From contig JABYQR010000211.1 of NCBI GenBank assembly GCA_022592445.1, forward strand, positions 1 through 64,000: a DNA stretch of 64,000 bases, read 5' to 3'. A program made the translations under genes and the position numbers. A model generated the notes under the pieces. That model was not told the origin of the DNA. It ran no database searches and saw nothing but the letters and a program-made list of their open reading frames with translations. Below, piece by piece: positions 1 to 64,000 of the stretch; position 1 is the first letter of the stretch, and each line of letters opens with the position of its first letter. Origin of the DNA: Cytidiella melzeri. Taxonomy: Eukaryota > Basidiomycota > Agaricomycetes > Polyporales > Irpicaceae.

Positions 1-21
1 AGGCAAGGTAAAAGAACATGT

Positions 22-204
22 TTAGTCCCAACTTGGAATGTGGGAGCCGGCGTTGGAACGGTCCTTTATGTAGTGAGAACTATGTAGTGTTCTCTGTTGG
101 TCGGGGAGAACGACGGTGATGTGGTAGTAGATGATGAGGATGGAGAATACGAGGGCAGCAGATGCAGCGATAGCAAGGGCAGTAATGTCAGCGGCTGTGC
201 TCAT
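22..204 (-). CDS. Small membrane-protein ORF overlapping the pol stop of A1
   Basis: A 60-codon ORF whose ATG shares the tetranucleotide ATGA (204-201) with the pol TGA stop, an arrangement typical of termination-reinitiation coupling. Residues about 5-29 form one long hydrophobic segment (alanine, isoleucine, leucine, valine, ending IIYYH), followed by a polar tail of about 30 residues. A2, B1 and B2 show nothing comparable after pol. It could be a small membrane protein of the element or a chance ORF. I do not recognise a family. Confidence 0.4.
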   Translation of the reverse strand: MSTAADITALAIAASAALVFSILIIYYHITVVLPDQQRTLHSSHYIKDRSNAGSHIPSWD

Positions 205-1162
205 GCTTGATTTCTTCGCTTTGTTTTCTGCAAAACTCGGTCCTTATATACTGCACTAGGGTATTTCTTATGAAACTCCGCTATAGCTTCTGTGGCGTTC
301 TCCATATCTTGGGGTCGAGTCCATGAGTTCTCCGAGTCTTCATACCCAGTCCACTTTACCAAGTATTCGAGTTTCCCTTGCCTGTTATGTCGACTATGGA
401 GTATTGCCTCAACTTCGTATTCTTTTTCATCATTGATGATTTCTGGGGGTGGTTCGGTGTATGCTGGTCCGTACTCTGGTGTTTCTATAAACGGGGTGAG
501 AAGTCCGGCATGGAACACAGGGTGGATCTTCCAGTCCGATGGTAGTCGGAGTTTGTAGGTGATTGGTCCTAGTACTTCGGTTATTTCGAATGGTCCATGA
601 CATTTGGGTGCAAGTTTAGCCGAGGGCCTTGTGGTAGTAATGTTCTTTCCTTCCAGCCAGACTTTCTGACCCACTGTGTATGGCTGAAACCCTCGTTTGT
701 TGCGTGACATGCGTACTGCTTCTGCTGCCATGCGGCTGCTGGCATGTAGCTCATCCCGGATCTGGACCATCTGATGGATGCGCTCGGTGATAGAGGGAAT
801 GTTGGAATGTGGATTGATGACATCCACTACTCTGGGTTCGTATCCTAGTAGTGCTTTGAATGGGGAATGTCGAATTGCCGAGTGATATCGGATGTTGTGT
901 GCAAACTCAGCAGTAGTAAGAAGTCTCGCCCAATCAGTTTGGCGGTAATCGCAGAAGGCTCGAAGATACTGTTCTGATTCCTGATTGACACGTTCCGTTT
1001 CGCTGTCTGTCTCGGGGTGATATGCTGTGCTGATATTCTATTGGATGCCCAACTTAGAGCAGAGTTCTTTCTGGAACTTGGCAGCAAACTGGGGTCCTCG
1101 GTCAGATATGACTTTCTCTGGTAGGCCAAAGCGTCGCCACACGTTGCTGATCTATGACTCAT
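201..1162 (-). pseudogene. Integrase C-terminal part and chromodomain of A1
   Basis: The preserved part starts just before the second catalytic aspartate (SDRGPQF, near 1090) and runs through the third catalytic region (ETERVNQE) to a C-terminal chromodomain (EYEVEAILHSR ... LEYLVKWTGYEDSENSW). The HHCC zinc domain and the first catalytic aspartate, normally about 150 codons between RNase H and this point, are missing. A TGA stop lies near 1035 (after LGIQ) and a frame change lies near 830-850, so no functional integrase can be made. In the chromodomain the usual WEP is WTR. Confidence 0.9.
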
Positions 1163-3373
1163 AGATGAAAAAGATGCTCTTGTAGCAGGATCTGCTCGGA
1201 ATTATCACCCCCCCCTAGATCATGATCAACACGTCTAGAAAGGGCATCAGGAACCGTCATTGTAGTTCCAGGCCGGTGGAATAATTGGAATCGGAATCTT
1301 GAGAGATACAATGCCCAACGTGCTTGTCTTCGGTTCAATTTGTGTGCTTCTTTGAAATATGCGAGGTTCTGATGGTCAGTGTAGATGTTGAAATAGTAAG
1401 TTGCCCCTTCCAAGTAGTGGCGCCACTCCTCTAATGCACGCATGATGGCAAGAAGTTCCTTATCGTAGATGTCGTAATTCCGTTCGGTTACCGTCATCGA
1501 CTGAGAAAGATACGCGCAGGGGTGCCAATGTCCTGTTTCATCCTGTTGGGATAGCACCGCCCCTGTTGCATAACTAGATGCATCGGTTTCCACTCGGAAT
1601 GGTTTGCCTGCATCTGGCATCTTGAGTAGTGGTGCACTGCAGAAGACTCTCTTCAATTCGTCAAAGGCAGTTTGACAGGCCACTGTCCTGTCCCATACAG
1701 TTGTTTTCTTGGTTAGGTGGTACAACGGTTGCGTGATGTCGGAAAAGTTGAGGATAAACCGTCGATAGAAGTTGGCAAATCCAAGGAATGATTGGACTTC
1801 TTTGACTTTACGGGGTATTGGCCAATCGGCCACCGCAGAGACTTTACCCGGGTCCATCTCTAGGTTGTTGTAAGACACAATGAGCCCGAGGTATTCGATG
1901 TGTGATTGTCGGAACATGCATTTCTCCGGTTTCAGGAACAGGTTGTTGTCTTTCAGCCGTTGTAACACCTGTTTGATGAGGATGTCGTGTGTTGCCCAGT
2001 CTTCGGTAAAGATGAGGATGTCGTCCATGTAAACTACTACATGCCCCGTGTCAATAAGATCTGCAAAGATCTCGTTCATCATGGATTGGAACGTTGCTGG
2101 TGAGTTGGTAAGTCCAAAGAACATGACTGTCGGCTCGAACAGGCCAAGGTTGGTCTTGAATGCTGCCTTCCACTCGTTGCCCTCTTTGATGCGTACATTG
2201 TTGTATCCCCATTGCACGTCCAGTTTGGTGAATATCTTTGCTCCTTTGAGTTTGTCAATAAGTTCCGGAATCAATGGTAGTGGGTATGTGTTCTTCTTTG
2301 TCATGGTGTTCAGGATTCGGTAGTCTTGTATTGGTCGTAATGAGCCATCCTTCTTTTTGACAAAGAAGAATGGAGAAGCCATTGGGGATTTCGAGGGTCG
2401 TATGTACCCTTTCCGTAGGTGTTCTGTAATGAAGTTGCTGAGTTCGACCTGTTCTGGTTGTGACAGCGGGTAAACTTTGCAGTTCTTCATTTCTGCCCCC
2501 GGTACAAGGTCTATCGCGTGATCCCATTTCTTTCGTTCTGGTAGTCGTTCTGATGCGTGCTTCTCAAACACAAATCGGAATCCCAAGAACTCAGCTGGTA
2601 CGATGTCTTCAATAGTTTGTTCGGTTTTCTCCTTGTGTTGCGCTTCGGCCACTTGTTGAGACACATTGTGTTTGACCCGGATGTAGATGAGATCTTCGCC
2701 TCCCGCTATTGCTTCATCAATGGTCTCTTCGTGCCATTTTGGCTATCCATTCTGGAGTGACCGAGATCTTTGAAGGTGTAATATAGTCTGCAGTTGGTGT
2801 CGTATCTGCATGCACTTCCTTATGCATTATGGGAGGACTATGGACCTCCACAATTCCTTCTTGGGGTTGGACTATTGGTTCCATGATGTGGACGGCGTCT
2901 GAAGGAAGCTTCTCTCCGACGTAGTTTGGAACTTCCTCGACTTCTTCTACCATGGATGAACGTTTCTTTGTCAACAAATTTGATGCGGGTTTGTTGGCTG
3001 TTGTGAACTGTTTATCCGGTGGCTGCATCCGCTTGATTGCTTGAATGATCTTGATTGTGAGGGGATCTTCACAATGGACCTTATTGCCGTCTTTGAACTG
3101 TATGCATTTGGTCTTCCAGTCTATCGAGGGATTGTGTTTCTTCAACCAAGTCATTCCTAGGATGATGGCGTCTTGACCGAGGTTGGTCACGTAAAACAGT
3201 TCATAGTGGACTCTTTGTCCCACCACTAATGGCAAGTATATGCCATGAGTAATTCGTCCTGCCACGTTGATGGTACCGTCAACGTTCTGGACTCCAAACG
3301 GCTTTGGTAACGGGTTTGCCTCCCACTTGTTACGATTGAGGACTTTTTCATGGATGAAGCAATGCGTCGCACC
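1159..3373 (-). pseudogene. Protease C-part, reverse transcriptase and RNase H of A1
   Basis: Read from 3373 downwards: the protease continues from THCFIHEKV (its DSGA half is at 10567), followed by a linker and a frameshift near 2735. Then comes reverse transcriptase with VKKKDGSLRPIQDYR, the catalytic YMDD (VVYMDDILIF, near 2020) and FANFYRRF, and RNase H with VETDASSYATGAVL and IYTDHQNLAYF. The frame ends at a TGA near 1160, exactly where the integrase N-terminus has been deleted. The 1159-2664 block is open throughout. Confidence 0.92.
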
Positions 3374-3871
3374 TGTCAAGAACACAACCAAACTCTATGA
3401 AGAGCGAGGAAGTGACAACAAGGGGGGAGGAACGACAAGCGGACTCGCGTGGACGATGACGACAGGGATAATGATGATGAGGAAAGAGGGAGATACGACG
3501 CCGAGGGAGTAGCTAACAGTGAGCTAAAGACCAGGATATATTAGCACAGTGGTGAGACTAGTACAAGGTGAACGTCACCTAAAGACCAGGAGGTAGAATC
3601 TGAGGTCTTTAGGGAGCTACAGGGTGGGTTTATATACATCTCAAACAAGGACCCCTGGTACCGGGTCTGTACTCCTAACACTGCCGTGGGAACGTATGGT
3701 GTGCTATGGTGCGATGTTCTACAATGTTCCACAATGTTCCAGCACCTTCTATGATCATGTGACCAGTCTGTCACATGCACTTGATCACATGCAGTAGCCA
3801 TGTACCATCGATAAGATAAGATAAAGAAATTAAAAGGAAAAGAAAAGGAAAAAGTGTGCATGTTCGTGACA
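3374..3871 (-). repeat. A2 3' LTR
   Basis: 498 bp copy of the sequence at 10073-10566 with TGTCA/TGACA termini. It is 4 bp longer than the other copy because of small indels near 3480-3520. It is followed in plus coordinates by the polypurine tract complement. Confidence 0.97.
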
Positions 3872-3887
3872 TTACCCCCCTCCTAAA
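3872..3887 (-). promoter_or_regulatory. A2 polypurine tract
   Basis: Minus-strand TTTAGGAGGGGGGTAA directly abuts the 3' LTR and overlaps the pol stop codon. The same tract (TTTTAGGAGGGGGGTAA) precedes the 3' LTRs of B1 and B2. Confidence 0.9.
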
Positions 3888-6800
3888 GGCCTTTTCTCCG
3901 GAAGGCAGGAGTTGAGTCTTTTCCGTCTTCCCACAAGGATACGCGTCGTAGAGTTTCTGAAGGTAGCTTCTCAAAATTCTCATTAATTGGTCGGAAATTC
4001 ATTGCCAAGAATAGAGATGCAGCGATTGGTCGTGGAGCTCCTGGGTGTCGTCTGTGGAAATCCTTTACGACTTCATCGGCATGAGTGACGTTGGTGGCTG
4101 GTTCCCAGGAATTTTCTGATTCTGGGTATCCTTTCCACTTAACACGGTACTGAAACTCCTTCTTTCGCCCGAAGATCCTTGAATCAAGAATCTGTTCTAC
4201 CTCGTACTCCTCTTCTTCGTCTACCACAATCGGCTCAGGTTCAGGAAATTCCCGGTTAGGGACCAAACTTGCCGTCTTGGCTGGTCGCAACCTATCCACA
4301 TGGAACACCGGGTGACGCTTGTCCCGAATGGTAAGTTTAACCCGGTAATTCAAATCCCCAATCTTTTCTAAGATCTCATAGGGACCATCTCGTTTTGGTG
4401 CTAGCTTTGCCACCGGCTGTTCCTTGGGATGTTTTTCACGTTCCACGTAAACTTTGTCACCAACTTCAAACTGCGGAGCTTTTGCAACTCCATGATCGTA
4501 GAACCGTTTCATGCGTTCTGCCGTAAGTTGTAGCGCAGCTTTAGCATCTTCTTGGGCTTCTCGTAATGCTCGAAGACGTTCGTCTGCTGCGGGAACATTG
4601 GACACTGGGTTCAAAGGCACCTGGAATTCCGGTAAATACCCATAGATCAGTTCGAAGGGAGCCTTCCCGGTGGACGAGTGTACTCGGCTATTAAGCGCAA
4701 ACTCCGCAATCGGTAACCAATCTACCCAGTCATCCTGTCTGAAGGAGCAGAACACTCGGAGATACTGTTCTATCTCTTGGTTCATACGTTCTGTTTTGCC
4801 GTCTGTCTGAGGGTGATACGCGGTGGACATGGACAACTTTACTCCGAGTGCATCGTAGATAGCACGAAGGAACTTGGACGCGAACACTGATCCACGGTCT
4901 GAGATCATCTGTCGAGGTACACCATGGAGTCGAAACACGTTTGCAATATAATCCTGCACGTGTTCGGGGGTTTTCATGCTTTCCCGTGATGGGTAACAGT
5001 GCACCTGCGCGGTTGTTCGATCAACTGCAACCGTGATGGAATCGTATCCTTTACATGGCGGCAGCTTGACAATAAAGTCTGTGGTGACGCTTTCCCATGG
5101 AGCATTGGGCGGCTCTAGTGGATTGAGTGGACCGCGTGGTGGAGCGGGGTATGTCTTCGTTCTTTGACAGGTGTCACATGTGTCTACATAGTCATTGACA
5201 AAGCGTGTCATGCTGGGCCACCAGTAGTTCCGAGATAGCAGTTCCAGTGTCTTGTACCTGCCTGGATGTCCGGCGGCGGGTAAGTCATGATGTCTCCGAA
5301 CCAGTTCCTTTCGGATTTCGTCATCTTTAGGGACATAAACTTTTCCTCGGAACAATAACAGCCCGTTCTCCACGTTCCACTCTTCGAGTCCCCGACTAAG
5401 AAGACGAGGTCCGAGTTTCTTGACTTTGGCAAGTGCTTCTGCCACTTCAGTCTCTCGCAGAGAACATTCACGGATACGTTTTAACAGGTCTCTGTCTGGT
5501 TGTACGCTAGCTTGCCCCCGTTGAGAAGCAGCGGCTCGGAAGACCTCTGGTCCTAGGACTATTCGTGATAGATTATCTTCTTCGTCCTTGACCTCGTGTT
5601 GGCCTAGCCTGGACATAGAATCCGACTTTCCCATTGATTTTCCGGGCTTCGGAATGATTTCAAAGTTAAAACGTGAGAGGAACAACGACCAACGTGCTTG
5701 ACGGCGTGTCAAGTTACGAGCTGTCTTCCAGTACTCGAGGTTCTTGTGGTCAGAGAAGATAGGGAATTTCTCTGGTAGCCCTTCCAAGTAATGACGCCAG
5801 TCTTCAAGGGCTCGTACAATTGCCATGAGTTCTCGGTCGTAGATCTCATAGTTTCGTTCAGTCTCAGTCATGCCTTCAGACCGATAGGCTACTGGATGCC
5901 ACGTGCCGTCTTCGGCTTGTTGTTCCAATACCCCTCCCATTGCATACCCGGATGCATCCGTTTCCAAACGTGTGGGTCTATCAAAACTCCACATTGCCAA
6001 CACCGGCGCTTCCACAAATTGTCGGCGGAGTTCATCAAACGCCGACTGTTCTTCAGGGCCCCATTTCCAAGGAACCTTGCCCGTGAGACGGTCTAAGGGC
6101 TTACATATTTTTCCGAAGTCTTTGATGAATCTCCGGTAGAAGTTTGCAAACCCACGGAATCGGCGAATATCGGAGACATTCTGCGGTACAGGCCACTCAG
6201 CCACTGCCTTTACTTTGACAGGGTCCATGCGTAACTGATTGTGACCAATGATAACACCAAGATATTCTGTCTCTGAACGCTCAAATTCGCATTTCTCCGG
6301 TTTAAGAAACAGATCATGTTGTCTGAGCCGTCTCAGAACTTCATGTACCACCTCGCGGTGTTCGGAGATCTCCTTGGAATAGATGAGGATATCATCTAGG
6401 TAGACGGTGACCTTGCCTTCAGCAATAAGATCAGCAAAGATGTCGTTCATCATGTTCTGGAATGTGGCCGGGGAATTGGTAAGACCAAAGAACATGACCG
6501 TAGGTTCAAACAGTCCTCGGTTGGTGACAAATGCAGCTTTGTGTTCATCGCCTTCCTTGATGCGGACGTTATTGTACCCCCATCTGACGTCCAGCTTAGT
6601 GAAGAACTTAGCACCGCGCAATCTATCCATGAGTTCGGAGATTAACGGCAGTGGATACCTGTTTTTGATAGTGACTTCGTTCAACTTCCGGTAATCCTGC
6701 ACTGGGCGTAACTTTCCATCCTTTTTCTTGACAAAGAAGAAGGGTGACGCCATTGGGGATTTCGACGGTCGAATGTACCCTTTCTCTAGGTTCTCTCAGA

Positions 6801-7835
6801 TAAACTTATCAAGCTCTTCTTGCTCAGGGTGTGACAGCGGGTAAACCTTTGCATGGAATCCTTTTGCCTCCGGAACTAACTCAATTGCATGGTCGTACGA
6901 CTTGTGTTCTGGCAGTTGTTGAGATTCCGTTTCAGAGAAAATGTGAGCATGTTGACGATATTGTTCAGGTACCATCTCCTCAAAGGTTTTGACTGGTTTA
7001 ACCCGGTTCTCGACCTCAGCTAGTTCACTAGAGTATGTGTATCCCGCTAGAGTGAACAGGCGTTCGCCTTCCTGTACCATAGGTGTCGGACGTGTACGTA
7101 CAATGCGTCAGGGAGTTCCTTTTCCACCGAGCTGAGTAGTGGCCTGTGCCTGTAACTTCGGCAATTCGGCCCCATCCAAACTTCCTGAACCTTCCGTGGT
7201 TTCCTGATGTCTTCTTCGGCCTCCTCCGTATCCACCGGCAAGTACGGAAGCTGTTCCACAACTTTCCGTAATCCCGGAGTTCTCTTCTTCCGTTTAGGCT
7301 CAGCTGTTCTCTTAGCTGCAGCCTCTCTCGCTTCATCAACCCGTTGCCTGGGTTTACATGCATCAGGACATCCATCCATCCTGATGATGCCTTCGTACCA
7401 ATCAATGGTGGGGTTATGATACCGCAACCAATCGATTCCTATAATTACGTCTTCGGGTCCAATATCAGTGACCGTGAAGATGGTCCTCTCCTCGTGGTCC
7501 CCTATCCTCATATTGAGAATGGCAACTTCGTCAATAGCCCCGTCTCGATTTGGGGTTCCGTCTATGTTGTACACCGGAATGGGTTGTTTCAACTTCCGGG
7601 TTCTGATACGATGCTCTCGAACAAACCGTTTATGAATGAATAGTGTCGAGGCTCCACTATCAATCATTGCTGCGACTTCTTTAGATCTCCGCACTCCTGA
7701 AACTGTGATGGGTACGTGAAAATGTTCCGATTCAGAACCAGTCTCTAATACATCAGACGCGAGTACGGAAAATCTATTGTTACATGGTATACGCGGGGCA
7801 CGTGCTTGCGCAGCTCGAATCACGGCCCGAATCAA
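3883..7835 (-). pseudogene. A2 pol: protease, RT, RNase H, integrase, chromodomain
   Basis: Entered by -1 frameshift from gag (slip site 7835-7841). Protease has IDSGASTLF near 7660. RT has VKKKDGKLRPVQDYR, the catalytic YLDD (VTVYLDDILIYS) and FANFYRRF. RNase H has LETDASGYAMGGVL. Integrase has HHDLPAAGHPGRYKTLELL with CDTCQ, then the aspartates TDFIVKLP and SDRGSVFAS and the glutamate in TERMNQE. The chromodomain is EYEVEQILDSR ... YRVKWKGYPESENSWEP. Two breaks are visible: a single-base loss near 7088 (after VHV) and a TGA at 6798-6796 in the KFI-ENLEKGY segment. The 956-codon stretch from 6753 to 3883 is uninterrupted. Confidence 0.95.
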
Positions 7836-8893
7836 AAACCCTCCTCAAGTCTCTTCTTGAGGTCGGCGTTCTCCGCCCTTAACTTCTCCAGTTCTCCTAG
7901 CACGGCTTTGAGTGTTACTTCCGACACTCCCGACGAGCTCGACGCTTCTTCCCTCTCAGGCTTCTTTTCTTCGGCCCGAGAAGAAGATACCTCTCCAGTG
8001 GTAGCAGCCACACGAGTCCCTCGAGGTGGTGGGCGTGGGACTGCCGGTTTGGTGCACGTGCGTGCGATGTGACTGGGGTCGGTGGTAATCTCTTGACAGT
8101 TGTAACACCGCCGACCTTGTTGCATTTTGGAGGCATCGACCTCCATGGGAACTGGACCGTTGGAAGGACGGGGAACCGGAGTAAACCTGGGCTGAGACTG
8201 GGTGGGTCTCGACGTAGTTGACGGGGGAACAGACGGAGTTTTCTTTTCCGTTGTCTCCCTGATGCGGGCGTATGCGGCTGCCATTTTCAGGGACCTATCA
8301 ATCCAGCCTTGGTAATTGGCTGGAGGTGCTTCGGCCGTTGCCAGCCGCCCGTAGATGTATTCAGGGAGACCCTTTATGAACCGGATCTCCTTGTCTTTGT
8401 CGCTCAACCCGTTGATGCGACCCACGTATGACTGGAAGTCAGTGACGTATGTGCCGACATCCCGCGCGTTCTTTTCCTTCTTTTCAGCTCCACAGAGCTT
8501 CTCCAGTTCGCGAATGGCAGTATCCTCGGGCGTTGCATCGCCAAAGTACTTTTTGAGTTCAGTTTTGAACTTAGCCCACGTATCAAGATTGGCCGGCAGA
8601 TCACCGTTGTGGTCAGCCATGTGATCTGTGACTGGTATTGCCCATTGGGCAGCTTTCTCCGACAGACGGTAGATGGCCGTCAGGACCTTGGTTTTCTCGT
8701 CCGTGATACTGGCAGTCACCCAGTAAGCCTCACACTGGGACAGAAAACGTTCCAGGTCACGACCATGTTCGCCCTTGTATCTGTCGGGCTTGGAATCATT
8801 GTTGTTGACCGTAACCTGCGGTCTGGGCATTGCTTGCGCGACTGCAGCTACAATGGCTGCAACCAGGGCGGGATCAACCGCGGGTGTTGTCAT
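7832..8893 (-). CDS. A2 gag (capsid and nucleocapsid)
   Basis: A 353-residue gag from the first ATG; the same frame is open upstream to about 9012 as a proline/threonine-rich stretch. Residues about 35-200 match the Ty3 capsid pattern (DRYKGEHGRDLERFLSQCEAYW, then WAKFKTELKKYFGD). A zinc-knuckle-like motif CYNCQE...HIARTC lies near residue 265, with longer spacing than CX2CX4HX4C. The C-terminus is a coiled-coil-like ELEKLRAENADLKKRLEEGF ending in the slip site. The frame is -1 relative to the preceding Cys-rich ORF; in B2 the two are in one frame, so an indel in A2 is likely. Confidence 0.88.
   Translation of the reverse strand: MTTPAVDPALVAAIVAAVAQAMPRPQVTVNNNDSKPDRYKGEHGRDLERFLSQCEAYWVTASITDEKTKVLTAIYRLSEKAAQWAIPVTDHMADHNGDLPANLDTWAKFKTELKKYFGDATPEDTAIRELEKLCGAEKKEKNARDVGTYVTDFQSYVGRINGLSDKDKEIRFIKGLPEYIYGRLATAEAPPANYQGWIDRSLKMAAAYARIRETTEKKTPSVPPSTTSRPTQSQPRFTPVPRPSNGPVPMEVDASKMQQGRRCYNCQEITTDPSHIARTCTKPAVPRPPPRGTRVAATTGEVSSSRAEEKKPEREEASSSSGVSEVTLKAVLGELEKLRAENADLKKRLEEGF
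7835..7841 (-). promoter_or_regulatory. A2 gag/pol -1 frameshift slip site
   Basis: Minus-strand GGGTTTT is a canonical X XXY YYZ heptamer. The zero-frame codons are GGT TTT, followed at once by the gag stop TGA (7834-7832). Slipping back one base reads GGG TTT TTG ATT and enters the pol frame. Confidence 0.8.
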
Positions 8894-8988
8894 TGTGGTG
8901 GGAGTGGGGGAAACGGTTTCAGGAGTAGTGATGGGGTCAGGAATAATGGGGGTGACGTCTGGTGGAGTCGGTGGGTTTTCCGGTACAA

Positions 8989-9243
8989 CTAAACTGGTAT
9001 CACTTCGACTTCTTCAGGAACTCCGACAATCAACGGTATCTGACTGTTATCGCAGGCTACGTATCCACGGTATCGTTGTCCTTCTCTGAAATGACGGGAT
9101 ACTACAAACTTTTGATTTCGATTTGGACACGGTTGTTGTTCGCAGATTTCAATATACGCGTGGTCCTCTTCGTTATCGTGACAATCCTGAAGATCGTCGG
9201 GATCGAAGACGTGGAAACGGTTATCGCACTCAATGATTGCTGT
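8989..9243 (-). CDS. A2 Cys-rich CPNR domain downstream of double TAG
   Basis: 84 codons in the same frame as ORF0, directly after TAG TAG (9249-9244), ending in TAG. It has the pattern CDN.FHVF ... EICEQQPCPNR, also seen after the in-frame TAG in B1 (CDNCIHFF ... CDEQPCPNR) and B2 (CENYPHAF ... ACETQPCPNR). In B2 it is fused to gag, so it is probably the gag N-terminal domain. There is no ATG near its start, so expression would need readthrough of ORF0 or another mechanism. The function is unknown. Confidence 0.7.
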   Translation of the reverse strand, partial: TAIIECDNRFHVFDPDDLQDCHDNEEDHAYIEICEQQPCPNRNQKFVVSRHFREGQRYRGYVACDNSQIPLIVGVPEEVEVIPV

Positions 9244-9246
9244 CTA

Positions 9247-9966
9247 CTACAAAGGAAGTTTCTCAAAGTATCCTCCGTCCGCTACAAAAGCAACTCGACT
9301 CGTAACCTCCGTCAACCTCTTGCGCAATTGCGTGAAGTTGATCTGTCCCACTGATTGCAAGCCCCAGTTCAGTGCTTTGAGCTGGGCAGGCGTGCGCGTG
9401 GAGAGTACTTCCTCCGTGTGTTCTGTGAGGTACAGAAGTTTGTCGTTGAGTAACAGGACTGATCTAACCTGTGAGTCGTTGCGGTCGCGAGTGAGTTCGA
9501 TCAGGATCTTGAGGCGTCTGGTAGTGGCCTCGATCTTCGGCTTGAGGATGCCGACTTGGTCCTTGATGGAAAACTTGTGGAAATCGAGCGTCACAGGTTT
9601 TTGTGCGTCTGGGCGAGGTGGCGGGGGTGCCTGGGAGACGCGGTCCTTGAGAGACGGTTTCTCAATTCGCTCCGCGAGGGTTTGCGCGCGTTCTGTGCGT
9701 GCACGTTCCTTGATGGACTCGTTGTCACGAGCAAACTTTTCGTGGTCGAAGGCAGGAAGCCTGGTGCCCAGGGGATGGTAGTGAGGGCGGCGTGAGACGT
9801 AGGATACGATGGCTTCAAGATCCTTTTCTGTGTAGAGACGAGGACGTCCTTGCTCGCGTAGTTCTCGACGAGCCTCAAAGAAGGACTCGGGTATGCGGCG
9901 ACGAATGCGTACGTCCTTGGGCACTATAACCACGAAGTGAGATGTAGGATCAAAGGTTCGGGCCAA
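9247..9966 (-). CDS. A2 ORF0, conserved upstream protein of this Ty3 group
   Basis: Related to the B1 and B2 upstream ORFs. Shared points are VPKD near the start, YTEKDLEAIVSYVSRR, ERA.TLAER..KPSL, LDFHK, and a C-terminal block LNWGLQSVGQINFTQLRK. The frame is open from just after the LTR (about 10068) with no ATG; the given start is a TTG, so the true start is unknown. It ends in two consecutive TAG codons, after which the frame continues into the CPNR domain. It is highly charged and probably mostly helical. I do not recognise a family with known function. Confidence 0.75.
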   Translation of the reverse strand: MARTFDPTSHFVVIVPKDVRIRRRIPESFFEARRELREQGRPRLYTEKDLEAIVSYVSRRPHYHPLGTRLPAFDHEKFARDNESIKERARTERAQTLAERIEKPSLKDRVSQAPPPPRPDAQKPVTLDFHKFSIKDQVGILKPKIEATTRRLKILIELTRDRNDSQVRSVLLLNDKLLYLTEHTEEVLSTRTPAQLKALNWGLQSVGQINFTQLRKRLTEVTSRVAFVADGGYFEKLPL

Positions 9967-10059
9967 TACAACGTACTGGTAAACCGGGGGGACTAAACTT
10001 TTATAAACTTTGGGGAAAGGGAATTTATGCGGTTGCGCGACGTCCAGGCGAGCGTACGG

Positions 10060-10072
10060 AGATTCTACCTAA
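10060..10072 (-). promoter_or_regulatory. A2 primer-binding site, self-priming type
   Basis: Right after the 5' LTR the minus strand reads TT then AGGTAGAATCT. This is the exact reverse complement of the 11 nt AGATTCTACCT at the predicted RNA 5' end within the LTR (10296-10286). It does not begin with TGG, as most tRNA 3'-end primer sites do. Confidence 0.85.
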
Positions 10073-10218
10073 TGTCAAGAACACAACCAAACTCTATGAA
10101 GAGCGAGGAAGTGACGACAAGGGGGGAGGAACGACGAGCGGACTCGCGTGGACGATGACGACAGGGATAATGATGATGAGGAAGAGGGAGAACGACGCGA
10201 GGGAGTAGCTAACATGAG

Positions 10219-10273
10219 CTAAAGACCAGGATATATTAGCACAGTGGTGAGACTAGTACAAGGTGAACGTCAC
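10219..10273 (-). other. A2 leader intron flanked by direct repeat
   Basis: A 55 nt GT-AG segment (starts GTGACG, branch-like TGCTAAT, ends GGTCTTTAG). Its 3' end repeats the 13 nt just upstream of the donor (TCCTGGTCTTTAG at 10286-10274 and 10231-10219). The same layout occurs in B1 and B2. Confidence 0.65.
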
Positions 10274-10285
10274 CTAAAGACCAGG

Positions 10286-10331
10286 AGGTAGAATCTGAGG
10301 TCTTTAGGGAGCTACAGGGTGGGTTTATATA
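10286..10331 (-). promoter_or_regulatory. A2 TATA box and predicted transcript 5' end
   Basis: TATATAAA at 10331-10324 is followed 28 nt later by AGATTCTACCT (10296-10286), the sequence complementary to the primer site. Confidence 0.75.
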
Positions 10332-10566
10332 CATCTCAGACAAGGACCCCTGGTACCGGGTCTGTACTCCTAACACTGCCGTGGGAACGTATGGTGTGCT
10401 ATGGTGCGATGTTCTACAATGTTCCACAATGTTCCAGCACCTTCTATGATCATGTGACCAGTCTGTCACATGCACTTGATCACATGCAGTAGCCATGTAC
10501 CATCGATAAGATAAGATAAAGAAATTAAAAGGAAAAGAAAGGGAAAAAGTGTGCATGTTCGTGACA

Positions 10567-10702
10567 GCACCACTATCAACCAAGACTTGAACTTTGACAA
10601 TTTCGCGATTGTGTGTGATTTTGCCAGCAAATGATATTGAAAGGTCACTAGCCGTTACACGGTTTGCCTTGATCCTAACACACGTCGAGGGTGTAGGATA
10701 AA
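10567..10702 (-). pseudogene. A1 protease N-terminal part, up to the A2 insertion
   Basis: The -1 frame after the A1 slip site reads from about 10706 through TASDLSISFAG to VLVDSGA at 10567, the first half of the aspartic protease active site. The remainder of the motif is at 3373 on the far side of A2. No stop is seen in this stretch. Confidence 0.9.
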
Positions 10703-12604
10703 CTAAAAACCCTCTCTTTCTTCAAGTTCGTCTAAAAACAGGCCTCTCTCTTCAACCGGTAGTCCCGCTACAGCCCTATAGACCATCTCCAAATTCGGCC
10801 GAGTTTCGGTATTCCGTCCTGCCATTCTTGGACCCAGAAGAGGGGCGGCCCTACCCACTCTAAGTTGAGCCACCTCTCCACTTCCTCCTGCGTCACCCCC
10901 AGATCCTCCCGTTTGTGCGCTGCCCAACTTATCCAGTACAAGTCGTTGGCCCAATCTATCATATCCGGGCCTGCGAAGGCCATGGTTCTCCATTCCCTCA
11001 TGCATTCCGCCTCCTGATTGGTCATAAAGACCCCGTTCCTGTGCTCGGCCGGACCCCAGAACTTGCAGGGTCCCCCCTCCATTGTGTCGACAATGTAACT
11101 CTTCGAGAGCTCCAACCGTCTAGCCTGAATCGCCCGCCACGCTGCCACGCGTGCGACGTATAACTCCTGCGGTGTCCTCCTGACCAACCTCCTCCCCTCT
11201 CGCTTCCAAAGTGCTGGCGCCTGATCTTTCTCCTTCAACCATTGTTGCAGCTCGGAGTGCAGGCGGCAGGTTTTGTACTCGAGGTTGCGTGCGTGGGTTT
11301 GGCCTATAGTCGGGATGGAAGGAGAGATTGTTAGCTTTGTGACCAGGCTGATGGCACCTGAAGCATAGTTTGTCTCTGAAGTGACGCTTACGATCTGCTG
11401 CGTTCATAACTCTTGCAGTGGCTTGGTTGTTGTTGGAGTAGGGGGTTCGAGTAGACTGACTTCCCCCCTCACTCTTGCCACGGCCATTATGAGCAGCCAG
11501 ATTGAGCGTCAGGAGTTGTCGGTTTGTTTCTAGCCGGAGCGCTTCTATCAGCATTTCTCCGAGGTTCTCCGGTTGATGGTGTAGATTATGAAGGGCGTTA
11601 AGGAGGCTCCACTTGAGTCCGCGCTTGTACCAAGCCATTACCGCTGTTTTGTCTCGGTTCTCGCCGTATTGTCCCAGCAATACGGAAAAATCATTGTTGT
11701 ATTCTTGGACTGTTCTCGAGCCTTGATTTGCCCTTTCAAGCTTGGCCAATGCTCGTTCTCTGAGTCCTTTGTCCTGGAAGAACATCAACACTTCATCGCA
11801 GAATTCTCTCCAGCATGGGAAATCTTCCATCAGGTATTGTTTCTTCTTCAACATAGCCCATGGTCCAGCCGTTCCTCCATTCATGTAGCTGAGTACGCAA
11901 ACAATCTTGTGTATGGCTAGAGCAAATCGCTTGGGCTGCATTTTGATGTACATCAACATGTTGGTCCACCATTCATCAAACTTCTCGGCCCTGCCATCAA
12001 AGTCTTGGGGATCACGGAGTTTGAGCTTTTCCCACTCGCTTTCAGGTGGTGCTCGGTCATTGGTTGGGGCGTCGGAATATCTGTCAAAGGGGTACTCGGG
12101 GTCGAAAGGGTCTGATTGTTTCCTTTTCTCATGACCTTCCCTATCATAGGGTCGGAAGATGGGTCGATGTGGATCTGGGGCTGAAGAGTTGTCGTCGTCA
12201 TGGGTAGTGAATGGTGTAAATGGCCTTTGTTCTCTTTCAGTCCCTGGTGCTTGGGTATCTTCGGGTTGTATTGCTTCTTGAGGGGTACTCATTGTTGGCT
12301 TTGGTGCTACTGCGAGTTCTTCTAACAATAGTGGTGGTTTGTTACTAGCAGATGGTACTTCTGCTTGTCTCTTGTCGTGTCTTCTGGCTTCTCGCAAGTG
12401 TCGTTCAACTTGGGCAATGTCCACAACTTCAAAGTCTGGGTGTGGCGGTCTTACTGTTTGGTTTGCTAGTTCACGATTGGGACAAATGTCAGCTGTGCAA
12501 TGTTCCCACTTGTTGTCTTGGTCAAGATAGATGTCTCGTTTCTTCTTGTAACAAAGGTGCGGCTTTCCGTAGCAGGGGAGGGATGTTTCAGCTCCCACTG
12601 TCAT
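10703..12604 (-). pseudogene. A1 gag with two compensating frameshifts
   Basis: Starts with MTVGAETS and a Cys/Pro segment ending ADICPNRELANQ, like the CPNR domain of the other elements. A capsid-like region follows (FDGRAEKFDEWWTNMLMYIKMQ, then WREFCDEVLMFFQD). The knuckle CFRCHQPGHKANNL lacks the last cysteine (Leu instead). Near 11250 the frame changes; the next block (11238 to about 10830) is rich in tryptophan and clearly protein-like. A second change near 10830 returns to the first frame, ending LPVEERGLFLDELEEREGF before the slip site. No ORF0 is seen before it. Confidence 0.85.
10706..10712 (-). promoter_or_regulatory. A1 gag/pol -1 frameshift slip site
   Basis: GGGTTTT with zero-frame codons GGT TTT, followed immediately by TAG (10705-10703). 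The -1 frame continues open into the protease. Confidence 0.8.
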
Positions 12605-12741
12605 ATGCTTCTGATGTCTGATGTATCTAATTGCTGCTTCCCATCCAGGGTAAGGCTAGCAAGGATGACAAGGGATTGCAGCAAGACCGCAGTCGTTGCC
12701 AATCGAGTTGTTCTTCTTGGTGCGCGGGGTAGACCCAGAAG

Positions 12742-12753
12742 AGTCTATCCAAA
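12742..12753 (-). promoter_or_regulatory. A1 primer-binding site, self-priming type
   Basis: Minus strand after the LTR: TT then TGGATAGACT, complementary over 10 nt to AGTCTATCCA at the predicted RNA 5' end (12917-12908). The pairing sequence differs from A2, B1 and B2 but the geometry is the same. TGG also fits a tRNA 3'-end site start, so tRNA priming is a competing reading here. Confidence 0.65.
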
Positions 12754-13438
12754 TGTTAAGACCGACTATCGTCAAGGGACAAGTTGTCAGGTCAGAACCC
12801 CTTGGTCTAGCTACACTCAAGGTCTGATGATGGTCTAGGCCGCGCGGTCGCTGTCAAGCACAGTGGCAGACAGATGATGGTTCGATAGAAGGAATATTGA
12901 TACGAAGTGGATAGACTGAGGTTCTAGCCCCCATGTCTGACGGCTATTTATACATGTTGACCTAACTACTTTTGGACCAGTCCGAGGTAGTGGTAGCAAA
13001 TCGGAGAAACAGAAAGGAAGAACAATGCACAGAGAACAGCCACTACTCTGGAAAGCCAATGAGAGAAAAGACCGTCAAGGTGCGGAAACAAGGAACAATC
13101 GAAAGGGGAAACATGAGGCAGAGATCAATGGAGAAGGGGTTGCACCCGAAACAGGGGATAGACGGAGTTGGATCCGAAGGAGTGGTAACGGAGGCATGGA
13201 AAGACCGAGGGTTGAACCAAGGCAATGGTAACCAATCGGAGTTAGGTCCAAGGTTTGAATGGACATCAGAAGGTAACTGATAACATAATAGTCCGTGTTG
13301 AACGGAGGCGATGTGGGTCAGGGAATGATGGAGGAAAGACGAGTTGGATCGTCAAGGCAATTGTAAAGAAGATAACTGGTTATCAAGGTAATCGAAGAAG
13401 TAGAGAAAAATAATAGGGTGTGAAGACCGTTTGTAACA
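12754..13438 (-). repeat. A1 5' LTR
   Basis: Assigned from TGTTA...TAACA inverted ends and the flanking primer site; the second LTR is off the window so the boundaries are inferred. TATAAATA is at 12952-12945 and the predicted RNA 5' end at 12917, 28 nt downstream. No duplicated leader intron like that of A2/B1/B2 is obvious. Confidence 0.7.
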
Positions 13439-14039
13439 CTCTCTAGGAGTGGTATATATACATGTCTGTAACTAGATTACTAATGCTACAGTAATTTCAT
13501 ATGAGTAAGGATTGGTAATGCACAGTCCTGCTTGCTAATACTACTGAATAGAGAATGTAAGCAATGACTGAGCATCCTACATAACTGAATGGTGCTGATT
13601 GAGCCTTTAGTAAGCTCAATACATTTGGTATGTGAAATATGAGTCATGCAGAAGCCTCATGGGACTTCTGTTATTCAGTCATGGAAACTACTGGAACACA
13701 ATGCAATAAGGTGCAAGTATCACATTGTGTGTGGCCATAATGATGATGGAATCACATGCTATGTACTATCTGATCTTATCTATCTACATATTTAATCTAA
13801 ATTGTCCATAGATCTGATCTCTGATGATCAGTGATACAATCTCACTTTGACAACTCCTATAGTGATATACTACTTAGTCTATACAGCCCATATATGTATG
13901 TCTCAGCTAATGTGATGGTTACTACCGGAGTTACCATATACGGCTGCATAATTCCCTTATAAAGACTGTGGAAACTCTGCTACGAAATGTCCTTGTAACA
14001 AGGTGTGGGAAACTACATATTATATTATATAGTTAGAAT
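13439..14039. other. AT-rich spacer without recognisable gene
   Basis: About 600 bp between the A1 LTR and repeat R1. No ORF with coding character, no RNA gene and no match to the other repeats in this window was found by eye. Confidence 0.6.
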
Positions 14040-15725
14040 TCCTGAAGAATGAAGAAGAATTGTTCCAGTGTGCTCCTGCACATTGATGCCTTTTCAGATG
14101 TGACCTTTTTGTCCCCCAAAGTGTGGGAATTTGATGGCAGAATACAGACAGTAACAGTGTCAATAACAAAACGAGGAATACAGCTGATGGCATCACACTG
14201 GCCTTGTTATCAGCCCTTTATAACTTTGTATCAGATCATGTTTGTGATCAAAATGCACGTTTTGATTTTTACCAACTGCATATGTGTACAAATATGTACA
14301 TATAATACACCATTGGATAGCCCTATCTTGTGACAACAACCTTGTACAAATATTCTGTCAATTAAAGTGGAATTGAGCAAGTTATGGCCAGTCTGCTGAA
14401 ACAAGTCATCCAGACTCAAATTCAAACTCCACTCCTGCTGGCAAATGATGTCAAATTCTGGTCAGGTACTTGTGCAGCAGTCTACACAAATTGCTTGCTC
14501 TTTGAACAAGGAATACAATTAGAAGACATGCCACACATAGTATTGCCTTTGAGCAAGAATTACCAGTACTTTGGAAGCTAACTACAAACTCACAACCCCT
14601 ACATTCTTGGACAATGTAAAATTTTGGCTGCATTAGTAGTGAGTACTGTATCTGAGTGTTCCACAAAGTTTCACAACTTTTAGTTTGTTTCTAAGCAGGA
14701 GTTAAAATCAGAACACAGCCTGTGGCAGTTCCAATGGAGGTGAGGCAGTTCAGACATCAACAATACATAGTTTCATCAGCAGCAAGCACTGTGTCGGATT
14801 GTTCCACAAAGTTTCACAACCATTAATTGCTCTCTAAGGAGGAGTTACAAGCAGAACACAGCCTGTAGAAGTTCCAGTGGGGCTGATACAGTTGAAACAT
14901 CAACAAGATGTAGTTGCATCAGCATAGAGCACTGCCTTTGATTCTTCCATACAGTTTCACAACCACCAGTTTCTCCACAAGTAGGAGATACAATCAGAAC
15001 ACAGCCTTTGACAGCTCTAATGGGGATGAGGTAGCGCAGATATCAGCCGGACATGGTTTTATCAGCAGCCAGCGCTGCATTCATTTCTAAGCAAGAGTTA
15101 CAACTGTGGCAGTTCCAATGGGGGTAAGGCAGTTCAGACATCAGCAGTGCATAGTTGCGTTAGCAGCAAGCACTGCATTCGATTGGTCACAAGGTTTCAC
15201 AAACACTTCTCCCTAAGCAGGAGTTACAATCAGAACACAGTCTGTGGCAGTTCCAATAGGGGTGATGCAGCTCAGACCGTGGTTGCATCAGCAGCAACCA
15301 CTGCATCAGATTGTTCCACAAAGTTTCACAACCATTTGTTCCTCTCTAAGGAGGAGTTACAATCACAACACAGCCTGTGGCAGTTCTAGTCGGGCTGATG
15401 CAGTTCAGACATCAACAGGACGTGGTTGTATCACTATAGAGCACTGCCTTTGATTCCTCTATACAGTTTCACAACCACTAGTTGCTCTATAAGCAGGGGT
15501 TACATTCAGAAACCAGCCTGTGGCAGCTCCAATGGGAGTGAGGCAGTGCAGACATCAACAGGACACATGTAACATGTTTCAGCAATTGATCCAATGAGAC
15601 ACCCTCAAGCCCTTCATTCTTGAAGCAAGTAATTCTCTAGAATCAGCAGTGAGCACTGCACAAGATTAATGACAAGATAGATCAAGCTCCTTGCTACCAT
15701 TGGTGACTACCTTCATCAAGGTATG
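14040..15725 (+). repeat. Repeat family R, copy 1, left part (R1)
   Basis: Closely similar to 57700-59839 (R2). Both start with GAAGAATGAAGAAGAATTG, contain a short shared ORF (MKKNCSSVL...) that looks non-coding, then ~141 bp tandem units, then a unique tail. R1 is interrupted at 15721-15725 (GTATG) by copia C and resumes at 35808. Its nature is unknown; no LTR, TIR or transposase is visible. Confidence 0.8.
14640..15560 (+). repeat. Degenerate ~141 bp tandem repeat in R1
   Basis: About seven units, phased by the motif TTCCACAAAGTTTCACAAC or its variants at 14660, 14801, 14943, 15185, 15312 and 15453, with one shortened unit near 15080. Each unit carries CAGGAGTTACAATCAGAACA and CAGCCTGTGGCAGTTCCAAT. 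R2 has only about three units. Confidence 0.85.
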
Positions 15726-15826
15726 TGTCAGATGGTGACCCAACCGAGTCACTTGATTAGGAAAGAGGCGGGAGGCGCGGATTGCCATGACGGGTTTTAG
15801 ACGCCCCACGGACTTACACGAGCAAT

Positions 15827-15869
15827 CCTGGTACAACGTATTCTCTATTGTTGACTACGTTGTACCAGG
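15827..15869 (+). other. Perfect 14 bp stem hairpin in copia C LTR
   Basis: CCTGGTACAACGTA and its exact reverse complement TACGTTGTACCAGG enclose a 15 nt loop. The right LTR keeps it with one mismatch (TATG). It could be an RNA structure in the R/U5 region or a protein site. Confidence 0.8.
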
Positions 15870-15927
15870 TATGTGTTTCTCACTCTGTATTTGTACCATA
15901 ACAATTGATCGTTGACTTTGTTGTATC

Positions 15928-16639
15928 TGTCACAGATTTTCAATGTTTCTACAAGACTTGCCTTACCAGGCAACGGTATTATTGGGAATATTTAAGCGCT
16001 TGTCAAGCGCTTATCCAGCGCTTATCCGGCGTCTATTTTGGCGCTTATCCAGCGCTTATCTGGCGCTTATCAGGCGCCTATTCCGGCGCTTATTCTCAGT
16101 GCCTATCAATTGATGCGCTGATGCGCTTTCTGTCTCTGATGCGCTGATGCGCTCCTTTCCTTATCTGTGTATCACATGATAGAACTCTCTGGAACATTGT
16201 GGAACATGCTGGAACTATGATGTCATAGTATAGAACATTCCATTAGATGATGTCATAGTTCTTAGAACCTTCTGGAAAAGTCTAGCCTTGTCTTAGAACA
16301 AGCTAGAACAAGTCTAGCCTTGGAGCTGGGTCATGGGGTCAATTGCTATTGGTTGATTATTGAAGTGGCACCACTAGGGCATAGGGCATGCTTAGTAAGG
16401 TAGATTACTTCGCTTACTCATGTAGGTATTAGGGGTCTTAAGGTAGTACCTGGGGTCCTCCCCTTCATGTATATATAGAGGCACTCCTGAGGGCATATCC
16501 CCTCAGTCTTATCCACTCTGTTGATAAAGGACTACCTTGTACTCTCCAGTACTTCGCTCACCACACCTCTTACTCTCTATATCTCTATCTCCCCCTCAAG
16601 TTAACCACTTATCTGGTGAGTGTAACCTTAACTGTTACA
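15928..16639 (+). repeat. Solo LTR S1 (Ty3-type) inside copia C LTR
   Basis: 712 bp, TGTCAC...GTTACA, flanked by GTATC duplications (15923-15927, 16640-16644). It is related to S2 at 58123-58775 on the other strand. It has TATATATA at 16470-16477, and 28 nt later AGTCTTATCC (16505-16514), close to the A1 5' end sequence. It is a recombination product of a full element of the same self-priming group. Confidence 0.93.
15994..16100 (+). repeat. ~12 bp GCGCTTATC tandem array in S1
   Basis: About nine imperfect copies of AGCGCTTATCCG-like units. The equivalent part of S2 has about three, so the array length varies within the family. Confidence 0.85.
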
Positions 16640-16659
16640 GTATCAGTACTCGAATAACA

Positions 16660-16674
16660 GGTTATGAGCCCCGG
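16660..16674 (+). promoter_or_regulatory. Copia C primer-binding site, initiator tRNA-Met half
   Basis: GGTTATGAGCCCCGG directly follows the LTR. GGTTATGAGCCC is complementary to the anticodon stem-loop of initiator tRNA-Met (GGGCTCATAACC), the internal priming known from Drosophila copia and yeast Ty5. Confidence 0.8.
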
Positions 16675-16737
16675 CTCCTTGTAACTTACATATCAATTCC
16701 CTCTCCCATTCTTCGTTGAGAACCCCTATTTGCCAAA

Positions 16738-17998
16738 ATGTCAGATTCAGAGAAGTCCACATTGAAAGACTTCAAGTCAAGACTCAAAAGGCTTCACGAC
16801 AATGGAGAAACAAACAATTATGTACAGTGGGCCATGAAATCTCAGATCATTTTTGAAGATCTCGACTTATGGAAATACATCAACGAAGAATCAGTTGAGT
16901 CCACGATTCCAGTCGTCCCAAATCTAAGATCATCAACCAGACTTCTTCCAGGAAACGGAGTCGAAGTCGAGGAAGCTGAAAAGAAGGCTAACAGGTGGTG
17001 GAGGCACAACAGATCCGCACTATCTCTATTGATCCGTGCAATCCCAATGCATAAAGTTCCCCTCATCTTGGGATGTAAGACCGCGAAAGACGCTTGGAAA
17101 GCATTACACGACAAATATATGCCGGTCAATAGTCCAAGAGCAGCTGCACTGCATCAGGCAATCATGGGGTACAAGTGTACCAGTACCCTCGACGTATCCA
17201 AGTGCACGGAGAAGTTCTGAAACATGTACATAGAACTCATCAATCAAGATAAGGACTGCATGCCGGACGCATTCTTTGCCAAGACGTTAGCAAACCTTCT
17301 ACCACTCGACAATTCCTGAATAGCTTTCACACGTACACTCAGGGAAAAATTAGTGAGCGCCAACAAAGATGGGAAACCACTTACATCATTGGCAGTAATA
17401 CAACTTATCAAAGAAGAAGACTAGGCGCAAGGACTTCAGGAACCGGAATATCTGGCCCAAGTCTCCGGTATCAATTTGATCCAAAAGAAAAGACCTGCAC
17501 CCATAGCGGCTGCTGCCTCGGCTCCTCCAGCGAAGCGAGCACACATTGGAGACAAGAATTTGGTTCCTTGCGTAAACCCGGACTGCGAACAACCAATCGG
17601 ACACCTCATCAAAGATTGCTTCGCGTATGGAGGCAGAAAATGCGGGCAGTATACACATTGGTGGAAAGGACTGAAGGATATTCATCTTCCCCCTTCCCAA
17701 AGAGCTCCACGCACATGTGCTCCAGCCACAGGGCAACGACAACTTAATTACCACACTCTACTGACTTCTACCAATGTGGCTCGTGCAGACACTCGAGCCG
17801 GAAATTCTTCAGACCAACCAAATCAATCTGATGATCACGTCGTAGCTGCTTTGACGGATGGACAATTCTTCTCACTCAATACAATTGTTGATCCAATCAG
17901 CAAAGTCAAGTGCAACCAAGCGGTATTCGAAGGGCAAGGCACGAACTTTGAGTGTTTCCACAATTCAGGCGCTAACCGTCACATCTTTGCCGACAAAT
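16738..17998 (+). pseudogene. Copia C gag and protease start
   Basis: Starts MSDSEKSTLKDFKSRLKRL and follows the fungal copia gag pattern (NYVQWAMKSQIIFEDLDLWKYI). A zinc-binding block CVNPDCEQPIGHLIKDCF follows near 17570. The protease region reads NSGANRHIF, with the catalytic Asp replaced by Asn. In-frame stops are at 17218 (TGA), 17318 (TGA) and 17422 (TAG); the rest stays in one frame. B1 is inserted at 17999, shortly after the protease motif. Confidence 0.9.
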
Positions 17999-18508
17999 TG
18001 TCATGGATGGCCTGACTAGCCCTTAATTTTCGCAATTTACCTCTTGTTTTTATCTGTAAAACTCCGGGCTGCAGCTCAGTTGCAACCTTCTCTGCATAAA
18101 CACTCTTTTCACGTCTATTTAGCACCCGTATCACGTGGCTTAGATGCTCCACACGGTTACATTACTTGCTACTACATCACACTGGCATGTGACTTAGCTT
18201 GAGTAAGACCACATGGCTACAAGCACATGGCTCAGCCCATAGCTAGGGTTTGATGTCATAGATACTGTTCACATGGGCTCCTTATTGTTCTTTCCCTATT
18301 GTTCTCTTTATGGAAGGATGTTCTCACAGGTGTGGGAATGGAATACAATAGTTGGTCTCTTTTTAGATAGATTCTCTCACGGGTAGAGTTCTTGGCAAGG
18401 TCTAGACAATAGCTATTGTTCTCCTTTAGGTAGTTCTTTTGTTCTTTGTTCACACGGCTTCTTGCAAAGCCTGCCCTCAACATGGTCTGTGCGCAGGTCC
18501 CTGAAGTC

Positions 18509-18552
18509 TATATATACTGCTGTATGTACGCTCCTAGCCCCCATCTCGACCT
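18509..18552 (+). promoter_or_regulatory. B1 TATA box and predicted transcript 5' end
   Basis: TATATATA at 18509-18516, then 27 nt later ATCTCGACCT (18543-18552), the sequence complementary to the primer site. Confidence 0.78.
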
Positions 18553-18572
18553 CTTGGTCTTTACTGGGCTAG

Positions 18573-18640
18573 GTAAGCAAATCCCCTCTGTACTACATAG
18601 CTGGTAGTCAGAAATACTAACTTGGTCTTTACTGGGCTAG
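18573..18640 (+). other. B1 leader intron flanked by direct repeat
   Basis: A 68 nt GT-AG segment (GTAAGC donor, ACTAAC branch-like site, GGGCTAG end). The 20 nt CTTGGTCTTTACTGGGCTAG occurs just before the donor (18553-18572) and again as the intron 3' end (18621-18640). Confidence 0.72.
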
Positions 18641-18756
18641 CTACATGAATAAGGTTTATAGTTGGTGAGAGCATTGTGCTACACGCCTGCCACCACCTCG
18701 TCGTTGTCGTCCACATCGTGTCCCTAGTTGCTGCGTTGAGCTCCGTCTCCGTGACA

Positions 18757-18768
18757 TTAGGTCGAGAT
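18757..18768 (+). promoter_or_regulatory. B1 primer-binding site, self-priming type
   Basis: TT then AGGTCGAGAT, the exact complement of ATCTCGACCT at 18543-18552. The C/G pair at the fifth position is T/A in B2. Confidence 0.85.
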
Positions 18769-18770
18769 CG

Positions 18771-19100
18771 TTGTGTAACCCCTGGGTTTATATCTCCTCC
18801 CCCACCGTTTACAAAAGTTTATTCCTGTTTGACAAGTACGTCTCCGGTCTCATCATACCGTTGAGCTACCACTTACGTCGACCGTTTGAACCCCCCCTGC
18901 GTTTTCTGGTGCCTAAGGACACGCGCACACGTTTGTCTAAGGACCTCACTACCAACGAGCCTCAGCTCAAGAGGTGCCTCCCGCCTTCCTTCTTTGATGC
19001 TCTCGCTGCCAAGCAAAAGAGCGGTCAACCTCATCGCTGGTCTGACAAAGACCTGGTTGCCGTCGCCGACTACATCTCCAAGAAACTGCCAGTGAAAGGC
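18771..19100 (+). pseudogene. B1 ORF0, first part, cut by B2
   Basis: In-frame from about 18669 with no ATG (the start given is a TTG). It shares VYKSL, the VPKDTRTRLS block and a WSDKDLVAVADYISKK block with A2 ORF0 (VYKSL, VPKD, YTEKDLEAIVSYVSRR). It stops at B2's target site AAGGC and resumes at 26828. Confidence 0.85.
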
Positions 19101-19432
19101 TGACATGGATAGTCCAACAGAGACCGGATTTTTCCAATATTGTCACAAGTTTATAGCCTTAGGCGCCTATCTAGAGCGCTTATTTTCCGGCTAGGAGTGT
19201 TACCGGACCTAACCCTAACCTGGGTCACGTGACATCCTGCCTTATTTATCAATAGTCCAGACCCAAACCCTAGACTCAGTCTGGAGCGGTTCCAGATCAA
19301 CCTAGGCTATTGTTCTATTGTTTCTCTTCCATTGATGGGGATTCCCCAGGGATTCCCCCAGGTCTTATTGTTCTATTGTTCTTATCCTATTGTTCTATTG
19401 TTGTATTGTTCTAGCTCTATTGTTCTACGTAC

Positions 19433-19508
19433 CCTGGTCCTTGACAGTTACTCTGGTCCTTGACAGTTACTCAGGTCCTTGACAGTTACTCCGGTTCTTG
19501 ACAGTTAC
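19433..19508 (+). repeat. ~19 bp tandem array in B2 left LTR
   Basis: Four copies of CTGGTCCTTGACAGTTACT-like units. Absent from the right LTR, where TATTGTTCTATTG joins TTACTCCAGTCCC directly. Confidence 0.9.
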
Positions 19509-19598
19509 CCGGGTTTATTATTGTTCTATTGTTACTCCAGTCCCACAGTTACTCCAGTCCCTAGTGTGGGAACTGGTGCACAGACCATCCAGACACAG

Positions 19599-19642
19599 TA
19601 TATATAGTACCCCTTACCCTCCCTGGTTCTGCATCTTGACCT
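19599..19642 (+). promoter_or_regulatory. B2 TATA box and predicted transcript 5' end
   Basis: TATATATA at 19599-19606, then 27 nt later ATCTTGACCT (19633-19642), complementary to the primer site. Confidence 0.78.
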
Positions 19643-19663
19643 CTTCGTCATTTGCACTGCCAG

Positions 19664-19724
19664 GTGAGTTACTCAATGTAACCTAGTATAAACATGATAT
19701 TAACTTCGTCATTTGCACTGCCAG
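19664..19724 (+). other. B2 leader intron flanked by direct repeat
   Basis: A 61 nt segment: GTGAGT donor, TATTAAC branch-like site, CTGCCAG end. CTTCGTCATTTGCACTGCCAG occurs at 19643-19663 and again at 19704-19724, so the intron end copies the exon end. The right LTR (26625-26685 region) has the same. Confidence 0.75.
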
Positions 19725-19866
19725 TATCCGGCCTTTGAGCCTGCTTGCCTGCTCATCATCGACTTTGACCTCGTTGTCGTCGTTGGAGATCCACTTCCAC
19801 TTCCACTCCCTCCCTTCTCTACCCTTGTTTAGGGTTTAGTAGTATAGCAGCAGTCGCTCCGCGACA

Positions 19867-19878
19867 TTAGGTCAAGAT
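19867..19878 (+). promoter_or_regulatory. B2 primer-binding site, self-priming type
   Basis: TT then AGGTCAAGAT, the exact complement of ATCTTGACCT (19633-19642). Confidence 0.85.
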
Positions 19879-20038
19879 ACCACACAGCTACCGGCACGAC
19901 TGCCCTTAGCTTGGATCAAGTCTTCCTGTCCCCCCAGTTTTAAAAAGTTTATTCCCCCCTACGTTTGAGAGTAAGCCATCGCCGTCCGTCTTGACGTGCT
20001 TGATCGCTGACTCGTTCACTTCCCGTGGTTGATTCTTA

Positions 20039-20797
20039 GTGCCGAAAGAATCCCACTCCCGTTTCACCGCTCGTCCAGATCCTTTGCACAAGGATTTGAA
20101 CCAAGCGCGTCAAGAAGTCAAGATCCATCGCGCCTTGCCCCAGGCCGTGTTTGATCAACTCGACGCAGAGCACGCACGTGGCAAGAGCCACAAGTACACG
20201 GAGAAGGAGCTCAAGGCTATTGCCTCCTACGTTGGTCGCCGTAAACCCAAGGGTTCTGCCCTCACACACAGATTCCCCACTGCAGAGGAGTTTGAGAAAC
20301 TCCGTGCTGAGTCCAAAGAGTTCGCTGCCCGTACCGCACGCGAACGAGCTGAGGCCTTAGCAAGTCTTCCTAAGAAGCCTTCGTTAGCAGAACGCTTCCC
20401 AGCCCGGCCAGCCACCAACCCTGGTGCAGCCCTCATAGCCGCAAAGCCGACTCTCATCGACTTCCAAAAGCACACCCTTGAAGACCTTCAAGGAATCTTC
20501 ACTCCAAAGCTCACCGCCACCCTCCAACGCCTGTCGATTCTACCCACCATCAACAAGTACGAACAGCTTCACGAAGGCACGAGGCGTAACTTTGAGAAAG
20601 AGAAACAGAAGTTAGAAAAGCTTCTGGAGGAGCTACCAACCCGAGCCACTGTCATCACTCAGCGTGAGTGGCAGCTGCTGGATTGGGGTTTAAAGGCAAT
20701 AGGAGAAATCAGTTTCAAGGGTCTAAGAAGGAATTACGAACAAGTGTTCAAAGCTTTAGACAGAGTTTGGTCGGACGAGTACTTCGTATCATTCTAG
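20039..20797 (+). CDS. B2 ORF0, conserved upstream protein
   Basis: 252 codons from a GTG; a TGA lies three codons upstream and there is no in-frame ATG, so the start is unresolved. It aligns with A2 and B1 ORF0 through KYTEKELKAIASYVGRR, ARERAEALASL..KPSLAERF, TLIDFQKHTLEDLQGIFTPKL and WQLLDWGLKAIGEISFKGLRRNY. It ends in TAG (20795-20797), after which the same frame runs on into CPNR-gag. Charged and helical in appearance; function unknown. Confidence 0.78.
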   Translation: MPKESHSRFTARPDPLHKDLNQARQEVKIHRALPQAVFDQLDAEHARGKSHKYTEKELKAIASYVGRRKPKGSALTHRFPTAEEFEKLRAESKEFAARTARERAEALASLPKKPSLAERFPARPATNPGAALIAAKPTLIDFQKHTLEDLQGIFTPKLTATLQRLSILPTINKYEQLHEGTRRNFEKEKQKLEKLLEELPTRATVITQREWQLLDWGLKAIGEISFKGLRRNYEQVFKALDRVWSDEYFVSF

Positions 20798-22360
20798 AAA
20801 TACAGTGTGGCTTCTCAAAGTCCCAGAAGTAGTGTTTGGTCTAGAGATCATCTCCCCTGTGAGAACTACCCACACGCTTTCAATCACCGTACCATCAGAG
20901 ACGAGTGTTACGACCCAGAAGAAGGACACGAAGCCTGTGAAACTCAGCCCTGTCCAAACCGATACAACGGTATTGCATATCCCGGTCGATACGCAAACCA
21001 GTATCGACCCATTCATCATTGGCAAGAAGCTCGTATCCTTGAATCCCTCCCACCCTTGCCTGAAGAAGACTTCGATCGAACCTTCACACAGGAGCAATAC
21101 CAGATGGATTCCACCAACGTGTCTCAGCATGCTTCTAGGGCAGCAACCCCAGCCCCCGCACAAGAACCATCTCCGCCCCCCACAGCAGAACAACTTCTGC
21201 ATGCGCTACTCCTCGGTCAGCAACAGCTGACACAAGCCATCACAGCACTGGTTCAAAACCAGCAACCGGTCAACAACAGGTCAAGGGAAAGGGTTGTAGA
21301 GAAACCCGCTAGTTTCAAGGGCAATGCAAGTAGTGACGCGCGTCGCTTTCTAGCTGCCTTCTCAATGTACGCACAGTTTAATGAGAAGCTGTCGCTGTAC
21401 AATGCCCAAGGTGGTGAGACCCGGTTAGACCATCTGTGGATCTCGTCGGCCTTGTCATTTATGACCGAAGATGCAGCAGTTTGGGCTACGCCCCACATGG
21501 ATTTAATTGCCAGCCATCAAATGGCATTCAATGGTGATTGGGACGATTTCAAGGCGGCGTTCAAAGCACGATTTGAACCAGTTGACGAAATGGTGGATGC
21601 TAAGGCCAAGCTCAGGGAGCTATGGCAAGGCAAGAAAACGGTTCCGAAATACACGGCACGATTCAGGGAAATCATGGACAGGACCGGCTACTCGACACAA
21701 GACCTTCGTGATTGGTACTACGAACACCTGAGTACTACCATCAAGGATGAGCTGGTTCACACCGCAAGGCCTCACGTCACTCTCGTAGACCTGATCAATG
21801 TTGCTACAGACATTGACAATCGTCTTCGTGTTCGAGCTCAAGAGAAAGCTCGTGAACAAGGTCGAACGGTCCCCAACCTGTTCAAAACCACTCCGGTCTC
21901 CACCTCGTCCCCGGCTCCCTTCGTCCAAGCACCTCGTGACTCCAATGCCATGGAAATCGATGCTACCAAGGTTGGACCTAACGGAAAAACACGCGCCGAC
22001 TTCATGAAGGCTATGAACGGCAGATGTTACGGATGCGGATCGAAGGATCATCAGAAGAAGGACGGAAAACATGATCGTGAACTGTGCGGACATTGTGGTG
22101 GCAACCATCAGACGCAGGTTTGCCAAAGTTGATTCCTTGGGTACCCACCTAGGCAACAGAAGGTGGCTGCAAATACTCTGTTTGATCCATCAACTCCGGC
22201 TCCCTCGTCGTCCTCGTCTACAAGGCCCCTGCCTAATCGACCCGCCGCCTCCGTCGCCAGCTCCTCGTCACCAAGTCCGTTCAACTACGATGCCATTATG
22301 AAGCAGATGTCATCGCTCACGGACCAAGTCAAGCAGCTGGGTAATCAAAGGGATTTTTAG
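20798..22360 (+). pseudogene. B2 CPNR domain plus gag, with one nonsense codon
   Basis: In frame with ORF0 after its TAG. The CPNR domain comes first (CENYPHAF ... ACETQPCPNR). A capsid-like region follows (VEKPASFKGNASSDARRFLAAFSMYAQ ... WDDFKAAFKARFEPVDEMVDAKAKL). The knuckle is CGHCGGNHQTQVC, one residue shorter than usual between C and H. A TGA at 22130 interrupts; B1 reads straight through the matching place (VCLKRLQGVPKGQKVAA). The last part ends MSSLTDQVKQLGNQRDF at the slip site. Confidence 0.88.
22351..22357 (+). promoter_or_regulatory. B2 gag/pol -1 frameshift slip site
   Basis: GGATTTT, zero-frame GAT TTT, followed by TAG (22358). It resembles the known slip site GGATTTA of mouse mammary tumour virus pro/pol. 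The -1 frame stays open only to about 22460 here. Confidence 0.65.
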
Positions 22361-25300
22361 AACGGACTCCAGGTGAAACCGCACCCTCGAGTCCCTCTAG
22401 AAAGACCTACATAGAAGAAGTGGAGGACAATGATGATTCCCCCACGGACATAGTGTTTTAACGCCCCTGTAGTAAATACCTGCCCCGCACAGCAGCCCGA
22501 TTCGCAGTCTTCAGTTTTATTTAACGACATGTATAACTACTACGAAACCTTGTCGTCTTGCATAGTGCCTGAAATAGACCCGCTTAGCATGCATTTCCGA
22601 GTTCCAATTACGCTCAAAGGAGTGTTCAGAGAAAAGGGCATCAAAGCTATGATTGACTCAGGAGCCACCGCTTTATTCCTGAGTCAAGACTTTGTCAACC
22701 GGCACCGAGTACGTACGGTCCCCTTAGAAAGGCAGATCCCACTCCACAACATCGATGGGACTCTAAATCAAGGAGGACGTATCACACACAGAGCAGAGCT
22801 CGAACTACAAGTTGGGGCTATCAAAGAAAACGCAACATTTTTGGTCACGGACATCGGACCAGAAGATTGCATTCTAGGCCTACCCTGGCTTCGCAAAGCA
22901 AACCCCAAGATCAATTGGGCTACCGGAGAAATGGAACTGGAAGCCGAAGAAGACTTCGAACCCTTCCAGTCTATCACAGCCAATCGAAAGCAGAGACGAG
23001 CCTGGCTCAGAGCCGGTATCATTCAGGACACCAAAGAAGAGCTTTGGTCCTGTGCTAGCTATACGTACTCTACAGACATTGCGGCTAAGGCCCATCAATC
23101 CAAAGAGCAACAGACGTTCGAACAGATGGTTCCAGAAGAATACCGCAGACACCAGAAAGTCTTTTCCGAAGAAGCATCACAGCGCCTCCCAGAGCACCAA
23201 CCCTGGGATCACACGATTGATCTAACAGAGAACCCAAAGATGTTCAGATCCAAGGTCTACCCCATGTCTCCGAATGAACAAGCGGAGTTAGACAAGTTTA
23301 TTGAGGAAAACCTAGCGAAAGGATATATTGTCCCATCCAAGTCGCCCATGGCCTCACCGGTATTCTTCGTTAAGAAGAAGGATGGCAAGCTTCGGCTTGT
23401 TCAGGATTATCGACGGTTGAATGACATCACGATCAAAAACCGCTACCCACTCCCCTTGGTATCAGACATTACCAATCGACTTCGCCAAGCCAAAATCTTC
23501 ACTAAGTTTGACGTACGATGGGGTTACCATAACATTCGGATCAAAGAAAATGACGAATGGAAGGGTGCATTTGTGACAAACCGAGGGCTGTTCGAGCCTA
23601 AGGTGATGTTGTTTGGCATGACCAATTCTCCAGCCACGTTTCAAGCAATGATGAACTCCATCTTTGCTGATCTCATTGCGGAAGGAAAGGTCTCTGTGTA
23701 CCTGGATGACATCCTCATCTTCAGCTCAGACATCACGGAACATCGTAAACTTGTCCATGAAGTACTAGCAAGACTTGAAGCCAATGACCTGTACCTTCGC
23801 CCCGAGAAATGCGAATTTGAACAGTCACAAGTCGAGTACTTAGGTCTAATCATTGGTAACGGAAAGATCCGTATGGACTCGGGTAAAATAGAAGCTATCA
23901 CCAACTGGCCGGTACCACAGAACCTCCGTGATGTGCGCGGCTTCATTGGATTTGCCAACTTCTACCGACGTTTCATCAAGGACTTTGCACGGCATACCCG
24001 TCCCCTACATGATCTCACCAAGAAAGACCAACCTTGGAAATGGGGAGAAGCACAGCAGAACGCCTTTCAGATGCTCAAAGATGCGTTCACTCAGGAACCT
24101 ATTCTAGTAACATGGGAACCTGATCGTCCCACACGTATTGAAGTCGATGCGTCTGGCTTTGCAACTGGAGGAGTTCTACTGCAGAAACTAGAGGATGGAC
24201 AATGGCACCCTGTAGCATTTCGGTCTCAGTCTATGGCCGAAGCCAACGGAACTACGAGATCTATGATCGAGAAATGCTTGCTATCATCAGAGCTCTCAAG
24301 ATTGGCGTCACTATCTAGAAGGATTACCCGCGCCCTTTGAGATCATCACAGATCATCAGAATCTGCAGTATTGGAGAACCGCCCAGGACCTGTCTAGACG
24401 ACAAGCTCGGTGGTCTTTGTACCTCAGTCGGTTTGACTTTGTGTTAACACACAAGCCCGGAAAGACCCTTACTCAAGGGGACCCATTATCCCGAGTCAGA
24501 ACCTTGGAAGTTCTAGATGTATCAGACAACAAGGAACAAGTTGTACTGAAGCCCAAATACTTCCAGACAATAGCCGCCTCAAGTACTCCGGAGTCAGATC
24601 CGCTAGAGTCACGAATTAAGGACATCAGTATTCGAGAAGCAGAGGTAGTCCAGGGACTAGCCAAACTTAGAAAGGATGGACCCCGAAAGTTGACTGATGG
24701 TGGACTTGAGTGGGAAGAAGACAATGGGCTGGTGTACTACAAAGGGAAGCTGTACATTCCAAAGGATCGGGAAGTCCGCAGGGAGATTGTACGACGATGC
24801 CATGATGCGTTACCGGCAGGACATCCCGGCAAACATGCAACTCTAGAACTGGTTACACGACACTATTGGTGGCCTCGCATGGCATCATTTGTAGAACAAT
24901 ACGTCCTCGGATGTGACAAATGTCAGCGAACCAAACCGGCACAGCACCCGGTTGCCCCAATACAGCCCATCGAAGTACCAGACGGACCTTGGCAGGTGGT
25001 TGGTGTAGACTTAGTCGGGCCACTCCCACGCAGTAACGGTTTTGACATGATTGCTGTGTACACAGACTTGTACAGCAAACAAACACATGTTATCCCAACC
25101 CAGTCTACTGTTACAGCTGACGGCATAGCCGACCTCCACATCAAAGAAGTCTTTAGGCTCCATGGTATTCCCCGACAGTTCATATCTGATAGAGGACCTC
25201 AGTTTGCGGCCCGAGTGATGCAAGCGTTGTATAAACGACTAGGCATCACTGGCGCTATGACTACAGCCTATCATCCTCAGGCTAATGGTCAAACAGAGAG

Positions 25301-26174
25301 AGTCAACCAAGAAGTAGAAAAGATTCTACGACTATTTGTTGATCAACGACAAGATGATTGGGCAGAATACATCCCAGTGGCTGAATTCGCCATCAACTCT
25401 CGTGTCAACTCATCTACACAACACTCTCCGTTTGAAGTCATATACGGGTACCTACCAGATTTTACCATACCAGTTGGACGTCACAGCCGAATGCCGAATC
25501 TAGATGCACGTCTAGAAAAGCTCAGACAGGTTCGGACAGAAGCCGAAGCTGCCTCACGCCTATCTAAGGAAAAGATGGCCGAAGTTTCCGGATACACCCG
25601 CAGAGCTACTCCAGTCTTCAAGGAAGGGGACCTCGTGTGGTTGTCTTCCAAGAACGTCAAAGTACATCAGCAGTCTGACAAGCTAGGGCCTAGACAGCTT
25701 GGTCCATTCACAGTTCTTCAGAAAACCGGTGAACATACGTATCGGATCAAACTCAAATCCGGATATCGTATTCATGACAACATCAATGTTGAACGGCTAT
25801 CTCCGTACAGAGGAAACGAAGTAAACGGCCTCATACCGGAACCACCAGCACCAATCATAGTAGATGATCAACAAGTCTACGAAGTTGAGAAGATCCTAGA
25901 CAGTCGGATCTATCGGAAGCAAATGCAGTACTTAGTCAAATGGGAAGGCTATGGAGAAGGCGACGTAACGTGGGAACCTGCAGTAAATCTGACCAATGCG
26001 AAAGAGAGCATTGCAGAGTTCCACGCCAGACATACCAATGCACCCCAGAAATTGCCCAAAGCACTCTTCGACTCCATTCCTTGGAAACCGTTGGAGAACA
26101 TCACAGAAGCCATTGCATCTGACCTCGAGTGGGCAGATGGTAGAGTCCCTGGTCTTAGTTCATCGAGGCGATGA
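22357..26174 (+). pseudogene. B2 pol: protease, RT, RNase H, integrase, chromodomain
   Basis: Protease IDSGATALFLSQDF near 22650. RT has VKKKDGKLRLVQDYRRLND, YLDD (VSVYLDDILIFSS) and FANFYRRF. RNase H has VDASGFATGGVL, with one-base losses near 24245 and 24305 that change frame twice. Integrase has HDALPAGHPGKHATLEL, CDKCQRTK, VDLVGPLP, SDRGPQFAAR and TERVNQEVEK. The chromodomain YEVEKILDSR ... YLVKWEGYGEGDVTWEP ends at 26172. The first 56 codons after the slip site end in TAA near 22460 and the protease is in another frame, so a further indel lies there. Confidence 0.93.
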
Positions 26175-26175
26175 A

Positions 26176-26192
26176 TTTTAGGAGGGGGGTAA
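26176..26192 (+). promoter_or_regulatory. B2 polypurine tract
   Basis: TTTTAGGAGGGGGGTAA directly before the 3' LTR, identical to the B1 tract. Confidence 0.92.
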
Positions 26193-26827
26193 TGACATGG
26201 ATAGTCCAACAGAGACCGGATTTTTCCAATATTGTCACAAGTTTATAGCCTTAGGCGCCTATCTAGAGCGCTTATTTTCCGGCTAGGAGTGTTACCGGAC
26301 CTAACCCTAACCTGGGTCACGTGACATCCTGCCTTATTTATCAATAGTCCAGACCCAAACCCTAGACTCAGTCTGGAGCGGTTCCAGATCAACCTAGGCT
26401 ATTGTTCTATTGTTCCTCTTCCATTGATGGGGATTCCCCAGGGATTCCCCCAGGTCTTATTGTTCTATTGTTCTTATCCTATTGTTCTATTGTTACTCCA
26501 GTCCCACAGTTACTCCAGTCCCTAGTGTGGGAACTGGTGCACAGACCATCCAGACACAGTATATATAGTACCCCTTACCCTCCCTGGTTCTGCATCTTGA
26601 CCTCTTCGTCATTTGCACTGCCAGGTGAGTTACTCAATGTAACCTAGTATAAACATGATATTAACTTCGTCATTTGCACTGCCAGTATCCGGCCTTTGAG
26701 CCTGCTTGCCTGCTCATCATTGACTTTGACCTCGTTGTCGTCGTTGGAGATCCACTTCCACTTCCACTCCCTCCCTTCTCTACCCTTGTTTAGGGTTTAG
26801 TAGTATAGCAGCAGTCGCTCCGCGACA
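26193..26827 (+). repeat. B2 3' LTR
   Basis: 635 bp, TGACAT...GCGACA; lacks the 131 bp tandem-repeat segment of the left copy. Confidence 0.95.
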
Positions 26828-27372
26828 AAGGCATCACTCTCACTGTCCCCTTGTACGAGGAAAATCGACAACTTCGCGCTTCTGCCAGAGCATACGGAGA
26901 ACACGTCGCCAAAAAACGTGCTCGCACCTTAGCAGAGCAACGTATCCACAAGCCCACACTCTCTGAGCAACTTTCCAAGCTCCCTGCACCCACTCCTGCT
27001 CCCGCTGCACCAAAACCAGTACTCCTTGACTTCAAAAAGTTGTTACCAGTCGACCTCGTAGGCATCTTCAAGCCTAAGCTCACCACTGTCCGCACACGAC
27101 TACAAGCTCTCATTGAGCTTCAAGAACTTCTCCATTGCGCGGACCCTGACCACCGCCGCGCTCTGCTTCACCTCGTCAATAAAGTCAACCGCTTCCTTAA
27201 TCAACTTGACGAACTTGCGCCAGTCACAGCAGACCGCAAGTGGCAACTTCTATACTGGGGTTGCAAAGCAATTGGGAAGATCTCGTTTAAACAGCTTCGC
27301 AAGAATTATAGCAAAGTTCTTGCCCAGCTTAACGTAGTTAACAGAGATAGTTACTTTGACTGGATTAGATAG
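26828..27372 (+). pseudogene. B1 ORF0, second part, after B2
   Basis: Continues from 19100 with GITLTVPLYEENRQL and the shared blocks ERTLAEQ-like ..KPTLSEQL, LLDFKKLLPVDLVGIFKPKL and WQLLYWGCKAIGKISFKQLRKNY. Ends AGA TAG (27370-27372), and the same frame continues into the CPNR domain. Confidence 0.85.
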
Positions 27373-28858
27373 TCCAGAAGTTTTGCCTGCCACGTCTCAG
27401 AAAGCCTGATTTGTGATAATTGCATACACTTCTTTGATTCGAGCGCAGTCACAGACGACCACTTCTACGAAGGCATATTCTACGAGTGCGACGAACAACC
27501 GTGTCCAAATCGGTACACTCAGGCAGACCCAACAGAAGCGGTCAACAGCAAATACTTGATGCACCACCAGACTCCGACCAAAGAAAATCGTCGTCTCATC
27601 ACCAAAGAAGACATGGACCCCAACCAGCCCGCTGCCCCTGCTGCTCCAGCTGCCCCAGTTGCCAACCTGAGCCAGCAAGACATCCTAAATATGTTGGGCG
27701 TCCTGACACAAAGGATGGTTGACCTCACCAATCAGGGCTGCCTTGGCAGCTGTTCAGGCACCAGCCGTCGCCGCGGCCATGCACACGTCCCAAGAGCGGA
27801 GTATTGTCGAGAAGCCTGTCTCTTTTAAGGGAAAAACATCGTCGGAAGCAAGACTTTTCCGGCATGCTTTCATTGTCTGGGCTCAGAACCAGGGCAAGGC
27901 ATTTTTCCAACAGGACGCGCAAGGCCAGGTCCGGGTGGACAACAATGGTGCAAGGATCTTCGATCCTCACAAACTCATCACCAGCGCCTTGTCGTTTATG
28001 CAGGACGACGCTGCCGACTGGGCTCGCCCTCATATTGAGGAGCTGGCCAGTAGCAAACCAGCTTTTGGCAACAGCTGGGATACGTTTATCGAGGCTTTCA
28101 AAGCCAAGTTTGAGCCTATTGACGCGGTCATGGAGGCCAAGACTAAGGTTACCGGCATGAAGCAGGGTAACAAGACATTTGCCGCCCACATCTCGGCATT
28201 CGAGACCTGGGCCCCTCGCACTGGCTGGAGCCAGCAGGATCTTTTCGACCGTCTCAAGTCGAGCTTGAGTACGGAGTACCTTCAGCGCGTCTCATACTTC
28301 CAGACCCGCGCCACAACCTACGATGCACTGAAGGACCAGTGCAAGGCAGTAGACGCTCAGCTAGCGGATCTACGCAACAGCACTGGGAAGGTCATGGTAG
28401 ACAGTTCCTCGGGACATGGCAAGTCCCACCAGCAAGCGTTCCGTGATCCCAATGCAATGGAGATCGACGCATCCCGTGTCTCCGCCTCGTTTGACTCGCT
28501 CTTTGCAGGTCTGGGCAAACAGGATATCTTCCAGAAATGGAAGAAGGAGATGAGCAAGCGCTGCTCGGTTTGTGGTTCTGAGAGCCACAAGAAAAGGGAT
28601 TCTAAGCACCCAGATGACCCAGTTTGCAACCACTGCGGTGGTACCGGTCACTGGGGGGCAGTTTGCCTGAAACGGCTTCAAGGCGTCCCTAAGGGACAAA
28701 AAGTTGCTGCGACCTCGTCGACCTCGTTGACCACTACTGCGCCGAAGCAAGATGCATCCAGTGACAAGGATGCTAAGATTGCTGCTCTCAAGGACATGCT
28801 GGACATCCAGAAAAAGCAAATGGATGAGATGGCAGCCAAAGTCAACGCGGTTTTTTGA
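27373..28858 (+). pseudogene. B1 CPNR domain and gag, one frameshift
   Basis: The CPNR domain (CDNCIHFF ... CDEQPCPNR) follows the in-frame TAG. A Pro/Ala linker and QDILNMLGVLTQRM come next. The frame changes by one base at the GGG near 27735. The capsid region follows (VEKPVSFKGKTSSEARLF ... WDTFIEAFKAKFEPIDAVMEAKTKV). Two zinc-binding motifs are seen: CSVCGSESHKKRD and a classic CNHCGGTGHWGAVC near 28625. The C-terminus is a coiled-coil-like stretch ending AAKVNAVF at the slip site. Confidence 0.88.
28849..28855 (+). promoter_or_regulatory. B1 gag/pol -1 frameshift slip site
   Basis: GGTTTTT, zero-frame GTT TTT, followed by TGA (28856). The -1 frame (GGT TTT TTG AAG) runs straight into the 622-codon protease-RT frame. 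Confidence 0.68.
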
Positions 28859-31800
28859 AGCGGACTCGTGACACAGCCGTAGCTGCGAGTCCCCCAGATA
28901 CCCTGTCCCTGCCTCCTTCGTCATCTTCCTTGTCTTCTGCCTTGTCTTCCTCGTGTACAACGTCTACTCCATGCCCGTTGTCTACTATCTCCTCATGTAC
29001 TATATCGTCGCTAGATCGGTTATCATCTCATTTCCGTGTACATGTACTAGTTAAAGGTCTGAATAGAAGCATTCACGTTCCTGCAATGATTGATTCAGGA
29101 GCTACGGCTTTATTCATCAGTCACCAGTTTGTCAAGAAGCATGAGATTATTCAGCACCCGCTCGAAAGGGTCATCTCATTGCATAACATTGACGGAACTA
29201 AGAATAAAGCTGGCGGATTAACGCATTTCGTTCACCTTATACTCACAGTTGGAGATCACACGGAAAAAGCGGAGTTTCTCGTCACGGACTTAGGTCCAGA
29301 AGACGTTATTCTTGGGCTGCCATGGCTCAAACGCGTAAACCCTACCGTCAACTGGGAAAAAGGAGAAATGACAATTCTGAGCGGCTCGGAAGAATCCCCT
29401 AACAAACCTTTCCAGAAGGTTGACGGTAATCGCAAAGAACGTAGGCAGTGGGTCAAAGCCGGTATTATCCAAGACACCACTGACAAAGTCTGGTGTATGG
29501 CCGGCTTTACCTACTCTACCAAGCTTGCTGCCGAAGCAAACAAAGCTAAAGCCCAGCGCTCCTTTGAAGACATCGTTCCATCAGAGTACCACAGACACGC
29601 TAAAGTCTTCTCTGAGGAAGAGTCTAATCGGCTACCCCAGCATCAGCCCTGGGACCATTTGATCGATCTCAAACCAGACGCTCCTGAGACCATCAAATCA
29701 AAAGTTTATCCTATGCCCCTGAACGAACAAGCCGAGCTTGACAAGTTCATTCAGGAGAACCTGTCAAAAGGTTACATCACGCCTTCTAAGTCTCCAATGG
29801 CTTCTCCAGTCTTCTTCATCAAAAAGAAGGACAACAAACTCCGACTTATTCAGGACTACCGGAAACTCAACGACATCACTGTAAAGAATCGCTACCCACT
29901 ACCGCTTGCTACCAACATTATCAACAAGCTCAAGGGTGCAAATATCTTCACCAAGTTTGATGTTTGTTGGGGATATCACAATGTCCGCATCAAAGAAGGA
30001 GATGAGTACAAAGTGGCTTTCGTTACCAACCGAGGACTTTTCAAGCCTAAAGTCATGTTCTTCGGTCTCACGAACTCACCCGCTACCTTCCAAGCTCTGA
30101 TGGACAACATCTTCGCCAACCTTGTCGCCGAGGGCAAGGTGGCTGTCTATCTAGATGACATCTTGATCTGGAGTAACAACCTGACAGAGCACCGCAAGGT
30201 TGTTCATGAAGTCCTCAAGCGACTTCAGCAACATGATTTGTATCTTCGTCCGGAAAATTGCGAGTTTGAGAAATCTGAGATTGAGTACCTTGGATTGATC
30301 ATTCGCGCCGGCGAAGTAGCTATGGACCCTGTCAAAGTCCAAGCAGTTTCTACGTGGCCTACACCCAAGAACCTCAAAGAAGTTAGAGGGTTCATAGGGT
30401 TTGCCAACTTCTACCGATGCTTCATCCAAGACTTCTCAAAACACGTGCGGCCTCTACACAACCTTACTAAGAAGGATGTACCGTTTGTCTGGGGTCCAGC
30501 ACAAGAGACTGCCTTCACGTTGCTAAAGAAGGCCTTTACCACTAAGCCTATCTTGGCAGTCTGGGACCCTGAACTCCCTACACGTCTAGAAGTCGATGCC
30601 TCGGGCTATGCGACCGGTGGAATCATCTCCCAGAAATCAAAGGAAGATGGATTCCACCACCCTATTGCCTACCAATCCGCATCCATGACTGAAGCAGAGC
30701 GTAACTACGAAATCTTTGATTGAGAGATGTTAGCCATCACCGAAGCTCTCAAAAATTGGCGCCACTACCTTGAGGGGCTCAAGGAACCGTTTGAGATCTG
30801 GACAGATCACGCAAACCTGCAGTACTGGAAGACTGCGCAACACCTCACTCGACATCAAGCACGTTGGTCATTACTTTTGGCTGACTTCGACTTCGTGTTG
30901 GTACACAAGCCCGGTAGTACCATGATACACGCTGATCCTCTCTCTTGTCTTCACTCACACGCTGTCACGGACGAAGAAGACAACAAGGATCAGGTGGTAC
31001 TGAAACCGGAACACTTCTGCATCCTCGCTACCAGTGCACTTGCCACTGCTTCTCTGCTCAAATCAAAGATCCGAGAATGCACGGAGCAAGAAGCAGAAGT
31101 CGCACAAGCTCTCGCTACCCTTCGCAAGAAGGGTCCTCGCAAAGTTGTTGGCGGTTTACTCGAATGGGAAGAGAGTGACGGGCTCATCTATTACAAGGGA
31201 AAACTCTACATCCCTAACAACAAAGAGCTCCGTCACGAAATCGTCAAATCTTGCCATGACACACCCGCGGCTGGTCATCCGGGCAAACACGGCACCATAG
31301 AGCTAGTCTCACGACACTATTGGTGGCCAAAGATGAATGCCTTCGTAGAGACTTACGTACCAGGCTGCAATTGCTGTCAACGCTATAAGTCAGCTCCGCA
31401 CCCTAAAGCAGTACTACAGCCTCAGGAAACTCCGGCCGGACCTTGGGAACACGTTGGAGTAGATCTCATCACTCAGCTACCACCTTCTAAGGGATTTGAT
31501 TCGATCGCAGTCTACGTCGACCATTACTCCGATCAAACGCACATCATCCCTACCACCACTAAGGTTAACGCTGAAGGGATTGCCGATCTACATTACAAAG
31601 AAGTATTCCGACTTCACAGCATTCCCAAGAAGGTGTTCTCTGACCGAGGACCCCAGTTTGCAGCGCGCTTCATGCGTGCGCTCTATCACTGCCTAGGCAT
31701 AGAGACTGGTTTTACAACCGCCTATCATCCACAAGGAAATGGCAAGGTTGAACGCAAAAACCAGGATATCGAACAGTATCTACGTCTATGCTGTCAGCAA

Positions 31801-32664
31801 CAACAAGACAACTGGGTCGATCATCTACCGGCGGCTGAGTTTGCACTCAACTCGCGAGTACATGCGGGTAACTCACAAACACCGTTTGAAGTCATCTATG
31901 GATATTGTCCTGACTTCACCATACCAGTTGGCAAGCGAAGTAATATCCCGTCGCTTGATGAGCGCCTTGACAACATGGCTCGAGTACGCAAAGAGACTGA
32001 AGCAGCTCTTTGTCTAAGCAAAGAGAAGATGAAGCAACTCTACGAATCTGAGAAGCGATCTCCACGCGTCTTCCAGGTGGGTGACATGGTCTGGCTGAAC
32101 GCTAAGAACGTCCAGATCCACCAGGCTACCCCTAAACTTGGCCCTCGACAACTCGGCCTGTACAAGGTCATTGAATGCATAGGCGATCTCGACTACAAAC
32201 TTGATCTACCCAGCTATCTCCGAATCCACCCTGTCTTCCATATCAACTGTCTAAGTCCCTGGCACAACAACGGCAAAGACGTACCTCCACCTCCTGATCC
32301 TATTGTCATAGACGGAGAAGAGCAGTACATCGTTGAGAAAGTGCTAGACAGCAGGCTACACAAACGATGGAAGAAACTGCAATTCCTAGTCAAATGGGAA
32401 GAATATTCAGACGGACACAATAGCTGGGAACCAGTAGAAAACCTCGAGAATAGTCAAGAAGCAATTGACGACTTCTACAAAGCAAACCCCGGAGCGCCCC
32501 GGGTCATCAAAGCTTCACTCTTCGCGGATCTCCGCTCACACTTTCGGGAATTCAATACCCAGACCGACCCTGCTTTCCTTCGCACGATCTATCCATCTAC
32601 ATACAATCTTAGCTGGGATGAAGGCAAACACATCGGTCTGGATATCTCAAGAACATCACACTGA
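28855..32664 (+). pseudogene. B1 pol: protease, RT, RNase H, integrase, chromodomain
   Basis: One frame throughout, broken only by TGA at 30721 in YEIFD-EMLAI, where relatives have Arg (CGA to TGA fits a single C-to-T change). Protease IDSGATALFISHQF near 29090. RT VYLDDILIWS near 30150. RNase H VDASGYATGGI. Integrase HDTPAAGHPGKHGTIEL, CNCCQRYK, VDLITQLP, SDRGPQFAAR and VERKNQDIEQ. The chromodomain is YIVEKVLDSR ... FLVKWEEYSDGHNSWEP. It is otherwise complete, about 1270 codons. Confidence 0.95.
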
Positions 32665-32812
32665 CGGGTAACGTCAAGTCAACAACACCAGAAGGGGAGA
32701 AACTTCCTAGCATCCTTCTGACTAGACAATCGAGGCAATTCTGCTGAATCCCTGTAGACGGGTAGAAGACCTCTATCACCACAGCACAGTGATGCTTCGC
32801 GAGGACGCTCGA

Positions 32813-32829
32813 TTTTAGGAGGGGGGTAA
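32813..32829 (+). promoter_or_regulatory. B1 polypurine tract
   Basis: TTTTAGGAGGGGGGTAA immediately before the 3' LTR. Confidence 0.92.
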
Positions 32830-33587
32830 TGTCATGGATGGCCTGACTAGCCCTTAATTTTTGCAATCTACCTCTTGTTTTTATCTGTAAAACTCCGGGC
32901 TGCAGCTCAGTTGCAACCTTCTCTGCATAAACACTCTTTTCACGTCTATTTAGCGCCCGTATCACGTGGCTTAGACGCTCCACACGGTCACATTACTTGC
33001 TACTACGTCACACTGGCATGTGACTTAGCTTGAGTAAGACCACATGGCTACAAGCACATGGCTCAGCCCATAGCTAGGGTTTGACGTCATAGATACTGTT
33101 CACATGGGCTCCTTATTGTTCTTTCCCTATTGTTCTCTTTATGGAAGGATGTTCTCACAGGTGTGGGAATGGAATACAATAGTTGGTCTCCTTTTAGATA
33201 GATTCTCTCACGAGTAGAGTTCTTGGCAAGGTCTAGACAATAGCTATTGTTCTCCTTTAGGTAGTTCTTTTGTTCTTCGTTCACACGGCTTCTTGCAAAG
33301 CCTGCCCTCAACATGGTCTGTGCGCAGGTCCCTGAAGTCTATATATACTGCTGCATGTACGCTCCTAGCCCCCATCTCGACCTCTTGGTCTTTACTGGGC
33401 TAGGTAAGCAAATCCCCTCTGTACTACACAGCTGGTAGTCACAATACCAACTTGGTCTTTACTGGGCTAGCAACTTGAAAAAAGTCTGATAGCTGGTGAA
33501 AGCATCGTGCTCTATGCCTGCCACCACCTCCCCGTCGTTTTCCACTTCGTGTCCCTGTTTGTCACGTCAAGCCCCGTCTCCGTGTCA
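32830..33587 (+). repeat. B1 3' LTR
   Basis: 758 bp, equal in length to the 5' copy, with scattered substitutions. Its last bases read GTGTCA instead of GTGACA. It is not followed by the left target duplication. Confidence 0.93.
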
Positions 33588-33798
33588 GATACGCTCATGC
33601 ATAGCGTAATATCTAATTGTTTTATCTATACAATTAGACGTGCTGCAACACAGCTGGACACTCACATTGAGCAGGAAAATGACTTGGCCTCTACGTGAGT
33701 CATTTATGTGCGGATGCACTAAGTCTCAAATCTAATTCATGTTTTTATACATGATATCTAGTGATTCACTAGCGCAATGACGTGAATGTCGTGTACTG
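33588..33798. other. Unassigned junction between B1 and copia C remains
   Basis: About 210 bp that match neither B1 nor a copia protein. It contains an 8 bp inverted repeat (TCTAATTG ... CAATTAGA). It probably marks a rearrangement that removed the copia integrase. Confidence 0.5.
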
Positions 33799-35580
33799 GT
33801 GTTGCCTGAATGGTACCATGACTTCATGCCTACCACTGTCTCAAACAAGGGGGGGCTGGATGTGCAGGCTGCACTCATACACACCGTTCTCGTCCGAGGT
33901 GAAGACCTATCAGTCAATGTCCACATAGCTCAGATTCCAAATATCATACCCATGTTCCTTCATGCCGACGCACGATACGACTCACTTGCTTGCGGTGCGC
34001 TACAACCAATGGACAATCCTGACGCCACCAATCCTAGTACAATCAAGGAAGCTCAACGGAGCATTTACTGGACGGAGTGACTAGCGGCAATATACGAGGA
34101 GCTAGAGGTGTTGAAGGCAAAAGGAGTCTATGAGGAAATCAAATCACTACCGTCAGGCTGGAAGGCTGTGGACTGCAGATAGGTACTTCACATCAAGCAG
34201 AACCTCAACGGCCATATCTCGCGCTTCAAGGCACGCCTAGTCGCCAAAGGATTCACTCGGTATCCTGGACAAGACTTCACGTATATGTTTGCTCCCATCG
34301 TCAGATGGGACTTGGTCCGAGTGATACTCGCAGTTGCGGCGTTTTGAGATCTGGAACTATGACACATAGATATCAAGACAGCTTTTCTTAATGGACCTCT
34401 CTCAGAAGAGATCTACATGCGCCAACCGGAGATCGCTGGACCAGGCTATTGGCGTCTTCACAAGGGGCTATACAGCTTGAAGCAAGCAGGGAGGTCATGG
34501 TATTTAGAATTCAATGACAAATACACCAGTCTCAGTTTCTGTAGATGCAAATCCAATTGGAGCGTCCATCTCCATGAACGCAATACACACATATCGATGT
34601 CGGCCACGAGCGTCGATGATATTCTTCTTGCGTCAAGGTCTAGAGCGGAATCAGACTTAGTCACTCAACAACTCAGCAAGTGTTTTGATATTACCAACAA
34701 CGGCGACGTCGAATGGCTACTAGGATGCAAAGTCACACAAAATCAAGACCGACAAACACTACTATTGTCGCAAGAATTGTACATTGAATCTATCCTACGC
34801 ACATTCGGAATGGAACACTGCAACGCAGTTAGTACACCCCTTGCGCCACACACCATCTTCTCTGTCAACAACTATCCACAAACCGACCAGGAACAATCAA
34901 ACGTCCACGAACTCCCGTACTGTGCAGTAGTCGGCAAGGCAATGTACTTGGTCACAACATGCCGACCCGACGTAGCTTTTGCCGCCCGCGAACTGGCCAA
35001 ATACATGTCGAACTACGGAATCAAGCATTGGACCGCAGCAAAACATCCCTTGTGGTATCTACAAGGTACCAGGTCCATAGGCATCTCCCTTGGTCACCTC
35101 GATCATCCATATCCCATCTTTCGGGTGTTCACTGACTCTGATTGGGGTTCGACGGAGCACAGGAAGTCAATCTCAGGATAAATGATGATGATGGGGAATT
35201 CGCCGATCTCATGGAGTTCAAAACAACAGACCGTTGTTGTGTTATCCTCGTGCAAGGCAGAATACCTTGCTTGTACGCACACCGCGGGTCAAATCATATT
35301 CCTTCAACAATTACTTGAAGAACTTGGTTTCCCTCAGCAACATGCCACAACACTGTTTTGCGACAACAACGGGACGGTCACATGTACTCATGATCCTCAC
35401 AGACATACTCGAATGAAGCATATCGACATACGCATCCATTTTATTTGAGACTGTGTGAATAAGCGACTGATAGACGTTCACCGCGTACCTGGAAAGGAGA
35501 ACATGGCGGATATTCTTACAAAGGGATTACCACGCATCTTACATTCAAGGGCGATGAAGTTTCTAGGACTTGATACGGGG
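33799..35580 (+). pseudogene. Copia C RT and RNase H remains
   Basis: The pre-RT linker ends in PSTIKEAQRSIYWTE. RT has KARLVAKGFTRYPGQDF, IDIKTAFLNGPLSEEIYM, LKQAGRSWYLEF and catalytic VDDILLAS (near 34610). RNase H has FTDSDWGSTEHRKSISG, WSSKQQTVVVLSSCKAEYLA and KHIDIRIHF, ending with ENMADILTKGL. In-frame stops lie at about 34078, 34181, 34345, 34360, 35179 and 35446, several where copia proteins have Trp or Arg. The integrase is absent. Confidence 0.9.
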
Positions 35581-35582
35581 CA

Positions 35583-35590
35583 AGGGGGGG
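35583..35590 (+). promoter_or_regulatory. Copia C polypurine tract
   Basis: AGGGGGGG directly before the 3' LTR. Confidence 0.8.
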
Positions 35591-35807
35591 TGTCAGATGG
35601 TGACCCGACCGAGTCACTTGATTAGGAAAGAGGCGGGAGGCGCGGATTGCCATAATGGGTTTTAGACGCCCCACGGACTTACACGAGCAATCCTGGTACA
35701 ACGTATTCTCTATCGTTGACTATGTTGTACCAGGTATGTGTTTTTCACTCTGGATTTGTACCATAACAATTGATCGTTGACTACATTGTACCAGTACTCG
35801 AATAACA
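35591..35807 (+). repeat. Copia C 3' LTR
   Basis: 217 bp, TGTCAG...TAACA, uninterrupted copy; followed by GTATG. Confidence 0.96.
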
Positions 35808-36150
35808 GTATGGCTCCTGTTTCCGCAACCAAATTTATCAATTGTAGTACAGTCACTTTATCTCAGATCAAGTTGCCTATCAAAGGTGTCACCAATAGCG
35901 AATGCCTGTAATACAGTCAAGATTGATGACCAGATGGCTTGGCAAGGTCCTTACCAGGAACAGAATCGTCTACTGAGGTTCTTTGTCTTTGTGATAACAA
36001 AGTCAAGGTGCAATTAACTATTTCATGCTATATGATTTATTCAATTTGCTATCAATAACAAAATCACTTTCAGCTCTGCTCCTGCAGTTTACCAAATTTT
36101 ATCTGAATTATTTAACATAGTTCAACACCATTAAGAAGAAGACGCATGTC
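35808..36150 (+). repeat. Repeat family R, copy 1, right part
   Basis: Aligns with 59510-59839 of R2 (for example CTATCAAAGGTGTCACCAAT and CTGCTCCTGCAGTTTACCA), confirming that copia C split one R copy. Confidence 0.88.
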
Positions 36151-37368
36151 AAACAATCTTTATCTCCATGCTCTACTCCACAAACTTGTTTCAATTCTGT
36201 ACTCACACCCATTGTTGCACTTCAAACAATACAGCATAGTCCCTCTTTTTTCATGAATGATTGTGTGCTCCAGTGAAGACAAACCACCGACTTACTAAAC
36301 ACTACTCATTGAAAAAGCTCTTCCTAACAAGATTACTTGTTCAGGCTTCTACCAGCACCAAGTTTACTTACAAATCTTGCTCAAAAAATAATATTTGATT
36401 CAATCCTCAGGAATTGTACTTGCTGCTTGCCAGCCTTGCTAACGCTAGTTTTAACAGGTTGCCCGCCCCGCCCTATTCCTATTTGTCCTCACAAGTGGGT
36501 CAGTGTTGACAATATCAAACTATAGCGTGTGATCTACTAGATCTAGTGTAATTTTACAAGGGTTTATAGATGGGTGAGCAAATTCCAAAGATCTGGCTCA
36601 GGGCTGGCACAGGGGTGTTTGATGCCCTCACATATGGCTTTGATTGCGGGACAGATAGGTGTCTCCACCCAAGTAATTTTCTGGCATCAACAGTGAACAC
36701 TGCACAAAATTGATGATAAGATATAAGAAGCCCCATGCTACCATTGGTGACTACCTTTATTAATGTATGACTCCTTTTCCCGCAACTAAACTCATCAACT
36801 GTAGTAAACATCAGCAGATCACCACTTTACAGACCATTGCTCAACATTCCATTGCAGCAGTTCCCACTTTGGAGACACTAACCAGAAGGACATGACTTGA
36901 CGCATTAAACTAGACATCATTTTGAGAATCTAGGGTATACATGTTCGCCACAGGATCAATTGTGGATCAGGTGTCGACAAGCGCTCGTTTGTGACGCTCT
37001 CTGCAAAAAACAGCCTCCTGTCCTTGGGCTAAGTCCCGCAGCTGAGGTCGACGCGCCACTCAAATAATGTGGAAAGGGATGCCAGCGACCCCAATGAACA
37101 GATACGCACGCCAATGTACTCGCTGTATGCTACCAATGCTATTGGCGGTAGTCCGAGTGACATGCGCGTGCAGCCAAACGCCGTTGGCAGGCGTATACTA
37201 CCAACTCGAGCCGGGGATACAGTAGAACACTATGGAAACCGACGATCAGACTTCTCACTCGAGCGGAGTTGGCCCATTCAGACCGCCCGAGCTTTATAAG
37301 TTCCCTTGAAGTGGCCGTCCCTCAGGCCTCACTGGCAGGTCTCAGATCTCAGGCTTTAGCCCAGCATC
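36151..37368. other. Intergenic region with a third R fragment
   Basis: No gene seen. 36640-36840 is a short partial R copy (GCTACCATTGGTGACTACCT and flanks match 15695 and 59480). A TTTATAAG near 37291 may be the P450 promoter TATA box. Confidence 0.6.
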
Positions 37369-39648
37369 ATGGTCGTATTGCACCCTGTCCTGGACGTCGT
37401 CGCCACCATCGGTGTCTCGCTCGCACTGCTTACTGCTATAAAGCGAGCGAGCAGAAAGGCTCGCAACAGGTTGCCTTATCCTCCAGGACCGCCTGGCCTG
37501 CCCATCATCGGAAACGTACATCAACTCCCGCAAGACTTTCAAGAACAAAAGTTCTCTGAGTGGGCGCGTCAATATGGTACGTCTTCTCCTGCCCGTGGAT
37601 ACAGACCCATGCTGATCGGTTCCGCTCAAAGGGGACATTGTATTTCTACGGATGTTCGGGACGCCCGCTATCGTCCTCAACTCTGTGCAAGTCGCTCGCG
37701 AACTGCTCGAAAAACGCGGTGCGATCTACTCAGAGAGACCGCCTCTCACTCTTCTCAACAACATGTTCGTATCTCTACCGCTCCAATATCACAACCACTC
37801 ACGACGTTCGCGCAGGATGGGCTGGGACTGTGTCGTCTCTCATTTCTGTACTGGGGAGAGGTTTCGCAAGCATCGCAAATGGATTCAAGCCGGAGTTCAG
37901 GACAAGGAGGTTCTTCGCAGCTATCGTCACATCCAACACCGCGAAGCGTGCACGCTGTTGCTAGGTTTTGTCGACACTCCCGAAGATTTTGAGAGTCATA
38001 TCAAAAGGTACGCATGTCATCGCTTGCCCAAATCCCAATGACCTGAACAACACGTTTCTTAGATATGCCGCAGCTATCATCACAGAAGTTGCGTATGGCC
38101 ACAGACTCACTGGCATCGACGATGAACTGTTGGCTCTTGCGGACAAAGCGACCACCGAGACGGTGAGAGCAGGCAGCCCAGGCTCGAATCCTATCGGACT
38201 GCTGGTAGAGTTCTTCCCAATCCGTGCGTACTAGTCAGAACATAGTCGCATTGCCAAGGTCTTACTGGCCTTGCAATGATTAGTCCAACATTACCCTCTG
38301 TGGCTGCCGGGGTCTGAGTTCAGGATCAAAACCGACGAGATTCGAGGCCACGTACGTCGGATGATGGACATACCCTACAACATGGTCAAGGAACAACTCG
38401 TCAGCGGCATTTTTCTTACCATGCCATCCCTTAGAGTACTGAATTCCAGTCGTTATGGTTCAGGCTGCAGGGGAAGCTGTTCCCTGCCTCACAACAAATC
38501 TTCTAGAGGATTGTATCGCCCACGAGGCGTTGACTGAATCAGAAGAGGTGGACATCAAGGGTGTCGCAGCCGTCCTATATGCAGGTACGCAAATAGCCAC
38601 TTTTTACAGCAACCAATCACGCTCACTGGTTTGACCAAGCGGGGACAGATACTGTGCGTTTGAATTGCATTGATGGCTTATCCATCAGCACTAACCTGAC
38701 CAAGTCGATCACCGTCATGGCATCATTTCTGCTAGCTATGACACGCTATCCAAACGTCTTCAAGAAGGCTCAGCAGGAAATGGATCGTGTAGTGGGGACC
38801 GACAGACTACCAGACTTGGATGACTATGACTCCCTCCCATACCTGGAATTCATCTTCAGGGAAGTTCTACGGTACGCGCTTGGTTGAAACTATTCAGCGA
38901 TATCTGCAGTTACGCTCACTGTTTTCAACTCTCCAGCACAACCTCTCCAGCTCCATTGGGGATGCCGCATGCGCTCACGAAGAACGACGTGTATCGCGGA
39001 TACGCGATTCCAGCTGGCTCGATGGTCATTGTCAACATCTGGTCAGTCTTCAAATGAAAGACCTACGTCTTGTGCGCTGACGTTGTGTTGTCAGGGAAAT
39101 GCTGCACAACCCAAAAATGTATCCCGATCCCGACAGGTTCTGGCCGGAACGATACGAAGGCCTCGACAAGTCTCAGCTCGACTCTACAGACCCCAGAAAC
39201 ATTGTGTTCGGATTCGGTCGCAGGTGGGTGCCCATTTTGCCCAGACGTGGGCAGGGATTGGCTCAACTACTAATCAAAAACCCGTCCCAACATATCCTAC
39301 CACCGAATGCTAATCAGACGATGCCCTGGCGAGCAGCTCACCGAAACGAATTGGTACTTGATGGCGTCTTACGTGATTGCAACCATGGACGTATCGAGAG
39401 CGAAAGACGACGACGGAAGAGAGATCGTGCCCCCTGGAGATTTCCACTCTGGATTCGTAAAGTAAGTGAACCAGGGAGATTGTGCGTATTAGCACACTAT
39501 CTCTTATTTCTCCAGGAAATGGGTTTTTTTTTTGGATTTTATTTTTATTTTTCCTGCTCCTAGACATCCCAAACCGTTCAAGTGCGCGATACGCCCGCGA
39601 TCTGAAAAGGCTGTGAACCTTGTCAGACAGATCAGCGCGATGACATGA
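37369..39648 (+). CDS. Cytochrome P450 monooxygenase, 12 exons
   Basis: Heme-thiolate monooxygenase, expected at the ER membrane. Exons read as 37369-37576, 37632-37764, 37816-38007, 38063-38223, 38284-38399, 38464-38584, 38640-38653, 38705-38871, 38937-39041, 39095-39223, 39318-39461, 39564-39648; all introns are GT-AG. The N-terminal anchor (residues about 5-25) is followed by the hinge PYPPGPPGLPIIGN. The I-helix AGTDT is encoded by a 14 nt exon, the K-helix is EVLR, then FWPERYEG. The heme motif FGFGR / RRCPGE is split by an intron. The C-terminus HPKPFKCAIRPRS is typical. No stop is needed with these exons, so it may be functional. Substrate unknown. Confidence 0.88.
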
Positions 39649-40239
39649 TGGGGCTCAACTACACCGCCAACTTGATCTCAGGTGGTTACCGCCCTGATCG
39701 TGAATAATGCTCGCCGCGCGCTTGGCGACTGAGGTCTCTGGTATTGTCCCCTGAAATCCATCAGAAACGTGAAGAAAAATTTCTACAATATCACTCCTTC
39801 CTCTGAATAGCTCGAGACCCACCGCGTGAGCACTATAGGTTTGTCACTGTCCTCTCAGAAGATGCGAACGAATGTAATACACATGTAATGCAGGCAGGCA
39901 TCTCAATTCTTGCCGCATGATATCTTTCAGATTTTCATCGCAGTGACTGCAGCTGTGCGCGGGGTTCCTCGACGAAGATCAATGCGATTTGAGCTCCCGA
40001 CCCAGCACCCAGCAGCGGCTGCTCTCCGCTCATTCAAATCATAGCACGGTCATTGAGTAAACAAGGCTTATCATTATAATGAAAGATCTAGTAGCTATAT
40101 GTGGAAACACGCATTAAGAGATCAAAATATCAATCAGAGTCAACAAAGGTAAGAAGAACAAGGCTGAATAGAATGAGAATAAGCACAAAAGGAGCGAGCA
40201 TGACCGTGACTTGGAACCTTAGAGTCAGTGAAGACCAGT
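39649..40239. other. Convergent intergenic spacer
   Basis: About 590 bp between the 3' ends of the P450 and the minus-strand gene. No ORF of note; terminal repeats of a transposon were sought and not found. Confidence 0.55.
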
Positions 40240-41868
40240 TCATCCCTCGTCTTCGTTGTCATGATCTTCGCTACCGTCCTCGTCGTCATAGTCTTGTTCC
40301 GACGGCGGAAGAATTGGGGCAGCCAGTGCGGTCTCTTCAATTTCGCGTTGAATCGCGGTGCCTGATGTGTTCGTGTATCCTTTCGGGTCTGATGGGTGGC
40401 CGTAGATACGCAGATCGTCGTGGAGAATATCAAGAAAAACCCTGTCACTCATAGTCAATATACGCGGCATATCAATACACGAGATGAAAGAACAAACTTC
40501 GCGATGTCCTCTTTCTCAGTCGGAGTTCCTTTGAATGCTTCGCGGATAGCTTGAAGTCCTTCGTCGACATTAGGCCAGAAATCCCCTCCACCTCCGGCTT
40601 GACAGAAAACTTGACGCTGTCATCATCGTGTCAGACGTCGTTAAGCAGCTGAAATCATATCAGGCACATACCAGATATGCGAAACGAGCACACATTGGCG
40701 CTGTAACAATGACATCCTTCTTGCTGTTGCCGATGCAATTCTTGACAAGGGCAACGATGTCGACAGCCTTCACACGCTCTCCGTCAGGGTTTTGAGGGTT
40801 GGACTCTCCGATAGACAGCTTGATCTACGCATGTTATCATCAGAAATATTAGCACAAAACGTAATCCAGAACGTACCATCTTTTTGATGTCTTTACGAGC
40901 CTCTGTACATCGGCGCCTCACGTACGTATCCACGACCTTGCGCTTGGGAGGAGAGTTGTAAATTGCGGCCGTAACTCCCCACGACGGATGTCGAGCAATG
41001 GTTTCCTGAAGTAAAAGATATAAGTGAGGTTGCATCATGCTAGCACGAGAATGATAATACGCACCAGTAACAAGCGAGGAACATCATCCATGTAGCCAGG
41101 TGAGTTCGGGGAAGTCATGATGACGGTTTTGTATTTTTCGATCTGCATCTATAGAAAAGTGAGGACTGGTCTCGGAGTCACCATGAAATGACAGGCAGAG
41201 AATACCTTCAGCTCGCCATTATTTTTGATGACAAACGGAGCGTCAGCAGGCTGTATGATATCTAGTCGCTCGTGTAACTTCAAAGTGTCAGCGTGAGCTT
41301 GGAAACGCTGTTCTAACGCCGACATCTAGGTGACGAGGTCAGTCGTTGAAGTCAGAACATACAGTGACATTACCTTGGTGAATGCAACGAAAGCTTCCTT
41401 GTTTTTTCCCGAAAGGCTTGTCCTTTGCATTACTCGCCGCGCCATGATTTCGTTACTGTCTGTAGGGGGGTTTCGTCGCTTTTGGCCGGTGCTGGGCCGA
41501 ACCACAATAGGCCCAACAAACTCAGGCGAGCTTGAGCTATGAGACTCGGTAGAAGACTCGGCCTCTCGAGACTCGCTAGAGGAGTCTCCAGTCCCGTCGC
41601 TGGTAGATTCACCGGAAGTCCCGTCGCTGGTAGAATCACCGGAAGTCCCGTCGCTGGTAGAATTACCAGACAATGGTGCGGCTGCGGCACGCCGGGCACG
41701 GTACTCAGCCTGAGCTGGGGACGAGAGTGAGAAGGATTGCTGGTATCCTGACAATGACCACCCTGGTGACGGTGTTCGGGTTTGTGACCTCGACTCAGCG
41801 TGAGACTCCGATGCCCGTGCAAGGCGAGATCTCAGCGCAGCCATATATGCAACCTGATTTGCAGGCAT
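40240..41868 (-). CDS. Multi-exon gene of unknown function, divergent partner
   Basis: Start chosen at the ATG 41868 (MPANQVAYMAALRSRL); about seven introns of 49-60 nt, all GT-AG, keep the frame open. The first exon is Ser/Glu/Thr rich with a 10-residue repeat (STSDGTSGD type, three times), then RRVMQRTSLSGKNKEAFVAFTK. Later exons contain HADTLKLHERLDIIQPADAPF, MTSPNSPGYMDDVPRLLL, TYVRRRCTEARKDIKKM and NCIGNSKKDVIVTAPMCARFAYL. The acidic tail is EQDYDDEDGSEDHDNEDEG. It is likely a nuclear or DNA-linked protein by composition, but I do not recognise a domain. It shares a 200 bp intergenic region with the transposase-like gene at 42068, suggesting joint expression and perhaps one mobile unit. 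Confidence 0.75.
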
Positions 41869-42067
41869 AATAGCGAGATGAGTGAGGTGAACAGAGAGAA
41901 GGCAAAAAGTTACAAGTGGTCGATGGTGGTGCCAGCGCAACAAGAAATCCGGCAAGTTGAATTTTGCGAGCTGAAAGAGGCCGCAGCATCAGCGGATCAA
42001 AATTCCTGGCACAACTTGCACCCACCTGAGTACGCAAAAAAGGCTTGAGCGTACTTATTCAATAAAC

Positions 42068-45000
42068 ATGGATATGCCTCGTGCAGGAAAACGCAGGAAA
42101 CTGCCCGAAAGTGAGTTCCTTCATTTATCTCATATAAAGATGACTAAATAAGAACGCAGATTTTGAAGAGATCTCTGAAACCAGTACTCACGTTCAATGC
42201 ACGCCTTGCACGAAACATCTTGGCACAGTACAGCACATTCGCCGGTCAGGCATTTCCGGGCACGCTAAGGCTGCAAAGCATCTAGCTGCATTGTTATGGT
42301 GTCAAACTCAGCTTCGCAGTAGCAACAACAAGGCCAAAGAACGTACGACTGCCGGAGCCTCAGCAATTATTTCTTCTCTTCCAACTATCCATATTGAAGC
42401 CGTGCAGCCTGCACAATCCACGTCAGCGCAGCAAGTAAACTGCTTGGAGATGCTCGACATCGATGAAGACGGACTACTCACAGATCAATACGGAACATTT
42501 ATCCCTTTGAATGCTGGCATAGAACAGGAGCATGAGTCTTTGTCGGATGTACAGCTGCGAGACGAGATGTGGGACTTTTGCACCTACGGACACTTGAACC
42601 CGCAGGGTTTTGCTTTCGCGAACAACGCCGAAGATCTTGAGAACATGTACACCATGAATGAAGACACCAACTTTCCGGATTTTACTGCAGACATGGAAGC
42701 AACGGGTGAGCCAACTCTCACGGTTATAACGATACGATGAAAGTACTAACAGATATGATATCAACATCAGGATTCTATGACATCGAGTCCGATGATGGTG
42801 ATGATTGTGCGGAGAGCCTGAATGATCATCACACTGCAGCGGATGACGATAGTGAATGGGCTCCATATGAAACAAAGACCGTAAGTCAATAGCAGAAATA
42901 CTCACGAGTCGCCAAGAACACTAATAAAATCATATTCTATAGATGTTCTTCGTAGCGTTTCTCGATAGCCTCCCTCGGCTTCGCCTTTCCAATGATCATC
43001 TAAAAACAATATTATGGGTGATGCGACAATGCGGTACACCAAACGTACCATCATTTTCTGCTCTTCGAGCGAATCAAGCAAGACTAAAGGCAACAATTGG
43101 CCCTACCAGTACGCGACATGTCTCGACCTTGGGTAATGAGTTCCATATGAATAGTGCTTCAAAGCTAATCAGTCTTGTGAGTGTATAATGAATGCGAGAG
43201 AATTAAATCTAACCTGCAAAATGATAGGACTTTGCGAACCCGCTCGTTCGGCCACATATTCACCCCTATGTCGAAATCTCGTCGTCACTGTCTGAATTCT
43301 ATCAGGCAGAACGTTTAAGGAATGAGAACGTCGACTTACTACAATTGATGTGGGCAGACTTCAAAAGATCGCCAGATCAGCATTTCTATATCAAAGAAAT
43401 TGCGCAGACGAACAATGGTACCTTTGTAATACCAATGAGATGGGTACGTCTCATTGGAGCGCACGGAAACGAGGTGGACTGTGCAGATGTATACGAAGTG
43501 GACTATGATGGAATGGTAAGAATTGCGCTGTTATCAATTAAGAGATGACTCACCGACCGCATCGTTCTCAGACTTGCAAGGCAGTTATTAGAGTCGATGA
43601 AGCGCTAACTCGTCTTGAAACTAGCCAACTAAAGCATACGTACCTTGACCTTGTTGGTGAAGGCTATAGCTTTGTTTTTGAACGTAAGTGCAGCAACTTC
43701 TAAAAATTTGACGTATGCATTAAAAGGTTAAACCGTACCATGGTAGAGAGCGCTCCGGAATGGTGCAGGGTCATGCCACACCCAATACGATTATTGGCTC
43801 AGGGAAGACCTACATTCACAATCAGTATAATGTCCTGGAAGGACGACGTGTCAGGAAACCGATCAAAGCAATACAACGCGCACACTAATAATTACCTTGC
43901 AAACCTAAACCTTCCTCACGCTCTTCTTCAGCAGGAATACAACATCCGCTTTAGTGCAACTTCCCCTCACGCATCTGCGCTTGAATTAGCAGACGGACTT
44001 TCCCAAGACATCGGAGCCAACAAATGGCATGATGGCTATGACTGTGCTCTTCAAGAGGAGATCCTGTTTCGACTCATCTGCCGCATTGAGCCTGCAGATA
44101 ACCCCCAACAGTCAGAGCTGTGCTCACATATCGGAATGCAAGGAAGTAGCTTCTGCCGGCGCTGTAAGGCTGGAGGGTCACTTGATGAAGTTACGAGCGA
44201 GGCAGGATACAAAGCGCTATTTCGGGTGCGTGTCAATGATGCCTGTCAAATTTGCCAGTAACAAGCCACTCACATGCGTACTGTAGCCCACTATCCCTCG
44301 TACGGTACCGGAGACAATTGCAGAGATCAAGGCGCAGCTTGTGGCAGCAACTCACGGAATCGCAAAGACCGTTGAGTCCATGCAGACAAAATCCGGTATC
44401 AAAGATCCAATTGCACAGCACTGGATCGACAAATTAATCGCAAAGAGCCGTTTGATACACGAAGAACGAATGACAAATCCACTCACTCAGGATCCTCGTC
44501 TCAAGAATCGACGACTAACAGGAGCTGCGCGCCAAGCTGTTCGAAGTGAGATTGAAAACGAGATAGAGCAAGAGCTGTTGCGGTGGCTCACAGAGCAGCC
44601 CATGCACCGTTATCAGAATATTCCTGTAGATTCAGGTGAGCATATATCCATGATTGTTGTCGAAGGGCTTTGACGTACTGAATACACACTGTCACTGGCA
44701 GAGCGACGAAGTCAGATTCGCGCTGGTGACCATTTCAATATCTTACTTACCCTTGATGGTACGTGGCCAGGTTCATGACCTATCAAAGCGCAGCTTATCC
44801 TGTAATGTTCCAACGTTAGGCCTCAATGTTCATCGAGACACTCTCGTTGAAATTCTTCATACTTGGGGTCTTGGTCAAGGAAAGTACGCTTGGCATAAAA
44901 GCACCACAACGTGGAATGATCAACAGCTCACCTGCTTAGCCATTCGGCTGCAGTCTTCTTCGATTGATGGTCTGTCCACGTCCACATTCCCAATCCGTGG

Positions 45001-46623
45001 ACACTATTTCATCAAGTATCGGAATGGATTAGTCGGAAAGCATTTCAAAGCCATTCAACAGGTGATGGTATTTCACCTGTATACTGAGCTCGAAAACCCG
45101 CTCTTACTCGCACTGTGGAGGGCAACTGGTGAAGTCGGAGCGTTGCTGCACTATTCGACAATTGACGACTTGGAATCTTACCTTGTATGTCGTCTTATCT
45201 CTTTCTGTTTGCACGGTGTATTCACGCGGCCGCATGTAAAGGAGGACCTCGAAATCCTCATCGATAACGTGCTAGATATTTGGGCAGAGCTTGATCCGCT
45301 GCGCATCATAGAAAAGGGTAAGCTCCATGTGCTTACCCATCTTATTCAAGATATTCGCAATGCAGGTCCCGCTATTGTTTACTCGACCGAGATTTTCGAG
45401 TGCTGGAACGCAATCTTTCGGACATGCAGCATTCTCTCGAACCATCAATCTCCTAGCCACGACATTGCGGAGGCACTTGGAGAGTTGGAGTGTTTCAAAC
45501 ACCTGGTCAGCGGTGGCTGGTGGAAAACAAAGGCAGGAAAGTACGTACAAGCTGGCAAGGGAGTACGGAACATGTTTCTTACATATCCGGATATTCAACG
45601 ACGACTTGGATGGGTGGAACGGCGGATACTTGTTCCTGGTAAGCAACTCATTAGCATTGATGCGATCTATGTTTCTAACGGTGGACCTTAATAACTTTGA
45701 AAGGATCAGTAAAGCAGAAGAGTCGCAAGAAACGCACGAGCGCACGCTGGTCTTCAATCCGTCAAGCCGAACACTTAACAATAGATACGCTGGAGCCAGG
45801 GAACTTGAGCGGTCGCTCTGAAGGCGAATGGGAGTACGGATCTCATGTTGTATCCCAAGCGCATGACATTTGCCGTGAAGGCTCTTGGGTTTTTTATGAT
45901 TTGAAATCAGACGATGATCAGGTGCGACACAGAGCACGGCATTCTGTTCAAGTCCAGATCTCTGACCACCCTATAAAGACTTACACCTCACATGCTGGTC
46001 GGATTCGTCGTGTGCTAATATCAAAGTTGTCAACTTTGCACGCCTTCATAGTAATTGACGAGTTCAACATCCTTGAGCAGTTAGACGAACGTACGCGCAT
46101 GCCAGTTCTCGTTCGCGGAAAATCTGCTAACATGTGCCATTTTGTGGAACCTATGGTACGCACGGATGTGTTTCATAAAGCTCTGTTCTCATTCTACCAT
46201 TTTCCATTATAGCATGTCAAGTTCATATTCAACGCTCAACACAACTGCCTTCTTGCGGAGTGTAGCATCAAAGACTCGGGCTCCGACCTGCAGGAACGCC
46301 AAGCTACGACGCTTCCCCGTAAAGTTGTTATGCATGAGGCTCGGGAATGCTATCTCCTAAACCTGCACGGACTTCATAATGCCTCCCTCATCCGCCAAGC
46401 ACTACCGCGACACCTGACGAAGCCAGTGCCCTACCTTCAAGATAGAGCGAGCAAGCATCGAGAATTTGCAGCGGCTGCACGCCAATTGCTGATAACCAAG
46501 CGTTCAGATGCAGTAGCAAAGGCAAAGGCGACTCGCGCACGGAACTCGAAGGCAGCCCCAAAAGATGTGCAGCCTCAGGCGGCCGGAACAACGGAATCGA
46601 CTTCACGAATTGATAATGCATAG
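42068..46623 (+). CDS. Transposase-like protein of an abundant basidiomycete family
   Basis: Multi-exon gene from ATG 42068. An N-terminal zinc-finger-like part (CTPCTKHLG ... HIRRSGISGHAKAAKH) is followed by an acidic segment. Then come blocks I recognise from a large unnamed basidiomycete family: WVMRQCGTPNVPSF, MSWKDDVSGNRSKQYNAH, LLQQEYNIRFSATSPHAS, CSHIGMQGSSFCRRCKAGG, DTLVEILHTWGLGQGKYAWH, LVGKHFKAIQQVM, GKLHVLTHLIQDIRNAGPAI with EIFECWNAIFR, and FIFNAQHNCLLAEC near the end. The layout recalls CACTA-type transposases (Transposase_21/DUF4218-like), but assignment to a named superfamily is inference. One junction (43683-43733) does not splice cleanly in frame, so a small defect is possible. 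No terminal repeats found. Confidence 0.75.
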
Positions 46624-47098
46624 CTTTGTACGCCACATATGCACCCCCTTGCCTACATGAACACTCACATTCTCCGCAGATTCTAGCACTGGTACCTCTT
46701 CGATCCACTGTCACGGCCTGTCACCTACCGTGACTCAGATAGAAATGTAATGCAGCTCACCATCCCTTTGTTATTTTATCTGTTCAGGATTTCTGTAGGT
46801 AGACACTATGTATAGCATATGTTTCCTGCAAATTTTGAGTGCGTAGCGTGAAAATTCACCGAAGTGTTATTCATTTACACTTCGCACTTGAGGCACCTAA
46901 TATTGCGTGACGTCACGCGTATCGTGCGATTGAAACCGCGCATTCTGCCTCAGGCTCTCTTTCTCTCTTTATGACAGCGACCACTCCGATACTCCTGTTT
47001 GCATCTTTGCCCACCAAGACGAAGTCCTCCTCCAACCCCCTCGGCTCAAGCAGCGCTGTTGCTCCAATTCAAAGCCGTGGTTGCAAACATCCATGCCA
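46624..47098. other. Spacer with a CRE-like palindrome
   Basis: No gene. 46905-46918 is a perfect 14 bp palindrome GCGTGACGTCACGC containing the bZIP/ATF site TGACGTCA. 46861-46883 can form a hairpin (GAAGTGT...ACACTTC). Both lie upstream of the tubulin remnant and may be its promoter elements. Confidence 0.6.
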
Positions 47099-49068
<1,970 letters not shown>

Positions 49069-49476
49069 ATGGCAGATGATCTAGAAGGGAACAACACCCT
49101 GCCTCAACCACCGCTTGCTCTCCCTCCTCCACCCACCGAGCTCACCGATTCAGACATCCCAAAGGTAGATGCCCGCGCAAGTGGGGAAGCCATGAAGTTT
49201 GATGCTCTTGGACCGTTGGTGGTTAACAGTGACGGAGTCAGTGAACTAAAGCACATCTCGTTTACGATCCATGGAAGCCCTGTACTAACCATCATTCTCG
49301 TTGCTAGACACTATCGAGGATTGCGAATTGGCCGAACATGACAGAAGAGGAGAGAGCGCGGACGACGAGGGTGCTCTTGGCTCGAAACCAGTAAGTAGAT
49401 ACAGCTACAAAGAGAAGGTAACGGAATGTTGATCGTTCACGGTAGGATACGGCTGGCCAAGCAGGAAGCTCAATGA
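49069..49476 (+). CDS. Short conserved protein (SDGTLSRI family), 3 exons
   Basis: Exons 49069-49236, 49308-49390, 49446-49476 with GT-AG introns of 71 and 55 nt, giving 93 residues. A proline-rich N-terminus is followed by LGPLVVNSDGTLSRIANWPN, then MTEEERARTTRVLLARNQIRL, a pattern I recall as conserved in short fungal proteins of unknown role. Exon joins restore the motif exactly (GAC GGA | ACA CTA TCG), so the model is well supported. No signal peptide or membrane segment. It looks intact. Confidence 0.85.
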
Positions 49477-49667
49477 GAACTCGCCGACGCTGCAGTGACT
49501 GCTCGACGCGAGTCGTTTGTTTTGTACCAACCATTGTGTCGCCTCTAATGTACAGACAGATCAGCCTTGTCTCTCGACAATAAACCTAACTTCTCCATTT
49601 GCCAACGTGACCCATGACCCCTGTCACAAAAAGAGCGAGAGAGAGAGTAGATTTAGCAATGGAGTTA

Positions 49668-51301
49668 TCAAACCGCATTTTTTTTTACCTCCCACATTTC
49701 GTCTATGACACGCAGTCTACGGAGGCGTGATTTGCCGTAATTCATCAGCTGCATCACAAAGGCTTCGTCGAGAACGAGATCCATGAACAGACGTTCAAAC
49801 ACTCGAACGGTGTGCAGATTCTGACAAGAACTGACCATCTGGAAGAATTCCTGACAGCACAAACAATCAGGTTCTCCACGGTAGGAGGAGGACACTACAT
49901 CATAACACGCTCTCTCACCGGTAGGGTACCGTACGCTGAGAATTCAATATGTTCCAGTAAGACGCACCGTCTGCATAGATCGTGGATGGCGTCCAACGTG
50001 GTGTCCGCAAGCTGTGCGAGCTTGAGAGTGCGCAAGGTTTGTGAGTGATTCTTCGAGAGATATTCATACAGATTGTCATAGTTGATGCTCGAATCTTCGA
50101 TGACGGTTACTTGTTTTAGATGCAGGCTCTCGAGATGAGAGTGTTCGACAAGATTCCTAATCCACGTGCACAGAATAGCGTCATTCGAATCAGAGACGTC
50201 GATATCGCCATAGGATACTTTCAGGTGCTTGAGCAGGCGTAGTTCTGGCTGCGAACAGAGCGGCTTTTGTTGCTGAGAACACCATCAAGGTTAGAATGTA
50301 GTTTCGGAGACGATCATTGGCGAGTGGTCTGTATTCGAAAGCAACAGCAGACTTGCCAGATAGTAACGAAGCTCCAGAGAAGTCAGGTTGTGCATCTGAG
50401 AGAGAACCTCGAATAGGTCGTTGTTGTCGATGGAGTACGAGAGACCCAGGGTAAACGACGTCAGTTCTGAAACTGAAGGTGAGATCTGCTTCAGGACGCC
50501 GGGGGTTACAGAACCGCAGTTGTTCTGAACGTCGTTCATCAATCGTACCACCTAGCACGCGTAGTCAAGTTATACGTCACCTTCAAGTGCAAACCCCTGA
50601 GAGTGCCTCTCAGGAAAGACAGCCAGTCCGGTAGAACGTTCAAAATGGCACGAGTTGGGTCTTCTATGACGAGCCTCTCCAGACCGCGGAGTTGGGCGAG
50701 GACAGAACTCTGCGTTTCACTACAGCAGCCGGAGTTCAACTCCAAATGGCGAAGGTGTGTCAAGTTTGGGAGCATAGCAAGGAATTTCGTGAACACCTCG
50801 CTGTAGCTGGTCGCAGGTGCCATGAATGTGACCGATTGGAGATTCGGCCAGCTTTGAACCGCGCTTTCAAGGACATCAGCAAATTCATCGTAAGGTGGAC
50901 GAAAGGTCAATGGGATGCCTGCTCTGTGCTCCTCAGTGTGCAACTCGTGGATGACACGCAGCTACGCACCGGTGATGTGTAAGTTCAGAACGAGTGGCGC
51001 GTTGTGCTCTAGTCTCGCTGATGTGAATTGGCCTGGCTAGCCTTGAAGTCAATGTAAGAACGTTAGGTACTATTTTCTTACTCACCAGTGGCTCCTTCCT
51101 CCTTTTGAGGTTCAATACATGGCTAACACTTTCAGCGTAGACTGTGATTGTCTGATAGAGTACCCTCGACGCTGCCTGGTTGCATACTTTGTTTGCGAGA
51201 GATAAAGAGCACAGGGCCTTCCATGCGTTTGCAGCTACGAAAGATCTCTTTGTGTCTTGTTCGAGGTAGCCCGCGATATGTACGAAGATGTCGTAGCTCA
51301 T
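49668..51301 (-). CDS. F-box / leucine-rich protein
   Basis: Starts MSYDIFVHIAGYLEQDTKRSFVAANAW and continues CSLSLANKVCNQAASRVLYQTI, an F-box-like N-terminus as in many agaricomycete F-box proteins (SCF substrate receptors). Later exons are leucine-rich: SWPNLQSVTFMAPATSYSEVF, LPNLTHLRHLELNSG, QLRGLERLVIEDP, LSQMHNLTSLELRYYL, and near the end SCQNLHTVRVFERL and RLRRLRVIDEMWEV. Several introns (for example from 51104 and near 50990) keep the frame; the exact exon set past 50540 is uncertain. Substrate unknown. Confidence 0.75.
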
Positions 51302-51514
51302 GCTAGACTATGGAAACGAAGCAGCTAAAAGTCGGAGCCCGTGAAGTGCCATTTACAGCAAGTAAAATTGCGAAAGATGGTCTCTCACCTCTTGCAACTA
51401 GCCCAATACCCAGAGAACATTCGAACCAGCCCGCGGCCCAGCGGAAGATGAGTGTTTCGAATAGACTTCCGCCAATCGCCCAGCGGCCGGGCGACGGCGC
51501 ATCAAGACAGGCAA

Positions 51515-51790
51515 TCAATCCGGGAACGTCTCTCCGACGATAAACTGCGACCGCGACGAGTCAGCATGCGCAGCCGTGACTGCGCAGGCTGAGTCGATGC
51601 GCAACTTGAGCATTCGTAACTCATTTTGACCGCAAGGACCAGTGAGTAGTTTTCTGATTCTACTACTCCAAGTATCTTGCTGAGTGCCACCGAAAACCTT
51701 TTGGATCGTCATTAGGAAAGAATTGCTCTCCCGCGTATCGAGCTCAATGCATTCGTCGAATACAGTGAGAAATGCTGGTACGGTGTTCAT
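51515..51790 (-). other. Unassigned 91-codon ORF
   Basis: Open frame starting MNTVPAFLTVFDECIEL and ending in a stop. It lies between two genes in divergent orientation. No recognisable domain; could be an exon of a small gene or chance. Confidence 0.25.
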
Positions 51791-51811
51791 GCTGATCGTG
51801 TCAAGCGATGT

Positions 51812-53175
51812 TTGCTAATGATCCCATACGTAGGCCTCATGGAATCATACCACACTACACGATGCGACGGCGGGTTTGACACCTGCCTCGTGGCGTCTGC
51901 AAAATACCACACCGCTACAGGCGACGAGCTCAGCAAGTCGACAGTCCTTCACGCTCTCAAACGCGTCGTTCTGGTGCTCCCGGCACTATGCGTCCAGATA
52001 GCGGGTGACTACGCCACTGGCCCGTTTCATCTCGTTCGATTACCTTTTGTCAACCTCAACGACGTGCTCGAATATCACAAGTATCCTGGCAAGACCTTGC
52101 AAGAGGTCTATACGACGGAACTGCACACGAGTCTACCAAGGGACGTAGAGAAACCTCTTTGGCGCGTTATCGTTCACGACAACACAGTGGTTTTTGCCTG
52201 GTCACATTCCATTGGAGACGGCCAAAGCGGACATGCGCTTCATCACGCGTTGGTCTCTGCTCTTAACCACGAAGATGTCTCGAAAGCACCAGAGGAATCT
52301 TTTGTCGATGTTCCTCTCGAGCTTACTCTCCACCAACTACAGAGGAGCGCACCAACACCGCCGTGTCATGGAAGACTTTCTTCCAAGCTCTGTACGATAC
52401 GTTCACCCCAGCATCCTGGCAGCGTGTCTACTCGCATGGACAGCCACCCTGTCATCTCTGTCAACGACATCAGTAACGAGGTGCGTCTGCGGAGCTTCCA
52501 GCAGAGCACGCAAAGCGACTTGTGAATTTGTGTCGCCAGAACGGCTGCACTCTCACATCATTCCTGCACACTCTGGCTTTGTGCGTCCTATCTCATTTGA
52601 TCAAAACATATGAAGACGGATTTACAACGACCGCAAAAGTACAAGACGTTCTCGACGGTTGTCCCGGTATCACTTCGACGGTTCACGGGCACGTCTGCTT
52701 TGGACATATGCGACCAGGTATCAGGCTACCACTCATTCCCGCCTATTATTCGTGACGTTCAATACCCACTCACCAAAGCGACGTTCCCGTGGAAGATGGC
52801 AGCAGACTTCAAGACGTCGCTCCAATCAGGTCTCGAGGACACACGACAGGTCGTCGGGACGATCAAGTATATGTACTCCCTAGGTATAGCCACGAAGTAT
52901 TTTGCAAACCAGTTGGGGAAGAAGCGCGGGAGGACGTTCGAGTTGTCCAACATTGGGGTCATGCCGAAAGTCAGTGATGGACGATGGCAGATTGACGAGG
53001 TGTGTTTCGGGCAGAACAACGCCGTGTGCGGTCAGATCAACATGAACGTCGCGGGCTCACCCTCGGGGACAGTCAGTTCTCGTATACGTGGGGAACGGGC
53101 GTGGTTGACAAGCCGTTCATGGAGGAGTTTATCGCGCAGATGCATTTTGCTATGGCGTCTGCACTTGAAGCTTGA
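51812..53175 (+). pseudogene. Alcohol O-acetyltransferase-like gene, frameshifted
   Basis: Opens LMESYHTTRCDGGFDTCLVASAKY, and the active-site HxxxD appears as WSHSIGDGQSGHALHHAL (near 52210), typical of fungal alcohol acetyltransferase/condensation-like enzymes that acylate small alcohols. Later parts are CRQNGCTLTSFLHTLALCVLSHLI, FSTVVPVSLRRF, FELSNIGVM near 52940, and a C-terminus TWGTGVVDKPFMEEFI in another frame after about 53070. At least four frame changes (near 52340, 52500, 52640, 53070) not clearly explained by introns suggest decay. Confidence 0.8.
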
Positions 53176-53292
53176 ACATTCATTGGAGCAATGTATTGGT
53201 GGCTTGCGCATGAAGCCTGCGGGTAGCTGTTTGAGACCAGCCACAATGAACCCCGTAACCAGACTAGTTCACGTCTATTCAAGCAATGATGA

Positions 53293-53936
53293 TCACCGAC
53301 TCACTTGTAGTCTTGTCCGGGGGCTACGGTCCAGCAAGATGATTGTGGCATATAACCTCACGCAAGTCCGCGTCGCTGCGTGCATCCTAACCCGATGAGC
53401 CGGATGCATGAAAAACATTATCCTTGGCTTGCTTCGTATAGTACAAGTTGCGTCTGTCGGCCGTGATATGATCCTCCTGTCTGTCTTTGCTTTGACAATG
53501 TATCCAGTCCCTGCGGCCTCGGTCAACTCAATCGAGACGACGAATAATTCATAAGCCACCGTAACATGCCTGAGTAAAGACACACGCACCTTCTCATGCC
53601 ATCCCAGAAGCACACTACCGCTAAAGTCGCCCCACCCAGGCATAGCCATGCCCTTGTACAAGTACTTCATGAGGGTGTCCTGCGCATCCTGCGGCAGCGA
53701 ACTGATCACTGCTGGAATGTCCGACGCTATGATGTTGTTCAGTATTGTGGCGAGGGTTGTAAGATTGAGGTTCTAGGCTGGCATGGCCGCATGTCAGTTA
53801 TTTTGTAACCTTAGACGAGTTACATTTTATGCACGACCGCACGCACCTTTTCCTCCTCGACGTTCAGCCTATATGGGGCATTGACCAGTACCATGTCAAG
53901 CGCACCAGCAATATCAGGCAGACCCAGACAAATTGG
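53293..53936 (-). pseudogene. Arp2/3 complex subunit 5 (p16/ARPC5) remnant
   Basis: Three exon pieces on the minus strand: about 53936-53847 (LPDIAGALDMVLVNAPYRLNVEEEK), 53773-53590 (NLNLTTLATILNNIIASDIP, then SLPQDAQDTLMKYLYKGM and VLLGWHEK), and from 53526 (LTEAAGTGYIVKAKTDRR). Introns are GT-AG. ARPC5 normally ends a few residues after DRR; here the frame runs on for about 60 codons, and no N-terminal exon with a start is seen. It is therefore probably a truncated copy of the actin-nucleation subunit gene. Confidence 0.8.
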
Positions 53937-54209
53937 ATATGCTTATTACGTTCCAGGCAAGGTGTTAGGCATATAATGCAGAATGCACGAGCCCAGATTA
54001 CGAGCACAGGATGATAGCACCCCTGCATGTATACACGGCGTTGAATCTTACCAGGCGGTCCATCTATGTGCTCAATAGGTTGGAACAACGTTCTACACAA
54101 TAGGCAATGAGCGCTGAGCGCTGAGCACGTAGCACACGAGCCATGTGGATTGCAAGTTGGAACAAACGTAGCAAGTACTAGTATTTACAAAGTCCAGGGC
54201 CGCTTACAG

Positions 54210-54984
54210 TTAACGTGACGAGCCGAACAATCTGGAGAAGGCTGAGCCTATTTTACTGGTTAATGGGGTGGGACCCGGAGGAGGCACAATCTGAGGAAGG
54301 TGTGCAGCTCGCTCCCTAGCCATCACTGCCTGCAAGATGGTGTCGCGTTGAACCGCCAGCCTGACAACGTCGGCCTTCAATGTGCCCAGAGCGTTCGAGC
54401 TCGGAAGGTCTAATTTTTTCAACATTGACTTTTGTAGTTTATCAACATACTCTATCATGGCCTCAACGTTTGGATTGGTGGTTGACTCCGTTTTGGATGA
54501 AGTTATTCTGCCTGGAGCTTTGGGAGGATCCGGAAGCTTACTTTCATTTTTAGGGTCGAGCCTTTCAAAATGTAGCATCAACGATTCCTTTATCCCAACC
54601 AGTGCTTGCCACAATGCCCAATTCCTCTGTAGATCTTCTGGGTCTGGTTCAGTACGTGCCTGGTGCTGCACTGGCAGCCTTTTCTCATTGGGACTGTGGC
54701 CAGCAGCAACTGACTGGTCATACCAGCTGAAAAACGTCAGGATCACCTTTCAGACAATCGGAACTGAGTGCTCACGGCAACTTTGTGTAGTCAGCTTCTG
54801 TGTCCCTTTTGGTGAGGGCAGGGGGGAGGACCATGTGTTTGTCTGTGCTCAGTCCCTCCAGGTTGGCAGGGCTGTTGAGATAGGCATAGCCTTGCCTGCC
54901 GTGTGGGATGGAAGATGCAGTCACGGTGTGTAACGTGCCCAAGACAATGATGGCAGACAATATCAAGGAGTTGGAGAGACACAT
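54210..54984 (-). CDS. Secreted small protein, family unknown
   Basis: Two exons, 54984-54776 and 54726-54210, with a 49 nt GT-AG intron joining KLP to WYDQSV. The start MCLSNSLILSAIIVLGTLHTVTASS is a clear signal peptide. KR dibasic sites (LTKRDTEADY, NEKRLPVQ) would suit Kex2 processing. The rest is hydrophilic: RNWALWQALVGIKESLMLHFERL, then IEYVDKLQKSMLKKLDLPSS, with the C-terminus SKIGSAFSRLFGSSR. Length about 241 residues. The upstream leader holds repeated exon-intron units and a TATA box at 55452. Possible extracellular or effector-like protein, but no family recognised. Confidence 0.75.
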
Positions 54985-54989
54985 GATTT

Positions 54990-55440
54990 GGACAGGCAAG
55001 AATATGGGGCGATGGTGAAAGAGAAATGGGAACAATGGTGACAGTCTGTAACACAGTTGTAAACATGATTAGTAAAATGATCCAAGGTAGGTAAACTGTA
55101 GGACAACAATGTACTCACCAACTTGCACTATGCAAATGCCTGAAGGTACAGGGCTGGAGTATGGGGATGGTACCAAGCAGCTGTAACAATGGTATGAGTA
55201 TGGTGACCCAAGGTGAGCAATCCACAGAACAAGCATGTACTTACTGGCCTGAGCTCTGTAAAACCCTGGTGCTACAGGGGCTGAGGTATGGAGATGGTTG
55301 CAAGGAAGATAGTGAAACAGCTGTAACAATGATTTGAGTACAGTGACTCAGGGCGAGTGTCCTGTGGACAGCAATGTAATTACTGACCTGGACTGTGAGA
55401 AAACCTGGGGTAGCAATGAGGACTGGTGTACAGGTAGCAA
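54990..55440 (-). repeat. Tandem exon-intron units in a gene leader
   Basis: About three units of ~130-140 bp. On the minus strand each has an acceptor CATTGTTACAG or similar (about 55310, 55180; ACTGTGTTACAG near 55045), an exon-like segment of about 60-75 nt (starts CTGCTTGG or CTGTTTC), and a donor GTGAGTACATTG, GTAAGTACATGC or GTAATTACATTG. They lie between the TATA box at 55452 and the signal-peptide ATG at 54984. Confidence 0.65.
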
Positions 55441-55444
55441 GGGG

Positions 55445-55452
55445 TTTATATA
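55445..55452 (-). promoter_or_regulatory. TATA box of the secreted-protein gene
   Basis: TATATAAA on the minus strand, about 30 bp before the first repeated leader unit. Confidence 0.6.
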
Positions 55453-56433
55453 GTCAATTTGAGTCCTAGCTTCTGGCCCATCACAGATAAAACTTCAAGT
55501 TATTGATACCGTATCCAAAATGAATCAGGAGGTGGCAGAAAGTGGTTACCCTTTGATTTGCACAGCTGTTTCACTATTTTCGAGCTGTGTGCCAGATTTG
55601 AAACAAGCATCAAGTTGATAATGGCACAAATGTAATGTTTTATACGTGCTAGGAGGCAACAAATGGAGTTGTTATAGAGTCAAATGCAACAAGAAGATGT
55701 GACAGACATGTCTGCTCTGGTCAATACCAATGCACAGCCATACCAATGTGCAAGCAGCTGTGCAGTGGTTTCTGTGCCAAGTTACTGCATTGCTGGGCTG
55801 AAGATGTTTGAGACTAGCTACCATCAAGCTTAGAGTCTGAAACATCTTGAATCCAGCAATGTGTCTTATTTGTGGTTATTGCAGCAACCACTGCACAGCT
55901 GCACAACACTGCTTTAAGGTTAGTGTAGCTACACATTGGCATTTTCAAACAAGCCATCTGGGACACGTACTTTTGATGGGGCACTAGCCACCAAGCTCAA
56001 AGCCTAAAAGTTTTTGGGACGCAGCAATGCATTTAATTTGTAGCTCAGCACAGCAATTACTGCACAGCTGCACAGCACTGCCTCAAAATTAGACTCTTGA
56101 ATTTGTGTTGTCAGACAAGACATTCTGAGACGTAAACTTTTGTTGGGACACTAGCCATCATCAAGCTTAAAGTCTAAATTTCACCTGAAATCAGGTGTGC
56201 AACATGTTTGTAGCTTGGCACAGCAGCCACTGCAGTTGCACAGTGATACATCCAGAAACCGTTGCACTTGCATCAAGCTGCAATGTGGGCACATTCTTAT
56301 AACAAATAGCACTTCTTGCTGCTTGCAGGCTTGCAGTTCTTTTTGTGTTACAGTTTACACTCAAATTTTGGTCTGTTTGTGGATTTGTGCCTCATGCCTG
56401 CTGCTTCATGAGTACGTTTTCCCGTGATAGTCA

Positions 56434-56472
<39 letters not shown>

Positions 56473-57156
56473 CTGTGGGACACTACAGCCTTTCTCCTGA
56501 ACAGAACCACAGCAAAGCTGTACCTCCTGTCTTCCCAAGCTAATTGATCTCCTGGCCTACCACACATCTGTTTCCAACACACTGCCTCATTTCCATCCAT
56601 GTGGTTACTTGATGCAAAGCCCCTGTTTCAGTGATCTAATCATTTGGGCAGTGTCCTCTTTGTTTTGAAGCCTTGTGCTTTTGCTCCCTGTTTCACCTTG
56701 CGCTGCCCTCTTGCATCTGTTTCCATGTAAAATTGAGTTTGATATGGACTTCTGTAGCTTAGTATTGATCCATGCTGTGTCTGTACCTTGAGTGAAAAAA
56801 AAAATACAACACCTCCGTGTGTTTTTCCTTGAGTTTGCCCCGGCTACCTTGCCCCTGTCTCTCACTGCCTTGGCTAGCCTTGATCCAGTCAGCTGGGTAC
56901 TCAATATGAACTACCCTGATGGATGCATGTTGATAGGCCCAAGAGCCTAGATCTATTATATTCTCAACTTGGCCTGCAATAGGTTAATCACAAATCAGGC
57001 AAAAGGTTTGTCCTCTCTTTGTAATTGAACCATTGCGATGCTCAGCCTGCCCACCATCTGCCATTTTTGGTTGAGAGCTTCAAGCCTGGAATTGGAGGGA
57101 GGTATGAGTTGCACATGTGCTATGTCCAATACAAGGTACCAGTATTTTCCAGGTAC
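55453..57156. other. Non-coding stretch with weak repeats and a (CT)n run
   Basis: No gene recognised. 55800-56250 holds three diverged units of about 170 bp (phase mark CTAGCCATCATCAAGCTTA and variants at 55815, 55985, 56150). 56436-56466 is a CT microsatellite. Confidence 0.6.
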
Positions 57157-57489
57157 TCAACTTTTTATCTCTTCATCTGGAAATTTGGACACATAATAAG
57201 TGCTAGGAAGCATATTTGTAGACCTGTGAACAGTGTCAGCACCAGTACTGCCTATGAGTGTGTCTGTGGACCCGCTACTAGCACCAGCGTATGTGTTGAG
57301 CTGTATGGATAGGAGGCAAAGAAGATCTCTGAGTCTGTCACCCCATCCCTCCAGAAAATTGCTGGTGTTGCTAGAGGCAATTGAACTGTGGGACTCTGCA
57401 TTGCCATGGGGTGGAGCAGCAGACACAGTCACCGTAGTGAATGTATCAGTAGCAATGGCTAAAACAATGAAAGCAGCTGAGAATCACAT
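57157..57489 (-). pseudogene. Paralogue of the secreted-protein gene with a dead start
   Basis: Reads ATG then TGA, then FSAAFIVLAIATDTFTTVTV followed by SAAPPHG, which lines up with the signal peptide of the 54984 gene (LSNSLILSAIIVL ... TVTASSIPHG). The TGA falls where the intact gene has its second codon TGT (Cys). A serine-rich segment with NFLEGWGDRLRDLL follows. Probably a tandem duplicate inactivated at codon 2. Confidence 0.55.
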
Positions 57490-58122
57490 GGTGGTATAGA
57501 ATCAAAAGGTTGCTTATGACATTGAGCACTATCAGTAATATTACTTATAGAAGTTACCAGAGAAGTTCATTTCCAAGGTTACTACAGTTTTGAATCACAA
57601 CAGATGTTGTAGGTAACTCCAAGCACGTTTGTAATCTAACAGTATTTTCTAGGTGCCATTGATCTCAACAAGGTGATGTAAAAAGAATTACCATCTGTGA
57701 AGAATGAAGAAGAATTGTTCCAGTGTGCTTCAGCACATTGATGCCTTTTCAGATGTGACCTTTTTGTCCCCCAAAGTGTGGGAATTTGATGGCAGAATAC
57801 AGACAGTAACAGTGTCAATAACAAAACAAGGAATGCAGCTGATGGTATCACACTGGCCTTGTTACCAGCTGTTTATAACTTTGTATCAGATCACTTTGCA
57901 ATCAAAATGCAGTTTTTGATTTTTACAGACTGAATATGGGTACAAATCTGTACATAGAATACACCATTGGATAGCCCTATCTTGTGGCAACATCTTGGTA
58001 CAAACATCCTGTGAATTGAAGTGGAATTGAGCAAGTTATGGCCAGTCTACTGAAAAAAGTCCTCCAGACTCAGATTCAAACTCCACTCCTGCTGGCAAAT
58101 GATGTCAAATTCTGGTCAGGTT

Positions 58123-58775
58123 TGTAACAGTAAGGTTACTACTCACCAGGTAAGTTGATAAACTTGGGGGAGATAGTGTGAGATAGAGAGTAAGAGGTGT
58201 GGTGAGCAAAGTACTGGTGGGTACTGAGTAGTCCTAGTTCAACAGAGTGGATAAGACTGAGGGGATATGCCCTCAGGAGTGCCTCTATATATACAAGAAG
58301 GGGAGGACCCCAGGTACTACCCTAAGACCCCTAATACCTACATGAGTAAGCGAAGTAATCTACCTTACTAAGCATGCCCTATGCCCTAGTGGTGCCACTT
58401 CAATAATCAACCAATAGCAATTGTCCCCATGACCTGACCCCATGACCCAGTCCCAAGGCTAGACTTGTTCTAGCTTGTTCTAAGCCAAGGCTAGACTTTT
58501 CCAGAAGGTTCTAAGAACTATGACATCATCTAATGGAATGCTCTATACTATGACATCATAGTTCCAGCATGTTCCACAAGGTTCCAGAGAGTTCTATCAT
58601 GTGATACACAGATAAGAAAAGGAGCGCATCAGAGACAGGAGGCGCATCAGCGCATCAATTGATAGGCACTGAGAATAAGCGCCGGAATAAGCGCCAGATA
58701 AGCGCTTAAATATATTTCCAATAATACCGTTGCCTGGTAAGGCAAGTCTTGTAGAAACATTGAAAATCTGTGACA
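58123..58775 (-). repeat. Solo LTR S2 (Ty3-type) inside R2
   Basis: 653 bp reverse-oriented relative of S1 (TGTAAC...TGTGACA on plus), flanked by AGGTT duplications (58118-58122, 58776-58780). Confidence 0.93.
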
Positions 58776-58959
58776 AGGTTGATGTGCAGCAATCTACAGA
58801 CATTGCTTGCTCCCTGAACAAGGAATACAATGAGAAGACATGCCACACATAGTGTTGGCTCTGAGCAAGAATTACCAGTACTTTTGAAGCTAACTACCAC
58901 ACCCAATCCCTACATTCTTGGACAATGTAAATTTGTGGCTGCATTAGTAGTGAGTACTG

Positions 58960-59360
58960 TATCTGATTGTTCCACAAAGTTTAACAACTGTTAGTTGCTT
59001 TCTAAGCAGGAGTTACAATCAGAACACAGCCTGTGGCAGTTCCAATGGGGGTGATGCAGCTCAGACATCAACAGGACATGGTTGCATCAGCCACAACCAC
59101 TGTGTCGGAATGTTTCACAACCATGAGTTGCTCTCTAAGGAGGAATTAACATTAGAACATAGCCTGTGGCAGTTCTAATGGGGCTGAAGCAGTTCAGATA
59201 TCAACAAAATGTGGTTTCATCAGCATAAAGCACTGCCTTTCATTCTTCCATACAGTTTCACAACCACCAGTTGCTCTATAAGCAGGAGTTACAATTAGTA
59301 CACAGCCTGTGGCAGCTCCAATGGGGGTGAGGCAGTGCAGACATCAACAGGACACATGTA
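58960..59360 (+). repeat. ~141 bp tandem units in R2
   Basis: About three units corresponding to the seven in R1. Confidence 0.8.
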
Positions 59361-59839
59361 ACATGTTCTACCAATTGATCTAATGAGACACCCTACAGCC
59401 CTTCATTCTTGAAGCAAGTAATTTTCTATAATCAGCAGTGAACACTGCACAAGATTAATGACAAGATAGATGAAGCCCCTTGCTACCATTGGTGACTACC
59501 CTCATCAATGTAGGGCTCCTTTCCCTGCAATCAAACTACTCAATTGTTGTACAGTCACTTTATCCCGGATCAAGCTGCCTATCAAAGGTGTCACCAATAG
59601 CAAATGCCCGTAACACAGTCAATATTCATGACCAGATGGCTTGGCAAGATCCTTACCAGGAATACAGTTGTTGACTGAGGTTGTTTTTGGTAACAAAGTC
59701 ACAGGTGCAATTGACTATTTCATGCTATGTGATTGATTCAATTTGCTATCAATCACATAATCACTTGTAACCCTGCTCCTGCAGTTTACCAGATTTTATC
59801 TAGATTATTCAGCATAGTTCAACACCATCAAGAAGAAGA

Positions 59840-60009
59840 TGTTAGAAGGCTATGCAAGTAGAGGAAAGCGTTGAGAGAGCAAGATTGAGAGGGATCACAC
59901 AGTGAGAGTTGGGGATCAAAAGTGCGTATCGTTGCATTGATCAGAGTAAGTTATATATACGGTAACTACGGCGCTCGTACGTTGAGCGTCTAATTAATAT
60001 AGTCGAACA
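59840..60009 (-). repeat. Copia D 3' LTR
   Basis: 170 bp with TGTT...AACA ends. TATATATAA-like sequence at 59950-59960 on the minus strand could be the TATA box. Confidence 0.85.
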
Positions 60010-60016
60010 CTCCCCT

Positions 60017-63000
60017 TCAAGCACGAATATGAAGTAGTTCATTGAAGTGCTTGAGTTTTTCGAGAGGTAGTGCTTTAGTAAGTGTATCAGCACGTTGATC
60101 GTTAGAAGATATGTGATGAATAGTTATATACTTCTTGAGTACACGATCACTGATGAAATTCTTACGAATCTCGAAGTGTTTAGTTCGTTGCGAATGTTGC
60201 TCGTCAGGTGAGCTAACAATGGCAATAGTTGATGCACTGTCAGTATACATTTTGACAGGATCCATAGTAAAGTTAAGTAGTTCGTCAATGAGTGCTTTTA
60301 GATATACAGCTTCAGTTGACGCATGCGCTAAGGCATATAATTCGGCTTCGGTGACCGATAGTGTTACGAGTGAACCGTGCTTACTTGACCAAGAGATAAG
60401 CGAGTCATTGTATGTGAAGGTGTAGCCCATTATTGGTTTATTGCCGTATGTAGTCATACCGTCAGAATCAGCGTATCCGACAAGTGAAGTATTAGTAGTA
60501 GTTGCTTGGTTTCCTAGGACAAGCCAGTAATCGCATGTTCCCTTCAAGTATAGGTAACACTGTTTAGCTGCAGCGAAGTGTTCCTTAGAAGGGTCAGCTA
60601 AGTATCGTGCAAGTTGACCAGTGCAGTATGCAACGTCTGGTCGAGTACAGTCAGCGACATATCTTAAACCACCGACTAAAGACATGTATTGTTTAATAGC
60701 GTCAGCGTCCTGACGAGGTTCTTTCGAGTCACGGGGGGCTAAGTTGTGCTCGTGTATCATAGGTGTACGGCGTGTATGATCGTGGTCAAAGTTGTTTTGT
60801 TTAAGTATAGTTTGGATATAATCGCGTTGACGAAGCTTTATAACACCAGAGGTTTTGTCGTAATCGATCTCCATGCCAAGCATCCAGTGGATAGTACCAC
60901 CGTTTGTTACTTCGACATGTTGTCTAACTGCTATCTTGAATTGTTCAGCGACGACAGAAGTAATAGTACAGAGAGTGATATCGTCGACATGAACCGCGAG
61001 TATAAGTATTAGTTTGTCTCCCTTGTAAAGGTAGAAGACAGCGTTATCGTAGTCTGAACGCTTGAGTCCAAGTTGGAAAAGTATATCGCATAGTACCTTG
61101 TACCAGCGATGTCCGGCTTGTTTAAGGCCATAGATAGTTTTGCGTAGTTTAAGTACCCAGCCCTTAGGCAAGTTGGGCAGTAAATCGCCAGGCGGCGGAC
61201 GAAGATAAAGATCTTCATCATCGTTAATTTTACCGTATAAGTAAGCAGACTTAACATCGTGTTGGTTAATCCCGAAGTGTAGTGAAGCCGCAAGTGTAAG
61301 TATGAGTCGCATAGAGCTCATGCGCGCGACTGGAGCGAACAAGTTGTTTGCATAGTAATCAATACCATCGCGCTGAGAGTATCCTTGCGCAACAAGTCTT
61401 GACTTGAGTTTAGTAACTTTGCCATGTTCGTACTTGGTCTTGTAGATGAAGCGAGAACCAATAATGTTGGCATTTGGCGGCGGGATACAGTATTCCCAAG
61501 TGCCGAGTTGTTCTAGTGTATCAACCTCAAGTTTCATAGACTTCAACCAATCGTCTTTGAGAGGATGATTAAGTACATCTTTGAAAGTGACAGGGTCACC
61601 GACGTCCTCAGCATAGTAAGCGTTAAACTCAGTTAAGTAGAAAGCAATGTTAGTGTCTACTTCGTCGTAGTTTAGACCACGAGCTTTACGCAATAGTTGA
61701 GGAGTTCTGTTGGAACGCCTTGGACCAGTAGGGTCAGGCTCGTTGATTTCCATTGGTTCTATGTGAGGGTTGTCCTCAAGTTCAAGTTGTTTTTCAGTAG
61801 TAAGTTGTTCGACATTTGGTTCTTTCTCCCCTTCAATTTGTATCGTAGAGTCAACAAATTGCAAGTTACGTTCAACTCCGACACGTTGTCCAAAGTAAAC
61901 ATAGTGACCTTTAGAGTGTTCAGCGAAGCCTATCCAGACTCCCCTTTTACCCTTAGATGCTAGTTTATTCGTGCGATATTCGTTGTATACAATGCACGGC
62001 TGACCGAAGACTTGAAGTCCATCAAGGTTAGCATCTGTGCCATATCGCTTAAAGTAAGGAGTTTTGTAGTTAATTATAGTACGAGGAGAACGATTGTACA
62101 CATACATCGTGTATAATGCAGCGTACCACCATAGTCGATTTGGTAAAGATGCAGTGTGCAGGTTTACTCGAATCAAGTTCATAATAGCTTGATGTACACG
62201 CTCAGCAACACCGTTTTGCTGAGGAGTATCGTGTACAGTAAGACATAGTATAGTTCCTTGAGTTTTTAAGTAAGCGGTCATAGCTTTACTGGTAAAGACA
62301 CCGTCATTATCAGCTTGAAGTATCTTGACGCGAATACCATATTGCGTCAATAATTCAGTAGAGAAAATGACCCATTGAGTATAGGCATCATCTTTAGTAA
62401 CTAGTGGTGCAAGTACCAACCATCTAGTAGCATTGTCGACGATAGTCAACCAGTATTTGTGTTTACCAGTAATCGACGCTGTGGGTAGAGGCCCAAAGAT
62501 GTCGATATGGAAGTGATCTCCGAAAGCTTCAGCTAACGATGAAGAACGAAGTTTGGGTACAGTATTGCGATGGATATTGTTAAGTAAACAGTCCTCGCAC
62601 GGAGTTTCAGTATGGTCAGTTATATGATCAGTAATAATTGACGAAGTTTGAAGTAGTTTCTTGATCATGAAGTAACTGAGATGACCGAGTTTTTTATGTA
62701 GTTCAAGTAAGGTAATGCCAGTTCTATGCACGCTTGCTAAAGAAGTCACTCGAGTTGATGATAGCGTATATAAATCATTTGATTTTCTAACAACAGCCAC
62801 ACAAGTCGAGTTGGAGTCGTATATAGTACAAAGATTGTGATAGAAAGTAAAACGATAATCAGAGTCCAGTTTACCAACACTGATTAAAGTAAAAGGTAAA
62901 GTTAAGTTGAAGTATACATTCTTTAGCAAAAGTTCGGTATGCTTACCGTCTTCCTGTTCCACTTCGAGTACCATGTCGCCGGCTAGCTTCAGAGCGAGTT

Positions 63001-63991
63001 GTTCTGAGTTGGCAACAGTAAGTAATATAGTTGGTACAGAGTGAACGTTGAAAAATAAATCACAATACGGTGTACAATGTATAGTAGCACCGGTATCAAG
63101 AATATGAACGGACTCGTCCGTTGACGTAGTCGCGTATAGTGGTAGTAGAGTGGAAGAGGAAGTAGTTGAAGTACTTACGTGCATAACCACGTCCAACTCA
63201 GAGAGAGCTGAGACCCATGCGCTCTGGTTGAGAAGAGCACCTTTGGCACCACCCGTCGCGTAGTCGACGGTGGCTTGCAAGTACTTGTTAAAAGATGTGT
63301 ACTCGGTCTCTTTGTCCGACGCGTAAGGGTCGACGACCTTAGTGGTAGCGGCCAAAGGCACGCGAGTAGTAGTGGTTGACGGACCAGCGACGGCCGGAGT
63401 GGCAACGGCGGGAACGGCAACAGCGGCTTTGGCAGTCTTCTCCTTGGCTGCGGCGGCAATCGTCTTCCTAGTGAAGCCCTTCTTCTTCATTGCCTCTTTG
63501 GACTTCTCCGTCCAGGGCTGTGGGCAGGTGGGCGTCGTGTGGCCAGTCTCGTTGCAGTTGTAACACTTCATCTTTGAAGTGTCACGAACGGACTTCTCCT
63601 TGGAGTAAGGAGCGGCAGCGGTGCGAGCAGTGTGAGTGGATTTATCCGACTTGTCCTTGCCTTTGGACGAAGAAGGAAGATGCGTGGTGGGTCTGTCACG
63701 CGGAGCAAAAGTCGAGGATCCTTTGGACTTGGAGTGGTCCACCGGATGAGTGAGGCGCCAGTTGTTAAACTCGCGCTTGAGCTCGACCATGAGAGATATC
63801 GGCTGGTAGTCGTATTTCTCCCCTCGAGGAGTAGTAGCACGTACACCGGCCTCATAGTTGGCGCGGACAGAGGCGTAGTGAGGAGGCGTAATGCCAACAA
63901 TGGCGGCGTAGTAGACCCAGGAGGGAAGAACCATACCCTTCGCAGCAAGACGAGAGACAATGTTTTGAGCATCATCGAGTAGTTTGTCCAT
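60017..63991 (-). CDS. Copia D gag-pol polyprotein, intact in window
   Basis: 1324 codons without a stop; the M at 63991 may be internal, since the frame runs to the window edge and a normal gag would be longer. Zinc knuckle CYNCNETGHTTPTC (residues 143-156). Protease LDTGATIH (299-302). GAG-pre-integrase HKKLGHLSYFMIKKLL with CEDC. Integrase FHIDIFGPL, ADNDGVF and NGVAERVHQ. RT has RLVAQGYSQRDGIDY, DVKSAYLYG, GLKQAGHRWY and catalytic VDD (AVHVDDITL). RNase H has YADSDG, TEAELYAL and TKHFEIRKNF, ending RADTLTKAL. Gag and pol are in one frame. The only element here with no visible damage. Confidence 0.95.
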   Translation of the reverse strand: MDKLLDDAQNIVSRLAAKGMVLPSWVYYAAIVGITPPHYASVRANYEAGVRATTPRGEKYDYQPISLMVELKREFNNWRLTHPVDHSKSKGSSTFAPRDRPTTHLPSSSKGKDKSDKSTHTARTAAAPYSKEKSVRDTSKMKCYNCNETGHTTPTCPQPWTEKSKEAMKKKGFTRKTIAAAAKEKTAKAAVAVPAVATPAVAGPSTTTTRVPLAATTKVVDPYASDKETEYTSFNKYLQATVDYATGGAKGALLNQSAWVSALSELDVVMHVSTSTTSSSTLLPLYATTSTDESVHILDTGATIHCTPYCDLFFNVHSVPTILLTVANSEQLALKLAGDMVLEVEQEDGKHTELLLKNVYFNLTLPFTLISVGKLDSDYRFTFYHNLCTIYDSNSTCVAVVRKSNDLYTLSSTRVTSLASVHRTGITLLELHKKLGHLSYFMIKKLLQTSSIITDHITDHTETPCEDCLLNNIHRNTVPKLRSSSLAEAFGDHFHIDIFGPLPTASITGKHKYWLTIVDNATRWLVLAPLVTKDDAYTQWVIFSTELLTQYGIRVKILQADNDGVFTSKAMTAYLKTQGTILCLTVHDTPQQNGVAERVHQAIMNLIRVNLHTASLPNRLWWYAALYTMYVYNRSPRTIINYKTPYFKRYGTDANLDGLQVFGQPCIVYNEYRTNKLASKGKRGVWIGFAEHSKGHYVYFGQRVGVERNLQFVDSTIQIEGEKEPNVEQLTTEKQLELEDNPHIEPMEINEPDPTGPRRSNRTPQLLRKARGLNYDEVDTNIAFYLTEFNAYYAEDVGDPVTFKDVLNHPLKDDWLKSMKLEVDTLEQLGTWEYCIPPPNANIIGSRFIYKTKYEHGKVTKLKSRLVAQGYSQRDGIDYYANNLFAPVARMSSMRLILTLAASLHFGINQHDVKSAYLYGKINDDEDLYLRPPPGDLLPNLPKGWVLKLRKTIYGLKQAGHRWYKVLCDILFQLGLKRSDYDNAVFYLYKGDKLILILAVHVDDITLCTITSVVAEQFKIAVRQHVEVTNGGTIHWMLGMEIDYDKTSGVIKLRQRDYIQTILKQNNFDHDHTRRTPMIHEHNLAPRDSKEPRQDADAIKQYMSLVGGLRYVADCTRPDVAYCTGQLARYLADPSKEHFAAAKQCYLYLKGTCDYWLVLGNQATTTNTSLVGYADSDGMTTYGNKPIMGYTFTYNDSLISWSSKHGSLVTLSVTEAELYALAHASTEAVYLKALIDELLNFTMDPVKMYTDSASTIAIVSSPDEQHSQRTKHFEIRKNFISDRVLKKYITIHHISSNDQRADTLTKALPLEKLKHFNELLHIRA

Positions 63992-64000
63992 CTCGTAGAC

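What the first reader, a model, noticed from the sequence alone, without database searches (positions are those of the whole stretch)
12742..19878. Covarying self-priming sites in four different Ty3 elements
Seen directly: 27-28 nt after the TATA box each element has a 10-11 nt string, and its exact reverse complement lies 2 nt after the 5' LTR. B1: ATCTCGACCT / AGGTCGAGAT. B2: ATCTTGACCT / AGGTCAAGAT. A2: AGATTCTACCT / AGGTAGAATCT. A1: AGTCTATCCA / TGGATAGACT. B1 and B2 differ by a compensatory change (C:G versus T:A), and A1 and A2 have largely different sequences but keep pairing and spacing. Known: fission yeast Tf1 primes reverse transcription by annealing the first 11 nt of its own RNA to the primer site. 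Inference: all four use tRNA-free self-priming. Four independent pairs in one window give unusually clean covariation evidence.
Basis: partly seen in the sequence, partly recalled or inferred. Interest (0 to 1): 0.9.

Follow-up and report, generated by a model that had tools for sequence, protein, structure and literature searches.

The report
Self-primed retrotransposons carrying an LTR intron
Several families of jumping genes in a wood-rotting fungus seem to start copying themselves from a snippet of their own RNA, which is a known trick, but three of them also carry an apparent intron in the repeat that follows, with a duplicated piece that may let the intron be put back at each round of copying.

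Summary
The elements are Ty3 chromoviruses in a contig of Cytidiella melzeri. Six families have cognate pairs of 10-12 nt; non-cognate combinations reach 7, tRNA 3' ends 4. Self-priming is very likely, but it is the known Tf1/sushi mechanism, and the pairs are not independent events.

In B1, B2 and A2 the primer is followed at once by 12-21 nt (copy1) repeated 55-68 nt downstream (copy2); the stretch between reads as a GT..AG intron ending in copy2. Copies differ between families but mostly match within. Intron-lacking LTRs occur in all three families (B1: 89 of 809 exact matches); 0 of 34 LTR pairs are mixed. In 31 B1 LTRs promoter and intron alleles are linked; intron and downstream alleles are not detectably so.

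Best reading: strong-stop DNA made on spliced RNA ends at the primer cut, lands on copy2 of the unspliced 3' LTR and restores the intron. Splicing is untested.

The parts
18543..18552 (+). B1 self-primer ATCTCGACCT, predicted RNA 5' end
   Evidence: exact complement of PBS; TATA start +34
18553..18572 (+). B1 copy1 (20 nt directly after the primer)
   Evidence: exact repeat at 18621-18640
18573..18640 (+). B1 putative LTR intron GTAAGC..TACTAAC..CTAG, 68 nt, ending in copy2
18621..18640 (+). B1 copy2
17999..18756 (+). B1 5' LTR
   Evidence: match to 3' LTR, ends read
18759..18768 (+). B1 PBS AGGTCGAGAT
32830..33587 (+). B1 3' LTR; no matching target duplication seen
19101..19866 (+). B2 5' LTR (B2 lies inside B1; TSD AAGGC)
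19633..19642 (+). B2 self-primer ATCTTGACCT
19643..19663 (+). B2 copy1 (21 nt)
   Evidence: exact repeat at 19704-19724
19664..19724 (+). B2 putative LTR intron, 61 nt, ending in copy2
19869..19878 (+). B2 PBS AGGTCAAGAT
26193..26827 (+). B2 3' LTR (635 nt against 766 in the 5' LTR)
10073..10566 (-). A2 5' LTR (A2 lies inside A1; TSD GCACC)
10286..10296 (-). A2 self-primer AGATTCTACCT
10274..10285 (-). A2 copy1 (12 nt; in the window copies the repeat extends 1 nt into the primer)
   Evidence: exact repeat at 10219-10230
10219..10273 (-). A2 putative LTR intron, 55 nt, ending in copy2
10060..10070 (-). A2 PBS AGGTAGAATCT
3374..3871 (-). A2 3' LTR
12754..13438 (-). A1 5' LTR (outer end inferred from TGTTACA, not checked against a second LTR)
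12908..12917 (-). A1 self-primer AGTCTATCCA; no such repeat follows
12742..12751 (-). A1 PBS TGGATAGACT
15928..16639 (+). solo LTR of a fifth self-priming family (C), TSD GTATC
16504..16515 (+). family C primer string CAGTCTTATCCA; its PBS is seen in locus L082

Best explanation
These are Ty3 chromoviruses that prime minus-strand DNA with the first 10-11 nt of their own RNA, as Tf1 does (about 0.9). In B1, B2 and A2 the R region also holds a small spliceosomal intron (about 0.75) that begins after copy1 and ends with copy2, the same sequence. Proposed cycle (about 0.5): the 5' intron is spliced out of the RNA. The primer is cut off at the primer/copy1 boundary and anneals to the PBS. RT copies U5, exon 2 and copy1 and stops at the cut. 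Because copy1 equals copy2, this strong-stop DNA anneals across copy2 plus exon 2 of the unspliced 3' R and is extended through intron, copy1, primer and U3. The intron is thus restored and copy2 is overwritten from copy1 in each cycle. Landing on copy1, or on a spliced 3' R, gives an intron-lacking copy. Shown: anatomy, copy identity, inherited intron loss, pattern of linkage. Inferred: transcription start, splicing, cleavage, transfer.
For: Pairs and cognate-only matrix; tRNA CCA-end match at most 4 nt with 50 of 55 tRNAs; chromo, SH3_Tf2-1, RT and RNase H domains; primer:PBS helix in minimum-energy fold and centroid of all four leaders, folded from the primer's first base. Copy1 starts at the primer boundary (exactly in B1 and B2, within 1 nt in A2); the B1/B2 differences in copy1 (about 7 incl. 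an indel, counted by eye) are mirrored in copy2. Splice signals in 31 B1 LTRs: CTAAC 27 of 31, TAG 29 of 31, length 66-68; GTAAGC 31 of 31, but the script classed LTRs as intron-bearing by GTAA and 12 were picked by GTAAG. Diversity: copy2 0.035, intron 0.157, exon 2 0.241. Intron-lacking LTRs: B1 89 against 720, B2 5 of 100 listed, A2 9 of 100 listed. Mixed LTR pairs: 0 of 12 B1, 0 of 22 A2. Tandem expansions: 0 by exact match. Linkage: U3-intron r2 0.090 (null 0.035, p 0.001), intron-exon 2 0.047 (null 0.038, p 0.17).
Against: No transcript, 5' or 3' end data. Deletion between direct repeats during reverse transcription gives the same product as splicing. The linkage contrast is modest (bootstrap fraction <=0 was 0.024), rests on 4, 14 and 12 informative sites, and linkage is incomplete within blocks (45 of 91 intron site pairs fail the four-gamete test). 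Copy1 and copy2 differ in 7 of 31 B1 LTRs and 2 of 6 B2 LTRs, read as later mutation. Restoring the intron needs a poly(A) site beyond copy2, which is unmapped. The B1 leader as a whole folds no better than shuffles (z 0.35). Families A1, C and D self-prime without the repeat. The paper found neither tRNA- nor self-priming in a plant Tcn1-type relative.
Confidence: 0.55

Rival explanations
1. Ordinary Tf1/sushi self-priming with an unspliced tandem repeat in R. RT slippage between the two copies deletes one unit now and then, and recombination keeps them alike.
For: Explains the pairs and the intron-lacking LTRs without splicing; the deletion product is identical.
Against: Needs coincidence for 5' splice site, CTAAC and AG at the right places; 89 losses but 0 expansions of exact B1 sequence, though slippage may favour deletion; does not place the linkage break at copy2.
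Confidence: 0.27
2. The primer/PBS complementarity is a leader stem for packaging or translation, and priming is done by something else.
For: All four leaders fold with this stem.
Against: The strand lies exactly at the PBS position, 2 nt after the LTR, with no comparable tRNA match; the group is known to self-prime.
Confidence: 0.06
3. tRNA priming; the self match is incidental.
For: The A1 and C PBS begin TGG like tRNA-type sites; the D PBS has a 9-nt match inside a tRNA (T-arm), A2 a 7-nt match.
Against: CCA-end matches of at most 4 nt against self matches of 10-12. Five of the 55 tRNAs found, and any not found, were not tested.
Confidence: 0.02
4. Intron loss is a later genomic deletion between direct repeats in single LTRs.
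For: Direct repeats of 12-21 nt can recombine.
Against: 0 of 34 LTR pairs are mixed, while 5 of those 34 lack the intron in both LTRs.
Confidence: 0.04

Closest known systems
Tf1 of fission yeast and other self-primed Tf1/sushi chromoviruses (Tf2, Tj1, sushi group, Tcn1)
   Same: Primer string near the RNA 5' end complementary to the PBS; Ty3 domain order; chromodomain.
   Different: 10-12 nt complementarity; B1, B2 and A2 add an intron-like unit with a duplicated end directly after the primer, which I did not see described in the listings and passages I saw.
Cryptic intron of Tf2
   Same: A self-primed element with a splicing event (one passage of PMC7175516).
   Different: The passage links it to siRNA silencing; its place in the element is not given there, and no repeat is mentioned.
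Retroviruses with a splice donor in R (HTLV/BLV type; recalled)
   Same: A splice signal inside the LTR R region.
   Different: There the acceptor lies far downstream; here the whole short intron would lie within the LTR, so both LTRs carry it.
Introns made by tandem duplication of an AGGT-containing segment (recalled)
   Same: GT..AG intron flanked by a direct repeat.
   Different: Here the repeat copies differ between families yet mostly match within each, and start at the primer boundary.

Membership tests
Self-primed Tf1/sushi chromoviruses | PBS exactly complementary to a string near the RNA 5' end in the LTR | tested here: met
   10-12 nt in six families
Self-primed Tf1/sushi chromoviruses | no tRNA 3' end matches the PBS better | tested here: met
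   at most 4 nt from CCA, 50 of 55 tRNAs found
Self-primed Tf1/sushi chromoviruses | PR-RT-RNaseH-integrase with chromodomain and SH3_Tf2-1 | tested here: met
   for A2, B1, B2; A1 integrase not seen, C and D proteins not scanned
Self-primed Tf1/sushi chromoviruses | RT groups with the Tf1/sushi clade in a tree | not tested
   no named reference sequences held; among 120 listed relatives of B2 RT the organism-named ones are five mushrooms and two frogs
Self-primed Tf1/sushi chromoviruses | primer string is the mapped RNA 5' end and is cut off by RNase H | not testable with these tools
   no RNA data; TATA spacing and a pyrimidine-A start fit
Spliceosomal intron | GT..AG with branch site at intron length | tested here: met
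   55-68 nt; that this is a usual fungal intron length is recalled
Spliceosomal intron | spliced transcripts | not testable with these tools
   no transcript data
LTR retrotransposon insertion | 5-bp target site duplication | tested here: inconclusive
   A2 GCACC and B2 AAGGC met; B1 not met; A1 3' end is beyond the contig

The most novel reading that the evidence does not exclude
A retrotransposon that replicates through its own spliced RNA without losing the intron: a duplicated exon end, bounded by the self-primer cut, steers strong-stop DNA onto the unspliced 3' LTR, so the intron is rebuilt and the two copies are homogenised in every cycle.
Probability: 0.45. Interest if true: 0.85.

Novelty: new variant of a known kind. 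Interest (0 to 1): 0.6.

Why it matters
Reverse transcription normally erases introns, so an intron inside an LTR poses a puzzle. If the proposed route is right, it links self-priming, splicing and strand transfer in one design. It gives a simple footprint (a repeat bounded by the primer cut and the splice sites) that can be looked for in other fungi, and it offers a route by which introns are gained, kept or lost. It also suggests that primer/PBS covariation in self-primed elements can be templated copying and need not be repeated compensatory selection.

Tried and rejected
Rejected: chance for the pairs; tRNA priming; genomic deletion as the main source of intron loss; an Rfam family at gathering score in 10000-20500 (none). 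The B1/B2 C:G to T:A change as strong evidence: it lies at a CpG, and L124 and L134 show the same kind of change on one side only. A scan of viral contigs with an RT alignment found no relatives, so other species could not be compared. Three Ty3 pieces gave no convincing pair: L071, L108, L109. The scan for exact pairs of 9 nt or more also returned background pairs not next to an LTR end: one each in L083 and L085, L107 (10 nt), L108, L110 and L111, two in L114. The Ty1/copia control was thin: 3 pieces, LTR ends not located, no exact pair next to an LTR-like end. Half-tRNA-iMet priming of the window's copia element is recalled; it was not confirmed with the tRNAs held. Mantel tests on 19 B1 LTRs were weak (U3-intron r 0.20, p 0.044; intron-exon 2 r 0.01, p 0.42; U3-exon 2 r -0.02, p 0.57) before 12 more were added. 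The 2x2 allele classes were chosen after seeing the data.
Full report
Observation. The plan is the same each time: TATA box, 34-35 nt to a primer string beginning with A after a pyrimidine, then R-U5, LTR end ACA, TT, PBS. The exact pairing stops at both ends. Insertions are nested: A2 in A1 (TSD GCACC) and B2 in B1 (TSD AAGGC); B1 shows no matching TSD.

Chance and tRNA. In a matrix of six families the cognate complement is 10 (B1), 10 (B2), 11 (A2), 10 (A1), 12 (C) and 11 nt (D), and no other combination exceeds 7. Markov shuffles reach the observed length in 1-49 of 20,000. The best tRNA 3'-end match from CCA is 4 nt with 50 of the 55 tRNAs found. D has a 9-nt match inside a tRNA, in the T-arm.

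How often. Of 18 Ty3 5' pieces obtained (20 asked, 2 beyond contig ends), 14 held an exact pair. L072 had one mismatch and L083 two, L076 ended before the PBS, and L071 gave nothing. Of 5 more Ty3 pieces, 2 held an exact pair, 2 gave none, and L110 had the primer but no PBS. Of 20 B1 pieces, several chosen as diverged copies, 18 held the primer and 6 reached the PBS: 1 exact, 5 with one or two mismatches. I read these as copies that drifted after insertion. Of 3 copia pieces none had an exact pair next to an LTR-like end, but their LTR ends were not located. Background pairs of 9-10 nt away from LTR ends also occur (listed under Tried and rejected).

Identity. A host gene in the window matches a Cytidiella melzeri protein at 100% over 58% of the query, on a contig of 80,872 bases, the length of this contig (taxonomy). 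A2, B1 and B2 carry chromodomain and SH3_Tf2-1 domains above Pfam's cut-offs. Self-priming is published for this group: passages seen in PMC6317226, PMC4600332 and PMC7175516. PMC2864245 (passages) found neither tRNA- nor self-priming in the plant element SM-Tcn1. The observation therefore adds members to a known kind.

The unnoticed part. In B1, B2 and A2 the primer is followed without a gap by copy1 (20, 21, 12 nt), which ends in AG before GTAAGC, GTGAGT or GTGACG. An exact copy (copy2) starts 68, 61 and 55 nt after copy1 starts and also ends in AG. It is preceded by TACTAA in B1 and ATTAA in B2, and by CTAAT a few bases earlier in A2. These are the longest exact direct repeats after the primer in those LTRs (20, 21, 13 nt); in A1, C and D the longest are 9, 8 and 6-7 nt at other places. 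The copies differ between families, and each difference appears in both copies of a family. Within families they are identical in 24 of 31 B1 LTRs (15 of 19 not picked by exact copy1), 4 of 6 B2 and 4 of 4 A2. In B1, copy2 varies far less (0.035) than the intron before it (0.157) and exon 2 after it (0.241).

Intron-lacking LTRs. Three B1 LTRs (L111, L115, L123) of the 25 unselected ones with a readable junction lack exactly GT..copy2, with three different exon 2 types. By exact match, B1 has 89 intron-lacking LTRs (next base A or C) and 720 intron-bearing ones. B2 has 5 of the first 100 listed of 341, A2 9 of the first 100 listed of 291. Same-strand pairs 6.0-7.6 kb apart, a window I chose, were never mixed: B1 10 with and 2 without (contigs 1-65, as far as the intron-bearing list reaches), A2 19 with and 3 without (listed places). 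The state is therefore inherited through replication. No tandem expansion of the B1 unit was found by exact match.

Linkage. Of 39 B1 LTRs or pieces, 8 were dropped: L129 and L133 without primer, L076 cut, L111, L115 and L123 without intron, L121 and L122 with too little exon 2. In the other 31, mean r2 is 0.090 for U3-intron (null 0.035, p 0.001), 0.047 for intron-exon 2 (null 0.038, p 0.17) and 0.059 for U3-exon 2 (p 0.075). Four-gamete failures are 38 of 56, 141 of 168 and 37 of 48; within U3 2 of 6, within intron 45 of 91, within exon 2 23 of 66. The bootstrap difference U3-intron minus intron-exon 2 is 0.040 (0.001 to 0.088). With allele classes chosen afterwards, U3 by intron gives p 2e-5, intron by exon 2 p 1.0 and U3 by exon 2 p 0.73. 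One intron type occurs with four exon 2 types. The window's own B1 LTRs agree at 98% up to copy1, 92% in the intron before copy2 and 77% after copy2, though with no TSD they may come from different insertions.

Mechanism. If the template were unspliced, strong-stop DNA would carry the intron together with exon 2, and new combinations would arise upstream of the intron. The reverse tendency is seen. If it were spliced, it would carry copy1 plus exon 2, end at the primer cut and match copy2 plus exon 2 of an unspliced 3' R. That explains the repeat's start at the primer, its end at the splice sites, the sameness of the copies, the survival of the intron, and occasional loss. Splicing, transcript ends and transfer are inferred.

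Literature. Searches for introns in LTRs and for spliced or self-primed elements showed no description of this arrangement in what I saw, which was listings and abstract starts only; one search listed 12 of 103 papers, and PMC4256276, which uses the words intron-containing LTR, was not opened. Subscription papers are mostly not held. One passage mentions a cryptic intron of Tf2.

Noticed in passing
window 15928-16639 and 58123-58775: LTRs of a fifth self-priming family (C), the first a solo LTR with TSD GTATC inside what looks like a Ty1/copia LTR; a relative with its PBS is in L082.
   Followed up: partly
L075, L078: Family D primer AAGTTCGAGCT resembles a tRNA T-arm, and a near-copy of its PBS lies just upstream of the primer as an inverted repeat.
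   Followed up: no
window 10274-10307 (-) and 18533-18573 (+): Inverted repeats flank the primer: CTAAAGACC/GGTCTTTAG in A2 and CCTAGCCC/GGGCTAGG in B1; part may lie upstream of the RNA start.
   Followed up: no
window 17999-18756 and 32830-33587: The two B1 LTRs are 98% alike up to copy1 and 77% alike after copy2, and no target duplication is seen.
   Followed up: partly
window 14588-15620 and 58899-59400: Tandem units of about 143 nt shared by two distant places.
   Followed up: no
window 16660-16672: Post-LTR sequence GGTTATGAGCCCC of a copia-type element looks like a half-tRNA-iMet site (recalled); the best tRNA match found was 7 nt.
   Followed up: partly
window 51833-53172: Host gene for an alcohol acetyltransferase-like protein, matching a Cytidiella melzeri record at 100% over 58% of the query.
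   Followed up: partly
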